Source: Borreliella burgdorferi B31 (GTDB lineage: Bacteria; Spirochaetota; Spirochaetia; Borreliales; Borreliaceae). Taken from it: DNA of 64,000 bases. The notes beneath the pieces are model-generated. The model searched no databases. It was not told the origin of the DNA and saw only the letters and a program-made list of their open reading frames with translations. Below, piece after piece: positions 1 through 64,000 of the stretch (positions are counted from its first letter, which is position 1; each line of letters opens with the position of its first letter). The translations under genes and the position numbers were made by a program. The stretch is from assembly GCF_000008685.2 (NCBI RefSeq), contig NC_001318.1, positions 390,398-454,397 on the forward strand, written 5' to 3'.

Positions 1-1422
1 AAGCTTATCCAATAACATAGAACATCTTCCTGAGGGAATAGGAAGGGTTTTTTCTTTTTTATTTAATATATTTATTGTAAAATAATAAAGTTTTTCAGAT
101 TCCATTTTTATTTCCCAACCTCTTTTCCCCTTATTGCAAATTATTGTAGTTTGATTCTTTTTAAGAGATAAGCTTTCTATCCCCATAATCTCAAGAGTGG
201 GTATATTCCAATATACAGTTTTATCAGGCAAACTAATTGTAAGCCCAATAATATTTTCTATCATTAAGCTAATACTAAAAAGTGCAAGATAACAAATAAG
301 ACCTTTCTCGGTATAAGTTTTTTTATTAGAATCAAAATATGCAGGTCCTTCTTGCATAGGTCTATAAGCTTCCCAAATGTGCCCCTTAATTTTATTAAAA
401 GGCATTAAAGTGTCTAATATATAATACAAATGTCTTATAGTAAATTCTCTTGCAATATTTGCACGACCACAATATTCAAGCCCTTTGATTACAAAAAAAT
501 TCATATAAGTATAAACTGAACCATAATATCCATTGCCATCCTCACTAAAACCTGGCTCACTAACAGAAAGTGTTGGAAAAGGATTTGGAGTCCCAAAATG
601 ATTAGTACTTTTTAAATAAAAAATCATTCTTTCTATTCTGTCCTCACTGGGAATCTCAGAAAGCATTGGGAAAAAACCTACTATTGTCTTGATTTCAAGA
701 ATATTTTCATTAACATCAAGATCATAATAAAATCCATCTTTTTCGCTCCACATTAAAGAATTAATTTTGACCTTAAGGGAAAAAAATCGTTTTTTGTATT
801 CAAGCGATAAATTTTTATCATTTAAAATGTCTGCCAATTTAGAAATACAATATGCATTATGAACTTGCAATGAATTAAAATCTATAGGATAGTACGCATC
901 TACTCTTGGGGAGTTCTTATAAAAAATTTTATTTACATCAATTGAATAAAGACCATTTTCCTTTAAAAATTTGCTCTCTATCCATTTATAATACTTATCA
1001 AGAATTGGTAAAACTTCAGAAATTCTCTTTTTATTTCCTGTCTTATGATATAAGTTGTATTCAGCCCATGCAAAAATAGGAAATCCAATATTCTCTTCAT
1101 TCTCATCAAGATCAATAATAGCATTGTTATTGTCATATCTAGCCCTGATTGCACCAGATTCTTCCTGCAATTGATAAAATTTATCAATTGCAGATGTAGA
1201 TGAATATTCCCCATTACTATAGACAAGAAAAAAGCTTGACATACAAGCTTGCATCTGATCTATATAATCACAATTTTCCGAATAATAATTTTTATCTTTT
1301 TTGCCCCTATCAGCAACTTTTTGCAAAATCACCTTATCTTGAATCCAAGATAAACTTTTATTATAAATATCAATAAAGTCTTGATCATAATAGTAAATTT
1401 TGGGAAACATTTTTTTATTCAA
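1..1422 (-). CDS. treA: Trehalase-like (alpha/alpha)6 glycoside hydrolase, 3' part cut by window edge
   Basis: A continuous reading frame of 474 codons runs off the left edge, so the C-terminus is missing. It lacks a signal peptide and should be cytoplasmic. The sequence has the look of (alpha/alpha)6-barrel glycosidases of the trehalase / MGH1-like group: WAEYNLYHKTG, NSLQVHNAYC, LMWSEKDGFYYD, SEPGFSEDGNGYYGSVYTYMNFF and a GHIWEAYRP segment. Position next to the bmp cluster matches the gene annotated as trehalase in B. burgdorferi. The likely substrate is an alpha-linked disaccharide; hydrolysis of trehalose is the family-based guess and not proven here. The start is taken as TTG at 1420-1422 because AGAGGA lies 7 nt upstream; the first ATG (1408-1410) is four codons in and lacks a well-placed ribosome site. 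Confidence 0.8.
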   Translation of the reverse strand, partial: MNKKMFPKIYYYDQDFIDIYNKSLSWIQDKVILQKVADRGKKDKNYYSENCDYIDQMQACMSSFFLVYSNGEYSSTSAIDKFYQLQEESGAIRARYDNNNAIIDLDENEENIGFPIFAWAEYNLYHKTGNKKRISEVLPILDKYYKWIESKFLKENGLYSIDVNKIFYKNSPRVDAYYPIDFNSLQVHNAYCISKLADILNDKNLSLEYKKRFFSLKVKINSLMWSEKDGFYYDLDVNENILEIKTIVGFFPMLSEIPSEDRIERMIFYLKSTNHFGTPNPFPTLSVSEPGFSEDGNGYYGSVYTYMNFFVIKGLEYCGRANIAREFTIRHLYYILDTLMPFNKIKGHIWEAYRPMQEGPAYFDSNKKTYTEKGLICYLALFSISLMIENIIGLTISLPDKTVYWNIPTLEIMGIESLSLKKNQTTIICNKGKRGWEIKMESEKLYYFTINILNKKEKTLPIPSGRCSMLLDKL

Positions 1423-1534
1423 TGCTAAATCCTCTAAAACAACAGAAATGTACTTCTATTTATTATAACACAATAAATATAACATAATTAAAAAATTAAA
1501 AACTGGAAAATTAAAATCTTTCTATTTCAAAAGT

Positions 1535-2560
1535 TTATAACTTTAATATTTGTTTTATAAAAATTTCATATTCCTCCTGATTGCAAGGAACAATGATCTC
1601 TTTATTGATTATTTTTCTCTCAAGAACTTTTATGTATTCAAATTCATTCGCATTAGGCAGCCCAATAACACCATCTCTTAATCCCATTTGAACAACTTTT
1701 CCACCTTCCCAAACATTATTATTTTTAATATATTCGCCAGTAATCAAATACAATGCGTCCCCAATGTTTTTTATAACAGAAGTAATAAAATTTTTAGGAG
1801 CAAGATATGACTGATCCTGATCGGCTCCAATAACATAGTAACCATCGCCAAGGTTTTTTGCTGTCTCAATAACACCAATTCCTGCTAAACCAGCTGCAAA
1901 ATGAATTACATCTATCCCTTTAGAATACATTTTACTAGCTATGGTTCTACCAATATCAACATCGGAAAAAGAATTGGAATATTCACTTATAATCTCTATA
2001 TCTTTATTAGCATACTTTGCTCCAGATTCATAACCATAGCGAAATGCATCTACTATATTACCCTTCATTCCCCCTATAAAACCTATTTTGCCAGAAAAGC
2101 TTTTTTTGGCTGCAATATAGCCAGCCAAAAAAGCACCTTGCTCTACTCTGAAAACAACAGCAATCAAGTTTTCAGGAATCTGAACATCATCACCATAAAT
2201 GGGATCTATTATTCCATAGCTAATTTTTGGATTCTCCGATGAAACCAATAAAGATGCGTCCGTAAGCATGTACCCTACAAGCCAAATCAAGTCTGAGCCA
2301 TTCCTTTTTAAATTATCAAGATCTGAAACATAACTAGAATAAACTCCAGAAATAGCACAAGAAAAAACTTCTTCAATATTTTCTGGAAAATCTTTTTTCA
2401 AGCGTAATAAAGCCTCATTAGCACTAGAATTAAAAGATTTGTCGTCAAGAACACCATCTACCAACATGGATATCTTAATTTTTTTTGAACTAGATTCTAT
2501 TCCATTTCTACTAAAGCAAGAAGTCAACAAAATACCGAATATAAAAATTACAATTCTCAT
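1535..2560 (-). CDS. bmpB: Basic membrane protein B, nucleoside-binding lipoprotein
   Basis: Lipoprotein of 341 residues of the BMP / PnrA-like family, periplasmic-binding-protein fold, expected to bind purine nucleosides for an ABC importer. The N-terminus is a short hydrophobic signal ending in the lipobox LLTSC with the lipidated Cys at 15. Family landmarks are the DDKSFN motif, a SGKIGFIGG segment, [18 protein letters not shown] and [13 protein letters not shown]. It is the last of four tandem paralogues (D, C, A, B) and ends 112 bp before treA. An in-frame GTG lies three codons upstream, but GGAGAA abuts that GTG and sits 9 nt before the ATG at 2558-2560, so ATG is chosen. It is probably co-transcribed with bmpA, 86 bp upstream. 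Confidence 0.95.
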   Translation of the reverse strand: MRIVIFIFGILLTSCFSRNGIESSSKKIKISMLVDGVLDDKSFNSSANEALLRLKKDFPENIEEVFSCAISGVYSSYVSDLDNLKRNGSDLIWLVGYMLTDASLLVSSENPKISYGIIDPIYGDDVQIPENLIAVVFRVEQGAFLAGYIAAKKSFSGKIGFIGGMKGNIVDAFRYGYESGAKYANKDIEIISEYSNSFSDVDIGRTIASKMYSKGIDVIHFAAGLAGIGVIETAKNLGDGYYVIGADQDQSYLAPKNFITSVIKNIGDALYLITGEYIKNNNVWEGGKVVQMGLRDGVIGLPNANEFEYIKVLERKIINKEIIVPCNQEEYEIFIKQILKL

Positions 2561-2646
2561 ATAAAGCACTTCTCCATTTCAATTATTCAAACAAAACCAA
2601 TGTGTTTTTTATACTTAAAAATAAAATATATAAATTGATTCTTTAT

Positions 2647-3666
2647 TTAAATAAATTCTTTAAGAAACTTCTCATAACTTTCTTTATTAGATGGAACAAT
2701 AATTTCTTTGTTGATTATTTTGCTAGAAAGATTGTCAATTTCTTTTTCAAGTTCAAAGGAAATCATTTTAGGATTTCTTACAAACCCCACAACTCCTTCT
2801 TTAAGGCCATAATTTATTAATTTGCCACCTTCGAAAGTATTAGTTTTTAAATGGTTAGATGTAAAAATATTTAAAGCTCTACCAACATCTTTAGTTGTAG
2901 ATGTTATTACATTGTCAGGAGCAAGATATGCTTGATCTTCATCAACTCCAATAATGTAATGCCCAGAACCAAGTTCTTTTGCAACCTCAATAGCCCCAAT
3001 TCCTCCAAGGCCTGCAGCATGATGAATAATGTCTATCTCATCAGAATACATCCTAGTTGCAACGCTTCTACCAGCTTCAAGGTCAGCAAAACTACCAATA
3101 TACTGAGTAGATATCTTTATATCTTTATTAGCATACTTAGCACCAGCTTCATACCCATACCTAAAAGCATCTACTATCTCGCCTTCTATTCCCCCTAAAA
3201 ATCCAATTTTACCTGTTTTAGAAAGTTTTGCAGCAATATAACCCGTTAAAAATGCACCCTCTTGAGCTCTAAAGGTCATGCCCACCAAATTTGCAGGAAT
3301 AGGATCGTTAGAATAAATAGGATCAATAATTGCATATTTCATATCGGGATTTTGAAGAGCCGCAACCTTGGCCACATCGCTAAATCTATACCCAATAAGC
3401 CAAATTAAATCTGAGCCCGCATCCTTAAGCCCTTCAAGATCAGATAAATAAGAATTTGATGAGGATTCTTTTAAAACAAGCTCAATTTTAAATTCTTCTT
3501 TAACTTTTTTTACGCCATTTAAAGCACTCTCATTAAAAGATTTATCATCAAAAGTTCCATCAATTATTAAAGATACCTTAGGAATTTCGCTCCCAAGACT
3601 ACCTTTACCACTACAAGATAAAAAAACAATACTCTCAAGCAAAATCAACAACAATATTTTATTCAT
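2647..3666 (-). CDS. bmpA: Basic membrane protein A (P39), immunodominant lipoprotein
   Basis: Lipoprotein of 339 residues in the BMP / PnrA-like nucleoside-binding family; known as the P39 diagnostic antigen of Lyme borreliosis and reported as a laminin-binding surface protein. The signal peptide ends in FLSC with lipidated Cys18. Visible family motifs are [62 protein letters not shown] and [13 protein letters not shown]. An AAAGGGGAAA ribosome site lies just before the ATG. Only 41 bp separate it from bmpC, so its own promoter, if present, must lie within or near the end of bmpC. Its sequence is closest to bmpB in this window, fitting a tandem duplication. Confidence 0.97.
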
Positions 3667-3707
3667 AAACTATTTCCCCTTTACAAACAAAGCTATATTT
3701 AAGTAGT

Positions 3708-4769
3708 TTATAACTTTGATTTAAATAAATCAAATGCATATTCACTATCAGGAACAATAATTTCTCCACTTATTATTTTATTTTCTAGATCAATAACTTC
3801 ATCAACCAACCTATTGTTTAAAACATCGGGATCCTTAACAATTTCTATTACTCCTTCCTTTAACCCCCGATCAATAATAATTCCACCCTTAAAAACTCTA
3901 TTATTAATATACTCTGATGAAATAGAATAAATAACCTTACCAATATCCTTAATTATTGAAGTAATAACATTTTGAGGCGCAATATATGATTGATCTTGAT
4001 TTAAACCAATAACATAATATTTAGGTCCAAGCTCCTTAGCAGCGTCATAAACTCCAAGACCAGTTATACCAGCTATTGGAAAAATAACGCCTACTTTATC
4101 TTCTTTATACATGAATAGAGCCATTGCTTTGCCTTTCTCCTTATCAAAAAGAGAAGGTGCTTTTTTTGAAACTAATCTTAATTTAGGATTGGCATAAAAA
4201 ATTCCAGCCTTAAAACCAAACTTAAAATCTTTTACATGCTCACTCATAGGACCTGTTAAAAATCCAATCTTTTCTTTTCTGCTCATCTTAGCAGCAATAT
4301 ACCCAGCTAAAAATGCAGCCTCTTCATTTCTAAACTTAATAGCCAAGGAATTCTTAGGAACTTGAATATCACCATAATCAAAAGCATCTATAATACCATA
4401 ATAAATATCTGGACGTTCATAGGAAAGCTTAACTGACAAGTCAGAAAATCGGTATCCAATCAACCAAAAAAGATTTAAAGGATTTTTTTGAACCTCATAA
4501 GCATCCTCAGTCATTGCCTCATCAACAGTAAGAAGTCTTTTACCCTCAATAGGATAAGGTCTTAAAGATTTAGTTATAAGCTTTATTCCAAAATTATCCC
4601 TAAGTTTTACAACACCATCATGAACGCTTTGATTATAGCCTTTATCATAAAAGCTACCATGAGCCAAAACACCTACAACAACTTTGTCAGATTTAATAGA
4701 CTTTTTATTAGATTTAAAACAAGCAAATACTAATAAAGATAAAGTAATAAAAATAAATCTTTTAAACAA
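3708..4769 (-). CDS. bmpC: Basic membrane protein C, divergent BMP-family lipoprotein
   Basis: Lipoprotein of 353 residues and the most divergent of the four BMP paralogues. The lipobox is VFAC with Cys17. It keeps the family skeleton ([48 protein letters not shown]). At the nucleoside-contacting DDKSFN position it instead has YDKGYN, and [10 protein letters not shown] is replaced by KDFKFGFKAG, so ligand preference may differ. The start is a TTG at 4769 with an AAGGAGAGG ribosome site immediately upstream; no better ATG exists. The 314-bp gap to bmpD holds a hairpin at 4928-4950 and is otherwise A+T-rich, so separate transcription from bmpD is plausible. Confidence 0.93.
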   Translation of the reverse strand: MFKRFIFITLSLLVFACFKSNKKSIKSDKVVVGVLAHGSFYDKGYNQSVHDGVVKLRDNFGIKLITKSLRPYPIEGKRLLTVDEAMTEDAYEVQKNPLNLFWLIGYRFSDLSVKLSYERPDIYYGIIDAFDYGDIQVPKNSLAIKFRNEEAAFLAGYIAAKMSRKEKIGFLTGPMSEHVKDFKFGFKAGIFYANPKLRLVSKKAPSLFDKEKGKAMALFMYKEDKVGVIFPIAGITGLGVYDAAKELGPKYYVIGLNQDQSYIAPQNVITSIIKDIGKVIYSISSEYINNRVFKGGIIIDRGLKEGVIEIVKDPDVLNNRLVDEVIDLENKIISGEIIVPDSEYAFDLFKSKL

Positions 4770-4920
4770 AATTAATCCTCTCCTTATATTTTTTTTAAAA
4801 ATTCTAAATTTTTTAAAAATTAAAATATTAACTTTATTTTACTAACAAGTAGTATTCTTTATTTATAAAATAAAATTTTAATAATCCCTTTTAAAAAAAT
4901 ACTTCTAGCATTAATAAAAA

Positions 4921-4950
4921 CACAGTAGTAGGAAAAATAATTTTTCCTAC
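4921..4950 (-). terminator. Candidate rho-independent terminator downstream of bmpD
   Basis: A perfect 10-bp inverted repeat (arms 4928-4937 and 4941-4950, loop of 3 nt) lies 134 bp after the bmpD stop. On the minus strand it is followed by a T-rich stretch. The stem has only four G/C pairs and the U-tract is interrupted, so it could equally be an operator for bmpC. The rest of the 4770-5083 gap shows no gene, only A+T-rich sequence that should include the bmpC promoter. Confidence 0.4.
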
Positions 4951-5083
4951 ATCACCATAATATCCAAATTTAAACCCTTTTGCAAGATTAATTTAAATTC
5001 AAATTACAACAATTAAAAAACCCTTTAAAACATCTTTAAAGAATTAAAAAGATTTTTCACAAATCAGCTCAATAAAAATCAAA

Positions 5084-6109
5084 TTAATTTTCCATTTGCA
5101 AAACAAAGTTATCATAAGATACCTTGTCATAAGGCACTTTTATTATACCATTCATTATACTTTGCCCAATTTTCAATGATTTGTTATAAATCTCAGAATA
5201 ATTTGATTTTAAGTTTTCATTTAAAACTAAACCAAGACCATCTTCTTTAAGCCCTAAAAACATGGTCTTGCCACCATCCAAAACTCCAGTTTCTAAATAC
5301 TTTTTTGTTAAACTATACATCAATGAATCAACTTTTTTTACAGCAGAAACAATAACATTGTTAGGAGCAAGATATGATTGATCCTGATCGACTCCAATAA
5401 TATAATGATCGGGCCCCAACTCTTTTGCGGCCTCAATTACCCCTATACCAGAAAGCCCTGCAGCTGCAAATATGATATCAACCCCATCTCGATACATATT
5501 AGATGCCGTTGAACGACCAAGTCCAAAGTCTCCAAATGTACCAACGTATTGAGAGACCACTTTAATATTAGAGTTTGCATACTTAGCACCAGCTTCATAT
5601 CCATACATAAAAGATTCTAAAACTTTTCCCCTCACTCCTCCAACAAATCCAATCTTACCCGTTTTAGAAGCCTTCGACGCAAAGTATCCTGCTAAAAAAG
5701 CCACCTCTTCGGATCTAAAACTAATATTAAGAAGATTTTTGGGTATTTGAATTTCATCATAAACCCCTTCTATGATTGCATAATTAACAGAAACATTCTC
5801 GCTAGCTCTTTGAAAAAGAATGTCTGACAATCTAAACCCAATTCCCCAAATCAAATTTGAATTACCATCTTCTAAGTTTGCAATATCTCCTAAATAAGAA
5901 TTGCCTGTAGATGCTTTTTCAATTATATTTATATTTAAATCTGCCTTTAATTTTCTTATCGCCTTAGAAGAACTTTCATTAAATCCTTTATCATCAAAAG
6001 CACCATCAACTATAAGCGAAACTGTTTTTGCCTCCGACTTGCCATCATCAGAGCTAGAACAAGCAACAATAAATAAAAAAATTAAAAAATAATAAACTTT
6101 TTTTAACAT
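5084..6109 (-). CDS. bmpD: Basic membrane protein D, purine-nucleoside-binding lipoprotein
   Basis: Lipoprotein of 341 residues, BMP / PnrA-like family. The signal peptide ends in FIVAC with lipidated Cys17. Motifs include [58 protein letters not shown] and [13 protein letters not shown], all lining the ligand cleft in this family. BmpD is, from the literature, the member whose structure showed adenosine in the pocket. The ATG at 6107-6109 is preceded by an excellent GGAGGA 8 nt away; the open frame extends 19 codons further upstream but without a ribosome site. It is the first gene of the bmp cluster and starts just after the rpsG terminator, so a promoter should lie in 6110-6180. Confidence 0.96.
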
Positions 6110-6177
6110 AAAAATATCCTCCTTGCTTTTAATAAAAAAATACAAAAAATAGATCTCATAATACACGGCATATAAAC

Positions 6178-6207
6178 AAAAAAAGACACCTTAAAAAGGT
6201 GTCTTTT
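6178..6207 (-). terminator. Intrinsic terminator of the ribosomal/RNA polymerase block after rpsG
   Basis: Immediately after and overlapping the rpsG stop codon, a perfect 12-bp inverted repeat (6181-6192 and 6196-6207, 3-nt loop) with core GACACC / GGTGTC is followed on the minus strand by a run of seven T. This is a textbook intrinsic terminator separating the rpl-rpo-rps block from bmpD. Confidence 0.85.
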
Positions 6208-6680
6208 TACCATCTATAATGAGTAAAAGCTTTATTTGCTTCAGCCATTCTATGAGTATCTTCTTTCTTCTTGAAAGCAGCTCCAGTAGAATTATATGCA
6301 TTTAAAAGTTCGTTTGACAACTTTTCTTTCATAGACCTACCGCTAGACTTTCTAGCAGCAAAAATAATCCACTTCATAGCCAAGGCTTCTCTTCTCTCTT
6401 CTCTAACTTCAACAGGAACTTGATATGTAGCACCACCCACTCGTCTACTTCTTACTTCTACCAATGGCTTAATATTATCTAAAGCTTTATAAAAAACAGC
6501 CATCTTGTCGCTTTCTTCAAGCTTATCGGCAAGCAAATCAATTGAACTATAAAGTATACTCTCGCTTATTGATTTTTTTCCATCATACATCATTCTATTT
6601 GCAAACTTTGCAACAATTCTAGAATTATATCTGGTATCAACAAAAACTTTCTTTTTGATTTTTTTATTTTTTCTTGACAT
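6207..6680 (-). CDS. rpsG: 30S ribosomal protein S7
   Basis: 157 residues, the normal S7 length. S7 is a primary 16S rRNA-binding protein that nucleates assembly of the 30S head and contacts the exit-site tRNA. Diagnostic segments are [40 protein letters not shown] and [10 protein letters not shown], with the basic C-terminal [15 protein letters not shown]. It lies 24 bp after rpsL with an AAGGTGG ribosome site and ends within the terminator stem, so it is the last gene of the rplK-to-rpsG block. The usual str-operon partners fusA and tuf are absent, as the next gene is bmpD. Confidence 0.98.
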
Positions 6681-6704
6681 ATTTAATATTAACCCACCTT
6701 TCAG

Positions 6705-7079
6705 TTAAGCTTTAGGCTTTTTTGTTCCATACTTAGATCTACCCTTTTTCCTATTATTAACGCCAAGGGTATCCTTAGCTCCTCTAACAATATGGTACCT
6801 TACTCCAGGCAAATCTTTAACTCGACCACCTCTAATTAGAACCACAGAGTGTTCTTGTAAATTGTGTCCAATTCCTGGAATATATGCTGTTACTTCAAAT
6901 CCATTTGAAAGTCTAACACGCGCTACTTTTCTTAAAGCTGAATTAGGCTTTTTGGGAGTTACGGTCATTACACGCGTACAAATTCCTCTTCTTTGAGGAC
7001 AATTTTGAAGCGCAGGAGATGCGGTCTTCTCCGTTTGACTTTTTCTAGGCTTTCTAATTAACTGATTAATTGTAGGCAT
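6705..7079 (-). CDS. rpsL: 30S ribosomal protein S12
   Basis: 124 residues, full length. S12 sits at the decoding centre and governs accuracy. Conserved blocks are [51 protein letters not shown] and [11 protein letters not shown]. Lys43 and Lys88, the residues whose replacement gives streptomycin resistance in many bacteria, are both the wild-type lysines. It is located between rpoC (67 bp upstream) and rpsG (24 bp downstream). A CGTTGATAAATG context with GGAGAGCG further upstream supports the ATG at 7079. Confidence 0.98.
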
Positions 7080-7146
7080 TTATCAACGCTCTCCTTTTCT
7101 TGAAACTATTAATAAAATGGTAGCAAATATATCACTTATTTTCAAG

Positions 7147-10100
7147 TTAAACTTCAGAATCGATATTTTCACTAACTTTAATTTTTTTATAAAGACCCAT
7201 ACCAGTTCCAGTAGGAATTAAATGTCCAATTACAACATTTTCTTTTAATCCCCTAAGATCATCTATTTTTCCAGCAATAGAAGCATCTGTTAATACTTTT
7301 GTTGTTTCCTGGAAAGAAGCTGCGGAAATAAAAGAATCTATATTAAGAGACGTTTTAGTTACTCCTATAAGAATTGGACTTGCTATTGCTGGCTCACCAC
7401 CTTGTTCGATTACTTTTCTATTTTGCTCATAAAAAGTGTGCTTATCTACCTTTTGCCCATAAACAAAATTAGTATCACCAACTGCAACAATCTTAACTTT
7501 TTTCATCATTTGCTTGATTATCACACCAATATGTTTGTCATTAATGCTAACACCCTGTTTTCGATAAACATCCTGAATTTCTGCCAACAGAAATTCTTGT
7601 AAACTAATCCCACCTAAAATTTCAAGCACATCATGAGGATTAATTCTACCATCACAAAGCATATCTCCTGCTTTTACAACATCTCCATCTCTAACCAAAA
7701 GATGTTTTCCAGCTGGAATATAATGCTTATGTTCAACCCCATACTCATCTAAAATATTAATAAGCCTTTTACCTTTTTGAATTGATTTAAATTGTACAAT
7801 TCCGCTTACTTTAGCCATTTCAGTTAAATTCTTAGGAATTCTTGTCTCAAAAAGATCATTAACACGAGGCAATCCCCCTGTAATATCTTGAGTTTTTTCA
7901 GAACCTTTAGAAAGTTTCGCAATAATATCTCCTATGTTAATACTCTGGCCATCTTCAACTTGAAGATAAGCATCACCTGGTAATACATAAGATGCAACCT
8001 CCATACCACTACTATCAATAATAAAAATTCTAGGATCAAGAGATTCAAAAACATTATCTGTAATTCTTTTTTCAACATTGCCTGTTTCAGTATTTATTTC
8101 CTCTTTAAGAGTAGTTCCTAAAATAATATCCTTAAATTTAATTTTACCCTTAACCTCTGCAATAATAGGCTCTGCAAATGGATCAAATGTACCAATAACT
8201 TTGCCTGATTCAACATAATCACCAACCTCTATTTCAAGCTTTGTACCCGCTTTCAAGGAAACTTCTTGCTCTTCTGACACTATGAAAAAATTATCGTCTC
8301 TTAATTTAACATAACCAATGTAAGAAGAGAGAATCTCTGAGCCCTTTTTATCAATAAACAAAGGAATTCCTTTTATTACTCTTTGAGAATCTAAAACTTT
8401 AATCTCTTTTATGTTCTTAATTTTTTCCTCATAAAAAACATTGATTATTTTTAAAGTTCCTTTTCTTGTGAAAAGAATTCCATTATCAACTCTAACATTA
8501 AAACCTTCTATGCCATTAAGTATGAAGGCATTCTTTAAAGATATTTTATCATCCTCACTGCCAGCCTGAGCAACTCCACCAATATGAAAAGTTCTCATGG
8601 TTAATTGAGTACCCGGTTGACCTATGGACTGAGCAGCAATTATTCCCACAGCCTCCCCAATATTAACAGGTTTGTTCTTAGAAAAGTCTCTACCATAACA
8701 TTTTTGACAAACGCCATGCTCAGCTTCACACGTTAAAACAGATCTAATAACAAGTTTTTCAATACCAATTTTCTCTAATAATTCTATTTTAGCTTCTGAG
8801 ATTTCTTCATTTGCATCTAAAACAATCTCGCCAGTAATTGGATTTTTTATTCTTTCAATAGAATAACTCCCAACAGCTTTTTCTTTCAAAGATTCTAATA
8901 TTTCTTCACCATTTTTTACAGTCTCAACTTTTATTCCATTTATAGTTCCACAATCCTCTATTCTAACAACAACATCTTGAGCAATGTCTACTAATCTTCG
9001 AGTTAAATATCCAGCATCAGCGGTCTTAAGAGCAGTATCTGCTAGACCTTTTCTTGCTCCATTTGTAGATATAAAAAACTCTATCACAGAAAGACCTTCT
9101 TTAAAGTTAGAAATAATTGGAAGCTCAATAATATCCCCAGAAGTTTTTGCCATCAATCCTCTCATACCAGCAAGCTGTCTTATTTGATTCCTACTACCCC
9201 TAGCACCAGAATCTGCCATCATATATATAACATTAAATCCATCTCTATCTTTCTTTAAAATTTCCATCATCTTATTAGTAAGTTCTTCATTGGTCTTTAA
9301 CCAAACAGAAACTACATTGTTATAACGCTCTTCGCCAGTAATAACACCTTTAGCATAATCATTTTGAATCTTAGCAATCTCTTTATTGGCCCTTTCTACA
9401 TAAGTTCTTTTTTCATCAGGAACAATAATATCGCTCATACTAATTGTGCATCCAAACTTAGTGGCATACCTAAAACCAAGTTCCTTGATGATGTCAAGCA
9501 TTTCAATTACGATAGAAGAACCATGAACTACATAAACTTTTGATATTAAAATTTGTAGCTCCAAATCACTAAGGGTTTTATTTACAAATTCAATTCCCTT
9601 GGGCAAAGCCTCATTAAATATAACCCTACCGGCCGTAGTTTTTTTGTACTCACCATGAATTTTTACATAAATAGAAGCATTGTAATCCAGACTCCTATTA
9701 TTTATGGCAAGAATAACATTGTTAAAGTTTAAAAACTTTTTACCTTCTCCAACAACATTCTTTTTTTCCATAGTTAAATAATATAGGCCCAAAACAATAT
9801 CTTGGGATGGAAAAACAATAGGATGCCCATTGGCAGGATTTAAAAGATTATTTGTTGAAAGCATTAAAGCCCAACTTTCAGCTTGTGCTGCCGGAGTAAG
9901 AGGCACATGTACCGCCATTTGATCACCATCAAAATCGGCATTGTATGCATGACAAACAAGAGGATGTAATTTTATTGCCTTACCCTCAACTAACACAGGT
10001 TCAAAAGCTTGAATTCCAAGTCTATGAAGAGTGGGTGCCCTATTTAAAAGAATAGGATGCTCTTTGATAACAAGATCTAAAATTTGCCACACCTCATCTA

Positions 10101-11280
10101 CTTCTTGCTCTATTAAATTCTTTGCTCTTTTGATATTAAAAACAGCTTCACTCTCAATCAGTCTTCTTATCACAAAAGGCTTAAAAAGCTCAAGGGCCAT
10201 TTTTGCAGGCAATCCACATTGATGTAGCTTAAGCTCAGGTCCAACAACAATAACAGAACGACCAGAATAATCTACTCTTTTACCAAGAAGATTTTGCCTA
10301 AACCTTCCCTGCTTACCTTTTAATGCATCGGAAAGCGACTTGAGAGGCCTACTAGATGAACCTTTGACAACCTTTCTTTTATGAGAATTGTCAAAAAGAG
10401 AGTCTACTGATTCTTGAAGCATTCTTTTTTCGTTTCTCACAATAATCTCTGGCGCATTAAGAAGAAGCAACTTTCTTAAACGATTATTTCTATTTATGAC
10501 TCTTCTATAAAGATCATTAAGATCAGATGTTGCAAAGCGCCCCCCATCAAGCTGAACCATTGGCCTAATCTCTGGGGGAATAACAGGAAGAACTTCCATA
10601 ATCATCCACTCTGGCTTATTGCCAGAAATTTTAAAATTCTCAATAATTTCAAGACGTCTTAAGAGTTTCTTATCAGTTTTATCATCTTTATCTATCATTT
10701 GAATTCTAAGCTTAGACGAAAGCTCATCAAGATCAAGATTTTCAAGAAGAGTTTTAATAGCCTCAGCCCCCATTGAAGCATTAAAAGACATACCATATCG
10801 CTCTCTAGCTTCTATGTACTCATCTTCATTTAAAAGCTGCATTTTTTTAAGATCAGTATCGCCCGGTTCAATTACTACATATTTTTCATAATAAAGAATA
10901 GAATTCAAACTAGATGCTGTAATATCAAGCAAAAGCCCAATCCTAGAGGGTATATATTTGTAATACCAAATATGAGCAACTGGGGCTGCTAGCTCAATAT
11001 GCCCCATTCTTTCACGTCTAACCTTAAAATGGGTAACCTCTACATTACAACGATCACAAATAATACCTTTATATCTGACCGATTTAAATTTACCACAATA
11101 ACATTCCCATTCCTTTGTAGTACCAAAAATCCTTTCACAAAAAAGCCCATCTTTTTCGGGTCTTAAAGTTCTATAATTAATAGTTTCGGACTTTTTAACC
11201 TCTCCATAAGACCAATTTCTAATTTGATCGGGAGACGCTATTTTAATTTTTATTCTTTCAAAATCTTTTATCTCTTTCAT
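7147..11280 (-). CDS. rpoC: DNA-directed RNA polymerase beta' subunit
   Basis: 1377 residues, the expected bacterial length. The beta' subunit forms the clamp and half of the catalytic cleft. The N-terminal zinc-binding group is Cys60, Cys62, Cys75 and Cys78. The catalytic magnesium-binding motif NADFDGD spans residues 447-453. The bridge-helix and trigger-loop region is recognisable from [20 protein letters not shown] and [29 protein letters not shown], and a second zinc site from [13 protein letters not shown]. The gene is 15 bp downstream of rpoB with GGAG 6 nt before the ATG and is co-transcribed with it. No frameshift or insertion was seen. Confidence 0.99.
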
Positions 11281-11295
11281 AAAAACTCCAAAAAC

Positions 11296-14200
11296 CTAGC
11301 TTTTATTAATCAATTCTTCTTCTTTTTCTGTCAAAGGAACCTGATTCCCAGCATCATCATAAATTGACAAATCAAGTCCAAGCCCTCTAAGCTCTTGCAT
11401 TAGCACATTAAAAGACTCAGGAATCCCTGATACATTAGTAGGAACGCCTTTTACTATATTTTCATATATTTTAACTCTGCCTGACATATCATCAGATTTA
11501 ACTGTTAAAAGTTCTTGAAGGGTGTGCGCCGCACCATAAGCTTCAAGAGCCCAAACCTCCATTTCTCCAAGTCTTTGCCCACCAAATTGAGCCTTTCCTC
11601 CAAGAGGTTGCTGAGAAACAAGAGAATATGGGCCTGTTGATCTTGCGTGCATTTTATCATCAACAAGATGGTGTAGTTTAAGCATGTAAATCACCCCAAC
11701 CATTACTTCATTTTCGAACGGCTCTCCTGTATAACCATCATATAAAATTTCTTTAGAAGTTGGATTAAATCCAGCAGTTTTTAATTTTTCCTGAATTTGT
11801 TCATTTGTAGCAGATTCAAAAACAGGAACATTATAAGATTCACCAAGATATTTACCAGCAAGGCCTAATTGAGATTCCATTAACTGTCCGATATTCATTC
11901 TAGATGGAACTCCCAAAGGATTTAAGCATATATCAAGAGGGGTTCCGTCTGCAAGATAAGGCATATCTTCAACAGGAAGAATCTTTGCAACAACACCCTT
12001 ATTACCATGTCGTCCAGCCATTTTATCGCCCTCTTTAAGCTTCCTTTTTTTGGCAACATAAACTTTAAGTATCTCCTCAACTCCAGGAGAAAGATTACCA
12101 ACATCCTCTTTGGTAATCCTTTGAACATCAATAACTGTACCTTCAGTACCATGAGGAACTTTTAATGAATTATTTTTAACATCTTTTGCTTTTTCTCCAA
12201 AAATGGAAGTTAACAGTCTAAATTCAGGAGTAATGTCTCCTTCTGACTTTGGAGTAACTTTACCAACCAGAATATCACCGGGCTTTACATAAGTTCCTAT
12301 CCGTATAATCCCATTTTCATCCAATTTATTTAATATCTTTTCACTAACATTAGGTATATCTCCTGTAACTTTCTCAGGACCAAGTTTAGTTTCTCTTACC
12401 TCTATGCTAAATTCTTTGATATGAATAGATGTATAAAGATCTTCCTTTACAATTCTATCAGAAATTAATATAGCATCCTCATAATTAAATCCATTCCAAG
12501 GAATAACTCCTAGCAATAAATTATTACCAAGAGCAAGTTCTCCATATCTAGTAGCAGGACCGTCAGCTATTATCTCGCCCCTTTCAACTTTTTGACCCTC
12601 TTTAACTAAAACGGATTGATTAAAACAAGTGTCTTGATTTGTCCTTTCATACTTAACAATATGATATTCATCTAAATCTTTAGCATTCTCTGCCTCAAAA
12701 GGTTTAACAACTATCTTACTACTTGTTGCAAGAATAACTTCCCCACTTCTTTTAGCCTTAACAACTACTCCTGAATCCTTTGCAACAACGCTTTCCATAC
12801 CCGTACCAACAATAGGAGGCTTAGGGAAAAGCAAAGGTACTGCTTGTCTTTGCATATTAGAACCCATAAGAGCTCGATTTGCATCATTGTGCTCAAGAAA
12901 AGGAATTAACGCCGAAGATACTGAAATTAGCTGCCTAGGAGAAACGTCCATATAGTCTATATTTGTGGGACTTGTTGTAGTATAATCACCAGAAATTCTA
13001 ACAGAAACTAAATCTTCAAGATACTTTCCATTAGAATTAAAAGCAGCATTAGCCTGAGCAATACACTTTTTCTCTTCGTCAATAGCAGATAAATATTCTA
13101 ATTGGTCCGTCACCACTCCATTAACAACTTTCCTATAAGGAGTTTCTAAAAAACCATAATCATTAACTCTAGAATAAGTAGCCAAAGAAACAATAAGTCC
13201 AATATTTGGCCCTTCAGGGGTTTCAATAGGACACATTCTACCATAATGAGTATAATGCACATCTCTTACTTCAAATCCTGCCCTATCTCTTGAAAGTCCT
13301 CCTGGTCCAAGAGCATTAAGACGCCTTTTGTGAGTAAGCTCAGCCAAAGGATTGACCTGATCCATAAACTGTGAAAGCTGACTGGTTGCAAAAAATTCTT
13401 TAACAGCAGATACAATAGGCTTAACGCTTATTAATTCTTGAGGCTTTAGATTAAAAACTTCCTTGTTAGACATTCTATCTTTAGCAATTTTTTCAACTCT
13501 TGACATCGCGCCTTTATATATATTAGTAAGAAGCTCACCAACAGAACGAACCCTTCTATTTCCTAAATGGTCAATATCATCAAGAATATCATGGCCTTCA
13601 TATATTCTTAAAAGATGAGATATGGTGTTAACAATATCATCCATAGTTAAAACCGATGTAGTTAAATCATCAAATCCAAATTTTTTAGAAAGTTTATACC
13701 GCCCCACACGTCCAAGATCATATCTTCTTTCAGAAAAGAATATGGTTTTTAAATCGTTTTCAGCATTATCAATTGATATTGGCTCACCGGGAAAAAGAGA
13801 ACCATAAACAGCTAGCATAACTGATTCTTTTGGAAGCTCTTTAGAGCCATCCTTTAAAGCAAAGAAAGCATCCTCTTTTTCAAGACAATTTAGAATAACA
13901 TTCGAACTTACAAAGCGCTTTCCAGAAATATCATTATAACCATCAAAATCAACAAGCTCTATTTCATTTACTCCATTTTGTAAAAAATCTTCAACATCTT
14001 GCAGAGTAATTTTATCTCCTGCACGATAATACATATTCTCTCTTATGTTAATACTCTTAGCTAAATATTGCCCTGGAAGATCTCTTTTTGTACCGTCTTC
14101 AACTTTAATTTTTTTAATATTGTAAAAAGTTTCTATTATTTTTTCTCTCGTATCAAACCCTAAAGCTCTTAAAAAAAGAGTTATAAGTATTCTTTTTTTT

Positions 14201-14763
14201 CTATCTATTTTTACATAAAGATAATCTTTTTTTGAATCAATCTCAAATTCTAACCAAGAACCACGATAAGGAATTATTCTAGCAGAATACAAATCTTTTT
14301 CTTTATAAAAAACAACTCCTGGGGATCTGTGAATCTGAGAAACAACAACCCTCTCAGCCCCATTAATAATAAAAGTGCCTCTTTCTGTCATTAAAGGAAT
14401 AGTTCCCATGTATACGTCTTTTTGCCTTATTTCCCCAGTAGTCAAAAATTGCAAATTCAATCTTACTTTTAAAACAGCCTCATAACTTTGACCCTTTCTT
14501 TTACATTCTTTTTCTGTAAAATTAAGGGCATCGTTTTCTATATAGTATCTTTCATACTCAAGAGCAACATCACCATTTCCACTTTTAATGGGAAATATAT
14601 TTCTAAAAACAGACTCAAGGCCCTCATTAAGTAAAGGTTTTTTACTTTTTAATTTATCAAGTTGTAAAAATTTTTCATAAGAATTTAATTGTATTTCTAT
14701 CAGGTTAGGTAGGTCTAAAATCTCATCAGCTCTTCCTTGTCCCAGATGAACTCTTTTTATCAT
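11296..14763 (-). CDS. rpoB: DNA-directed RNA polymerase beta subunit
   Basis: 1155 residues, full length for spirochaetes. The beta subunit forms the other half of the active cleft and carries the rifamycin pocket. The rifampicin region reads [20 protein letters not shown] followed by [20 protein letters not shown]. The residue equivalent to E. coli Ser531 is Asn483 here (codon 13315-13317), a replacement associated with intrinsic rifampicin resistance in Borrelia. Other landmarks are [12 protein letters not shown], the [15 protein letters not shown] loop, [21 protein letters not shown] and [19 protein letters not shown] is placed 8 nt before the ATG. It follows rplL after an 82-bp gap containing a hairpin. 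Confidence 0.99.
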
Positions 14764-14793
14764 TAAAAGACTCCTTTTTTAAGACATAACAAG

Positions 14794-14816
14794 CCGCACA
14801 TCATAACGACATGCGG
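14794..14816 (-). promoter_or_regulatory. Hairpin in the rplL-rpoB gap, possible attenuator or processing site
   Basis: Arms at 14794-14798 and 14812-14816 (CCGCA/TGCGG) can form a 5-bp GC-rich stem extended by wobble pairs, with no following U-tract until 14775-14780. Many bacteria place an attenuator or RNase site between rplL and rpoB to lower rpoBC expression relative to L7/L12. The position fits that role, but function here is inference. Confidence 0.35.
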
Positions 14817-14845
14817 AATAACAACTTTGATATATTTTTAATTTT

Positions 14846-15220
14846 TTATTTAACTTCAACTTTTGCGCCAACTGCCTCAAGTTTCTTTTTTAATTCTTCA
14901 GCATCTGACTTAGAAAGACCTTCTTTAATAGCTTTAGGAGCGGCTTCAACTAACGCCTTAGCTTCTCCAAGACCAAGTCCTGTAATAGCTCTAACTTCTT
15001 TTATAACATTTATCTTGCTATCACCAAAAGACATAAGAATTACATCAAATTCGGTTTGTTCTTCAGAATCAGCCGAACCTACTGAAACAGCTCCCCCTAC
15101 ACCAGCAGCAACAGCGGCAGTTACTCCAAACTTTTCCTCAATAGCTGTTACAAGGTCAACAACTTCCATAGTTTTTGCACCTTCAAGCCAGGTTAAAATA
15201 TCTTCTTTATTTAGTGCCAT
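14846..15220 (-). CDS. rplL: 50S ribosomal protein L7/L12
   Basis: 124 residues. Forms the flexible stalk dimers that recruit and activate translational GTPases. The N-terminal dimerisation domain is followed by an Ala/Gly/Val-rich hinge (about 35-50, [16 protein letters not shown]) and the C-terminal factor-binding domain ([39 protein letters not shown]). AAGGAG precedes the ATG. It follows rplJ after 70 bp, the standard rplJL arrangement. Confidence 0.98.
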
Positions 15221-15290
15221 ATTAACTCCTTATATATTTTCATTTCACAGTGATAGCATGCACTCAAAAATTAAGACTAACACTGTCATG

Positions 15291-15779
15291 TTAATTTTTA
15301 ACATCAGCCAAAGCTTTCAATGTTCTTGCAAGCTTAGAAACTGGCGCTTTTAACACGCTAGCAAATAAAGAAATAGACTCTTTTTTGGTAGGAAGCTTGC
15401 TGTAAGCTTGAACCTTAGCCTCATCATAAAACTCTCCTAATACAAAACCGCCCTTTACTTTTAAAGTACTACTTTTTACAAAATCATAAAAAATTTTTGC
15501 TATTACATTAGCTTCTTCTAATGCAGTAACAACAACTGTAGGGCCAACCAAACAAGAATCAACAACATTAATATTCTTTTCTTTTAAAACCATCTTCATT
15601 ATATTGTTTTTAACAACTTTTAATGATCCATGTTCGCCTTCTATTTTATTGCGAAGTTCTGTTAACTGAGCTACATTTAAACCTCTATAATCTAAGAAAA
15701 AAAGATTTTGTTTGCTATCTATAAACTGTTTTAATAAATCAAACATTTCCAACTTTTTAGCATTTATCTTTGCGCTCAT
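15291..15779 (-). CDS. rplJ: 50S ribosomal protein L10
   Basis: 162 residues. L10 anchors L7/L12 dimers to the large subunit through its C-terminal helix and binds 23S rRNA with its N-terminal domain. Typical segments are [31 protein letters not shown] and [21 protein letters not shown]. The open frame has a TTG six codons earlier, but GGAGG lies 7 nt before the ATG at 15777-15779, which is the sensible start; it begins 4 bp after the rplA stop. Confidence 0.97.
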
Positions 15780-15783
15780 AATG

Positions 15784-16464
15784 TTACCTCCAAACAAAAT
15801 TAACTTTTATAGAAGGCCCCATAGTAGATGAAATATAAATACTATCTATAAAAGCTCCCTTTAAGTCACTCGGTCTTTTTTTAACAACTTCCTTGACAAA
15901 TTCCTCATAATTTTCTTTTATCTTTTCATTGTCCATAGAAGATTTACCAAAAGAAAAGCTTATTACACCATTTTTATTTGCCCTAAATTCTGTTCGACCC
16001 TTTTTAAGACTGTTGATTGCATCTTTAAGATTATTTGTGACTGTTTGAGTCTTTGGATTGGGCATTAAACCCCTTTTCCCTAAAATAGGACCAAGTCTTC
16101 CAACATCTTTCATCATATCAGGAGTTGCAACAACAACATCAAATTCATCCCAACCGCTTTTAATCTTATTTATAAGATCATCATCGCCAACATAAGTTGC
16201 ACCAAAAGCTCTAGCTTCATCTGCTCGATCACCTTTTGCAAAAACAAGTATTCTTTTTGGCTTCATAAACTGATTTGGCAAAACTATAGTGTCTCTAACA
16301 GTATGATTTTTTTTTAAATTAAGGTTAATAGATATATCTATAGTTTCATCAAATTTGGCAAATTTAATTTCTTTCAACAGCAAAATTGCATCTTCAATGT
16401 TATAAAATTTATTCTTATCCACTTTAGAAAAAGCTTCAATATATTTTTTACCCTTTTTTGACAT
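15784..16464 (-). CDS. rplA: 50S ribosomal protein L1
   Basis: 226 residues. L1 forms the mobile L1 stalk that interacts with exit-site tRNA, and in many bacteria represses its own operon. Motifs are [68 protein letters not shown] and a C-terminal [18 protein letters not shown]. Start and rplK stop overlap by one base (TAATG), indicating translational coupling. No clear L1-binding leader mimic was identified. Confidence 0.98.
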
Positions 16465-16895
16465 TATTTCTCCACCTCAACACCCATTGAACGTGCACTT
16501 CCTGCAATAATTTTAAACGCTGCTGATTCTGACTTTGCATTTAAATCAGACATTTTAATTCTTGCTATCTCCATCAACTTTTCTTTTGATATGGTTCCAA
16601 CTTTATCTGTATTAGATTTCTTAGATCCTGATTCTATCCCAATAGCTTTTTTAATTAAAATCGAAGCTGGGGGAGTCTTTACAATAAAAGAAAAACTTTT
16701 ATCACTATAAACAGTAATAATAACAGGAACCACAATGCCGGGATCCATCTTTGCGGTTCTCTCATTAAATTCCTTTACAAACTGAGGACCACTAACTCCA
16801 TGAGGTCCAAGCGCTTGCCCTATTTTAGCTCCTGGAGCCGCTTGAGCAGCTGGAACCTGCAATTTAATCCAAGAAATTGCTTTTTTTTTTGCCAT
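16464..16895 (-). CDS. rplK: 50S ribosomal protein L11
   Basis: 143 residues. L11 binds the GTPase-associated region of 23S rRNA and is needed for RelA-type stringent signalling. The Pro-rich N-terminal domain ([36 protein letters not shown]) and the RNA-binding C-terminal domain ([30 protein letters not shown]) are intact. AAGGAG lies just before the ATG. It overlaps rplA by one base and follows nusG after 51 bp. Confidence 0.98.
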
Positions 16896-16946
16896 ATAAT
16901 CTCCTTATGGTAGTAACGCCTTCAAAGCTCCCATTAGTATTAAATT

Positions 16947-17501
16947 TTAAATCTTTTCTATATGTTGGAAATCAACTTCAACAGGCGTTGATCTTCCAAA
17001 AATTTGAACTGCAACTTTTAATTTCTTTCTTTCATAATCAATAGAACTAATAAGTCCTTCAAAGGAGTCAAAAGGTCCGCCTTTAATTCTAACTCTTTCT
17101 CCTTCTTCAAAGTCATAAAGCATAAAAATAGATTTATTTGCTTTAATCTCACCAGTAAGCATAAAAACACTTTTTACTTCTTCATCATTAATAGGAATAG
17201 GCCTTTGCCCCTTACTAACACCAACAAAATTAATAACGCCTTGAACTTTGATAATATTAGCAATAATATCTTTCCAGCCTACTTCTGGAAGATCTAGCTC
17301 AATAAGAATATAGCCTGGCCAAATTTTTCTCTCCCTTATTCTTTTCTTGCCATTTCTTATCTCTTCTACTTTTTCAATAGGAGCCTTAACATCTAATACC
17401 ACACCGCCAAAAACACCTTCATTTATTAAAAGCCTTATGTCCTGCTCTATCTTTTTCTCATATTGAGAATAAGTTTGAACTACATACCAAGCTCTAGACA
17501 T
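16947..17501 (-). CDS. nusG: Transcription antitermination/elongation factor NusG
   Basis: 184 residues. NusG binds the beta' clamp to increase elongation and links polymerase to Rho or S10. The N-terminal NGN domain (WYVVQTYSQYEKKIEQDI, IWPGYILIELDL) is followed by a C-terminal KOW domain (about 130-184, FEEGERVRIKGGPFDSFEG). It sits between secE and rplK in the standard secE-nusG-rplKAJL order, with a GAAGGG ribosome site. Confidence 0.97.
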   Translation of the reverse strand: MSRAWYVVQTYSQYEKKIEQDIRLLINEGVFGGVVLDVKAPIEKVEEIRNGKKRIRERKIWPGYILIELDLPEVGWKDIIANIIKVQGVINFVGVSKGQRPIPINDEEVKSVFMLTGEIKANKSIFMLYDFEEGERVRIKGGPFDSFEGLISSIDYERKKLKVAVQIFGRSTPVEVDFQHIEKI

Positions 17502-17524
17502 AATTTACCCTTCTTATAATAAAA

Positions 17525-17695
17525 CTAAAATACATAAGTTACAACAAGAAACATAAGATAATCGACTATACCCAAGAAAATTGAAACAAATAATACCAGC
17601 CAAAAAACTTGCTTTCCATTTCCAACAACTTCATTATACTTAGGCCACGTTACCTTCTTAAGCTCTAAGATACTATCTTTGATAAACCTAAACAC
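17525..17695 (-). CDS. secE: Preprotein translocase subunit SecE
   Basis: Short gene of 56 codons with a GTG start (17693-17695) preceded by GTGAGG 7 nt upstream. The product has the SecE layout: an amphipathic stretch FIKDSILELKKVTWPKYNEV, in which KKVTWP is the family signature, followed by one transmembrane helix of about 22 residues (VFWLVLFVSIFLGIVDYLMF). SecE clamps SecY in the Sec channel. It is followed by nusG after 23 bp and preceded by tRNA-Trp. Confidence 0.93.
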   Translation of the reverse strand: MFRFIKDSILELKKVTWPKYNEVVGNGKQVFWLVLFVSIFLGIVDYLMFLVVTYVF

Positions 17696-17722
17696 TTTAA
17701 AGCCTCACTTTAATTCTAACAA

Positions 17723-17795
17723 CAGGTCAGGAGGGATTCGAACCCCCAGCATACAGTTTTGGAGACTGTCGTTCTACCGTTGGAACTACTGACCT
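17723..17795 (-). tRNA. trnW: tRNA-Trp (anticodon CCA)
   Basis: 73-nt cloverleaf on the minus strand. Acceptor arms are AGGTCAG and CTGACCT with discriminator G; anticodon stem ACAGT/ACTGT encloses loop CTCCAAA, anticodon CCA; T-arm contains GGTTCGAATCC. No 3' CCA is encoded. It lies between rpmG and secE, so it is probably co-transcribed with them. Confidence 0.96.
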
Positions 17796-17803
17796 ATTAT
17801 TTA

Positions 17804-17983
17804 TTATTTTATTTTTCCTTCTTTATGAAGAGTGTGTTTTCGTAATTTTGGACAATATTTCATCAATTCTAACTTTTCTTGCTTATTGCGTCTATTCTTA
17901 GTAGTGGTATAATTTCTAATTCCTGTTTCTTCACAAATCAAAGATATAAGCTCAACAGCTCCTTTGCCCTTCTTTTTACCCAT
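17804..17983 (-). CDS. rpmG: 50S ribosomal protein L33
   Basis: 59 codons. [20 protein letters not shown] followed by [32 protein letters not shown] matches L33. Only two cysteines remain and neither forms a CxxC pair, so it is a zinc-independent (C-minus) type. GGAG lies 8-9 nt before the ATG at 17983. It is flanked by tRNA-Thr and tRNA-Trp, a tRNA-L33-secE-nusG order seen in many bacteria. Confidence 0.95.
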
Positions 17984-18010
17984 ATAACAAAACTCCTAAC
18001 TACCAATAAA

Positions 18011-18083
18011 AGCCCTCAATCGGACTTGAACCGACGACCCCCACCTTACCATGGTGGTGCTCTACCAACTGAGCTATAAGGGC
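18011..18083 (-). tRNA. trnT: tRNA-Thr (anticodon GGT)
   Basis: 73-nt cloverleaf on the minus strand. Acceptor arms GCCCTTA and TGAGGGC pair with one wobble and discriminator T; D-arm GCTCAGTTGGTAGAGC; anticodon stem CCACC/GGTGG with loop ATGGTAA gives anticodon GGT; T-arm contains CGGTTCAAGTCCG. No CCA is encoded. It is the first gene of the minus-strand expression block ending at rpsG. Confidence 0.96.
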
Positions 18084-18156
18084 ACTAATTCCCTATAAAA
18101 CTCTTTATTATCTTAGTTGATTGTTTAGAAAAAAACAAGTACTAAATTTAATTTTC

Positions 18157-19005
18157 TTACTTTATTACAACAAGTTTTCCATCTTGCAGAAGTTTAATGT
18201 TGTTACTATTTGAAAACAACTTATTAATAGAATACTCATCAAGTATAATATCTGTATTATTTTTACCATAAATACTTTTGGCAACCAATTTTAAAGGACG
18301 ATGTCCAACCCTATTTTTATTATTATAAAGAACATCGTTGCTATACTCAAGCATTCCCCATTTTTTCAAAGCCTCTGAAGAAACCATTCTCTTATCAAAA
18401 TATGGCCTAATGTTTTCATCATAAATTTTGATAAAAAAAGAGTCTTCTAATTTTTTAGAACCAGAAGTATTATTGTAGACTTCGCCTACATAAATCACAA
18501 TTCCTGTATAATCGGTTTTATCAACATCAGAATTTACTAATGGATAAAAAGCTTTATAAGGAGTTTCATGTGAAAAAAATAAATTTATAAAATCGGGGAA
18601 AAGACTAAGCTCATACCTAACAGTAAGACTTCTTAAATCTTCTGAATATTTTATATAAGACCTTTTCAAAATACTATTAGGACCTGAAAAATTAAGTATC
18701 AAGCTGGGATTCAGGTCAAAATAATTCTTAAAAGTATTTTCAGAATCCATAATTATCTTAAAAAGAGATTCTCTTATTAACGTGTCTTTAAAATCATTAA
18801 TGGTTGCTATTAATTTAGACGCTGTATTTAAACCCACTGGTCTAAATTCATTTTCATTAATTTCCTTAACAATGTCAAAACAAATAACCTTCCTATCCCA
18901 ATCGATTATTCTGTGCACACTTGTCTCAGCAGCTTCATCCTTTATTATGGAAACATTAGAATAAAGTAGAAATAAATAACTAAAAAGAAACTTAAGAAAA
19001 TGCAT
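18157..19005 (-). CDS. Unknown exported protein (282 aa)
   Basis: I do not recognise a domain. The first 20 residues (MHFLKFLFSYLFLLYSNVS) form a hydrophobic signal peptide without a lipobox Cys, so the product is probably periplasmic or outer-membrane associated. The rest is hydrophilic and mixed alpha/beta in appearance, with no repeats. GGAG lies directly upstream of the ATG. It follows the 343-residue lipoprotein gene after 13 bp and is surely in the same transcript, which suggests joint envelope function. It corresponds by position to B31 BB0397. Confidence 0.85.
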   Translation of the reverse strand: MHFLKFLFSYLFLLYSNVSIIKDEAAETSVHRIIDWDRKVICFDIVKEINENEFRPVGLNTASKLIATINDFKDTLIRESLFKIIMDSENTFKNYFDLNPSLILNFSGPNSILKRSYIKYSEDLRSLTVRYELSLFPDFINLFFSHETPYKAFYPLVNSDVDKTDYTGIVIYVGEVYNNTSGSKKLEDSFFIKIYDENIRPYFDKRMVSSEALKKWGMLEYSNDVLYNNKNRVGHRPLKLVAKSIYGKNNTDIILDEYSINKLFSNSNNIKLLQDGKLVVIK

Positions 19006-19018
19006 TATCTCCTTCCTA

Positions 19019-20050
19019 TTATTTTTTACCTAAATACACGCCTATCCAAGTCCAGCCATTATTAATTTCTGGATCTTTAGGATAAACAATTCTTTTAAAA
19101 ACAAAATACCATTCATGAATATGGTCCCAGCCCCTTGACTCAAGATAAGATATATCGTCACTAGAATCTGCCTCAAGATGCTTTGCAAATTGTATTCCGT
19201 TTTTTCTTCTCCCCCCAAGCCTAATCATAGTGGTTAAAAAGCTATTAGTATTAATGGAATTACTCTTTCCACCCTTTTGATCCCAGCTTTGAATAAAAAA
19301 ATTATTCTTATCTCTTATATTAAGCAATTTAGAAGTATTACCAGAAAGAACAAAATTTTTAACATCCTGGATTAAATCTCCTAAATTTCTATAAACAACA
19401 AACTCTGGATTATTAAAGTAATTAATTTTTGTAACAACATTAAAATAGTCTCTAGAATCTATTTTTAAATGTGCCCTTGGAATTGAAAGAAATTTTTTAT
19501 AATAAAAATAAGATTCATCGTAATCTTGAACATCTTCCAAACTTAGCGCAAGATTATAAAAATAATTACCCTTTTCCTCATTATTTAAATTATCAATCCC
19601 CATATTTAATATAAATTTGTAATAATTGATTTTATCGATTGAATCAATATTTAAATTGACAATCTTTTTAGCAACCCTTGTTTTCATTGAATGGTTTTCA
19701 TAAACATAATCATCAAAATTATCAACAACACGCTTGTAAATATTAAAAGCTACAAAATCTTCTCCCATGGAATCATAAATATTGCCCATTAAATAAAGAT
19801 ACAAAGGATAATATTCTCTAGATTCATCATCAATAATTCCATTATTTACAATTTCTAAAGCATCTTCATAATTTTTATTTGCAATATATATGTTAACAAC
19901 TCTATCAATAATAAGAAATTTATCTAATCTATTTTTATTAGAAGATTTTAAAAGATGTGTAAGATTTTGAATCTCGCTTTGCTTTTGGTTGCAAGAAGTA
20001 AATAAAAACAAAATCAAAATAAATTTAGCAATTTTGACCAATAGATTCAT
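19019..20050 (-). CDS. Unknown lipoprotein with TPR-like helical repeats
   Basis: 343 residues. The signal peptide ends in LFTSC with the lipidated Cys at 20. Between about residues 40 and 200 alternating amphipathic helices with spacing and Ala/Tyr/Gly positions reminiscent of tetratricopeptide repeats can be seen (DALEIVNNGI, YPLYLYLMGNIYDSMGEDFV, AFNIYKRVVDNF, GNYFYNLALSLEDVQDYDES). The C-terminal third (RGWDHIHEWYFVFKRIVYP, GWTWIGVYLGKK) is not recognised. TPR-like lipoproteins usually scaffold envelope complexes; no specific partner can be named. It is the first gene of a two-gene unit with the 282-aa exported protein. Confidence 0.85.
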   Translation of the reverse strand: MNLLVKIAKFILILFLFTSCNQKQSEIQNLTHLLKSSNKNRLDKFLIIDRVVNIYIANKNYEDALEIVNNGIIDDESREYYPLYLYLMGNIYDSMGEDFVAFNIYKRVVDNFDDYVYENHSMKTRVAKKIVNLNIDSIDKINYYKFILNMGIDNLNNEEKGNYFYNLALSLEDVQDYDESYFYYKKFLSIPRAHLKIDSRDYFNVVTKINYFNNPEFVVYRNLGDLIQDVKNFVLSGNTSKLLNIRDKNNFFIQSWDQKGGKSNSINTNSFLTTMIRLGGRRKNGIQFAKHLEADSSDDISYLESRGWDHIHEWYFVFKRIVYPKDPEINNGWTWIGVYLGKK

Positions 20051-20147
20051 AAGAGTATTTTACAATATAAACTACACATAATAAAATGCACACCTCAATT
20101 TAAAAAGTTGTCAAAATTTTTATAAATACTAACTTAACATCACCACA

Positions 20148-20171
20148 TTTTACATTAACACCAATGTAAAA
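20148..20171. promoter_or_regulatory. Inverted repeat in the divergent gap before the ankyrin gene
   Basis: Perfect 9-bp arms (TTTTACATT and AATGTAAAA) separated by 6 nt lie centrally in the 339-bp divergent gap 20051-20389. The position, between two oppositely oriented genes, suits an operator. Apart from this and the promoter at 20280-20309 the gap shows only A+T-rich sequence. Confidence 0.3.
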
Positions 20172-20279
20172 ATATTAAAACAACAAAACTAAAGCCTAAA
20201 TTTAAAATTTAGCATAAAACTCCAATATAAAAAAATAGTAAAAATCATTTCATAACTGACAATTATGACCACAAAAACG

Positions 20280-20309
20280 TTGAAAAATAATCTTATAATG
20301 ACCTATAAT
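20280..20309 (+). promoter_or_regulatory. Sigma-70-type promoter for the ankyrin-repeat gene
   Basis: TTGAAA at 20280-20285, an 18-bp spacer and a perfect TATAAT at 20304-20309 predict transcription from about 20316, leaving a leader of roughly 74 nt before the ATG at 20390. Confidence 0.6.
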
Positions 20310-20389
20310 AAATGTTAATTTAATACCTATTTAAAAAGCAATCGTCTAAAATTAAACACTTTATTAAAGGAATACAAAACTCACAAAAC

Positions 20390-21049
20390 ATGAAAAAAGA
20401 ATTCATTATGCTTTTACTGTTATTGCAAACAATAATGAATTTAAACTCAATAAATACTAATACAAGTACTTCAATAGTAAAAGAATTGCAAAAAAATTTA
20501 TATATTTTCAATAGCAAAGAATATCAAAAAGATAAAGACACTTTAAATGAATTTATAAATTCAATAAATATAAATGACAAAGAAATCTTACAAAGTTTAG
20601 AAAAAATCAAAAATGAGCTTTTTATAATATCTGTTTTTTTCAACAATAAAAAAGGGATTTTAATTGCACTAAATCTTGGAGCAGAAATAAACTTTAAATA
20701 TAAAATATCTCCAATTTCAATTTCAATAATAAACAATGAATTTGAAATCACAAAAATATTGATAGATTACGGAATAAGCCTTAATCAAATAGATGATACA
20801 GGTTATTCTCCAATATTTTGGGCAATATATACTAATAACGAAAAAATATTTGAATTTTTAAAAGAAAGCGGAGCTGATTTAAGTTTCACACTTAAAAATA
20901 GAAAAACACCAATGCAAGCCGCAATAGAAACAGAAAATATAAAACTAATTAAATCTCTGGAAAAGAAAAAAATTTACATTGACGACAATTTCAAAAAAAA
21001 ACTTAAAAAGCTTAAAAACAAAGAAATAGTTCGAATTTTAGTAAAATAG
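20390..21049 (+). CDS. Exported ankyrin-repeat protein
   Basis: 219 residues. The N-terminus is a signal peptide (KKEFIMLLLLLQTIMNLNS). Residues about 85-200 contain at least three ankyrin repeats: GILIALNLGAEINFKYKISP, FEITKILIDYGISLNQIDDT followed by GYSPIFWAIYTNNEKIFEFL, and ESGADLSFTLKNRKTPMQAA. Ankyrin repeats mediate protein-protein contacts; the partner is unknown. It is transcribed alone on the plus strand, convergent with the 516-residue gene that ends 10 bp away. The start is supported by the upstream promoter and an AAAGGAA about 16 nt before the ATG, a somewhat long spacing. It corresponds by position to B31 BB0399. Confidence 0.85.
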   Translation: MKKEFIMLLLLLQTIMNLNSINTNTSTSIVKELQKNLYIFNSKEYQKDKDTLNEFINSININDKEILQSLEKIKNELFIISVFFNNKKGILIALNLGAEINFKYKISPISISIINNEFEITKILIDYGISLNQIDDTGYSPIFWAIYTNNEKIFEFLKESGADLSFTLKNRKTPMQAAIETENIKLIKSLEKKKIYIDDNFKKKLKKLKNKEIVRILVK

Positions 21050-21058
21050 AAAATAAAT

Positions 21059-22609
21059 TCAATACCCATCAGATGCTTGGATATTTTTATCTTTATCAAT
21101 AAGATCCTTGTATATAAAAGATTTTTTAGCAAGCGTCTCTTTTAAATTTTTAGAAAAGGGTAAATTCCTCCACATTATTCCGCGTACTAATTTCTCAAGT
21201 TTTTGAATTCCTTTACTTTCTTTTTCTATCCAAAGAAAATAATCTTCTAAAAAAAATTTTTTAACATTTCCCTTTTTAATAAATTTAACATAATAATCGT
21301 AATATTGGCCTGTAATTCCTGTTTCCATCCACCTAAAAGAAGCTTGCTCTTTTGCAAGTTCCCAAACAAAATCACCAATACCCAAAATAACCGCCTTTCT
21401 TAAGTTTTTAGCATACATAGGTATTAATATTTTACCCCTACCATTTGCTCTGTTTTTAACATCAATTGATTCCCAACAAATTCCTTTATCACCATAAGAA
21501 GGTATTAATATAAAATAAGGAACTACTCTGAGCAAATCTCCTCTATACGCTTTTTGAAAAAGTCTAGGCTGAATATCTTCGATTTCCCAAACAAGCTGCA
21601 TAATTCTTTCTCTACTTCCAAAAAATTGAGGGTTAGCAACTACATTATTTTTCAAAAGAATAGGAAAATGATTGCCTCTTGGCCCTATCGCAAGTTTATT
21701 GGCGCTTCTGATAACTTCAACTTCATCATGTGCAATAGTTGATTCAGTAGACATCCCAATATTATTCATTTTATTTTGAATTTCAAAAAGCTCTCTGTTA
21801 GTATCTTCAATTTTATTAATAAAAACATTAATATCCCGATTTGATTTAATAAGATCATCAACATAATTACTAGCAAAATTTAAAGGCTTTAAAATCGAAT
21901 TAGGATAAGAACTCTGCACTCCGTATTCAGTCATATAAGTTAAATCGCTTTGACTATTATTTGAAAATAAAAATTCAAACATGCTTCTTAACTTACTAAG
22001 AGCCTCTTTTCTGATCTTATCAGTTCTCTTAAGGCTACTTTTTGCAAAATCAATATTTGCCAAAAGTTTTTCTTTCTTATTAAGTAAAACTTTTTCCATA
22101 TCTTCTTCTTTAAAATTATCCGTTGGCAAATCGGTTGCTAATCTACTAAGCTTAAAATTATTAACCCCATAAAGCCATTCATCAAAATAAATAAAAGACT
22201 CATTATAATGATTGTCCCAAATAGTTTTTGAAATTAATAGCTGAATTTCAGATCCAAGTGCATTTGGAATAAGTGCGGCAAATCTAAATAAAATTTTCTG
22301 CTCCATGGTCAATTTTGAAATGTTTTTTGCAATTGATCTGAGAAAAGACCAATAAATGTTAATCACTTGATTATATTTTAAAACCCTATCAACCTCTTCT
22401 GACTGCGGATTTAAATAATCTACCAAAACTTTATGAAGCTTAAAGCCAATTTCTTTACTGCTTGAAATAAGATTTTTATAAAAATCTTTAGTAAAAAATT
22501 GCTTATCATGCTCCTCTAAAGTTAAAATATTTGGCAATCTCGAATTTAAATCTGTATCTACAGAATCAGGATACTTATACAAACTACCCCCAAAAACACC
22601 CACAAGCAA
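21059..22609 (-). CDS. Unknown conserved spirochaetal protein (about 516 aa)
   Basis: No family recognised. The frame is long and intact, with protein-like composition. It has no obvious transmembrane segment after residue 10. A helical central part (about 140-290, LLNKKEKLLANIDFAKSSLK, INKIEDTNRELFEIQNKMNN) may be coiled coil. The C-terminal half contains GRGKILIPMYAKNLRKAVILGIGDFVWELA and SFRWMETGITGQYYDYYVKF. The start is uncertain: TTG at 22607-22609 begins the listed frame, GTG two codons later is an alternative, and neither has a convincing ribosome site. It is divergent from the symporter gene and convergent with the ankyrin gene. It corresponds by position to B31 BB0400. Confidence 0.8.
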   Translation of the reverse strand: MLVGVFGGSLYKYPDSVDTDLNSRLPNILTLEEHDKQFFTKDFYKNLISSSKEIGFKLHKVLVDYLNPQSEEVDRVLKYNQVINIYWSFLRSIAKNISKLTMEQKILFRFAALIPNALGSEIQLLISKTIWDNHYNESFIYFDEWLYGVNNFKLSRLATDLPTDNFKEEDMEKVLLNKKEKLLANIDFAKSSLKRTDKIRKEALSKLRSMFEFLFSNNSQSDLTYMTEYGVQSSYPNSILKPLNFASNYVDDLIKSNRDINVFINKIEDTNRELFEIQNKMNNIGMSTESTIAHDEVEVIRSANKLAIGPRGNHFPILLKNNVVANPQFFGSRERIMQLVWEIEDIQPRLFQKAYRGDLLRVVPYFILIPSYGDKGICWESIDVKNRANGRGKILIPMYAKNLRKAVILGIGDFVWELAKEQASFRWMETGITGQYYDYYVKFIKKGNVKKFFLEDYFLWIEKESKGIQKLEKLVRGIMWRNLPFSKNLKETLAKKSFIYKDLIDKDKNIQASDGY

Positions 22610-22648
22610 TATAGCGACACAAGTACAATTGTAACTCTAAAGTTTATA

Positions 22649-22678
22649 TTTACAAAAAAATTTAGTACTATTTATTAT
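22649..22678 (+). promoter_or_regulatory. Sigma-70-type promoter for the symporter gene
   Basis: TTTACA at 22649-22654, an 18-bp spacer, and TATTAT at 22673-22678 precede the symporter ATG (22716) by 38 nt, which holds a strong AAAGGAG ribosome site. Confidence 0.55.
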
Positions 22679-22715
22679 ACACAGTGTACCTTAAATCTCT
22701 GAAAGGAGAAGTCAT

Positions 22716-23918
22716 ATGAATATAAAAATCAATTTTTTTTTCACTTTGCCTATTGGAATCTTTTTAGGATTGTTTTTCCCTCTTGGAATTTATAGCTCCT
22801 TATCACATGCTTTTATAAGATTATCATACTTATCTCTTATTCCCTTTTTAATATTTTCAATTCCATTAGGAATTGAAAATATTATTGAAAATAAAAACTT
22901 TAAAAAGCTTTTTGGTAAAACAATTTATTATGGAATTTTAACTAACCTATCTGGAGTTGCTGTATCAATAATAGCTGCAACAATATATCTTCCGCAAAGA
23001 ATTCCAATACTAGAAAAAACAATACAAAATACATGTTTTTTTGAAAAAGAAGCTTTACTAGAAACATTCTTTCCAAAAAATATTTTCAAAATATTTACAT
23101 CTAGCAATCCAAATCTACTAAGCATTTACATGATTTCAATAATAATAGGCACAAGTTTTTATTATGCAAAACAAAAAGGCAGAATAGCTAGAGAACTGAT
23201 GCTAAGCGCATCCAATCTTTTTTACCATGCAAATGGGTTTATTGTAAACATATTAAATATAGGGATCATTTTTATAACAGCAAATTACGCTGCAAACTTA
23301 AAAAACTTCAAAGATTACCCAAATTATACAAACAGCATAACATTCTTTTTGGCATGGACAATTATAATTTTATTCGTAATATTGCCAACAATTAGTTATA
23401 GATTAACAAAAAGTTTTAAAATGATATATAAAGGCATTTTTGTATCATTTCAAAACATAATATTTTCAGGACTTGCAAAAGATTCTTATTCCCCTTATGT
23501 GATATTAATAGAAGATATTAAAAACGAAAGAATAAATATAAAAAAATCCATAATTATAAACATACCTTTAATAAATTTTGTATCTAAATTTGGCACTATT
23601 TTTGTTTCAGTAATATCATTTTTTATAATTTTAAAATCATATTCTAGCTTACCCATTTCTATTTATGAAATAAGCTATATGAGCACTTTATCATTTGTTT
23701 TTGTCTTTGCATTTCCTCATATACCAAATAGTTTAATTTATATAATTACAATGCTTTGCTCTACATATACAAAAGGAATAGAGCTAAATGTTTCAAACAT
23801 AACACCAATGCTGCCGATATTAATCTCTTTGGCTTTACTAATCGACTTTGCTTTTAACATTGCAATCATTCATATAATAAACTTCAAAGAATTAAAAGAT
23901 CAAGAAAAAATTAATTAA
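22716..23918 (+). CDS. gltP: Dicarboxylate/amino-acid:cation symporter (glutamate-transporter-type)
   Basis: 400 residues, very hydrophobic with about eight transmembrane segments and re-entrant loops, fitting the SDF (DAACS, GltP/DctA-like) family. Family-like features are the N-terminal PIGIFLGLFFPLG and LIPFLIFSIPLGIENII, the mid-protein FFPKNIFKIFTSSNPNLLSI preceding HP1, and the C-terminal THR-type region SNITPMLPILISLALLIDFAFNIA. The HP1 serine-rich tip and the NMDG motif of TM7 are poorly preserved, so substrate could differ from glutamate. It is monocistronic and convergent with proS (11 bp gap). B31 annotation calls the equivalent gene a glutamate transporter. Confidence 0.8.
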   Translation: MNIKINFFFTLPIGIFLGLFFPLGIYSSLSHAFIRLSYLSLIPFLIFSIPLGIENIIENKNFKKLFGKTIYYGILTNLSGVAVSIIAATIYLPQRIPILEKTIQNTCFFEKEALLETFFPKNIFKIFTSSNPNLLSIYMISIIIGTSFYYAKQKGRIARELMLSASNLFYHANGFIVNILNIGIIFITANYAANLKNFKDYPNYTNSITFFLAWTIIILFVILPTISYRLTKSFKMIYKGIFVSFQNIIFSGLAKDSYSPYVILIEDIKNERINIKKSIIINIPLINFVSKFGTIFVSVISFFIILKSYSSLPISIYEISYMSTLSFVFVFAFPHIPNSLIYIITMLCSTYTKGIELNVSNITPMLPILISLALLIDFAFNIAIIHIINFKELKDQEKIN

Positions 23919-23929
23919 AGCTAAACAAA

Positions 23930-25396
23930 TTAATAGGATTTGGCAAATAAAACAAAATATTTAGCTTTAGATGAACAATAAATACAAGTCATGCCTGTTA
24001 AATCTCTGGCCTTAAAATCATCGGGGATACATCTTATTGTGGCTTTAGTTTCATTTTTAATAATATTTTCACAATTCAAACTGCCACACCAACAAGAAAG
24101 CACAAATCCAGAATAATCATTCACATAGGCTTTGAATGTCTCATAACTATCCTTACTGCTTCTAAAAATCTCCTTAGTATTCAAGATCCTAAAATTTAAT
24201 GCTCTTTGAAATAAATCTTTTTGCATCAAATCAAGCTCTACCTTAACCTTGCTTATAAGAGAATCAAGTGATATTTGATACTTAAATTTTCTGTCTTTAT
24301 CTCTTCTTGAAATAGTAACGGAATTTAAAAGGACATCATTTATCCCCACTTCAAGGCGTATTGGAATTCCTTTAAACTCGGCAGATGAAAATCTAAATCC
24401 CGGAGAACTTCTAACGTCCTTATCAATTTCAACCCTAAATTCTGCTTTTTTTAAAGCATCCACAACACAATCAGAATAATCTAAAATTTTTTTATTAATC
24501 TCATCTTCTTTTTTAAAAATAGGAATAACAATAATTTCTATTGGAGCAATGCGAGGCGGCAAAACTAAACCTTTCTCATCAGAATGAACCATAATCAAAG
24601 CACCAATCAATCTGGTAGAAACACCCCAGCTACTAGCAAATACATGCCGCATCTTGCCATCTTTGTCTTGAAATTTTACATCAAATGCCTTTGCAAAATT
24701 TAAACCTAAATAATGGGATGTAGCGGCTTGAAGCGCTTTTTTATCTTGCATTAATGCCTCAATTGAATAAGTAGAAACAGCCCCCGCAAATTTTTCCTTT
24801 TCAGATTTTTTACCACAAAACACCGGAATGGCCAAATAGTCTTCTATGAATCTTTTATATACATCTAAAATAAGTAAAGTTTCTTCTAATGCCTCCTCTT
24901 CGGTAGCATGAGCAGTATGTCCTTCTTGCCATAGAAATTCGGTAGTGCGCAAAAAAGGCCTTGTTCTCTTTTCCCAACGAACAACATTTGCCCATTGATT
25001 AATTTTAAGAGGAAGATCTCTGTAAGACTTAATCCACTTACTATACATATTCCAAATAATTGTCTCAGAGGTAGGCCTTAAAACCAAAGGCTCTGCCAAA
25101 CTCTCTCCACCAGCATCCTTAATAATAGCAAACTCGGGTGAAAATCCATCAATATGATCCTTTTCTCTTTCTAAAAAACTATAAGGAATAAGCATAGGGA
25201 AATATGCATTCTCGTGTCCCGTCTCTTTAAATTTTTTATCAAGTATACTCTGAATTTTACTCCAAATAGAATACCCATAAGGCATAATTACCATACATCC
25301 TTTTACAGGACTGTAATCAGCAAGTTTTGCTTTCTGGACTATATCTAAATACCATTTAGAATAATCATCTTCTTTTGATGCTATAAAATCACTCAT
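23930..25396 (-). CDS. proS: Prolyl-tRNA synthetase, archaeal/eukaryotic-type
   Basis: 488 residues. Class II aminoacyl-tRNA synthetase charging tRNA-Pro. It has motif 2 in RWEKRTRPFLRTTEFLWQEG and motif 3 near SWGVSTRLIGALIMVHSDEKG. It lacks the roughly 180-residue insertion domain of the typical bacterial enzyme. It instead ends with the zinc-associated C-terminal extension (SCWCGSLNCENIIKNETKAT, MTCIYCSSKAKYFVLFAKSY) with terminal Tyr that marks the archaeal/eukaryotic type. This points to ancient horizontal acquisition, as known for several Borrelia synthetases. AGGA lies upstream of the ATG. It is convergent with the symporter gene. Confidence 0.97.
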   Translation of the reverse strand: MSDFIASKEDDYSKWYLDIVQKAKLADYSPVKGCMVIMPYGYSIWSKIQSILDKKFKETGHENAYFPMLIPYSFLEREKDHIDGFSPEFAIIKDAGGESLAEPLVLRPTSETIIWNMYSKWIKSYRDLPLKINQWANVVRWEKRTRPFLRTTEFLWQEGHTAHATEEEALEETLLILDVYKRFIEDYLAIPVFCGKKSEKEKFAGAVSTYSIEALMQDKKALQAATSHYLGLNFAKAFDVKFQDKDGKMRHVFASSWGVSTRLIGALIMVHSDEKGLVLPPRIAPIEIIVIPIFKKEDEINKKILDYSDCVVDALKKAEFRVEIDKDVRSSPGFRFSSAEFKGIPIRLEVGINDVLLNSVTISRRDKDRKFKYQISLDSLISKVKVELDLMQKDLFQRALNFRILNTKEIFRSSKDSYETFKAYVNDYSGFVLSCWCGSLNCENIIKNETKATIRCIPDDFKARDLTGMTCIYCSSKAKYFVLFAKSY

Positions 25397-25448
25397 AAAT
25401 TATCCTCAATAAAGCATTTCACTTCTTTAAAAAACTAAATAATTATAT

Positions 25449-26126
25449 TCAATATTTTTTAACTTCAACCATAAACCGTTTATACCTATTTCCATAAGAA
25501 TTTAACATGATTTTTTCCAAAACAAAAACAATTCCATCTTCATTTGGAAATAAAACAATCTCTCTTATTCTGTAATCAATAACATTCTTTCTATAATAAT
25601 TTCCTCTTCCAACAGTCAAATGCTTTTCTAGAGTTGAATTACAATATCTGACAGATAAAAAAATATTAAAAGAAGAAGAAAGTTCTTGGGAATTAATATC
25701 CTTATTTACAAAAACTTGATATTCGTTTCCTGTTTTAAAATCAACAAAATTTAAAAAATCTGTTTCTGGAATTTCACTTTTTACATAAAAATAAATTTCA
25801 CGCCCTCTTCTTAAATGATTAATTTTAAATTCTTTAACTTTAAAATTAATCATCTTTAAAAGCTCATAAAGACTTTTATCATAACTGTCTGAATACCCAA
25901 TGTGCTCTTTAAAAGTCTTAGAATGTACTCCAGAGTTTGCAAAATTATTTTTAACAACATCAACAAAGTATGCAGCAGAGTAATAATATCCATTTTCAAA
26001 ACCATATTCGCCAAACATAAAATACCGATCATTATTAGAAAATCCTAAATTTTTAAAAAAAATATTTTCTGGAAACCCCAACAGAAAAGAAAAAAAATAA
26101 AAAAAAACGATATATAGTTTAATCAT
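25449..26126 (-). CDS. Unknown exported protein (225 aa)
   Basis: No domain recognised. Residues 1-19 (IKLYIVFFYFFSFLLGFPEN) form a hydrophobic signal. The body contains a repeated aromatic pattern (DRYFMFGEYGFENGYYYSAA, EIYFYVKSEIPETDFLNFVD, YQVFVNKDINSQELSSSFNI) compatible with beta strands. It is upstream of proS by 52 bp on the same strand and may be co-transcribed. It corresponds by position to B31 BB0403. Confidence 0.8.
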   Translation of the reverse strand: MIKLYIVFFYFFSFLLGFPENIFFKNLGFSNNDRYFMFGEYGFENGYYYSAAYFVDVVKNNFANSGVHSKTFKEHIGYSDSYDKSLYELLKMINFKVKEFKINHLRRGREIYFYVKSEIPETDFLNFVDFKTGNEYQVFVNKDINSQELSSSFNIFLSVRYCNSTLEKHLTVGRGNYYRKNVIDYRIREIVLFPNEDGIVFVLEKIMLNSYGNRYKRFMVEVKKY

Positions 26127-26291
26127 AAGCTTTGTATAAGTTTAATAACAATAAATTATCTACTAAATCTTATTTATAATTAATTTAGCCTTACTTAAAA
26201 TAATATCAAAACAGCATTTCAAATTCAAAACTTTGATATACTATTTGTTTATAGATTAAAAACTTAATATTTAAATTTTTGGGATAAATTT

Positions 26292-26708
26292 TTGAAAAAA
26301 AGAATTAATGGCCTAAAGTTAGCTTCAAAAAGCTTGAGGCAAATAAAGTTTTTTTGCCATAGTTTTATAATAAAACATTGCAAAAAAACTTATTTATTGC
26401 AAATTCATAAATTTATATTTTTTTCAAAGGCCAAAAAATCAAAACAAAAATATCTTCCCAAAAATCCTTTACAAACAAACAAGATTAACATCAATATACA
26501 GTCAAGTAGTATAATAATAGCTGTATTTGTGATTAAAAATTTTTTGATAACCAAAACCTTGATAAACAAAGCGATAAAAAATTCAACAATAAAGTTTTGC
26601 TATCAAAATAAGCAAATAAATATCAATATTTTTAATTTTTTATGCTTTATTAAAAATATTGTAAAAATAATTTCTAAAATTGAAAATAAAAAAGGAGAAT
26701 TTCAATGA
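26292..26708 (+). CDS. Doubtful 138-codon open frame before the BB0405-like gene
   Basis: The frame starts with TTG, has no ribosome site, and overlaps the next ATG by 4 bp. Composition is dominated by Lys, Ile, Asn and Phe as expected of any A+T-rich frame, and no motif is visible. It may be chance, or part of a long untranslated leader of the downstream outer-membrane gene; a TATACT box at about 26235 could start such an RNA. The 578-bp gap 26127-26704 holds nothing else I can recognise. It may be what was annotated as BB0404 in B31. Confidence 0.2.
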   Translation: MKKRINGLKLASKSLRQIKFFCHSFIIKHCKKTYLLQIHKFIFFSKAKKSKQKYLPKNPLQTNKININIQSSSIIIAVFVIKNFLITKTLINKAIKNSTIKFCYQNKQININIFNFLCFIKNIVKIISKIENKKGEFQ

Positions 26709-27316
26709 GAATGCTATTAGCAACAATAATACTTATATTAACAACGGGTTTATTAGCTGCACAATCCAAAAGCAAAAGTATGACTGAAGATGACTTTGAT
26801 TTTGATAAACTTCTTGCAAAAGAAGAGTCTGTGCGCCGTTTATTTGGCATAGGTTTTGGAGTTGGATATCCACTTGCAAACATTACAATATCTGTTCCAT
26901 ATGTAGACATAGACCTTGGGTACGGAGGATTCGTAGGGCTTAAACCCAACAATTTCTTGCCCTATGTTGTGATGGGTGTAGATCTTCTATTTAAAGATGA
27001 AATACACAAAAACACTATGATTTCTGGAGGCATTGGAATAGGTGCAGATTGGTCAAAAGGAAGTCCTGAAAAATCAAATGAAAAACTTGAAGAAGAGGAA
27101 GAAAATGAAGCACAACAAGTAGCTTCTCTTCAAAATAGAATAGGGGTTGTGATAAGATTGCCTTTGGTAATAGAGTACAGCTTTCTTAAAAATATTGTGA
27201 TTGGATTTAAAGCTGTTGCTACTATTGGAACAACTATGCTACTTGGCAGCCCAATGTCATTTGAAGGAGCTAGATTTAATTTCTTAGGCACAGGCTTTAT
27301 AAAAATATATATATAG
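26705..27316 (+). CDS. Outer-membrane beta-barrel protein, BB0405 type
   Basis: 203 residues. Signal peptide MRMLLATIILILTTGLLAAQ with an Ala-x-Ala-like cleavage site. Alternating hydrophobic/aromatic segments and Gly-rich turns (FGIGFGVGYPLANITISVP, LGYGGFVGLKPNNFLPYVVM, SGGIGIGADWSKGSPEKSNE, FNFLGTGFIKIYI) indicate a small beta-barrel with an acidic surface loop near 115-135 (EKLEEEEENEAQQ). A paralogue follows 10 bp downstream. The B31 equivalent is reported as a porin-like surface protein needed for mammalian infection (literature from memory). GGAG lies 8 nt before the ATG. The C-terminal aromatic/hydrophobic strand fits BAM-dependent insertion. Confidence 0.9.
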   Translation: MRMLLATIILILTTGLLAAQSKSKSMTEDDFDFDKLLAKEESVRRLFGIGFGVGYPLANITISVPYVDIDLGYGGFVGLKPNNFLPYVVMGVDLLFKDEIHKNTMISGGIGIGADWSKGSPEKSNEKLEEEEENEAQQVASLQNRIGVVIRLPLVIEYSFLKNIVIGFKAVATIGTTMLLGSPMSFEGARFNFLGTGFIKIYI

Positions 27317-27326
27317 TGGAGAATAA

Positions 27327-27938
27327 ATGATAAAAATTTTTAAAAAAATATACATTTTAACATTAGTATTAGGTATGGCACACCTTTCTTTTGCATCTGA
27401 CAATTATATGGTCAGATGCAGCAAGGAAGAAGATTCAACCACCTGTATCGCAAAGCTTAAAGAAATAAAAGAAAAGAAAAATTATGACTTATTTTCAATG
27501 GGCATTGGAATAGGAGATCCTATTGCAAATATTATGATTACAATTCCTTATATAAATATTGATTTTGGATATGGAGGTTTTATTGGCCTTAAGTCAAACA
27601 ATTTTGAAAATTATCTAAATGGTGGAATAGACGTTATTTTTAAAAAGCAAATTGGACAATATATGAAAATTGGCGGCGGCATTGGAATAGGTGCGGATTG
27701 GTCAAAAACATCCCTTATACCCCCTAATGAAGAAGAAGAAACTGATTATGAGAGAATAGGCGCTGTTATAAGAATTCCTTTTATAATGGAATATAATTTT
27801 GCAAAAAATTTATCCATAGGATTCAAAATTTATCCTGCAGTAGGGCCAACAATATTACTAACAAAACCAAGCATTTTATTTGAAGGAATTAAATTCAATT
27901 TTTTTGGATTTGGATTCATAAAATTTGCATTTAATTAA
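27327..27938 (+). CDS. Outer-membrane beta-barrel protein, BB0406 type
   Basis: 203 residues, a tandem paralogue of the preceding gene with the same length and aligned landmarks: FSMGIGIGDPIANIMITIPY, FGYGGFIGLKSNNFENYLNG, GGGIGIGADWSKTSLIPPNE and FNFFGFGFIKFAFN. Signal peptide MIKIFKKIYILTLVLGMAHL ends near FAS. A Cys pair follows it (MVRCSKEEDSTTCIAKL), which the first copy lacks and which could form a disulphide. The acidic loop is shorter (EEEETDYE). The B31 homologue has been reported to bind laminin. It is co-transcribed with the first copy (10-bp gap, GTGGAG ribosome site) and followed by a bidirectional terminator. Confidence 0.9.
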   Translation: MIKIFKKIYILTLVLGMAHLSFASDNYMVRCSKEEDSTTCIAKLKEIKEKKNYDLFSMGIGIGDPIANIMITIPYINIDFGYGGFIGLKSNNFENYLNGGIDVIFKKQIGQYMKIGGGIGIGADWSKTSLIPPNEEEETDYERIGAVIRIPFIMEYNFAKNLSIGFKIYPAVGPTILLTKPSILFEGIKFNFFGFGFIKFAFN

Positions 27939-27956
27939 CCAAATAATTAAATTGGT

Positions 27957-27996
27957 AATTAAAATTAAGCTCGCATAAGCAAGCTTAATTTTAATT
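27957..27996. terminator. Bidirectional intrinsic terminator between BB0406-type gene and manA
   Basis: Perfect 15-bp inverted repeat (27957-27971 and 27982-27996) with a 10-nt loop between two convergent genes. The AAGCT core is flanked by A-runs and T-runs on both sides, so it can serve both strands. The manA stop codon lies inside the right arm. Confidence 0.7.
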
Positions 27997-29109
27997 AAAA
28001 CCAGCAATAAAAGCTTCGCCGTCCCCATCAATAAACAAGTTTTCTGCTTTTTTACCTATAAATATGCTCTCACCTTTCTTAAGATTTAAGGATTTATTTA
28101 TACTCACGCACCCATTTAAAACTAGCAAGACCATTGCACTATTTCTATTAATACAAATGTTCTCATTTATTTTTTTTTGAATCAATTTCAAATTAGTATT
28201 TGGAAGTCTAAATACGCTAAAATTATCTTGAAAATCGGGATTTAAAAATGATAACTTTCCTTCCTCAAATTGACCAACTCTTAACATCTCGTCTTTATCA
28301 ATATACTTTGTAGTAAGCCCAGCCCTAATAACATTGTCGGAATTGGTCATAAGCTCAATGCAATCTCCCTTAAGATATGCATGCACCTCCTGACTATTTG
28401 TATAAACAACTTCTCCTGGTTTTAGTTTTAAAATATTCATACCTAAAAATACCAAAAGGCCCACATCTATACCATAAATATTGTAAATTTCATTAAACCA
28501 ATAGCCCCTAAAATTATCAATAAGATCCAAATTTTTTAAAATTTTTTCAATAATCTTCTCAAGTTCATACATTTGTAAATCAAAAATAGTCTTTACAAAA
28601 TCTTTATGTGATTGAAAGTCGAAATTTAATTCCAGAATTTCATAAATTTTTTTAATCTCATCTAAGGGTAAAAAGCCTTTAAGAGCATAAAAATCACTAA
28701 GAGCATAAATAAGTTCAATTTTGGGGTTTTTGTCTTTGTATGTCCTTTTGGGATCATTAATGTCTATCCCTTTATTATTCTCTGATTCATACCCTTTTAA
28801 GGCAATATCTTTAGAAGGATGAATTTGAATAGACAGGGGCTTATTTGCAGACAATACCTTAAGCAAAAAAGGAAATTCGTCATTACAGCCTAAAAGCTCT
28901 TTATGATCTTCTAAAAAATCGCTTAAAAGCACATATTCATTTTTATACAAAATCTTACTAGAAAATGTCTTGTGTGCTCCAAGCCACATTTCAGCCTTGG
29001 GCTTTCCATCAATCTTATCACCCAAAAGATTGGGAATAAAATTAATTCCGCCCCAATCATATTCTTTAATATTATTTTTCATTAAAAAAATATTATCTTC
29101 ATTATTCAT
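27991..29109 (-). CDS. manA: Mannose-6-phosphate isomerase, class I
   Basis: 372 residues. Zinc-dependent interconversion of mannose-6-phosphate and fructose-6-phosphate, feeding mannose into glycolysis. The cupin-fold signature is visible: YDWGGINFIPNLLGD, AEMWLGAHKTFSS, PFLLKVLSANKPLSIQIHPS (metal His), GDCIELMTNSDNVIRAGLT, and KPGEVVYTNSQEVHAYLKGD with the second metal site. Start and fruA stop overlap by 4 bp (ATGA), so the two are translationally coupled as a sugar-uptake operon. Confidence 0.96.
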   Translation of the reverse strand: MNNEDNIFLMKNNIKEYDWGGINFIPNLLGDKIDGKPKAEMWLGAHKTFSSKILYKNEYVLLSDFLEDHKELLGCNDEFPFLLKVLSANKPLSIQIHPSKDIALKGYESENNKGIDINDPKRTYKDKNPKIELIYALSDFYALKGFLPLDEIKKIYEILELNFDFQSHKDFVKTIFDLQMYELEKIIEKILKNLDLIDNFRGYWFNEIYNIYGIDVGLLVFLGMNILKLKPGEVVYTNSQEVHAYLKGDCIELMTNSDNVIRAGLTTKYIDKDEMLRVGQFEEGKLSFLNPDFQDNFSVFRLPNTNLKLIQKKINENICINRNSAMVLLVLNGCVSINKSLNLKKGESIFIGKKAENLFIDGDGEAFIAGFN

Positions 29110-30983
29110 TCAGATTCCTTTAATTTTAAAGATTTCAAAAAAATTACCAAAGCTGTTGCAACCGCAACTCCAACAGCAATTGCAATAATAAACCCAAATT
29201 TATTATCAATAACAGGAAGTACTATTGGTCCTCCGTGTGGAGCATGATTAGCAACGCCTAAAAAAGCGGCAATAATGCTTGATACAGCTCCCCCTACCAC
29301 TATCGAAGGGATTACCCGTCCGGGATCACTAGCAGCAAAAGGAATAGCTCCTTCGCTAATACCAATAAATGAAATTAAAAAGGCTATTTTACCAGATTCT
29401 TTTTCTTCATTTTCAAACAATTTAGGTGCTAAAAAGGTTGCAAGCCCCATAGCCATAGGAGGAACAGGAATTGCTGCTGCTACCATTCCCATTATTTCTG
29501 GCACTTGAGGAATTAGCCCTACACCAAAAAGAAATGCCACTTTATTAAAAGGTCCGCCCATATCAACAGTAATCATTGAACCTAGTACTAAGCCTAAGAA
29601 AATTTTACCCAACACGCCAAAAGTTTCCGAATTACTCTGTAAAGATTTAAGCCCACTCTCAAGCACCCCCATAAATTTTCCAATATAAACACCAAAATAC
29701 AGCATAAAAAAGCCGACAATAATGGTGCTTATTAGCGGAATTACAAATATAGGCATTACAGGTCTTAACCACTCAGGAACAGATCTTCTTGCTAAAAACC
29801 TTGCAACATAACCTGCAAGAAAGCCCGCAAATATTGCGCCCAAGAAACCTGCTTTTACATTCCCAGACATTACTCCACCAACAAGACCGGGGGTAAGACC
29901 AGGCTTATCAGCAATTGCCATTGCAATAAAACCAGCAAGCACGGGCAACATCATCCCAAAAGCTATAGAACCAATATCTGCAATCTGCTTATAAAATGGA
30001 TGCTCAGCAAAATTAGGCCCATCAGGTCCAATCCCAACAAAAGCAATGCTAAGAGCAATTAAAATTCCTCCACTTGCAACAACAGGAATCATTGGAGATA
30101 CCCCACTCATTAAATATTTATAAAAACTACCTTTGCCTGTTGCAACCGAAGCTTTAGTATCACTATTAGTACCGGAGTCTTTGCTTTTAAATACCGGAGC
30201 ATTAAAAGATTCCTTAATAATATTTTCTGTATTGTTTATCGCTTTTACAGTTGAAACTTTATAAACTCTCTTACCTTCAAATCTCTTTTCATCAATATCC
30301 TTATCAACAGCAAGTATTACAACGGACGCATTCTTAATTTCCTCTTCTGTTAAGGCATTTTCAATACCAATAGATCCTTGAGTTTCTACTCTAATGCTAT
30401 AACCCTGCTTTTTAGCTTCATTTTCAATTTTCTTAGCTGCAATATACGTATGAGCAACTCCAACAGGACAAGCAGTTACGGCCACTATTTTTTCTGCTTT
30501 TGTAGCTCCAAAAACCTCTTCTTTAGCCTTTCTTTGAACATTTTCAATATAATAATAAATGTCATCAGTAGTAACAAACCCGCGTAAAGCATTTTGAAAA
30601 GCATCATCTTCAAATAGTTTAGCTATAAAAGCAATCGCCTTAAGGTGTTCATTACCTTGTTGTTTTTTTGACATACAAATCAAAAATATTAAATTAACAG
30701 GGGGGTTTTCTTCAGACCACTTAACCCCAGAACCTTTAATGTAAAGCAATGAAATAAAACTAGTCTTAACAACATCTCCTATAAAATGAGGAATTGCAAC
30801 CCCATTTTCCCAAGAAGTGTCACCTATCTTTTCTCTATCAAGAATTCCTTGAAGAAACTCTTTTTTATTATCTATATATCCCTTATCATTGATTTTTTCA
30901 ATTAAAAAATCAATTACATCTTCTTTTGAATTTACTTCTGGCAAAACAAATACAAGATCTTTTTTCAAAAAATTAAAAAACAT
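29106..30983 (-). CDS. fruA: Fructose/mannose-family PTS transporter EIIABC
   Basis: 625 residues with three PTS domains in order. EIIA spans about 1-150 with active His66 in NGVAIPHFIGD. EIIB spans about 163-260 with phospho-Cys172 in VTACPVGVAHTY. EIIC spans about 285-620, with many membrane segments and motifs such as YKYLMSGVSPMIPVVASGGI, KPGLTPGLVGGVMSGNVKAG and SEGAIPFAASDPGRVIP. It imports and phosphorylates a ketose, by family fructose. It is coupled to manA, which suggests mannose and fructose are handled together. AGGAG lies before the ATG. A palindrome at 31010-31028 in its upstream region may be an operator. Confidence 0.96.
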   Translation of the reverse strand: MFFNFLKKDLVFVLPEVNSKEDVIDFLIEKINDKGYIDNKKEFLQGILDREKIGDTSWENGVAIPHFIGDVVKTSFISLLYIKGSGVKWSEENPPVNLIFLICMSKKQQGNEHLKAIAFIAKLFEDDAFQNALRGFVTTDDIYYYIENVQRKAKEEVFGATKAEKIVAVTACPVGVAHTYIAAKKIENEAKKQGYSIRVETQGSIGIENALTEEEIKNASVVILAVDKDIDEKRFEGKRVYKVSTVKAINNTENIIKESFNAPVFKSKDSGTNSDTKASVATGKGSFYKYLMSGVSPMIPVVASGGILIALSIAFVGIGPDGPNFAEHPFYKQIADIGSIAFGMMLPVLAGFIAMAIADKPGLTPGLVGGVMSGNVKAGFLGAIFAGFLAGYVARFLARRSVPEWLRPVMPIFVIPLISTIIVGFFMLYFGVYIGKFMGVLESGLKSLQSNSETFGVLGKIFLGLVLGSMITVDMGGPFNKVAFLFGVGLIPQVPEIMGMVAAAIPVPPMAMGLATFLAPKLFENEEKESGKIAFLISFIGISEGAIPFAASDPGRVIPSIVVGGAVSSIIAAFLGVANHAPHGGPIVLPVIDNKFGFIIAIAVGVAVATALVIFLKSLKLKESE

Positions 30984-31009
30984 AACTGTGGTCTCCTAGT
31001 AATTAAACA

Positions 31010-31028
31010 TATTGTATAATATACAATA
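31010..31028. promoter_or_regulatory. Palindrome at the fruA-manA promoter region, candidate operator
   Basis: Perfect 9-bp arms TATTGTATA and TATACAATA around a single central base, 27 bp upstream of the fruA ATG. It contains TATAAT/TATTAT-like boxes on both strands, so a regulator bound here would cover the -10 region of the PTS operon. Function is inference. Confidence 0.35.
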
Positions 31029-31111
31029 AAAATAGCATACCACAGCCACCTAATATAAAAAATATTTTTTAAACTAAACAGGGAAATTTTATCTAAATAC
31101 ATATCGCAATA

Positions 31112-31140
31112 TTGAAAAGGTAAAACAATTTTTATATTAT
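31112..31140 (+). promoter_or_regulatory. Sigma-70-type promoter with very short leader
   Basis: TTGAAA at 31112-31117, 17-bp spacer, TATTAT at 31135-31140. Transcription would start near 31147, only about 10 nt before the ATG at 31157, where no Shine-Dalgarno sequence is visible. Confidence 0.6.
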
Positions 31141-31156
31141 TTAAAATAATCAGTTT

Positions 31157-31786
31157 ATGAAAAAAACTCCAAACACTTGTATTTTCTTAACATTGCTTAT
31201 CATTTCCAATTTAAATGCACTTGCAAATGAAGAAGGCAATACTAATGAAAAAAATGATCAACCCAAACAAATCTCTAATTTTTTTAGCCCAGAAAGAGGG
31301 TTCATATATTCAACAGGAATTGGGATTGGAGTTGGATTTTTTCTAAATTCAAATATTAAACACCTTATCTTTAGACCTTATTATACATTCTCTAATAATA
31401 CTTTTGATTTTTTAATCGTTGCTATGATATTAACAAGGGAAAGCCTTAATATCCCCAAAAAAATGCAATACTTTAAATCTTATATTGGAGGAGGAATAAA
31501 CTGGCACATTGCAAACTTAATTAAAAAAACAAAATATTTTTCCGCCACCATTGGCATAGGTGGTCGTTTTTACCTATCTACAAACTTTATAGAAGACATT
31601 CGATTTTACGAAAAATTGCCTTATGTAATAGAGCCTTATATGTTTATTGAAATTTCTTCTAAAAAGGCAATTCCTTTAATGGGGTTAGACTTTAAAATTG
31701 ATTTTTTATTTTTAGATACATTTAACATTTCTTTTAATTTTACTATTAGATATAATTTTAAGGACAAAAACGAGATGGAAACATGA
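31157..31786 (+). CDS. Putative outer-membrane beta-barrel protein
   Basis: 209 residues. Signal peptide KKTPNTCIFLTLLIISNLNA cleaved near LANEEG. The body has Gly-rich turns and alternating strands (YSTGIGIGVGFFLNSN, YIGGGINWHIANLI, ATIGIGGRFYLSTNF, FNISFNFTIRYNF). It has the same size and style as the BB0405/BB0406-type proteins encoded 4 kb away, so it is perhaps a distant relative. Its stop overlaps the next small ATG (ATGA). The promoter immediately upstream leaves an almost leaderless mRNA. It corresponds by position to B31 BB0409. Confidence 0.8.
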   Translation: MKKTPNTCIFLTLLIISNLNALANEEGNTNEKNDQPKQISNFFSPERGFIYSTGIGIGVGFFLNSNIKHLIFRPYYTFSNNTFDFLIVAMILTRESLNIPKKMQYFKSYIGGGINWHIANLIKKTKYFSATIGIGGRFYLSTNFIEDIRFYEKLPYVIEPYMFIEISSKKAIPLMGLDFKIDFLFLDTFNISFNFTIRYNFKDKNEMET

Positions 31787-31902
31787 AAAAAAGGTCGAAA
31801 TTTTTTCTTTACTGCTATATTTTATGCCTAACAGGATTTTTATTTTTTTCATTAAATCCAAAAGCCCTAAAACAAATTAAACACAAATTTATGACTATTT
31901 AG
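31783..31902 (+). CDS. 39-codon open frame encoding a signal/anchor, probable N-terminal piece of the nuclease
   Basis: ATG overlaps the preceding stop by 4 bp. The 39 residues are a basic start (KKRSKFF) and a hydrophobic segment of about 20 residues (YCYILCLTGFLFFSLN), as in a signal anchor. It ends at TAG (31900-31902), followed by three more stops in the same frame within 15 nt. The same frame then reopens into the nuclease. It is most simply read as the export signal of a once continuous secreted nuclease. Confidence 0.5.
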   Translation: MKKRSKFFLYCYILCLTGFLFFSLNPKALKQIKHKFMTI

Positions 31903-32073
31903 AAATAATAGAAATAATACACTGACATTACAAAATCTATTCCAATAAAAGAAGCCCAATTAATACCAAAAGGATATCTTACTACTCAAATAATAAGCAA
32001 AAAACACTATACCTTAGGATATGCTGAAAGCGCAAGACAATCTGAATGGGCTGCTTATCCGCTTAAAAGAGAA

Positions 32074-32661
32074 ATGGTAGAACTAGCATTAACTTTGTTA
32101 AAATCAAAAAAAATTAAAAGAAGTACCAAATTCTTTGAAGACACCAACATTAAGGGCGCTTTTCCAAAACTTGAAGATTACTTTAAAAGCGGTTATGACA
32201 GAGGACACATAGTAAGTTCTGCAGATATGTCTTTTTCTGAAAATGCAATGAAAGATACATATTTTTTATCAAATATGTCACCTCAAAAAAGCGAATTTAA
32301 TTCTGGAATTTGGCTAAAACTTGAAAAATTAGTAAGAGAATGGGCAATCTCAAAAGGATATATATATATTATTAGCGCTGGGATTTTAACAGAAAATAAA
32401 GGATTTATTGGTAAAAACAAAATTTTGATACCTAAAAATTTTTATAAAATAGTACTGGCAATTAATAATAACAATTATTATGACATAATCTCTTTTATTA
32501 TCCCAAATGAAAAAGCAAAAGACTTGGATTTGGAAAATTATGTTGTTAGCGTTGACTTAATTGAAAAAAAAACAAAGATAGATTTTTTTGAAAAACTTGA
32601 TTCAAAAATTAAAAAAAATATTAAAAAAATAAAAAACACGCATTCTTGGAAATTTAAATGA
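32074..32661 (+). CDS. nucA: DNA/RNA non-specific endonuclease (beta-beta-alpha-Me), N-terminus disrupted
   Basis: 195 codons from the first ATG. The family core is intact: YDRGHIVSSADMSFSENAMK with catalytic His45, TYFLSNMSPQKSEFNSGIW with the magnesium-binding Asn region, and LEKLVREWA. Such NucA/Serratia-type enzymes are normally exported and cut DNA and RNA. The conserved N-terminal strand region (PKGYLTTQIISKKHYTLGYA, RQSEWAAYPLKRE) lies in the same frame upstream of this ATG at about 31970-32073. No ATG, GTG or TTG occurs between that region and the stop cluster at 31900-31917. The gene is therefore either damaged or translated by an unusual route. It overlaps the next gene by 4 bp. Confidence 0.75.
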   Translation: MVELALTLLKSKKIKRSTKFFEDTNIKGAFPKLEDYFKSGYDRGHIVSSADMSFSENAMKDTYFLSNMSPQKSEFNSGIWLKLEKLVREWAISKGYIYIISAGILTENKGFIGKNKILIPKNFYKIVLAINNNNYYDIISFIIPNEKAKDLDLENYVVSVDLIEKKTKIDFFEKLDSKIKKNIKKIKNTHSWKFK

Positions 32662-33437
32662 AATCAATATTTGCAAAGTTAAACGCTTCTATCAATCTCT
32701 TTCTTTTTATAATTTTTATTTTGGCAACAATAGTTATACTGACTTTCTCCTATAAAATAAAATATAATGAAAACTATCAAAATTATATTCTAGAAATTTA
32801 CAATAATAATTTTATAATATTGGTTAATAAATTAACCATCTTTATTGCTGGGATCATAGGCTCGCTGTGGTCATACATTAACTACAAAAGAACCAACAAT
32901 ATACAATTTATATTTTTCTATTGCTTTATTAGCTCATATACATTAGACCCTATTTTAATCTCTGAAGATTTTTTTTTAAAAAACAATCTAAATTCAAGTT
33001 ATTATTTGTTTACAAAATTTATCCTTTTTGTAAACACTTTTTCATTATTAAATTTATTTTTTCTCAGTTTATATATATGCGATTTCAAAATAAAATCAAT
33101 ACATTATACAATTTACATTATTTTGATCTTTGCCTGCATATATAGTTACACAATGCCTATTAATTCGTACGAAAATAGCCAAAACCACGGAATTCTTAAA
33201 ATAGAAAATACAAAATTTTACATAGATGCATTCTTGCTACTTATTTTAACAAACTTTATAGTAGCCTTTTTAAGAAAAAAAAGCTTTGACTATTTTTTCC
33301 TTTTTGTTTCAATGCTTTTAATATTAAGTGGAATTTACTTGAATTTGCTAAAAATGCCTTATGCCTTTCTCCCAATCTCAATTGGTATACCAATCTACTT
33401 AAAAAAATCAGGGAAAATTTTCTTTTACTGGCTATAA
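32658..33437 (+). CDS. Unknown integral membrane protein (259 aa)
   Basis: About seven hydrophobic helices with short loops (LFLFIIFILATIVILTFSYK, FIILVNKLTIFIAGIIGSLW, FIFFYCFISSYTLDPILISE, FILFVNTFSLLNLFFLSLYI, YTIYIILIFACIYSYTMPIN, LLLILTNFIVAFL, YFFLFVSMLLILSGIYLNLL). No family recognised. ATG overlaps the nuclease stop (ATGA), and its 3' end overlaps the convergent dolichol-kinase-like gene by 13 bp. It corresponds by position to B31 BB0412. Confidence 0.8.
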   Translation: MKSIFAKLNASINLFLFIIFILATIVILTFSYKIKYNENYQNYILEIYNNNFIILVNKLTIFIAGIIGSLWSYINYKRTNNIQFIFFYCFISSYTLDPILISEDFFLKNNLNSSYYLFTKFILFVNTFSLLNLFFLSLYICDFKIKSIHYTIYIILIFACIYSYTMPINSYENSQNHGILKIENTKFYIDAFLLLILTNFIVAFLRKKSFDYFFLFVSMLLILSGIYLNLLKMPYAFLPISIGIPIYLKKSGKIFFYWL

Positions 33438-34048
33438 AAAAAAGAAGTTAAAAAATAGGACGAAGCTGAAACAACAAGCGGTAAAAATAAATTGTCATAA
33501 TTAGCAGCATCAAAAAGCTCTACCAATACTGCTAAAATCCCAAGAATTAAAGCTACTGTCAAATAAGGAAAAAAATAATAATATGAAAAAAAAGTAACAC
33601 AAAATACAACAAGACTGCCAGAAATCGTTTTACCATTTACAAGCTTAAAAGAAGGAATTAACTTTCCAATAAGACTTGCAAATCCATCACCAAGACATAC
33701 CGAAAATATTCCAATATAATTAAAAGGATGCATAGATAAACAATATGATATCAATATACCTAAAAACAAAAAGACAGGAGAAAAAGATACTCTATTGGGC
33801 AATATTTTTCTTGATTTTAATATTATGTTTGAAATGTTTTTAAAGAAAAGTATTTTTTTTTCAGTAATTCTAAAAATTTCAGAACTTAAGTATAAAATCA
33901 TAAAAAGTATATTAGAAAAAAGCCCTATCCAAAAATTTATTCTATAAAAAACTAAAACTATTAAGCTAAAAATATGAAAAAATTTTCTAAAAATTTCATA
34001 CTTAATATCTTCTCTAAGAATTGTTCTTTTAAACTCATCAAACATCAT
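33425..34048 (-). CDS. CTP-dependent lipid kinase-like membrane protein (dolichol/phytol/diacylglycerol kinase family)
   Basis: 207 residues with six to seven transmembrane helices. The signature SVCLGDGFASLIGKLIPSFK followed by NGKTISGSLVVF matches the CTP-utilising SEC59/VTE5/Dgk1 family (GDG ... GKT-x-x-GS), related to phosphatidate cytidylyltransferases. It begins with an amphipathic ILREDIKYEIFRKFFHIFSL, containing the RK-x-x-H motif typical of this family. The lipid substrate is unknown. It is convergent with the 259-aa membrane gene, with a 13-bp overlap. It corresponds by position to B31 BB0413. Confidence 0.75.
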   Translation of the reverse strand: MMFDEFKRTILREDIKYEIFRKFFHIFSLIVLVFYRINFWIGLFSNILFMILYLSSEIFRITEKKILFFKNISNIILKSRKILPNRVSFSPVFLFLGILISYCLSMHPFNYIGIFSVCLGDGFASLIGKLIPSFKLVNGKTISGSLVVFCVTFFSYYYFFPYLTVALILGILAVLVELFDAANYDNLFLPLVVSASSYFLTSFFYSQ

Positions 34049-34296
34049 TTGATCTTTTTAAAATGCATATTAAATCGACATTTGAAAACATTTTTTCCAA
34101 CACTCATTAAATTCCTCATTTATTGCTGCAAATAAATTAAAATAAACAAAAACCTTTTTATAAACCTATGTCTTATAATAAAATTACTTATATTAATTTT
34201 ACAATTTTTTTTCAAAAAAAATATTCTTACCTAAGAGATTTATTATAAATAGGCAATACTTATTTATAAAGAGAAGAATTAAGCAGGTTCCCAAAA

Positions 34297-35154
34297 ATGC
34301 TAGAAATTGAAGATAAACTATTTTTAAAATTTTGTGATTTTATATATAACAACAGTGGAATTCGTTTTGATGAAAAAAATAAATTTGTTCTTCAAAGCAG
34401 AGTGAATGATGCAGTACGAGCTCTTGCTCTTGAAAACCCATCACAACTTTATAATTTAATAATTAGTGAAAAATTAAAAAAAGAATATTTCTTAGATTTG
34501 GTCACAACAAATTTAACAAGATTTTTTAGAAATTCGCTACATTTTCAAACTTTTGAAAAATTTGTAATTCCGAATTTAATTAATATTAAAAACATAGAAA
34601 AAAAAAATAGGATTATCATCTGGTCTGCGGGATGTTCAACAGGAGAAGAGCCTTATTCATTAGCATTTGTACTCAAATCAAAGCTTCCAAAAGAAATAGA
34701 TTTTGTTATTATTGCTTCTGATTTAAGCTTAAAATCTTTGATGATAGCAAAGGAAGGATATTACTCATCAAATAAATGTGAAAATATTCCTAAAGAATAC
34801 CGACACTACATATATTCTCATTCAAACGGATATAAAATTAAAAATGAAATTAAAAATCACATAAGATTTGATTATCATAACTTAAACTTTGAAAGTAATT
34901 TTTCGGAAATTGATGTTGTTTTTTGTAGAAATGTTTTAATATACTTTGATGAAAAATCAAAAATAAAAGTACTTAAAAAATTTTACAACAATATGTCTAA
35001 AAACAGCTATTTATTTATAGGACACTCAGAATCACTTTTTGGGCTCAACCTTCCTTTTAAATTTTTAAAAACACCTTGGGCAATAATATATGAAAAAAAA
35101 GATACTGGCTGTCAAAAAGAAAAATTCAAATCACAAAATAAATATAAGTTATAA
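34297..35154 (+). CDS. cheR: Chemotaxis protein methyltransferase CheR
   Basis: 285 residues. Transfers methyl from S-adenosylmethionine to glutamates of chemoreceptors. The N-terminal helical domain (FLKFCDFIYNNSGIRFDEKN) precedes TTNLTRFFRNSLHFQTF and the SAM-binding WSAGCSTGEEPYSLAFVL. These are followed by VFCRNVLIYFDEKSKIKVL and YLFIGHSESLFGL. A short Lys-rich tail lacks the pentapeptide-binding subdomain size increase. It is one of two CheR paralogues expected in Borrelia. It starts a plus-strand run of cheR, cheB, traB-like, adk and dipA. AGCAGG precedes the ATG by about 9 nt. The 248-bp upstream gap carries no gene. Confidence 0.95.
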   Translation: MLEIEDKLFLKFCDFIYNNSGIRFDEKNKFVLQSRVNDAVRALALENPSQLYNLIISEKLKKEYFLDLVTTNLTRFFRNSLHFQTFEKFVIPNLINIKNIEKKNRIIIWSAGCSTGEEPYSLAFVLKSKLPKEIDFVIIASDLSLKSLMIAKEGYYSSNKCENIPKEYRHYIYSHSNGYKIKNEIKNHIRFDYHNLNFESNFSEIDVVFCRNVLIYFDEKSKIKVLKKFYNNMSKNSYLFIGHSESLFGLNLPFKFLKTPWAIIYEKKDTGCQKEKFKSQNKYKL

Positions 35155-35186
35155 TTTAACAAGAATAAAATGGGAAAAAAGTAACG

Positions 35187-36314
35187 GTGGAAACAAAAAT
35201 TTCTGTACTTATCATAGAATACTTTGCTGTAAAGAGAAAACTTATATCAGACCTTATCAATTCATCTCCAAAACTCCAAGTCATTGCAACTGCTTCTAAC
35301 AGCAAATTTGCAACAAATAAACTTAAAAAACATAAACCCGAAGTAATATTAATGAATTTAGAAGAGAACAATATTAAAGATATTCTATTTTTGGAGGAAA
35401 AAAACAGTTTAAACAAAACAATACCAATTGTCGTCACATCTTCAAATCAAAACCTAATAAATATTGCTGCTTCAAAGGGCGCCGATGATCTTATATTAGT
35501 ATCTAAAAACAAAAAATCACATGAAATCAAAAAAGAACAAATTATTAATTCTCTTTTGGCCTATGGATCGATATCTATAAAAAATAAAATTGCCTGCAAT
35601 AAGGACATGAAAACAAAAAACTACGAAAGAGCTAATTTTATTTTAAATCACAAAAATGACATTTCTTCATTAAATCAACTTGAAGAACATGCAAAAGAAA
35701 AAACATTAAATGAAAAAGAAATAAAAAAACTTAAACTGAGAAAATTTGACATAATAGCAATTGGAGTATCAGCGGGGGGGCCTGTAGCCTTGAAATCAAT
35801 ATTACCAGAAATACCTGAAAGCTTTCCGCCAATAATAATTGTTCAACATATGCCTAAAGGATTTACAGAAGAATTTGCCAAAAATCTTAATAATCTATGT
35901 AAAATAAGCGTAAAAGAAACCACCAATAACGAAATATTAAAGCAAGGATATGCATACATTAGCTCGGGCGGATATCATACAAAAATCAAAAAAATCGATG
36001 GTAACTATCAAATAAAAACCCTCGATGGTAAACATATAAATGGTCACAAACCATCTATTGGGGTATTATTTCAATCTATTGCAGAGATTGCAAAAGATAA
36101 AGCAATTGCCATAATAATGACTGGAATGGGAAATGATGGATCAAGAGAAATTGGAGATATAAAAAAAGCTGGAGGACTAACTATTGCGCAAGATAAAGAA
36201 AGTTCTATGGTTTTTGGAATGCCAAAAATAGCAATAAAGGAAAACAATATAGACTATATAGTTCCACTAAGCCATATGGTAAAATTATTAAAAGCTATAC
36301 TAATTAATAGCTAA
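35187..36314 (+). CDS. cheB: Chemotaxis methylesterase CheB with degenerate receiver
   Basis: 375 residues, GTG start. The C-terminal methylesterase/deamidase domain (about 185-372) keeps the catalytic triad Ser195 (IGVSAGGP), His221 (QHMPKGFT) and Asp317 (TGMGNDGS). The N-terminal domain still aligns with CheB receivers, but its acidic pair is replaced (VLIIEYFAV for the usual VDDSA pattern) and the phospho-acceptor Asp is Asn57 (VILMNLEEN). It probably cannot be activated by CheA phosphorylation. A linker of about 60 polar residues joins the domains. It lies 32 bp after cheR. Confidence 0.94.
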   Translation: METKISVLIIEYFAVKRKLISDLINSSPKLQVIATASNSKFATNKLKKHKPEVILMNLEENNIKDILFLEEKNSLNKTIPIVVTSSNQNLINIAASKGADDLILVSKNKKSHEIKKEQIINSLLAYGSISIKNKIACNKDMKTKNYERANFILNHKNDISSLNQLEEHAKEKTLNEKEIKKLKLRKFDIIAIGVSAGGPVALKSILPEIPESFPPIIIVQHMPKGFTEEFAKNLNNLCKISVKETTNNEILKQGYAYISSGGYHTKIKKIDGNYQIKTLDGKHINGHKPSIGVLFQSIAEIAKDKAIAIIMTGMGNDGSREIGDIKKAGGLTIAQDKESSMVFGMPKIAIKENNIDYIVPLSHMVKLLKAILINS

Positions 36315-36338
36315 ATTTTTTTAAACAAGGAATATTTT

Positions 36339-37553
36339 TTGGACAATAAAAAAGAAAACACCGAAACAGAAGACTGTTTTTCTCATGTAAGTAAATTTAA
36401 TATACACAATAAAACAATATACATACTTGGAACTGCTCACGTGTCAAAAAAAAGCTCAGAAGATACTGCAAATTTAATAGAAATCTTAAAACCAGACTAT
36501 ATTGCCGTTGAACTTGATGAAGCTCGCTATCATTCGATCTTAAATACCAATGAAAATGAAAAATGGAGAAACTTAGATATAGATAAAGCATTAAAACAAG
36601 GAAAAGCTTTCTTTCTCATAATAAACATAATTCTTAGTAATTTTCAAAAAAAATTAGCAAAAGAACAGGGAATAAAACCTGGTGAAGAAATGAAAACAGC
36701 TATTTTAAAAGCTAAAAAACACAATATTCCACTAATTCTTGCTGACAGAAAAATTGAAACAACACTAAAAAGAGCTTGGATATCTATTCCAATATTTGAA
36801 AAAGCAAAAATAATCTCAAGCCTTTTTTCCCTAACAGATGCAAAAATTACAAAAGATGAAATTGAAAAACTCAAAGAACAGGACGCTCTTTCAAAAATAA
36901 TGGAAGAACTTTCCAAAGAAATACCCAAAGTAAAAAAAGTTTTAATTGACGAAAGAGACGAATTTATTACAAACAAAATACTTGAAGGAGAGGGCATTAT
37001 TCTTGCCATTGTGGGTGCAGGCCATGTAAGCGGAATAATGAGAACTTTAAAAGAAATAAGTCAAAATAAAAAAATAATAAACGTTGAAGAACTCGAGAAA
37101 ATACCTAAAAAACATTTTTCATTTAGCAAAGTGCTATCTTACTTGATTGCAATTTCAATCATTTTACTAATAGTAAGCTCTTTTTACTTTAAAGGATTTG
37201 ATTTTGCTTACAAAAATTTAAAGCTTTGGATAATATCTAACTCTATTTTTTCAGGCATCGCATCGATTTTATTAAAATCTCATCCCTTAACAATTTTAAC
37301 AGCTATTATAGGTTCTCCAATATTCTCCTTAATACCATTCATAGGAACAGGTATGGTAGCAGGGCTTGTTGAAGCTTATATAAACAAACCAAAAGTCAAA
37401 GACTTTGAAAATCTACAAGAAGAATTGTCGACAATAAAAGGATATTTCAAAAACAAAGTTACAAGAATTCTATTAATAGTGATTTTTGTAAACCTTGGAT
37501 CTACAATTGGAACAATCGTAGGACTTAAATTTTTATTAAATGTTTTCAAATAA
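36339..37553 (+). CDS. TraB/PrgY family membrane protein
   Basis: 404 residues, TTG start with AAGGA 7 nt upstream. The N-terminal half carries the TraB-domain signature: IYILGTAHVSKKSSEDTANL, PDYIAVELDEARY and later ILAIVGAGHVSGIM, with paired GxxH motifs suggesting a metal-dependent hydrolase of the Tiki/EreA-related superfamily. The C-terminal third has four or five transmembrane helices (SYLIAISIILLIVSSFYF, NSIFSGIASILLKSHPLTIL, IIGSPIFSLIPFIGTGMVAG, ILLIVIFVNLGSTIGTIVGL). Enterococcal PrgY limits pheromone activity; the role in spirochaetes is unknown. Confidence 0.85.
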   Translation: MDNKKENTETEDCFSHVSKFNIHNKTIYILGTAHVSKKSSEDTANLIEILKPDYIAVELDEARYHSILNTNENEKWRNLDIDKALKQGKAFFLIINIILSNFQKKLAKEQGIKPGEEMKTAILKAKKHNIPLILADRKIETTLKRAWISIPIFEKAKIISSLFSLTDAKITKDEIEKLKEQDALSKIMEELSKEIPKVKKVLIDERDEFITNKILEGEGIILAIVGAGHVSGIMRTLKEISQNKKIINVEELEKIPKKHFSFSKVLSYLIAISIILLIVSSFYFKGFDFAYKNLKLWIISNSIFSGIASILLKSHPLTILTAIIGSPIFSLIPFIGTGMVAGLVEAYINKPKVKDFENLQEELSTIKGYFKNKVTRILLIVIFVNLGSTIGTIVGLKFLLNVFK

Positions 37554-37589
37554 ACCCTTAAAATAACAAATATTTAAACAGGAGTATAT

Positions 37590-38225
37590 ATGGGGCTTGT
37601 ATTTTTAGGTCCTCCGGGTTCTGGAAAGGGGACTATTTCAAAAATTATTTCTAATGAATTTAAATATCAACACATTTCAACAGGAGACTTATTTAGAGAA
37701 AATATTTTAAATTCTACGGCTCTTGGGCAAGAAATAAAAAAAATTGTTGAAAGGGGAGAACTGGTCCCCGACCTAATTACAATCAAAATAGTAGAAGATA
37801 AAATTAAAGCTATTAAAAAGAACAAAGATTTTATTTTAGATGGATTTCCGCGCAATATTTGTCAAGCCGAGGCTCTTGACAAATTTTTGCCAAATGTAAA
37901 AATAATAAATTTTTTAATTGATGAAGAGTTAGTGATAAAAAGACTCTCGGGAAGAAGAATTTGCAAATCTTGCAATAATATTTTCAATATATATACCCTA
38001 ACAACAAAAAAAAATGGTATTTGCGACGTTTGTGGGGGAGATCTTTATCAACGAGAAGATGATAAAGAAGAATGCTTAAAAACAAGACTCAAAGAATATA
38101 AATTACAAACAAAACCGCTAATAGAATTTTACTCAAAATGCTCTAGACTTAACAATGTTGATGCATCTGTTAAAATTGATGAAATAAAAAAAAAGATAAT
38201 TAAAATAATGTTAAAAAAAAATTAA
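37590..38225 (+). CDS. adk: Adenylate kinase, zinc-type LID
   Basis: 211 residues. Catalyses ATP + AMP to 2 ADP. P-loop GPPGSGKGT at 7-15, AMP-binding STGDLFRENI and DGFPRNICQAE, and a long LID (about 126-165) with a four-cysteine zinc site (CKSCNNIF and CDVCGG). AGGAG lies 6 nt before the ATG. The gene sits between the TraB-like gene and dipA in the plus-strand run. Confidence 0.97.
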   Translation: MGLVFLGPPGSGKGTISKIISNEFKYQHISTGDLFRENILNSTALGQEIKKIVERGELVPDLITIKIVEDKIKAIKKNKDFILDGFPRNICQAEALDKFLPNVKIINFLIDEELVIKRLSGRRICKSCNNIFNIYTLTTKKNGICDVCGGDLYQREDDKEECLKTRLKEYKLQTKPLIEFYSKCSRLNNVDASVKIDEIKKKIIKIMLKKN

Positions 38226-38248
38226 ATGGAAAAGGTATTTTAAATAAA

Positions 38249-39277
38249 ATGTTAATAAAAAAAATTTGCTTTTGTTTGTTACTTTTGCAAGCAAAAATAA
38301 TTCTTTCCCAAGATCAACAGAACTTAGAATTTAATAATGAATATTTTTATTTTAATTTTCAATCTGCTTATTATCCTCCCCACGAGCTGGGTACAAATGG
38401 AAGCGGCTTTTCACAAAGCTTTAAACATCCTAACTTCCAAAATATTGACCCAAGTTTAAAAATTCCAGTCAATTATTGGGGGGGAATAAAACTAATATCA
38501 TATTTGGGCTACTATAAAAATTTTAAAGCCCTAAACAATCCCAATTCTATATTTTTTAAAAATAATGGTATAGATATAGATTTAAATATCGGATTGTCTC
38601 CTGTAATTGTCTCATTTAAAAGCACAGTAAGCTTTACTCCTATTGCTTTTTTAAATTTATATGCATCAAATGAACTTGGCATAGGTTGGCAAGCTTTTGG
38701 ATTTAAAGGAGTAGGCGTACACATTGAAAATGGGAAATATTCAAATGCTGTTGAATTTTATTCAGAAATAACAGCGGGGGGACGATTCCAATTTGACTTA
38801 AACGCTATTTTTCAAGGAGAATGGACACACATTATTACAGTTATTGGAAATGATTTTACATACTTAATCAATCCCCATGCAAAAAAAGATCAACTTTGGA
38901 AATATAAAGCAGATGATGGTAAAAATATAAATGGCATGCTAATAAAACCTTACGCTCTTTTGGCTTACAAAATGCCAATACCTCTTAACACCATAGGCCT
39001 GCTTTATGAAGGAAAAACACAAATTGGCAAAGAAAGAAACATAAGCTCTTGGAAAAACAAAGGCTGGGGAAGTGATATTTTTTATCACAACATTTCTATT
39101 GTTGCTAATTTTGAAATTATCAAACCTTTAACACTTGGCCTTCAATTTAAATTATCTACAAATCCCACATACACAAGTAACACAGCCGGACTGGCTGATA
39201 TTTCAAAAAGAATAGCAACTGGCAATTCTTATTTTTATTACGATTCTATTGGAATGTCTATAACTTATAAATACTAA
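38249..39277 (+). CDS. dipA: Outer-membrane porin DipA (dicarboxylate-selective)
   Basis: 342 residues. Signal peptide LIKKICFCLLLLQAKIILSQ with cleavage near LSQ/D. The rest is rich in Gly, Asn, Phe and Tyr with beta-strand alternation (FNFQSAYYPPHELGTNGSGF, VSFKSTVSFTPIAFLNLYAS, LGIGWQAFGFKGVGVHIENG) and ends in an aromatic strand SIGMSITYKY typical of barrel insertion. By position and features it matches BB0418, reported as a porin blocked by dicarboxylates. It starts 23 bp after adk with GGAAAAGG upstream. Confidence 0.9.
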   Translation: MLIKKICFCLLLLQAKIILSQDQQNLEFNNEYFYFNFQSAYYPPHELGTNGSGFSQSFKHPNFQNIDPSLKIPVNYWGGIKLISYLGYYKNFKALNNPNSIFFKNNGIDIDLNIGLSPVIVSFKSTVSFTPIAFLNLYASNELGIGWQAFGFKGVGVHIENGKYSNAVEFYSEITAGGRFQFDLNAIFQGEWTHIITVIGNDFTYLINPHAKKDQLWKYKADDGKNINGMLIKPYALLAYKMPIPLNTIGLLYEGKTQIGKERNISSWKNKGWGSDIFYHNISIVANFEIIKPLTLGLQFKLSTNPTYTSNTAGLADISKRIATGNSYFYYDSIGMSITYKY

Positions 39278-39295
39278 AGTCTATTAAATATAAAT

Positions 39296-40219
39296 TTAAT
39301 ATCTAAACTGATTTCTTCCAGAAACTTTAGCCTCATAAAGCTTGCGATCAGCAAGCCTTATGATATTGGTAAAATTGTTATCAATAGGAACTTCTTGAGC
39401 AAGCCCAATTGAAACAGTAACAATGCCAGAAACACTACTGTGCTCATGAACTATTCTTAAGCGTTTTATATCATTAATCATTGTTTTAATAATACTAACC
39501 ATTTCATTTAGACTTTTGTTGACAGAAAAAAAAATAAATTCTTCCCCTCCATATCGAGCAACATCTATTTTATATTTTAAGGAAACCTTATATAAGGCTT
39601 TAGCAATCAATTTAAGACATTCATCACCATTGGTATGGCCATAATTATCATTGTAATTTTTAAAATTATCAATATCTAACATTCCAACAATTATTATTTC
39701 TTTACTTTCTAAAGCTTTCATCCACGACTTAGAAAATTTATCCATAAAAAATCTTCTGTTTGGAATTTGAGTAAGCCCATCAATTCTAGACAAGCTTTTA
39801 AAATAATCTCTTAACCTTTTTAATTCAAGATGTGTCTTAACTCTAGCATCAATTATTCGACTATTAAAAGGCTTTAAAATATAATCTACTCCACCAACGT
39901 TAAATCCTTCAAGCTGAGCATCTGTGGAACTTCTTGAACTAATGAAAATTACAGGAATCTCTTTAGTATCGGGATCGCTTTTTAGCTTTCTGCATACCTC
40001 ATAACCGTTAATATCTGGAAGACCTATGTCAAGAAGTATAAGATCAGGACTATCTTTTTCAACTTGCTTTAAAGCATCAAGTCCATTTGTTGCAACCTCA
40101 ATCTCGTAAGCACCTTGCAATATATTTACCAATAAATCTAAATTGTGGGGAGAATCATCCACAATTAAAAGCTTCTGATTCTCTGCTTCAAAAGCTTTAT
40201 CTTTAATTATCATTTCCAC
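39296..40219 (-). CDS. rrp1: Response regulator diguanylate cyclase Rrp1
   Basis: 307 residues. REC domain (about 15-130) with acidic pair Asp21-Asp22 and phospho-acceptor Asp64 in LILLDIGLPD, followed by a GGDEF domain whose active motif is GGEEF at 224-228. It makes cyclic-di-GMP from GTP and is the sole diguanylate cyclase known in B. burgdorferi, needed in the tick phase. The listed start is GTG directly after the hk1 stop (2-bp gap); ATG two codons later is equally possible. It is co-transcribed with its kinase gene and convergent with dipA. Confidence 0.97.
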   Translation of the reverse strand: MEMIIKDKAFEAENQKLLIVDDSPHNLDLLVNILQGAYEIEVATNGLDALKQVEKDSPDLILLDIGLPDINGYEVCRKLKSDPDTKEIPVIFISSRSSTDAQLEGFNVGGVDYILKPFNSRIIDARVKTHLELKRLRDYFKSLSRIDGLTQIPNRRFFMDKFSKSWMKALESKEIIIVGMLDIDNFKNYNDNYGHTNGDECLKLIAKALYKVSLKYKIDVARYGGEEFIFFSVNKSLNEMVSIIKTMINDIKRLRIVHEHSSVSGIVTVSIGLAQEVPIDNNFTNIIRLADRKLYEAKVSGRNQFRY

Positions 40220-40221
40220 TG

Positions 40222-43200
40222 CTAATATCTCTTATTATTAAGCATTTCAATAATCTCTTCAAGAATCTTAGAGCTCTCAGCAAATCTATATAATCTTAAA
40301 TTTCTGCGAAGATCACTAAATAATACCTGAATATTATCGTCTAAAACATATTTATTAATGCTCTCAAGAATTTCTTTGTATTCTCTTGGCTTTCTAGTCT
40401 TAATACCAATTAAAAGTTTGTTGAGAAGGTTTAAAAATTGATCATTATTTTTAAAATATAGCTTGTTCTCACTAACAATCTCAGACTCAAACAAAATATT
40501 TTCCTTTATGTCGCTTATTAGTTGAAATAAATCATCTTTTACAAAAGAATACATTTTTTTCAACTCAGAAATTGAATCTTTACTTGTTTCAATTTTTTGA
40601 AAATCTTTATACAATTCGCTACGCATATTAGAAAGAGCTCCAGATATTGAATGAGATATATCCTTAATTAAAGACAAATCTTCCTCATCAAAAGCTTTTT
40701 CCAAATCAATAATATTAATAGAGATAAAATCAACAAGCCCTCTACATAATTCAGAATATGATACATATGAAAGATTTAATTCTTTTAAAGCCCTATTAAC
40801 ATCTAAATTAGGAAACTTAACAAGTTGATTCAAATTTTCATTCTCCCCAATATCATCAACTTCAAACTGTAAGTATTTTTTTAATATAGTTTTAATTGAA
40901 CTTATGTGTATTGGTTTTGAGATATAATCATTCATACCACTTGCAAGACACTTGTCTTTATACTCTTGCAAAGCATGCGCTGTTACAGCAACCAAAACAC
41001 AAGGCTTTAAATTCTTTGCCTTTTCAAATTTTCTAATTTCCTTAGCCACCGAAAATCCATCATATCTTGGCATTCGTATATCAATAAAAGAGATAGTATA
41101 TTTTTTATCTTTTAAAGATTTTAAAGCCTTTACTCCATCATCTACAACATCAATAAAATTTTCATTAATGCCTATAACAACAAGAATATCTTTCAACACT
41201 TTTTGATTTACCTGATTATCTTCAGCTATTAAAACATTAATGGGCTCTTTTATCCTTAAAGCACTATCTATTGGAACCAAATCCTCAAAATCCATTTCTG
41301 GGTTAAACTCTTTTTTATAAAGAATAGAGCATATACCAAGCCCCATTAAAGGCTTTTTAACATAACCATATTTTAAATTTTTTAGAGCTTTATTATCTAA
41401 ATAATAAAATAAAAAAATAATTTGTACATCAGAATTTAGTCTTTCAATATTATTGGCAAGTCGAATACCCTCTTGAATATTATCGTTATTTACATTTATA
41501 TAAACAAAATTATAAGAAGGGTATTTCTTGAAGACTTTATAAGCATCCTCAAAAGACGCTACATAGCGCACATTAGAAGAGCATCCCAATAAAATCGAAC
41601 AGTGCTCAAAAATTTTAATAGATTTTTGACTTAAAAGCACATTTAATACTTTATTGTCACCATTTACTGATTGAAATCTATTGATTGACAATTTTTTACT
41701 TTTAAGCTCACTACCCAATAAAAAGGGCAACATAAATGAAAAAGTTGTACCCTCTCCCACCTTGCTATCAACAGCAATACCAAGACCACCCATTAGTCTT
41801 ATAAGCTCTCTAGATATTGACAATCCCAATCCTGCACCTTCATGAACCCTTGAAGAAGAATCATCCTCTTGTTTAAATATTTCAAATATCTTAGAAAAAT
41901 TTTCTTTTTCAATCCCTTTGCCTGTATCTATTACCTTAAATTCAACTGTAACCAAAACCCTATTACCATCAGTTCTTGTTCTACATACTTCTTCATAATT
42001 TAAAACAATAACACCATCATCTGTAAACTTAAAAGCATTTCCTATTAAATTAATTAAAACTTGTTTAATTTTTACAATATCACCCTTTATATAATTATTA
42101 AAAATAGATTTAGAATAAGAGAATAAATCAATATTTTTCTTTGCACATTGAGATTGAAAAGCTTTTAAAACCATTTCCATTTCACTCTCTAAATCAATCT
42201 CTTGACTCTCAACATATAATTCATTGACATCTATTTTAGACAAATACAATATATCATCAATTAAAGAAAGCAAAGAATCAGATGAATAATTTATCATCCT
42301 AACATAATCTTTTTGAACATCTGTAAGAATAGTTGTATCCAAAAGCTCAGTAGCCGCCATTATTCCGTTAATAGGGGTACGAATATCATGACTGACATTG
42401 GCTATAAAAATGGTTTTAGCAGCATTAGCGGCTTCCGCAATCTTTTTTTCATTCATCACAAAAGAATATCTTCTTTTCTGCTCAAATGATAATCTGAACA
42501 TAAATATAATTACAAATCCTAAAAAAGTAAAATAAAATATAATGAATGTTATCACTAAAAATTTGAAATTTTTAAACCTGATACTTCTGGATTTATAATA
42601 AATATCAAATTTCCAATCATTTAAATACATCTGACTGTCAACATTTGAACGCATAACAACTTTTTGAATAATTTCTTTCAAGATATAATCTTGATTATAA
42701 ATAGCAAGACTCAAATCAAAAGCCAAATCTCTAAAAGTAGGAATTTTTTCAACATCATCAATATTTAATTCCTCAAAAACAGCAGCAGCTGTATACTCAT
42801 CGCTAATAATCCCATCTACCTTTCCCTTATAAAGAAGAAGCAACGCTTCATTAAAACTGCTTACCAGAATAAGCTTTGATTTAATATTAGAAGCCAAATT
42901 TTTACTATATAAAAAATCAAGTATAGCAAACTTTTCTAAAGATCTAGATGGAAGCACCCTTTTCTTATTTGAAAAAATATAAAGTGGAATTCGAGAATTT
43001 AATTTTATGTTGAAAACATTATCTAAATTTGAATCGGTTGCATTAGTATTTAGCATATCGATTTTTCCAGATTTGATTAATTTTTTAAGATCTAAACTGC
43101 TGTGTACTTTAATTATGTTAAATCTCAAACCTGAAAACATTCTAATCTTATCAAGCAAAAATTGATTTATTCCTTTATAATTATTTGCCTCAACATAATC

Positions 43201-44706
43201 TATTGGATACCAATTTTTAACAGCAAGATTTAATTTATTATTTTTTGATAACCAAATTTTTTCTTCTATATTAAATTTAACCTTATTCATAATTTTATAA
43301 CTATTTATTCTAGAACTATTAATCTCTTCTTTATCCAACCAATTTTTATCTATTTGAAGCAAAGATTCAAATGAAATATCATCAAATATAGAATTGAGAA
43401 TATATTTAATAACCTTATAAATCCTATTATCAATGGCTAATACTAAAAACCTATTTTTATTAAAAATCGAATCGTAAGATTTTAATCTACCGTTATATCC
43501 ATTTAATTTTAACAAATATTTTGTTGTTATTGAATTTTCTATAAACCCATATGAATTATTAACAATATCTATAAAGTTATTAACAATATCTTTATTCTTA
43601 TTTAATTGAATATTATTAAAATTAAAATCAATAAACTGAGAATTTATTGGACCAGCATCATTGCTTAGGTCTTTAGAATAAAATTTAAAATTAAGAGGAT
43701 ATATTGGCTTACTTACTACATAATTAACATTTTCCAACACACTATCATTGCTAATAATTCCTCCAAAAATACCTACTGATTTTCCATCTAATGATTTCTT
43801 AATATCCTCTTTGGAAAATCCCTTAAAAATAGGTTTAAAGATATGTTGTCTTGAGAGAAGATTCCACAAATCCACTAAAATGCCAGACAATTTTCCCTGT
43901 GAATTAATAAAACTTAAAGGAGGATAATCATTATATAAACCAACATCAACAAAACTTCCCTTAGCATTGCTATCTAAAAAAGAAAAAACAAGTTCCTCAG
44001 GCATTTTCATTAAATATGAAAACAAATCTAAATTCAAATTCTTTACTATCTCAGGAGCATTTCTACTAATAGCCACTCTATTTTTGATACTATAAAAAAC
44101 ATCCCCGGTAAAAATCACAAGATCTTCACTTAAAAAGTTATTTGCAATATAATGTAAAGTCTTGCAATCACCATATATATAATCAACTTTATCGTTTTTT
44201 AAGGCCAATACTAACTCTTGAGAATTATCAGCCAAAAAAATGGTGTTAACGTTTTTTAACCTTAAGATATCTTCATATATTGTATTTTTAATAACTCCTA
44301 TATTAAAATTGGATAAAAATGTTGAATGGGTATTTTTATATTTTTTATTAGAGTTTTTAAAAAATAAAATTGAAATACTCCTAGCAAGCTCACTTTTAAA
44401 ATAAAAAAAATCATTTAATTTTACATTATAAGTTAATCCTAAATATATTGCTTCGTCTTCAATTTCACTTTCATTTAAATTATCAATATGCTCAACCATA
44501 ATATCAGCATTATTATCTTTTGCCCATTTATCTAAAATAGAAAAAATAAGTCCTTCATATTCTCCTTTATTATTCTTGTAGTAAAAAGGAAAAAATTGAT
44601 CTACAAGCTTAAACTTGAAAATATCCTTAGAAAATAAATTGACGTTGACAAAGCAAACCAAAAGTAAAATTAAAAAATTAGTACTTAAAAAGTTTGCTTT
44701 TTTCAT
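40222..44706 (-). CDS. hk1: Hybrid sensor histidine kinase Hk1
   Basis: 1494 residues. A signal peptide (about 1-27) is followed by a large periplasmic part with several solute-binding-protein-like modules (for example FKFKLVDQFFPFYYKNNKGE, GSFVDVGLYNDYPPLSFINS, LNLAVKNWYPIDYVEANNYK). One transmembrane helix lies near 715-737. A HisKA domain has His773 in NVSHDIRTPING, and the HATPase has NLIGNAFKFTDDG and GAGLGLSISRELI. A pseudo-receiver follows with no acceptor Asp. A true receiver has Asp1209 (SFIDIRMPRYDG), and an HPt domain has His1352 (ISHSISGALSNM). It senses small ligands, perhaps amino acids, and phosphorylates Rrp1, encoded 2 bp downstream. Confidence 0.97.
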   Translation of the reverse strand: MKKANFLSTNFLILLLVCFVNVNLFSKDIFKFKLVDQFFPFYYKNNKGEYEGLIFSILDKWAKDNNADIMVEHIDNLNESEIEDEAIYLGLTYNVKLNDFFYFKSELARSISILFFKNSNKKYKNTHSTFLSNFNIGVIKNTIYEDILRLKNVNTIFLADNSQELVLALKNDKVDYIYGDCKTLHYIANNFLSEDLVIFTGDVFYSIKNRVAISRNAPEIVKNLNLDLFSYLMKMPEELVFSFLDSNAKGSFVDVGLYNDYPPLSFINSQGKLSGILVDLWNLLSRQHIFKPIFKGFSKEDIKKSLDGKSVGIFGGIISNDSVLENVNYVVSKPIYPLNFKFYSKDLSNDAGPINSQFIDFNFNNIQLNKNKDIVNNFIDIVNNSYGFIENSITTKYLLKLNGYNGRLKSYDSIFNKNRFLVLAIDNRIYKVIKYILNSIFDDISFESLLQIDKNWLDKEEINSSRINSYKIMNKVKFNIEEKIWLSKNNKLNLAVKNWYPIDYVEANNYKGINQFLLDKIRMFSGLRFNIIKVHSSLDLKKLIKSGKIDMLNTNATDSNLDNVFNIKLNSRIPLYIFSNKKRVLPSRSLEKFAILDFLYSKNLASNIKSKLILVSSFNEALLLLYKGKVDGIISDEYTAAAVFEELNIDDVEKIPTFRDLAFDLSLAIYNQDYILKEIIQKVVMRSNVDSQMYLNDWKFDIYYKSRSIRFKNFKFLVITFIIFYFTFLGFVIIFMFRLSFEQKRRYSFVMNEKKIAEAANAAKTIFIANVSHDIRTPINGIMAATELLDTTILTDVQKDYVRMINYSSDSLLSLIDDILYLSKIDVNELYVESQEIDLESEMEMVLKAFQSQCAKKNIDLFSYSKSIFNNYIKGDIVKIKQVLINLIGNAFKFTDDGVIVLNYEEVCRTRTDGNRVLVTVEFKVIDTGKGIEKENFSKIFEIFKQEDDSSSRVHEGAGLGLSISRELIRLMGGLGIAVDSKVGEGTTFSFMLPFLLGSELKSKKLSINRFQSVNGDNKVLNVLLSQKSIKIFEHCSILLGCSSNVRYVASFEDAYKVFKKYPSYNFVYINVNNDNIQEGIRLANNIERLNSDVQIIFLFYYLDNKALKNLKYGYVKKPLMGLGICSILYKKEFNPEMDFEDLVPIDSALRIKEPINVLIAEDNQVNQKVLKDILVVIGINENFIDVVDDGVKALKSLKDKKYTISFIDIRMPRYDGFSVAKEIRKFEKAKNLKPCVLVAVTAHALQEYKDKCLASGMNDYISKPIHISSIKTILKKYLQFEVDDIGENENLNQLVKFPNLDVNRALKELNLSYVSYSELCRGLVDFISINIIDLEKAFDEEDLSLIKDISHSISGALSNMRSELYKDFQKIETSKDSISELKKMYSFVKDDLFQLISDIKENILFESEIVSENKLYFKNNDQFLNLLNKLLIGIKTRKPREYKEILESINKYVLDDNIQVLFSDLRRNLRLYRFAESSKILEEIIEMLNNKRY

Positions 44707-44803
44707 GTTATTTTAAAATTCCCTTATTAAAAACAACAGTTTTACCACTGTGTAAAAATAAATATACACAATAAATTCAAGGTTTAAAGTATAAAAACAA
44801 AAA

Positions 44804-44915
44804 CCCTGGCAATAACCTACTCTCCCGCGAACTCGCAGTACCATCAGCGAATAAGAGCTTAACTTCTGTGTTCGGAATGATAACAGGTGTTTCCTCTTTT
44901 CTTTAACCACCAGGG
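44804..44915 (-). rRNA. rrf: 5S rRNA, copy 1
   Basis: 112 nt on the minus strand. Terminal helix CCCTGG/CCAGGG closes the molecule; CATTCCGAACACAGAAGTTA is the conserved 5S loop B/C region. The closing GGG is followed by T-rich sequence that would end transcription. It is identical to copy 2. Confidence 0.95.
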
Positions 44916-44937
44916 TTTTTACAAGGAAGACAAAAAT

Positions 44938-47866
<2,929 letters not shown>

Positions 47867-47918
47867 ATATTTTTATCTTCCATCTCTATTTTGCCAATTT
47901 ATTTATACAACATAAAAT

Positions 47919-47947
47919 AATATATATCTTTGTTTAATACATGTCAA
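47919..47947 (-). promoter_or_regulatory. Promoter of 23S-5S unit 1
   Basis: On the minus strand TTGACA (47942-47947), 17-bp spacer, TATATT (47919-47924). It differs from the unit-2 promoter by one spacer base and is preceded by unit 2, so unit 1 can be transcribed independently. The spacer 47950-48048 holds no gene. Confidence 0.75.
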
Positions 47948-48048
47948 TATATATTTTATTTTTTATGTTATTTAAACAACACATTCAAAAACACCAATAT
48001 TTAAAAAACATAAAAATAAAATCAAAGTTTAAAGTATAAAAATAAAAA

Positions 48049-48160
48049 CCCTGGCAATAACCTACTCTCCCGCGAACTCGCAGTACCATCAGCGAATAAG
48101 AGCTTAACTTCTGTGTTCGGAATGATAACAGGTGTTTCCTCTTTTCTTTAACCACCAGGG
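48049..48160 (-). rRNA. rrf: 5S rRNA, copy 2
   Basis: 112 nt on the minus strand, identical to copy 1, with the same terminal helix and a T-rich tail. Confidence 0.95.
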
Positions 48161-48182
48161 TTTTTACAAGGAAGACAAAAAT

Positions 48183-51111
<2,929 letters not shown>

Positions 51112-51163
51112 ATATTTTTATCTTCCATCTCTATTTTGCCAATTTGTTTATGCAACATAAAAT

Positions 51164-51192
51164 AATATATATCTTTGTTTAATCCATGTCAA
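51164..51192 (-). promoter_or_regulatory. Promoter of 23S-5S unit 2
   Basis: On the minus strand TTGACA (51187-51192), 17-bp spacer, TATATT (51164-51169), a near-consensus sigma-70 promoter about 46 nt before the predicted 23S 5' end. It shows that 23S is not transcribed only from the 16S promoter. Confidence 0.75.
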
Positions 51193-51315
51193 TACTTATT
51201 CCAATATTTTAATAAATAAATTTTCAAAAATACATTATAAGTAAAAAATTTATATTTTAAATAGAAAATCCTGCTAAAAATAAATCAAATGGATTAAACA
51301 TTTAAATACAAATTA

Positions 51316-52155
51316 TTAATATTTAATATTAAGCTTAAAAAAATCAATTAAAAACCTAGCAACGCCATCCTCATTATTACTAAATCTTGTTATTTCATTC
51401 TTTGCTAAATTAATTTTAAGAAATTCATTGGCATTTTTCATTAAAACCCCTTTACCAAGATTTTTGAGCATTTCATAATCATTATTATTATCTCCAAAAG
51501 CTAAAACATCACACAATGGAATGCTTTCAAGAAAAGCAATATTTTTAATAGCATTATATTTATTAGCATTAATATTGGTAACCTCTAATAAATCTTTAGA
51601 AGAAAAAAACACTCTTGTGTCCTGGAAATCTTTACTTTTAATCTCAGTGTCAAGTTTATTAAGAATTGCCAAATCGTCACAATAATAAACAATCTTAGAA
51701 ACAGAATCAACGTTTAGTTTGGTCAAATCTCCAATAATAACATTTAAGCCCAAATCTTTAATAAAATGTTTCATAATAGGACTTTTAACATCTGCATTAG
51801 AATACCAAGTGTCAAAAGTATAAAGATTAACATCAACATTATCTGTATTTATCTTGAGAATTTCTTTTGCTAAGTCATAATTCATTGCGTATCTAAAAAT
51901 TAAATTTTCTTGCAAAAACACTTCAGCCCCATTCGCCGTTACAAGATAATTTTCATTAATACTAATTTCTTTTAATTGGCTCCTTATATTTTTAACTTCA
52001 CTCAATCTTCTACCGGTTGCAATAATTATTTTAAAATCTTCCTTCAAAGCCAAAAGAACCTCAAGAGTTAAAAAGGCAATCTCATGGTTATTATTCAATA
52101 AAGTGCCATCAAGGTCAAAAACCAGCATTTTATATCTTTTATAATTAGAATTCAT
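51316..52155 (-). CDS. HAD-superfamily (Cof-type) phosphatase
   Basis: 279 residues. Class IIB HAD hydrolase acting on small phosphorylated metabolites. Motif I is FDLDGTLLN with nucleophile Asp14, motif II IIATGRR, and motif III/IV LAFGDNNNDYEMLKNLGKGV. A cap domain sits between about 85 and 190. Cytoplasmic, no signal. It lies inside the long 16S-23S spacer, upstream of 23S unit 2 and downstream of mag. An AGAGAG-rich site precedes the ATG. Confidence 0.92.
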   Translation of the reverse strand: MNSNYKRYKMLVFDLDGTLLNNNHEIAFLTLEVLLALKEDFKIIIATGRRLSEVKNIRSQLKEISINENYLVTANGAEVFLQENLIFRYAMNYDLAKEILKINTDNVDVNLYTFDTWYSNADVKSPIMKHFIKDLGLNVIIGDLTKLNVDSVSKIVYYCDDLAILNKLDTEIKSKDFQDTRVFFSSKDLLEVTNINANKYNAIKNIAFLESIPLCDVLAFGDNNNDYEMLKNLGKGVLMKNANEFLKINLAKNEITRFSNNEDGVARFLIDFFKLNIKY

Positions 52156-52290
52156 ATATAAATCTCTCTTTTAAGATATACTATCACAAATAATTTATTC
52201 TTAATAAATTATTCTTAAAGCATAAAATAATAAAATTTAATAATATTATATTTTTTTAAAAAAATTTAAAAAAATATAATTAAATGAAAA

Positions 52291-52851
52291 TCAACGCCTT
52301 GAAACAAATTTATTATCTTTGATATAAAACCTCCAAAGCTTGTTTATATCACTCTCTTGTGCATAATTAATATTGATTCTTTTTGAACAAACTATATTAA
52401 AATCTAGATTCAAACCTCTTTGTAAAAAAAGCTCATTATTCCCAATAAGATCAACTTTATTAAAAGTTAAATCAATGTTTAAAAATTTTGTAAGTTTTCC
52501 AGGACCATTAGTAAGAATGCTCTTCTCTCCCAATAGTGGAGAAATAGGCTCTACACTTCTGATTAAAACAGCTTGAGGATTATTTTTATCTGCAGTCACA
52601 ACGTTAAACATATAATGCATACCATATATTATATACACATAAGAATATCCTCCTATTCTATACATAGCACTTGTGCGATTTGTTATCTTGCCGCCATAAG
52701 AATGACAAGCGCTATCTGTTATCCCCATATAAGCTTCCGTTTCAACAATTCTGGTAACTATTTCCTCTTTGTCGATCTTTCTGATCAACAAATTACCAAG
52801 CAATAACTTTGCAACGGTAGTAGCATCTTGCAAAAAAAAATATCGATCCAT
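52291..52851 (-). CDS. mag: 3-methyladenine (alkylated purine) DNA glycosylase, AAG/MPG family
   Basis: 186 residues. Excises alkylated purines in base-excision repair. Family motifs are RIVETEAYMG (catalytic Glu), DSACHSYGGKITNRTSAMYR, the GGYSYVYIIYGMHYMFNVV core, AVLIRSVEPI and LTNGPGKLTKFLNIDL. It is located within the rRNA spacer, 135 bp upstream of the HAD gene. The ATG at 52851 has only a weak ribosome site. The 374-bp region 52852-53225 between it and tRNA-Ile holds palindromes and promoters but no gene. Confidence 0.93.
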   Translation of the reverse strand: MDRYFFLQDATTVAKLLLGNLLIRKIDKEEIVTRIVETEAYMGITDSACHSYGGKITNRTSAMYRIGGYSYVYIIYGMHYMFNVVTADKNNPQAVLIRSVEPISPLLGEKSILTNGPGKLTKFLNIDLTFNKVDLIGNNELFLQRGLNLDFNIVCSKRININYAQESDINKLWRFYIKDNKFVSRR

Positions 52852-53002
52852 AAGCTCAATTTTAAAACAAAATAATAATAAAAATTATTACCAAAACACA
52901 CATGTAAAATATGAAAACATATTGCCTAGAATAAAAATAAAAACTAAAATCATTTAATCACCCAGTAAATACATATTTTAAATAAATTCTTGGTTGATTA
53001 AT

Positions 53003-53056
53003 AAATTTTTTTGATTTTTAATCAAAAAAATTTAAAAAGTTGAACTAGTTCAACTT
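53003..53056. repeat. Hairpin and 20-bp palindrome in the mag/tRNA-Ile gap
   Basis: A perfect 14-bp inverted repeat (53003-53016 / 53020-53033, 3-nt loop, with T- and A-runs) is followed 4 bp later by a perfect 20-bp palindrome at 53037-53056 centred on ACTAGT. The first could terminate transcription; the second has no loop and looks like a dimeric-protein site. Confidence 0.45.
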
Positions 53057-53137
53057 AAATCAGCTTATATGAAAATGCTAATCTAAAATACAAAATATCG
53101 AATATTGACAAATATATAAAAAATTATAAACTATATG

Positions 53138-53176
53138 CAATATCTCTTACATCTTGAAAAGATATAAGAGATATTG
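53138..53176 (+). promoter_or_regulatory. Long hairpin overlapping the tRNA-Ile promoter
   Basis: Arms of 12 bp (53138-53149 and 53165-53176) extended after one mismatch by an inner 5-bp stem. The right arm reaches into the -35 hexamer (53174-53179), so it could be an operator. A second TTGACA at about 53105-53110 with TAAACT 16 bp later lies upstream. Confidence 0.4.
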
Positions 53177-53202
53177 ACAAAATCATAAGATTTAAATAAA
53201 AT
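53174..53202 (+). promoter_or_regulatory. Promoter of tRNA-Ile
   Basis: TTGACA (53174-53179), 17-bp spacer, TAAAAT (53197-53202) predicts a start near 53209, about 17 nt before the mature tRNA end. Confidence 0.7.
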
Positions 53203-53225
53203 TTGTAAAGAATTGATATGCTTAA

Positions 53226-53299
53226 GGGATCATAGCTCAGGTGGTTAGAGCGCAGGTCTGATAAACCTGAGGTCGGATGTTCAACTCATCCTGGTCCCA
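53226..53299 (+). tRNA. trnI: tRNA-Ile (anticodon GAT)
   Basis: 74-nt cloverleaf on the plus strand, opposite to all rRNA genes. Acceptor GGGATCA/TGGTCCC with discriminator A; D-arm GCTCAGGTGGTTAGAGC; anticodon stem CAGGT/ACCTG with loop CTGATAA gives GAT; T-arm GGATG TTCAACT CATCC. No CCA is encoded. Confidence 0.95.
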
Positions 53300-53365
53300 A
53301 TGTATTCCATTGTTTTAATTACGACAATACTGTTTTAAGCTATAATTAATAAGAAAAACAAAAAT

Positions 53366-53880
53366 TTATTCAATTTCTATATTAAGGTATACACGATTAC
53401 TAACAATTACAACTTCATGCCATTGAGTGTCGGGCAAATCCAAACTGAAATCTGCTTTATGGTATTTTGCTTGGCTTTTTTGAGTTATTGTTGCAAACTT
53501 GTAACCTAAAACATAAGAGCGATAACGATTTAATGCAATCTTTGCCTTCCTCCAACTTATAACTGGCAATCTTATCCGAATCCCTACCACTAAATACTGG
53601 CAACGATAATAAGGATTTAAGCTCGCTACAATACTTGTCCTTCTCTCAGACATCACACTTAGTAATCTACATTATTTCCTAACTAAAAACTATTTACTAA
53701 ATGCAGATCGTTTATAAAATAGGCTGCTGAAAAATACAATCCTGTTTAATCCTTGCACTTTAGCGAAACAACTTCGGGTTTTATCGAAAGCTTGCTTTTG
53801 CTTCTAGACATTTTTCTTAATATCAACAGATCTCAACTTAACCCAGAAATTTTAACTTCTTGTGTTTCACATTCCAACAA
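53366..53880 (-). pseudogene. Degenerate 16S rRNA gene remnant
   Basis: The stretch aligns co-linearly and in the same orientation with the intact 16S gene 0.8 kb away. Its 53383-53640 part matches 54369-54636, with shared runs such as CGATTACTA, CAACTTCATG, CTGCTTTATG, CCTTCCTCC and GACATAAG-like blocks. After a gap of about 215 nt (54637-54850 missing), 53654-53880 matches about 54853-55090, with AATCCTGTTT, TATCAACAGAT, CCAGAAAT and TTCCAAC. Identity is perhaps 60-70% by eye with many transitions toward A/T, so it is non-functional. A 96-codon open frame at 53366-53656 on the minus strand lies entirely inside and is not credible as a protein. Confidence 0.8.
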
Positions 53881-53938
53881 TTACTTTAACAAAGTTACTT
53901 AAAAACATACTTAATTACAATTTAGGGCATAAGCCCAA

Positions 53939-54012
53939 TGGAGGTTAAGGGACTCGAACCCTTGACCCTCGGCTTGCAAAGCCGATGCTCTAGCCAACTG
54001 AGCTAAACCCCC
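53939..54012 (-). tRNA. trnA: tRNA-Ala (anticodon TGC)
   Basis: 74-nt cloverleaf on the minus strand. Acceptor GGGGGTT/AACCTCC with discriminator A; D-arm GCTCAGTTGGCTAGAGC; anticodon stem TCGGC/GCCGA with loop TTTGCAA gives TGC; T-arm AAGGGTTCGAGTCCCTT. It lies 171 bp after 16S and is likely on the same transcript. Confidence 0.96.
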
Positions 54013-54135
54013 AAAATGACCTAAAATTAAGTCTAAGCCTAATAAAACTATTTAATATCAATAATTTAATACATAAACTTCTCTTAAACTTACATAAATA
54101 ACACTGGTTTTAAAAACTCTCTTATCAAAAGAAAA

Positions 54136-54152
54136 GAGTAGGGAAGAGTTAA
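54136..54152 (-). other. 16S rRNA processing stem, 3' arm
   Basis: The 12-nt block 54141-54152 (GGGAAGAGTTAA on the plus strand) is the exact reverse complement of 55781-55792 on the far side of 16S, and pairing continues imperfectly outward. This is the usual stalk cut by RNase III to release pre-16S. Confidence 0.6.
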
Positions 54153-54183
54153 TGGAATTAGCCTTAGTTTATCTTTCTCTTAG

Positions 54184-55721
<1,538 letters not shown>

Positions 55722-55780
55722 TATTTTTTTATTTAAAAAAATTAACAGGTTTTGTTTATTCTTTTGGCTTTTAACCTTAC

Positions 55781-55792
55781 TTAACTCTTCCC
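55781..55792 (-). other. 16S rRNA processing stem, 5' arm
   Basis: TTAACTCTTCCC on the plus strand, the perfect complement partner of 54141-54152, located about 60 nt upstream of the mature 16S 5' end. Confidence 0.6.
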
Positions 55793-55828
55793 TTCTCTCA
55801 TCTTCCAATAATCATTTCAACCTTTAAT

Positions 55829-55858
55829 ACTTTAACAAAATAAGAATCATATTGTCAA
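55829..55858 (-). promoter_or_regulatory. Promoter of the 16S-tRNA-Ala transcript
   Basis: On the minus strand TTGACA (55853-55858), 18-bp spacer, TAAAGT (55829-55834), giving a start near 55822 and a leader of about 100 nt that includes the processing arm. The -10 match is 4 of 6. Confidence 0.6.
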
Positions 55859-55929
55859 TACCTTTGCATTATTTTTATTAATATAAAATGTAAAAAAATA
55901 AATTTTATTAATAAACAGTGATAAAAGCA

Positions 55930-56478
55930 TTAACAGCCACACTTTTCATTAGCAGGCAAAGTTGTAAAAATTTTTTTTAATTTATTTCCCAATTTAGCTT
56001 TTAAATAATCAAAAAAGGTTCTGAAATTTTCATTATCTCCTTTAAACTTAATCCACAGTTCTTTAAAGGTTAAAATTCCTTCCCTAAGATCCTTGTAATT
56101 GGAAAAAGCAGCAGCACAGTCGCTATACATTAAATTATAAAAATCAGAATCTTGTTTATCTTTAAAAAAATCTATACTTGGTATTTTCTTGGCAAAGGCG
56201 AATCCTCTCTCATAAGCCGTGCCAGAATCAACATAATTAACCAAGGCTAAAACAATATCGCTACTAACTAGCTCTTTTAAATCTACTTCTCTTATCTTCT
56301 CCCTTATATCTCTATTTGCAAACTTATAATCAACCTTTTCAAGCAATCCCATCTTTTTGACAGCATGATGCTCTGGAGAAAATACTTCTAAATTAAACTC
56401 TTCAAGAAATTTCAAAACCTCATCCCTTAGTTTAATTTCCTCTTCCTTAAAAAATGGAGAGGCTAAATAAATCTTCAT
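55930..56478 (-). CDS. Nucleoside 2-deoxyribosyltransferase family protein
   Basis: 182 residues. The start MKIYLASPFFKEEEIKLRDE, the later VSSDIVLALVNYVDSGTAYE and RGFAFAKKIPSIDF match the nucleoside deoxyribosyltransferase fold (YLA-PF, D-G/S-GT-x-E-G). These enzymes move deoxyribose between bases, useful in an organism dependent on purine salvage. The frame opens five codons earlier at a TTG, but AGGGG lies directly before the ATG at 56476-56478. The C-terminus ends in KCGC, an unusual paired-cysteine tail. Confidence 0.85.
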   Translation of the reverse strand: MKIYLASPFFKEEEIKLRDEVLKFLEEFNLEVFSPEHHAVKKMGLLEKVDYKFANRDIREKIREVDLKELVSSDIVLALVNYVDSGTAYERGFAFAKKIPSIDFFKDKQDSDFYNLMYSDCAAAFSNYKDLREGILTFKELWIKFKGDNENFRTFFDYLKAKLGNKLKKIFTTLPANEKCGC

Positions 56479-56571
56479 AAAAACCCCTATCAAAATTCAA
56501 GTATAACACAATAAATCAATCGAGCAAAATCAAGAATAAATAAATTTTAAAATCCAAGTAGAAAACATTTA

Positions 56572-57246
56572 TTATGAACGACTTCTGCTGACTAGAATAG
56601 TAAACTCTCCTTTAACCTTATCCTTACTCGATTCAAAATATTTTTTTAATTCTAAAGGTTTGCCAATTTGATATTCTTCATAAATTTTTGTCATCTCGCG
56701 ACCAATAAGAACCTTCGCATCTAAACTAACAGAAGAAATTTCAACAAGCAATTTCAAAATTCTATGACCAGATTCAAGCAGAACAAAAGCATCTCCCCTT
56801 TTATATAGCTCAGCAATTCTTTTAAATCTTTTAAGGCCTTTGTTAGGCAAAAATCCCTCAAAAAACACTGATTTATCTCTAAAAGGATTAACACTTACAA
56901 TTGTATTAAAAGAACTTACTCCAGGAATTGGACAAACTTTGTATCCCTCTCTAAAAGCAGCAGCAACTAATAAGCTACCCGGATCACTAAGCCCCGGAGT
57001 ACCAGCATCGCTAACAAAAGCAACAGAATTTCCTTTTGCCAAATAATCCAATAGCAAGCTTATCTTCTTGTTTTCTGTTACGGCATTACAAGAAATCATT
57101 TTTTTATTAATTTTATATCGAGACAAAAGTTTGCTAGTTACTCTCGTATCTTCCGCAAAGATAACATTTACCGATTTTAAAACATCAATTGCTCTATAAG
57201 TAATATCTTCTAAATTGCCTATTGGCGTACCAACAATATATAACAC
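56572..57246 (-). CDS. rsmI: 16S rRNA (cytidine-2'-O)-methyltransferase RsmI
   Basis: About 224 residues. SAM-dependent tetrapyrrole-methylase-fold enzyme methylating C1402 of 16S rRNA. Motifs are LYIVGTPIGNLEDITYRAID, VIFAEDTRVTSKLLSRYKI, VAFVSDAGTPGLSDPGSLLV and the proline-rich CPIPGVSSFNTIVS. Relatives begin just before LYIVGTP, so I place the start at GTG 57244-57246. A GGAGG lies 14 nt upstream, which is long. The open frame continues 39 very hydrophobic codons further to 57363; TTG at 57267 is another alternative. The start is therefore uncertain. Confidence 0.9.
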   Translation of the reverse strand: MLYIVGTPIGNLEDITYRAIDVLKSVNVIFAEDTRVTSKLLSRYKINKKMISCNAVTENKKISLLLDYLAKGNSVAFVSDAGTPGLSDPGSLLVAAAFREGYKVCPIPGVSSFNTIVSVNPFRDKSVFFEGFLPNKGLKRFKRIAELYKRGDAFVLLESGHRILKLLVEISSVSLDAKVLIGREMTKIYEEYQIGKPLELKKYFESSKDKVKGEFTILVSRSRS

Positions 57247-57457
57247 AGGCCCTTTTAATTCCTCCAAAACTAAAAATAAATAAAATATATTAAAAACATT
57301 TTTCTTAATGATAAAAATCCAAAACCTTTTACTTACCAAATACAAGAATAAGACATAAGCCATATTTTATATGTCTATCAAAATACTTGCTTTTGTATTA
57401 CATTTAGTTATATCATTAAGTATTAATGATTAAAAAGTTAAAAGAAAGGGAAAATTT

Positions 57458-57775
57458 ATGTTTGCATTAATTAGAAAAATATTTATGATCTATTTTTTAT
57501 GCATTACTCTTGCAGGTTTTGCCATGATTTTTATTGACAGCAAATTTACCGAACAGCCTAATGTTAAAGAAAATCAAAGCAAAATTAATCAACATACAAT
57601 TGAACCCAATTTAATCATGTTTACATCTTCTATAGGAGGATTTTTAGGTGTTTATGTTGGAATTTGGATCTTTAACTATGACAAAAGCAATTTTTACCTA
57701 AATTGGGGAAATTTAATAATATTAATATACAACATAGCCCTAATTATCACTGTATACTCAAAATCACATAGTTAG
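57458..57775 (+). CDS. Small membrane protein, unknown
   Basis: 105 residues with three hydrophobic helices (IRKIFMIYFLCITLAGFAMI, MFTSSIGGFLGVYVGIWIF, LIILIYNIALIITVY) and a polar loop of about 25 residues after the first. No family recognised. GAAAGGGAAAA precedes the ATG. It stands alone on the plus strand between rsmI and the convergent DUF1893 gene. It corresponds by position to B31 BB0428. Confidence 0.75.
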   Translation: MFALIRKIFMIYFLCITLAGFAMIFIDSKFTEQPNVKENQSKINQHTIEPNLIMFTSSIGGFLGVYVGIWIFNYDKSNFYLNWGNLIILIYNIALIITVYSKSHS

Positions 57776-57804
57776 CTAACATATGGCTCAACTATTTTCA
57801 TAAT

Positions 57805-58194
57805 TTATAAATTATTAACTATAATACCTCTTTTAATCATATACTTATAAACCTCTTCGGGATTTTCTAAGCTTTCAATCAAGCTTTCTGCCCTGTCATT
57901 TATTTTTTCTACCAATTTTTTATAAGCCACTTTAATTCCTCTGCTTTCTAAAAAATCCTTTGCGGGTTGAGAAACAACCCCAGCTTGAACATTTTGAAGC
58001 CCTATATTATAAATAATAACGGCTGCTGCCTTGCCCACAACTTTATCATAAATTTCAAGTCCTTCTTTATTCTGGATATACTTATTGATAAAATTATCTA
58101 CTTCTAAAAGAGGCTTCAATCCTCTTTCCATATTAGAATAAAGTATTTTATGATCTTTAAACAACCTTAATGTTGGATTCAAGCCTGATATCAT
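57805..58194 (-). CDS. DUF1893-family protein
   Basis: 129 residues, cytoplasmic. The segment GLEIYDKVVGKAAAVIIYNI and the following GVVSQPAKDFLESRGIKVAY match the DUF1893 pattern (DKVVGKAAA ... S--A---L---GI--Y). The function of the family is unsettled. An AAAAGAGG ribosome site is directly upstream of the ATG. It is monocistronic and divergent from the YigZ gene. Confidence 0.75.
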   Translation of the reverse strand: MISGLNPTLRLFKDHKILYSNMERGLKPLLEVDNFINKYIQNKEGLEIYDKVVGKAAAVIIYNIGLQNVQAGVVSQPAKDFLESRGIKVAYKKLVEKINDRAESLIESLENPEEVYKYMIKRGIIVNNL

Positions 58195-58307
58195 TTTTAC
58201 CTCTTTTCTGGATATTTATAAAAATCAATAATAAAAACAAACACTATTAATAATATACATAAACAATAAATACTGCAATATCTAAAAAGATAGTATACTT
58301 ACGTTAT

Positions 58308-58913
58308 ATGATGTTTGTGCCAAAAAACAATAGTAATTCTAAAATTGAAATAAAGAAATCCATCTTTGTTTCATATATTTTTAATATTGAAAAAAAAGAC
58401 GATATAAATAAAACTATTAAAAAATACAAAATAAAATTTAAAAATGCTACGCATGTGGTTTATGGATTTAGAATCGGAAACAAAAACTCATTTCTAAATG
58501 GAATGAGTGATGATCGAGAACCTAATTTAACAGCTGGAAAGCCCACATTGGATGCCATAATACATAACAATTTAACCGATACTTTAATAATCACATTGCG
58601 ATATTTTGGAGGCACTTTACTTGGTAGAGGGGGATTAATCAAAGCGTATTACAAGTCTGCCAAAGAAGTTATTAATAATACATCTATAATGGAAAAAGAG
58701 GAATTAGAAATTTTAAGCTTAAATTTAACTTACAACCAATACAATTCATTATTAAAAATGAAAAATAAACTTGAAATAGAAATAATAGATTCAAACTTTT
58801 CAAACAAAATAAACACTTCAATTAAATTCAAAACAAAAAATAAACAAAAAATATCGGAATTTTTTATAGAAAATGGCTTAATTCAAGAAATCTTAAAGTT
58901 TAATAAAGAATAA
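58308..58913 (+). CDS. yigZ: YigZ/IMPACT (UPF0029) family protein
   Basis: 201 residues. The N-terminal UPF0029 domain shows THVVYGFRIG, DDREPNLTAGKPTLDAI and LRYFGGTLLGRGGLIKAYYK, the family signature (DGEP-x-x-TAG-P, RYFGG-x-LG-GGL). A C-terminal ferredoxin-like domain (DUF1949-like) covers about 130-200. IMPACT-type proteins modulate translation stress responses in eukaryotes; the bacterial role is unclear. Tandem ATG codons start the gene with no clear ribosome site. Confidence 0.88.
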   Translation: MMFVPKNNSNSKIEIKKSIFVSYIFNIEKKDDINKTIKKYKIKFKNATHVVYGFRIGNKNSFLNGMSDDREPNLTAGKPTLDAIIHNNLTDTLIITLRYFGGTLLGRGGLIKAYYKSAKEVINNTSIMEKEELEILSLNLTYNQYNSLLKMKNKLEIEIIDSNFSNKINTSIKFKTKNKQKISEFFIENGLIQEILKFNKE

Positions 58914-59021
58914 TATGCATGTCAAATAATCAAATATTTAAAAACTAATTTAAAATATTATTATTTTTATCATTTATGTTTTAAAATATAAAAACAAAAC
59001 CAAATAAAAAGAGAAATTTAT

Positions 59022-59774
59022 ATGAAAATAATATCTGTAATCAATCAAAAAGGAGGCGTAGGAAAAACCACAAGCGCCATTAATATTTCTTATTCAATGA
59101 CCCTGCTTAATAAAAAAATTCTTCTAATAGATATTGATTCGCAAGGAAACTCTACTAGCGGCACAAATACCTCAAAGCATATAGCCGAAAAATCAAGCTA
59201 TGAACTTATTAACAAAAAAATAAAGGTCAAACCTTTAAATCATTTTGGATTAGACATAATTCCTTCTAGCATTAAATTAGCTTTGCTTGAAAAAGAATTA
59301 ATAAATGAACTTTCAAGAGAAAATTTTTTAAAAAATGCATTAACACTGTATGAAAAAGACAAATATGATTTTATTATTATCGACTGCCCCCCTACACTTT
59401 CAATATTAACTATAAATGCACTTATTGCAAGCAATTACTTGTTAATACCAATTGAAACGGAATTTTTTGCATTTGAAGGCATAAATCAACTAATAGATAC
59501 AATAACTACTGTAAAGCAAATAAATAAAAATTTAGAGATTGCGGGTGTTTTTATAAATAAATACGACATAAGGAACAAAAGTAAAGAAAAATATGTAAGC
59601 TCGCTAAAAAAAGTTTTTAAAGAAAAGCTTTTAAATACAAAAATAAGGAAAAATATAACTATCTCAAAATCTCAAGAAGCAAAAATGCCTGTATATGAAT
59701 ATGACAAGGAAAGCAATGCTGCAAAAGATTTTTTAGAGCTCTCAAAAGAGATAATAAACAAAATTAAGGAATAG
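59022..59774 (+). CDS. parA: Chromosome-partition ATPase ParA
   Basis: 250 residues. Walker-type ParA/MinD ATPase: deviant Walker A KGGVGKTT at 10-17, with the signature Lys, Walker A' DIDSQGNSTSG, and Walker B FIIIDCPPTLSIL. It forms ATP-dependent nucleoid-bound gradients that move centromere complexes. It is 2 bp upstream of parZ rather than next to parB, which is 1 kb away on the opposite strand. AGAGAAA precedes the ATG. Confidence 0.95.
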   Translation: MKIISVINQKGGVGKTTSAINISYSMTLLNKKILLIDIDSQGNSTSGTNTSKHIAEKSSYELINKKIKVKPLNHFGLDIIPSSIKLALLEKELINELSRENFLKNALTLYEKDKYDFIIIDCPPTLSILTINALIASNYLLIPIETEFFAFEGINQLIDTITTVKQINKNLEIAGVFINKYDIRNKSKEKYVSSLKKVFKEKLLNTKIRKNITISKSQEAKMPVYEYDKESNAAKDFLELSKEIINKIKE

Positions 59775-59776
59775 CT

Positions 59777-60490
59777 ATGTCTGACAATTTAGAAACTTTA
59801 ATGTTTCTAATGGGTAAAAAATTAGAAACATCTTCAAATAATTCAGAAAATACTGAAAAAAAAGAAATTATTTCGATTGAAAGAAAAAACTTTGACTACA
59901 ATAAGCTAGATAAAGATATTTCTGATTTTTTAAAAAAAAAGCAATATGAAATTTTCAATATTTTCAACAACACTTATACAAAAATTGGAAAGATACTTAA
60001 AGACGCTCAAGACAAATTAAAAGGAAACAATCAATATAACGGGCTTTTTTATCAGTGGTTCAAAAGTATGGGATTTAAAAAAGACAAGGTTTACGCCTTA
60101 ATATCAAGATACAATCTGCTTGTCGAAAATTCCGACAAGCAGCTCACTATAGAAAAATTACCTTTATCATTATCATATGAAATATCTAAAAAATCTTGTC
60201 CCCCTATTTTAAAAACCGAAGTTCTAAATGGAAAAATAAATTCTTTAAAAGAATTTAAAATTGTTTATAAAAAAAGTTTTGATTTAAAGGATACGCGCAA
60301 ACCATTACTTAAGAAAAACGAAAAATATGAAAATGACATAAAAGAAGTATTAGATTTTATATTAAAAAATATAAAAGAATTTAAAAATATCGAATTTAAC
60401 AAATTAAGACAAGAAAACTTAAAATTATTTTTTAATTCTATTTTGGAAATAAAGAAAAAAATAAAATATATTAAAAATAATTCTATTTAA
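59777..60490 (+). CDS. parZ: Centromere-binding partition protein ParZ
   Basis: 237 residues, Lys-rich (basic). No ParB signature is present. From memory of recent work in B. burgdorferi, this gene (BB0432) encodes ParZ, a centromere-binding protein that partners with ParA. Visible features are an acidic/polar N-terminal 45 residues, a helical segment YEIFNIFNNTYTKIGKILKD with YNGLFYQWFKSMGFKKDKVY that could be a helix-turn-helix, and a long Lys-rich C-terminal helix. It resembles partition proteins of Borrelia plasmids. It is tightly coupled to parA (2 bp). Confidence 0.85.
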   Translation: MSDNLETLMFLMGKKLETSSNNSENTEKKEIISIERKNFDYNKLDKDISDFLKKKQYEIFNIFNNTYTKIGKILKDAQDKLKGNNQYNGLFYQWFKSMGFKKDKVYALISRYNLLVENSDKQLTIEKLPLSLSYEISKKSCPPILKTEVLNGKINSLKEFKIVYKKSFDLKDTRKPLLKKNEKYENDIKEVLDFILKNIKEFKNIEFNKLRQENLKLFFNSILEIKKKIKYIKNNSI

Positions 60491-60505
60491 ATTTACAGCT
60501 GCACT

Positions 60506-60546
60506 AATAAGAATATATAAAATATATTCTTATTGTTCATTTTTTA
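60506..60546 (+). terminator. Terminator of parA-parZ
   Basis: Perfect 13-bp inverted repeat (60506-60518 / 60522-60534, 3-nt loop) followed by GTTCATTTTTT, 16 bp after the parZ stop. The stem is A+T-rich. The remaining gap to 60741 shows no gene. Confidence 0.6.
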
Positions 60547-60741
60547 AATATTATTTTTTTACTTTTAAATTTAACTACAAATAACAAAATATAAACTTTG
60601 CCCTTCTTTTAAAGCCCAATATTTCTTTATAAAAACTAAACAATTTTAAAATAAGCTTAAAAAATTTATGCATTGTGACAAATGCCTAAAAAATAAAAAT
60701 TCTCATAAAATATTTTACAATCTTTAAATTATAAAAATAAT

Positions 60742-61524
60742 TTAGCTACTATGACCAAAAAGGGAAACAATCCTTTTTAAATCGCCAGCAGTAAAATACT
60801 CTATCTCTATTTTGCCTTTATTTTGATTCCCTTTGATATCTATTTTTGTTTGGATTTTATCAAATAGAAATTCTTTTATATTATTTAAAAAAGGATCTTG
60901 TTCTAGCTCTCTTTTTTTTACTATGGATTTGGAAAAATTTTTAACATATTTTTCTGCATCCCTTACAGAAAATTTTTTTTTAAGTATAATTAAATAAAGA
61001 TTATACCTGTCTTGCCTGTCTTTTAAGGATAAAATAACTTTAGCATGCCCAAAAGAAATTTCTTTTCTATGTATTGCATTTAATATTTCTTGCTCAAGAT
61101 CTAAAATTCTAACTAAATTTGAAATATAGGTCCTGCTTTTACCAATTTTTTCAGATAAATCCTTTTGAGTTAACGAATATTTATTCATTATATTTTTATA
61201 GGCATAAGCCTCTTCAACAGGAGTAAAATTTTCTCTTTGAATATTTTCAACCAAGGGCATAAAATCTTTACAGGATTCTTTTATGTCAACCTCTATGACA
61301 GGAATATTTGTCAACTGAATAAGTTTAGCAGCCCTAAACCTTCTTTCTCCTACTATTATTTTATATCTATCATTTGCTTTACAAACAATTAAAGGTTGCA
61401 AAATTCCATTTTCTTTTATAGAAATGCTTAGCTCTTCTAATTCAACAAGACTAACAGATTTCCTTGGCTGATCATTATCAATATCTAAAAGATGAATATC
61501 TATCATTTTAAAAACTCCATCCAT
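60742..61524 (-). CDS. parB: Chromosome-partition protein ParB (Spo0J)
   Basis: 260 residues. CTPase/DNA-clamp family binding parS. N-terminal CTP-binding domain has NGILQPLIVCKANDRYKIIV followed by GERRFRAAKL (the GERRxRA motif). The central helix-turn-helix region is SLTQKDLSEKIGKSRTYISN with LVRILDL and ISFGHAKVILSL. A C-terminal dimerisation region follows. GGAGG lies 10 nt before the first ATG; a second ATG six codons in also has GGAG. The gene is 78 bp from a perfect parS palindrome. Confidence 0.95.
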   Translation of the reverse strand: MDGVFKMIDIHLLDIDNDQPRKSVSLVELEELSISIKENGILQPLIVCKANDRYKIIVGERRFRAAKLIQLTNIPVIEVDIKESCKDFMPLVENIQRENFTPVEEAYAYKNIMNKYSLTQKDLSEKIGKSRTYISNLVRILDLEQEILNAIHRKEISFGHAKVILSLKDRQDRYNLYLIILKKKFSVRDAEKYVKNFSKSIVKKRELEQDPFLNNIKEFLFDKIQTKIDIKGNQNKGKIEIEYFTAGDLKRIVSLFGHSS

Positions 61525-61550
61525 ATTGTCAAAACCTCCTACAACACAAA

Positions 61551-61580
61551 ATTTTACCAGGTTATAATATTGAATTACAA
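61551..61580 (-). promoter_or_regulatory. Candidate parB promoter
   Basis: On the minus strand TTGTAA (61575-61580), 18-bp spacer, TAAAAT (61551-61556). It lies between the parS/terminator hairpin and parB, so bound ParB at parS could affect it. Confidence 0.5.
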
Positions 61581-61596
61581 TTTAAGAATAAAAAAA

Positions 61597-61622
61597 AAGA
61601 ATGTTCCACGTGGAACATTCTT
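61597..61622. promoter_or_regulatory. parS: parS centromere site (also gyrA terminator hairpin)
   Basis: A perfect 26-bp palindrome whose 16-bp centre (61602-61617) is TGTTCCACGTGGAACA, differing from the common TGTTTCACGTGAAACA at two symmetrical positions. It is next to parB. On the minus strand the palindrome is directly followed by nine T, so it also has the form of an intrinsic terminator for gyrA, whose stop is 20 bp away. Confidence 0.85.
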
Positions 61623-61642
61623 AAACAAGAAAAACCAATTCT

Positions 61643-64000
61643 TTATTTAATAAATTTTGAAACAGAAACCAAGCTGTCATTATCAAGAAATAATACTTGA
61701 ATTCCTCTAGCATCTTTGCCTTGTTCAGATACTTTTCCAGCTACTGTTCTTAAAGCTTTTGAACGTTTACTTACAAGCAAGATTTCATCATCCTCTGAAA
61801 CTGCTATAGCATCAACAACACTACCCGCTTTTTTATCAGATTTTTTATAACTAGTATAACCAGTGGCTCCTCTTTTAAGCTCAGATATTTTAGACATGTT
61901 TAACCTTTTTCCATACCCATTTTCAGAAACAATCAAAAGATAAGGATTTTCTTTAACCGATAAAACTTTAACAAACAAATCACCTTCTTTTAATTTCATT
62001 CCACAAACACCTTGGGTACCTCTATTAGTAAGCCTAACATCCCTTGAATTAAATATAAATGCACTACCCTTTTTAGAAAGACAAATTACTTTTTCATCCT
62101 TAAAAACAATCTCTGCACTTGTAACAAAATCTTTATCATTCAGTTTAATAACAATAACACCTCGTGACTTTACTGCTTTAAAATCTGTAGATTCGAATCT
62201 AGCTATCTTTCCACTTGCAGTTGTAAGCAATAAATAAGCATCATCAGTTAAATCTTTACTATTCTTAATAGTTAATATTTCTTCTTGATCTCCTAAATTA
62301 ATAAGCTCACTAATATTCTGACCTTTTGAAGCTCTTGAAGAATCTTTTATTTCATAAGCATTGATTAAATAAAGCTTTCCTTCATTTGAAATCATAAATA
62401 AATAATCATGAGTATTGACACACAAAGCAATAACAATCTCATCTCCATCATTTAGATCAAACGAACTTAGTCCTTTTCCTCCCGTACCTTGCAATTTATA
62501 CTCATTTTGTGAAAGTCTTTTAAGGAAACCTTTCTTTGTAAGCATAACAACAATATTTTCTTTTTGCATTAAATCCGACATACTAGTTTTTAAAACCTCC
62601 TCATCATAAATTATTTTAGTTCGACGTTCATCGCCAAATTTCAAACCTAAATTAATAGTTTCTTCTCTTATAATATTAATAATCCTTACTGGATTCAAGA
62701 GAATATCTTCATAATCTTTTATTAAGCTTAACAGTATATTAAGCTCCTCTTCAAGCTTAAAAATCTCAAGGGCTGTAAGTTTTTGTAACCTCATATCAAG
62801 AACTGAATTGGCCTGAATCTCTGAAAGACCAAAATTCGAAACAAGCCTCTCCCTTGCATCTTTTGCTAATTTAGATGATTTAATAATCTTAATAACCTCA
62901 TCTATATTATTTAAAGCAATATTTAATCCCTCAAGAACATGTGCTTTCTCTTTTGCCTTTCTCAAGTCAAATTCAATACGTCTTTCGATAATATTTTTTC
63001 TATGCTCAATAAATTCAAATAACAATTCTTCTAAATTTAACTGTTTGGGAATACCATTAACAAGGGCTAAATTATTTATACTAAAATGCTTTTTAAATTC
63101 AGTATATTCATAAAGCAAATTCATAATAACATGAGGATCAAATCCTCTTTTAACTTCAAGAACTATCCTAATACCTTCTCGATCAGATTCATCTCTTATA
63201 TCTAAAAGTCCTTCTAGCTTTTCTTCTTTTGCTAAAAGCGCAACTTTCATAAGAAGTGCAGATTTATTTACCGTATAAGGTATTTCTGTAACAATTATAG
63301 CATTTCTATCTTCTGCTCTTTCTTCAATATGATATCTTGCCCTAATAACAACACTTCCCTTGCCAGTTTTGTATGCTTTAATTAAATTATCATTATAAAC
63401 AATCTCTCCAAAAGTTGGGAAATCAGGCCCTTTAACTATTTTAAGCAAATCAAATATAGAAGCATTCTCATTATCTAGCATGTAAACAATGGCATCACAA
63501 ATTTCTCTTAAATTATGAGGTGCCATATTAGTAGCCATTCCAACAGCAATTCCACTAGAGCCATTTACCAAAAGAAATGGAAATGATGACGGCATAATCT
63601 CAGGCTCACTTAAAGAATCGTCATAATTAGACTTAAAATTAACAGTCTCTTTGTCTATATCCTTAACAATATATTCAGTTATTTTTTCCATTTTAGCTTC
63701 AGTATATCTCATAGCAGCGGGGGGATCTCCGTCAATAGATCCAAAATTTCCCTGTCCCCGTATTACGGGATATCTAAGCGAAAAATCCTGAGCAAGTCTT
63801 ACAAGAGCATCATAAATTGATTGATCTCCATGAGGATGATATTTCCCAAGAACATCTCCCACTATTCTACCAGCTTTTTTAAAAGCCTTATCAGAACGAA
63901 GTCCCATCTCATACATAGAATAAAGTATTCTCCTGTGAACTGGTTTAAGACCATCTCTTACGTCTGGAAGAGCTCTAGAAACAATAACTGACATTGCATA
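61643..64000 (-). CDS. gyrA: DNA gyrase subunit A, 5' end beyond window
   Basis: At least 785 codons; the frame continues past 64000 (the visible start reads [20 protein letters not shown], so roughly 25-30 residues are missing). The type IIA topoisomerase A subunit cuts and rejoins DNA: catalytic Tyr is in [13 protein letters not shown]. The quinolone region reads [17 protein letters not shown], with Gln at the E. coli Ser83 position. The C-terminal half is a six-bladed DNA-wrapping beta-pinwheel with repeated motifs ([47 protein letters not shown]). The GyrA box is best matched by RASKGQN. The parS neighbourhood indicates gyrA rather than parC. Confidence 0.96.

Follow-up and report, generated by a model that had tools for sequence, protein, structure and literature searches.

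A 16S rRNA pseudogene in the rRNA locus of Borreliella burgdorferi B31 and its decay across the genus

Layout of the rRNA locus and the 16S-like interval

The window analyzed is a 64,000-nt stretch of Borreliella burgdorferi B31 DNA (NC_001318.1, positions 390,398 to 454,397), and all positions below are numbered from its first letter. Read along the minus strand, its rRNA locus consists of a 16S rRNA gene, tRNA-Ala, an interval described below as a pseudogene, tRNA-Ile on the opposite strand, two protein genes, and then 23S-5S twice. The intact 16S rRNA gene (54184-55721, minus strand) scores 1537.3 bits with the Rfam small-subunit (SSU) model RF00177. tRNA-Ala(TGC) (53938-54013, minus strand) separates this gene from its sister copy, while tRNA-Ile(GAT) (53226-53299, plus strand) forms the far edge of the pseudogene interval.

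Within this interval, the minus strand of 53389-53894 is co-linear with 16S rRNA in two blocks of the same orientation as the 16S gene. These include: (i) block 1 (53389-53636), which corresponds to 16S nt 1085-1352 (182/247 identical, 73.7%), and (ii) block 2 (53669-53894), which corresponds to 16S nt 629-860 (149/223 identical, 66.8%). Between the blocks lies a junction on the same strand (53637-53668), an alignment gap at which 32 nt stand in place of the 224 nt of 16S nt 861-1084. The remainder from tRNA-Ala to block 2 (53895-53937, minus strand) is the site at which a duplicated 16S promoter/leader is found in better-preserved species. The original prediction of a remnant spanning 16S nt 630-1380 with about 215 nt deleted was, thus, nearly right and is refined here to nt 629-860 plus 1085-1352 with 224 nt lost.

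The predicted co-linearity is borne out by pairwise alignment with shuffled controls. The minus strand of 53300-53937 aligns to the intact 16S with a Smith-Waterman score of 192, far above that of 1000 dinucleotide shuffles of the same interval (32.9 ± 3.9, maximum 47), and the opposite strand scores only 30. Each block is significant alone, with scores of 192 for block 1 (shuffled 29 ± 4, maximum 45) and 106 for block 2 (shuffled 29 ± 4, maximum 48). Elsewhere in the window, no 638-base stretch scores above 54 against 16S; the one that reaches this score, near 4801-5438, was rejected as a short A+T-rich match. The parts of 16S that are not recognizable in the B31 remnant by alignment are nt 1-628, 861-1084 and 1353-1538. 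The proposed check with an SSU covariance model was negative for the B31 remnant, as RF00177 has no match in 52850-54170 even at E ≤ 1 and its gathering score is not reached; the same model finds the orthologous copy in nine congeners. The promoter/leader remnant of B31 is not significant alone (leader-like score 32 versus a shuffled maximum of 42), nor is the trailer remnant, whereas the corresponding leader-like scores are 67 in B. lusitaniae (shuffled maximum 38) and 70 in B. afzelii (shuffled maximum 45). Plasmid records searched with the B31 remnant gave no match.

A 96-codon reading frame with a GTG start (53366-53656, minus strand) runs across the pseudogene and is open in B31, and a small protein might be read from it. 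This coding alternative is barely credible, since the frame lies mostly within the 16S homology and is not intact in relatives: G007 (B. finlandensis-like), the nearest of them, has two in-frame stops, and the next three genomes have frameshifts. Differences from G007 across the codon positions number 13, 8 and 8 of 97, with no enrichment at the third. With the frame broken in each of the four genomes closest to B31, a 96-codon protein gene is ruled out, and any hypothetical protein called at these positions would be explained by the pseudogene, as had been anticipated. One spurious reading frame is, thus, removed from consideration.

The second 16S in related genomes

A second 16S lies between tRNA-Ala and tRNA-Ile, in the orientation of the 16S gene, in 15 of the 16 Borreliella congeners with an assembled locus, in agreement with the expectation that relatives would share the decay. 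RF00177 detects it at this place in nine congeners and reaches the gathering score in seven. Compared to the approximately 1540 bits of intact 16S genes, the second copies grade from 909.8 bits in B. lusitaniae (near full length), 648.7 in B. afzelii and 531 in B. spielmanii, through 294 in B. turdi, 221 in B. tanukii, 135 in another Borreliella and 115 in B. garinii, to 35 in one more Borreliella and 28.6 in B. maritima. By the same model, none of the 18 sister-genus (relapsing-fever) genomes contains a second 16S match; in the sister-genus loci L077-L080, tRNA-Ala to tRNA-Ile spans 298 to 3160 nt without 16S homology.

When the intervals between tRNA-Ala and tRNA-Ile are all aligned, seven genomes, including B. 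burgdorferi, are found to be without 16S nt 1 to about 630 and without the middle piece, such that the middle deletion of the B. burgdorferi remnant is common to six related genomes. Five of these seven, B. burgdorferi among them, are also missing the 3' end. From these nested, shared deletions, the intervals are recognized as stages in the decay of a single ancestral insert.

In B. chilensis, the 16S and tRNA-Ile are only 246 nt apart, with neither tRNA-Ala nor a second 16S between them. A search of the whole B. chilensis genome found tRNA-Ala absent elsewhere, with only weak matches to tRNA-Met and tRNA-Arg. Either the assembly collapsed across the repeated 16S trailers, or the loss is real, which would be puzzling.

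A decayed second 16S is of a kind already known. The rrsB of B. afzelii and B. garinii is termed a pseudogene in the paper on B. afzelii K78, which cites Ojaimi et al. 1994, credits B. burgdorferi with one 16S copy and notes in a figure legend that one copy is degenerated in many cases (PMC4370689). Like rrsB, the B. burgdorferi remnant is positioned after tRNA-Ala and before the opposite-strand tRNA-Ile, has the same orientation, and is decayed and A+T-enriched. By contrast to rrsB, it keeps only 16S nt 629-860 and 1085-1352 at 67-74% identity and is missed by the Rfam SSU model; B. burgdorferi, thus, adds a much-decayed case. We consider it nearly certain (a probability of about 0.96) that the interval is a 16S rRNA pseudogene orthologous to the rrsB of B. 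afzelii and B. garinii, derived from a duplicated 16S unit that later decayed.

The duplicated unit and its origin

Self-comparison of the better-preserved loci reveals that the repeated unit starts at a TTGACA-containing region about 140 nt upstream of the 16S and ends just before tRNA-Ala. A second tRNA-Ala remnant is not detectable. From these boundaries and the missing second tRNA-Ala, the duplicated unit is concluded to be the promoter region, the 16S and its trailer. The duplicate of this unit came to be located between tRNA-Ala and tRNA-Ile, most likely in the Borreliella ancestor after the split from the relapsing-fever genus. Being redundant, the extra 16S was freed from constraint and has decayed through G+C to A+T substitutions and through deletions, which are not the same in every lineage.

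The timing is read from the sequences of the copies. Fourteen sites have fixed differences between the genera, and the ratio of Borreliella to relapsing-fever states in the copies is 12:0 (B. lusitaniae) and 12:2 (B. afzelii), which favors an origin after the genus split. A tree likewise puts the second copies among Borreliella 16S genes; a constrained tree in which the copies predate the split of the genera scores 9.8 log units lower, a difference short of rejection (AU p = 0.19). Gene conversion could make old copies look young.

The B. lusitaniae copy has features of such an exchange. Compared to the 16S of its own genome, the copy has only 3 differences per 200 sites at 547-746 and up to 39 elsewhere, a low-difference stretch that was never reached in 2000 shuffles. 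The ends of the copy differ from intact 16S by 15-25%, and the copy carries two variants particular to the 16S of that species. The 5' alignment is uneven in some other second copies too. The 547-746 tract suggests a recent gene conversion event. Continued sequence exchange between the decaying copy and the functional 16S is a tentative and rather doubtful proposition. If it is true, rRNA gene conversion could draw on such copies as donors or act on them as recipients, and they could give rise to deletions in which tRNA-Ala is lost, a possibility to which the B. chilensis assembly might point.

The tandem 23S-5S raises the question of how much of the locus was duplicated at once. At least two 23S genes are present in every Borreliella genome whose assembly is continuous across this locus, compared to a single one in every genome of the sister genus; thus, the 16S and 23S-5S duplications have the same spread. 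The duplication of 23S and 5S is described as particular to the Lyme group in an account of a third lineage (PMC7327063). The original prediction was that an entire rRNA operon had been duplicated, with later decay of the extra 16S. A single event of this kind, covering 16S-tRNA-23S-5S, accords with the presence of both second copies in Borreliella and of neither in the sister genus. This scenario is unlikely and was not supported, as the duplicated unit stops before tRNA-Ala with no second tRNA-Ala remnant detected, several kilobases that include the tRNAs and protein genes separate the 16S from the 23S in either genus, and one operon-wide event needs several precise losses to yield the order 16S-Ala-16S'-Ile-23S-5S-23S-5S. 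Two local tandem duplications, one of the 16S unit and one of 23S-5S, fit the layout better and more simply, and are preferred because the 16S and 23S are already separated in this manner in the sister genus, which has one 16S and one 23S. While the pseudogene resembles the tandem 23S-5S duplication of Lyme-group Borreliella in locus and taxonomic spread, the 23S-5S copies are about 99% identical in most species, whereas the extra 16S decays freely.

Two departures from the usual tandem pair of 23S genes were observed. In B. andersonii (G003, C1:433203-436136), the second 23S is 94% identical to the first and scores 2272 bits versus about 2773 bits, and appears to be either starting to decay or an assembly error. 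One Borreliella genome (G002, C1:61175-73824) has four tandem 23S copies instead of two.

Present state of the remnant and the rrs-rrlA typing locus

The B31 pseudogene differs from those of the four nearest genomes at 8.2, 18.6, 21.7 and 22.1% of sites, while the same four comparisons give 0.1-0.9% for 16S and a dS of 0.055-0.23 for neighboring genes. The divergence of the pseudogene, thus, about equals or exceeds that of neighboring synonymous sites. In B31, 152 changes run from G+C to A+T and 51 in the opposite direction (3:1), a bias that, together with the alignment, supports the prediction of an extra 16S gene that has drifted toward A+T. Base pairs predicted from 16S are retained only at the shuffled expectation, in B31 as well as in all the other species tested. 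Of 14 two-sided pair changes in block 1 of B31, 10 restore pairing; however, total pairing is no better than shuffled. With its large deletions and null-level pairing, the B31 remnant cannot make a functional 16S.

The remnant could instead have been retained for a role as a regulatory RNA or as a structured spacer in rRNA processing, given its position just downstream of the 16S-tRNA-Ala transcript and the pair changes in block 1 that restore pairing. Such a role is very improbable, since divergence is about equal to or above that of synonymous sites, the pairs kept are at the null level in every species, deletions vary between lineages, and RT-PCR of strains N40 and B31 found no product spanning tRNA-Ala to tRNA-Ile (PMC3037291). 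The same study detected a 16S-tRNA-Ala transcript and placed tRNA-Ile on a separate transcript (PMC3037291). Considering its neutral rates, its lost pairing and the RT-PCR results, which bear on interval-spanning transcripts only, the remnant is probably without function now.

The rrs-rrlA intergenic spacer (IGS) locus is a stretch widely used to type Lyme bacteria, and its amplicon spans the exact pseudogene interval. The outer rrs-rrlA primers (PMC4763156) fall at 54235-54255 and 53227-53248, which delimits a product of 1029 nt (53227-54255), of which 506 nt (49%) are the 16S pseudogene. While described as an intergenic spacer, the locus is, thus, largely a 16S pseudogene, a statement not found in the open literature searched. 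The same literature yielded no description of the B. burgdorferi remnant. As far as found, what is new includes the B. burgdorferi remnant, the genus-wide decay series, the unit boundaries, the probable gene-conversion tract of B. lusitaniae and the finding that the remnant makes up 49% of the rrs-rrlA amplicon.

The pseudogene explains a peculiarity of the Lyme spirochaete rRNA locus, namely a gap of unusual length and variability. Since half of the rrs-rrlA amplicon is a freely decaying 16S copy, the high variability and the indels of this marker are also accounted for. In species with well-kept copies, such as B. lusitaniae, B. afzelii and B. spielmanii, 16S assays and amplicon surveys may detect the pseudogene. 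Across Borreliella, the second copies capture, in a single genus, graded stages in the death of a bacterial rRNA gene at one fixed site.
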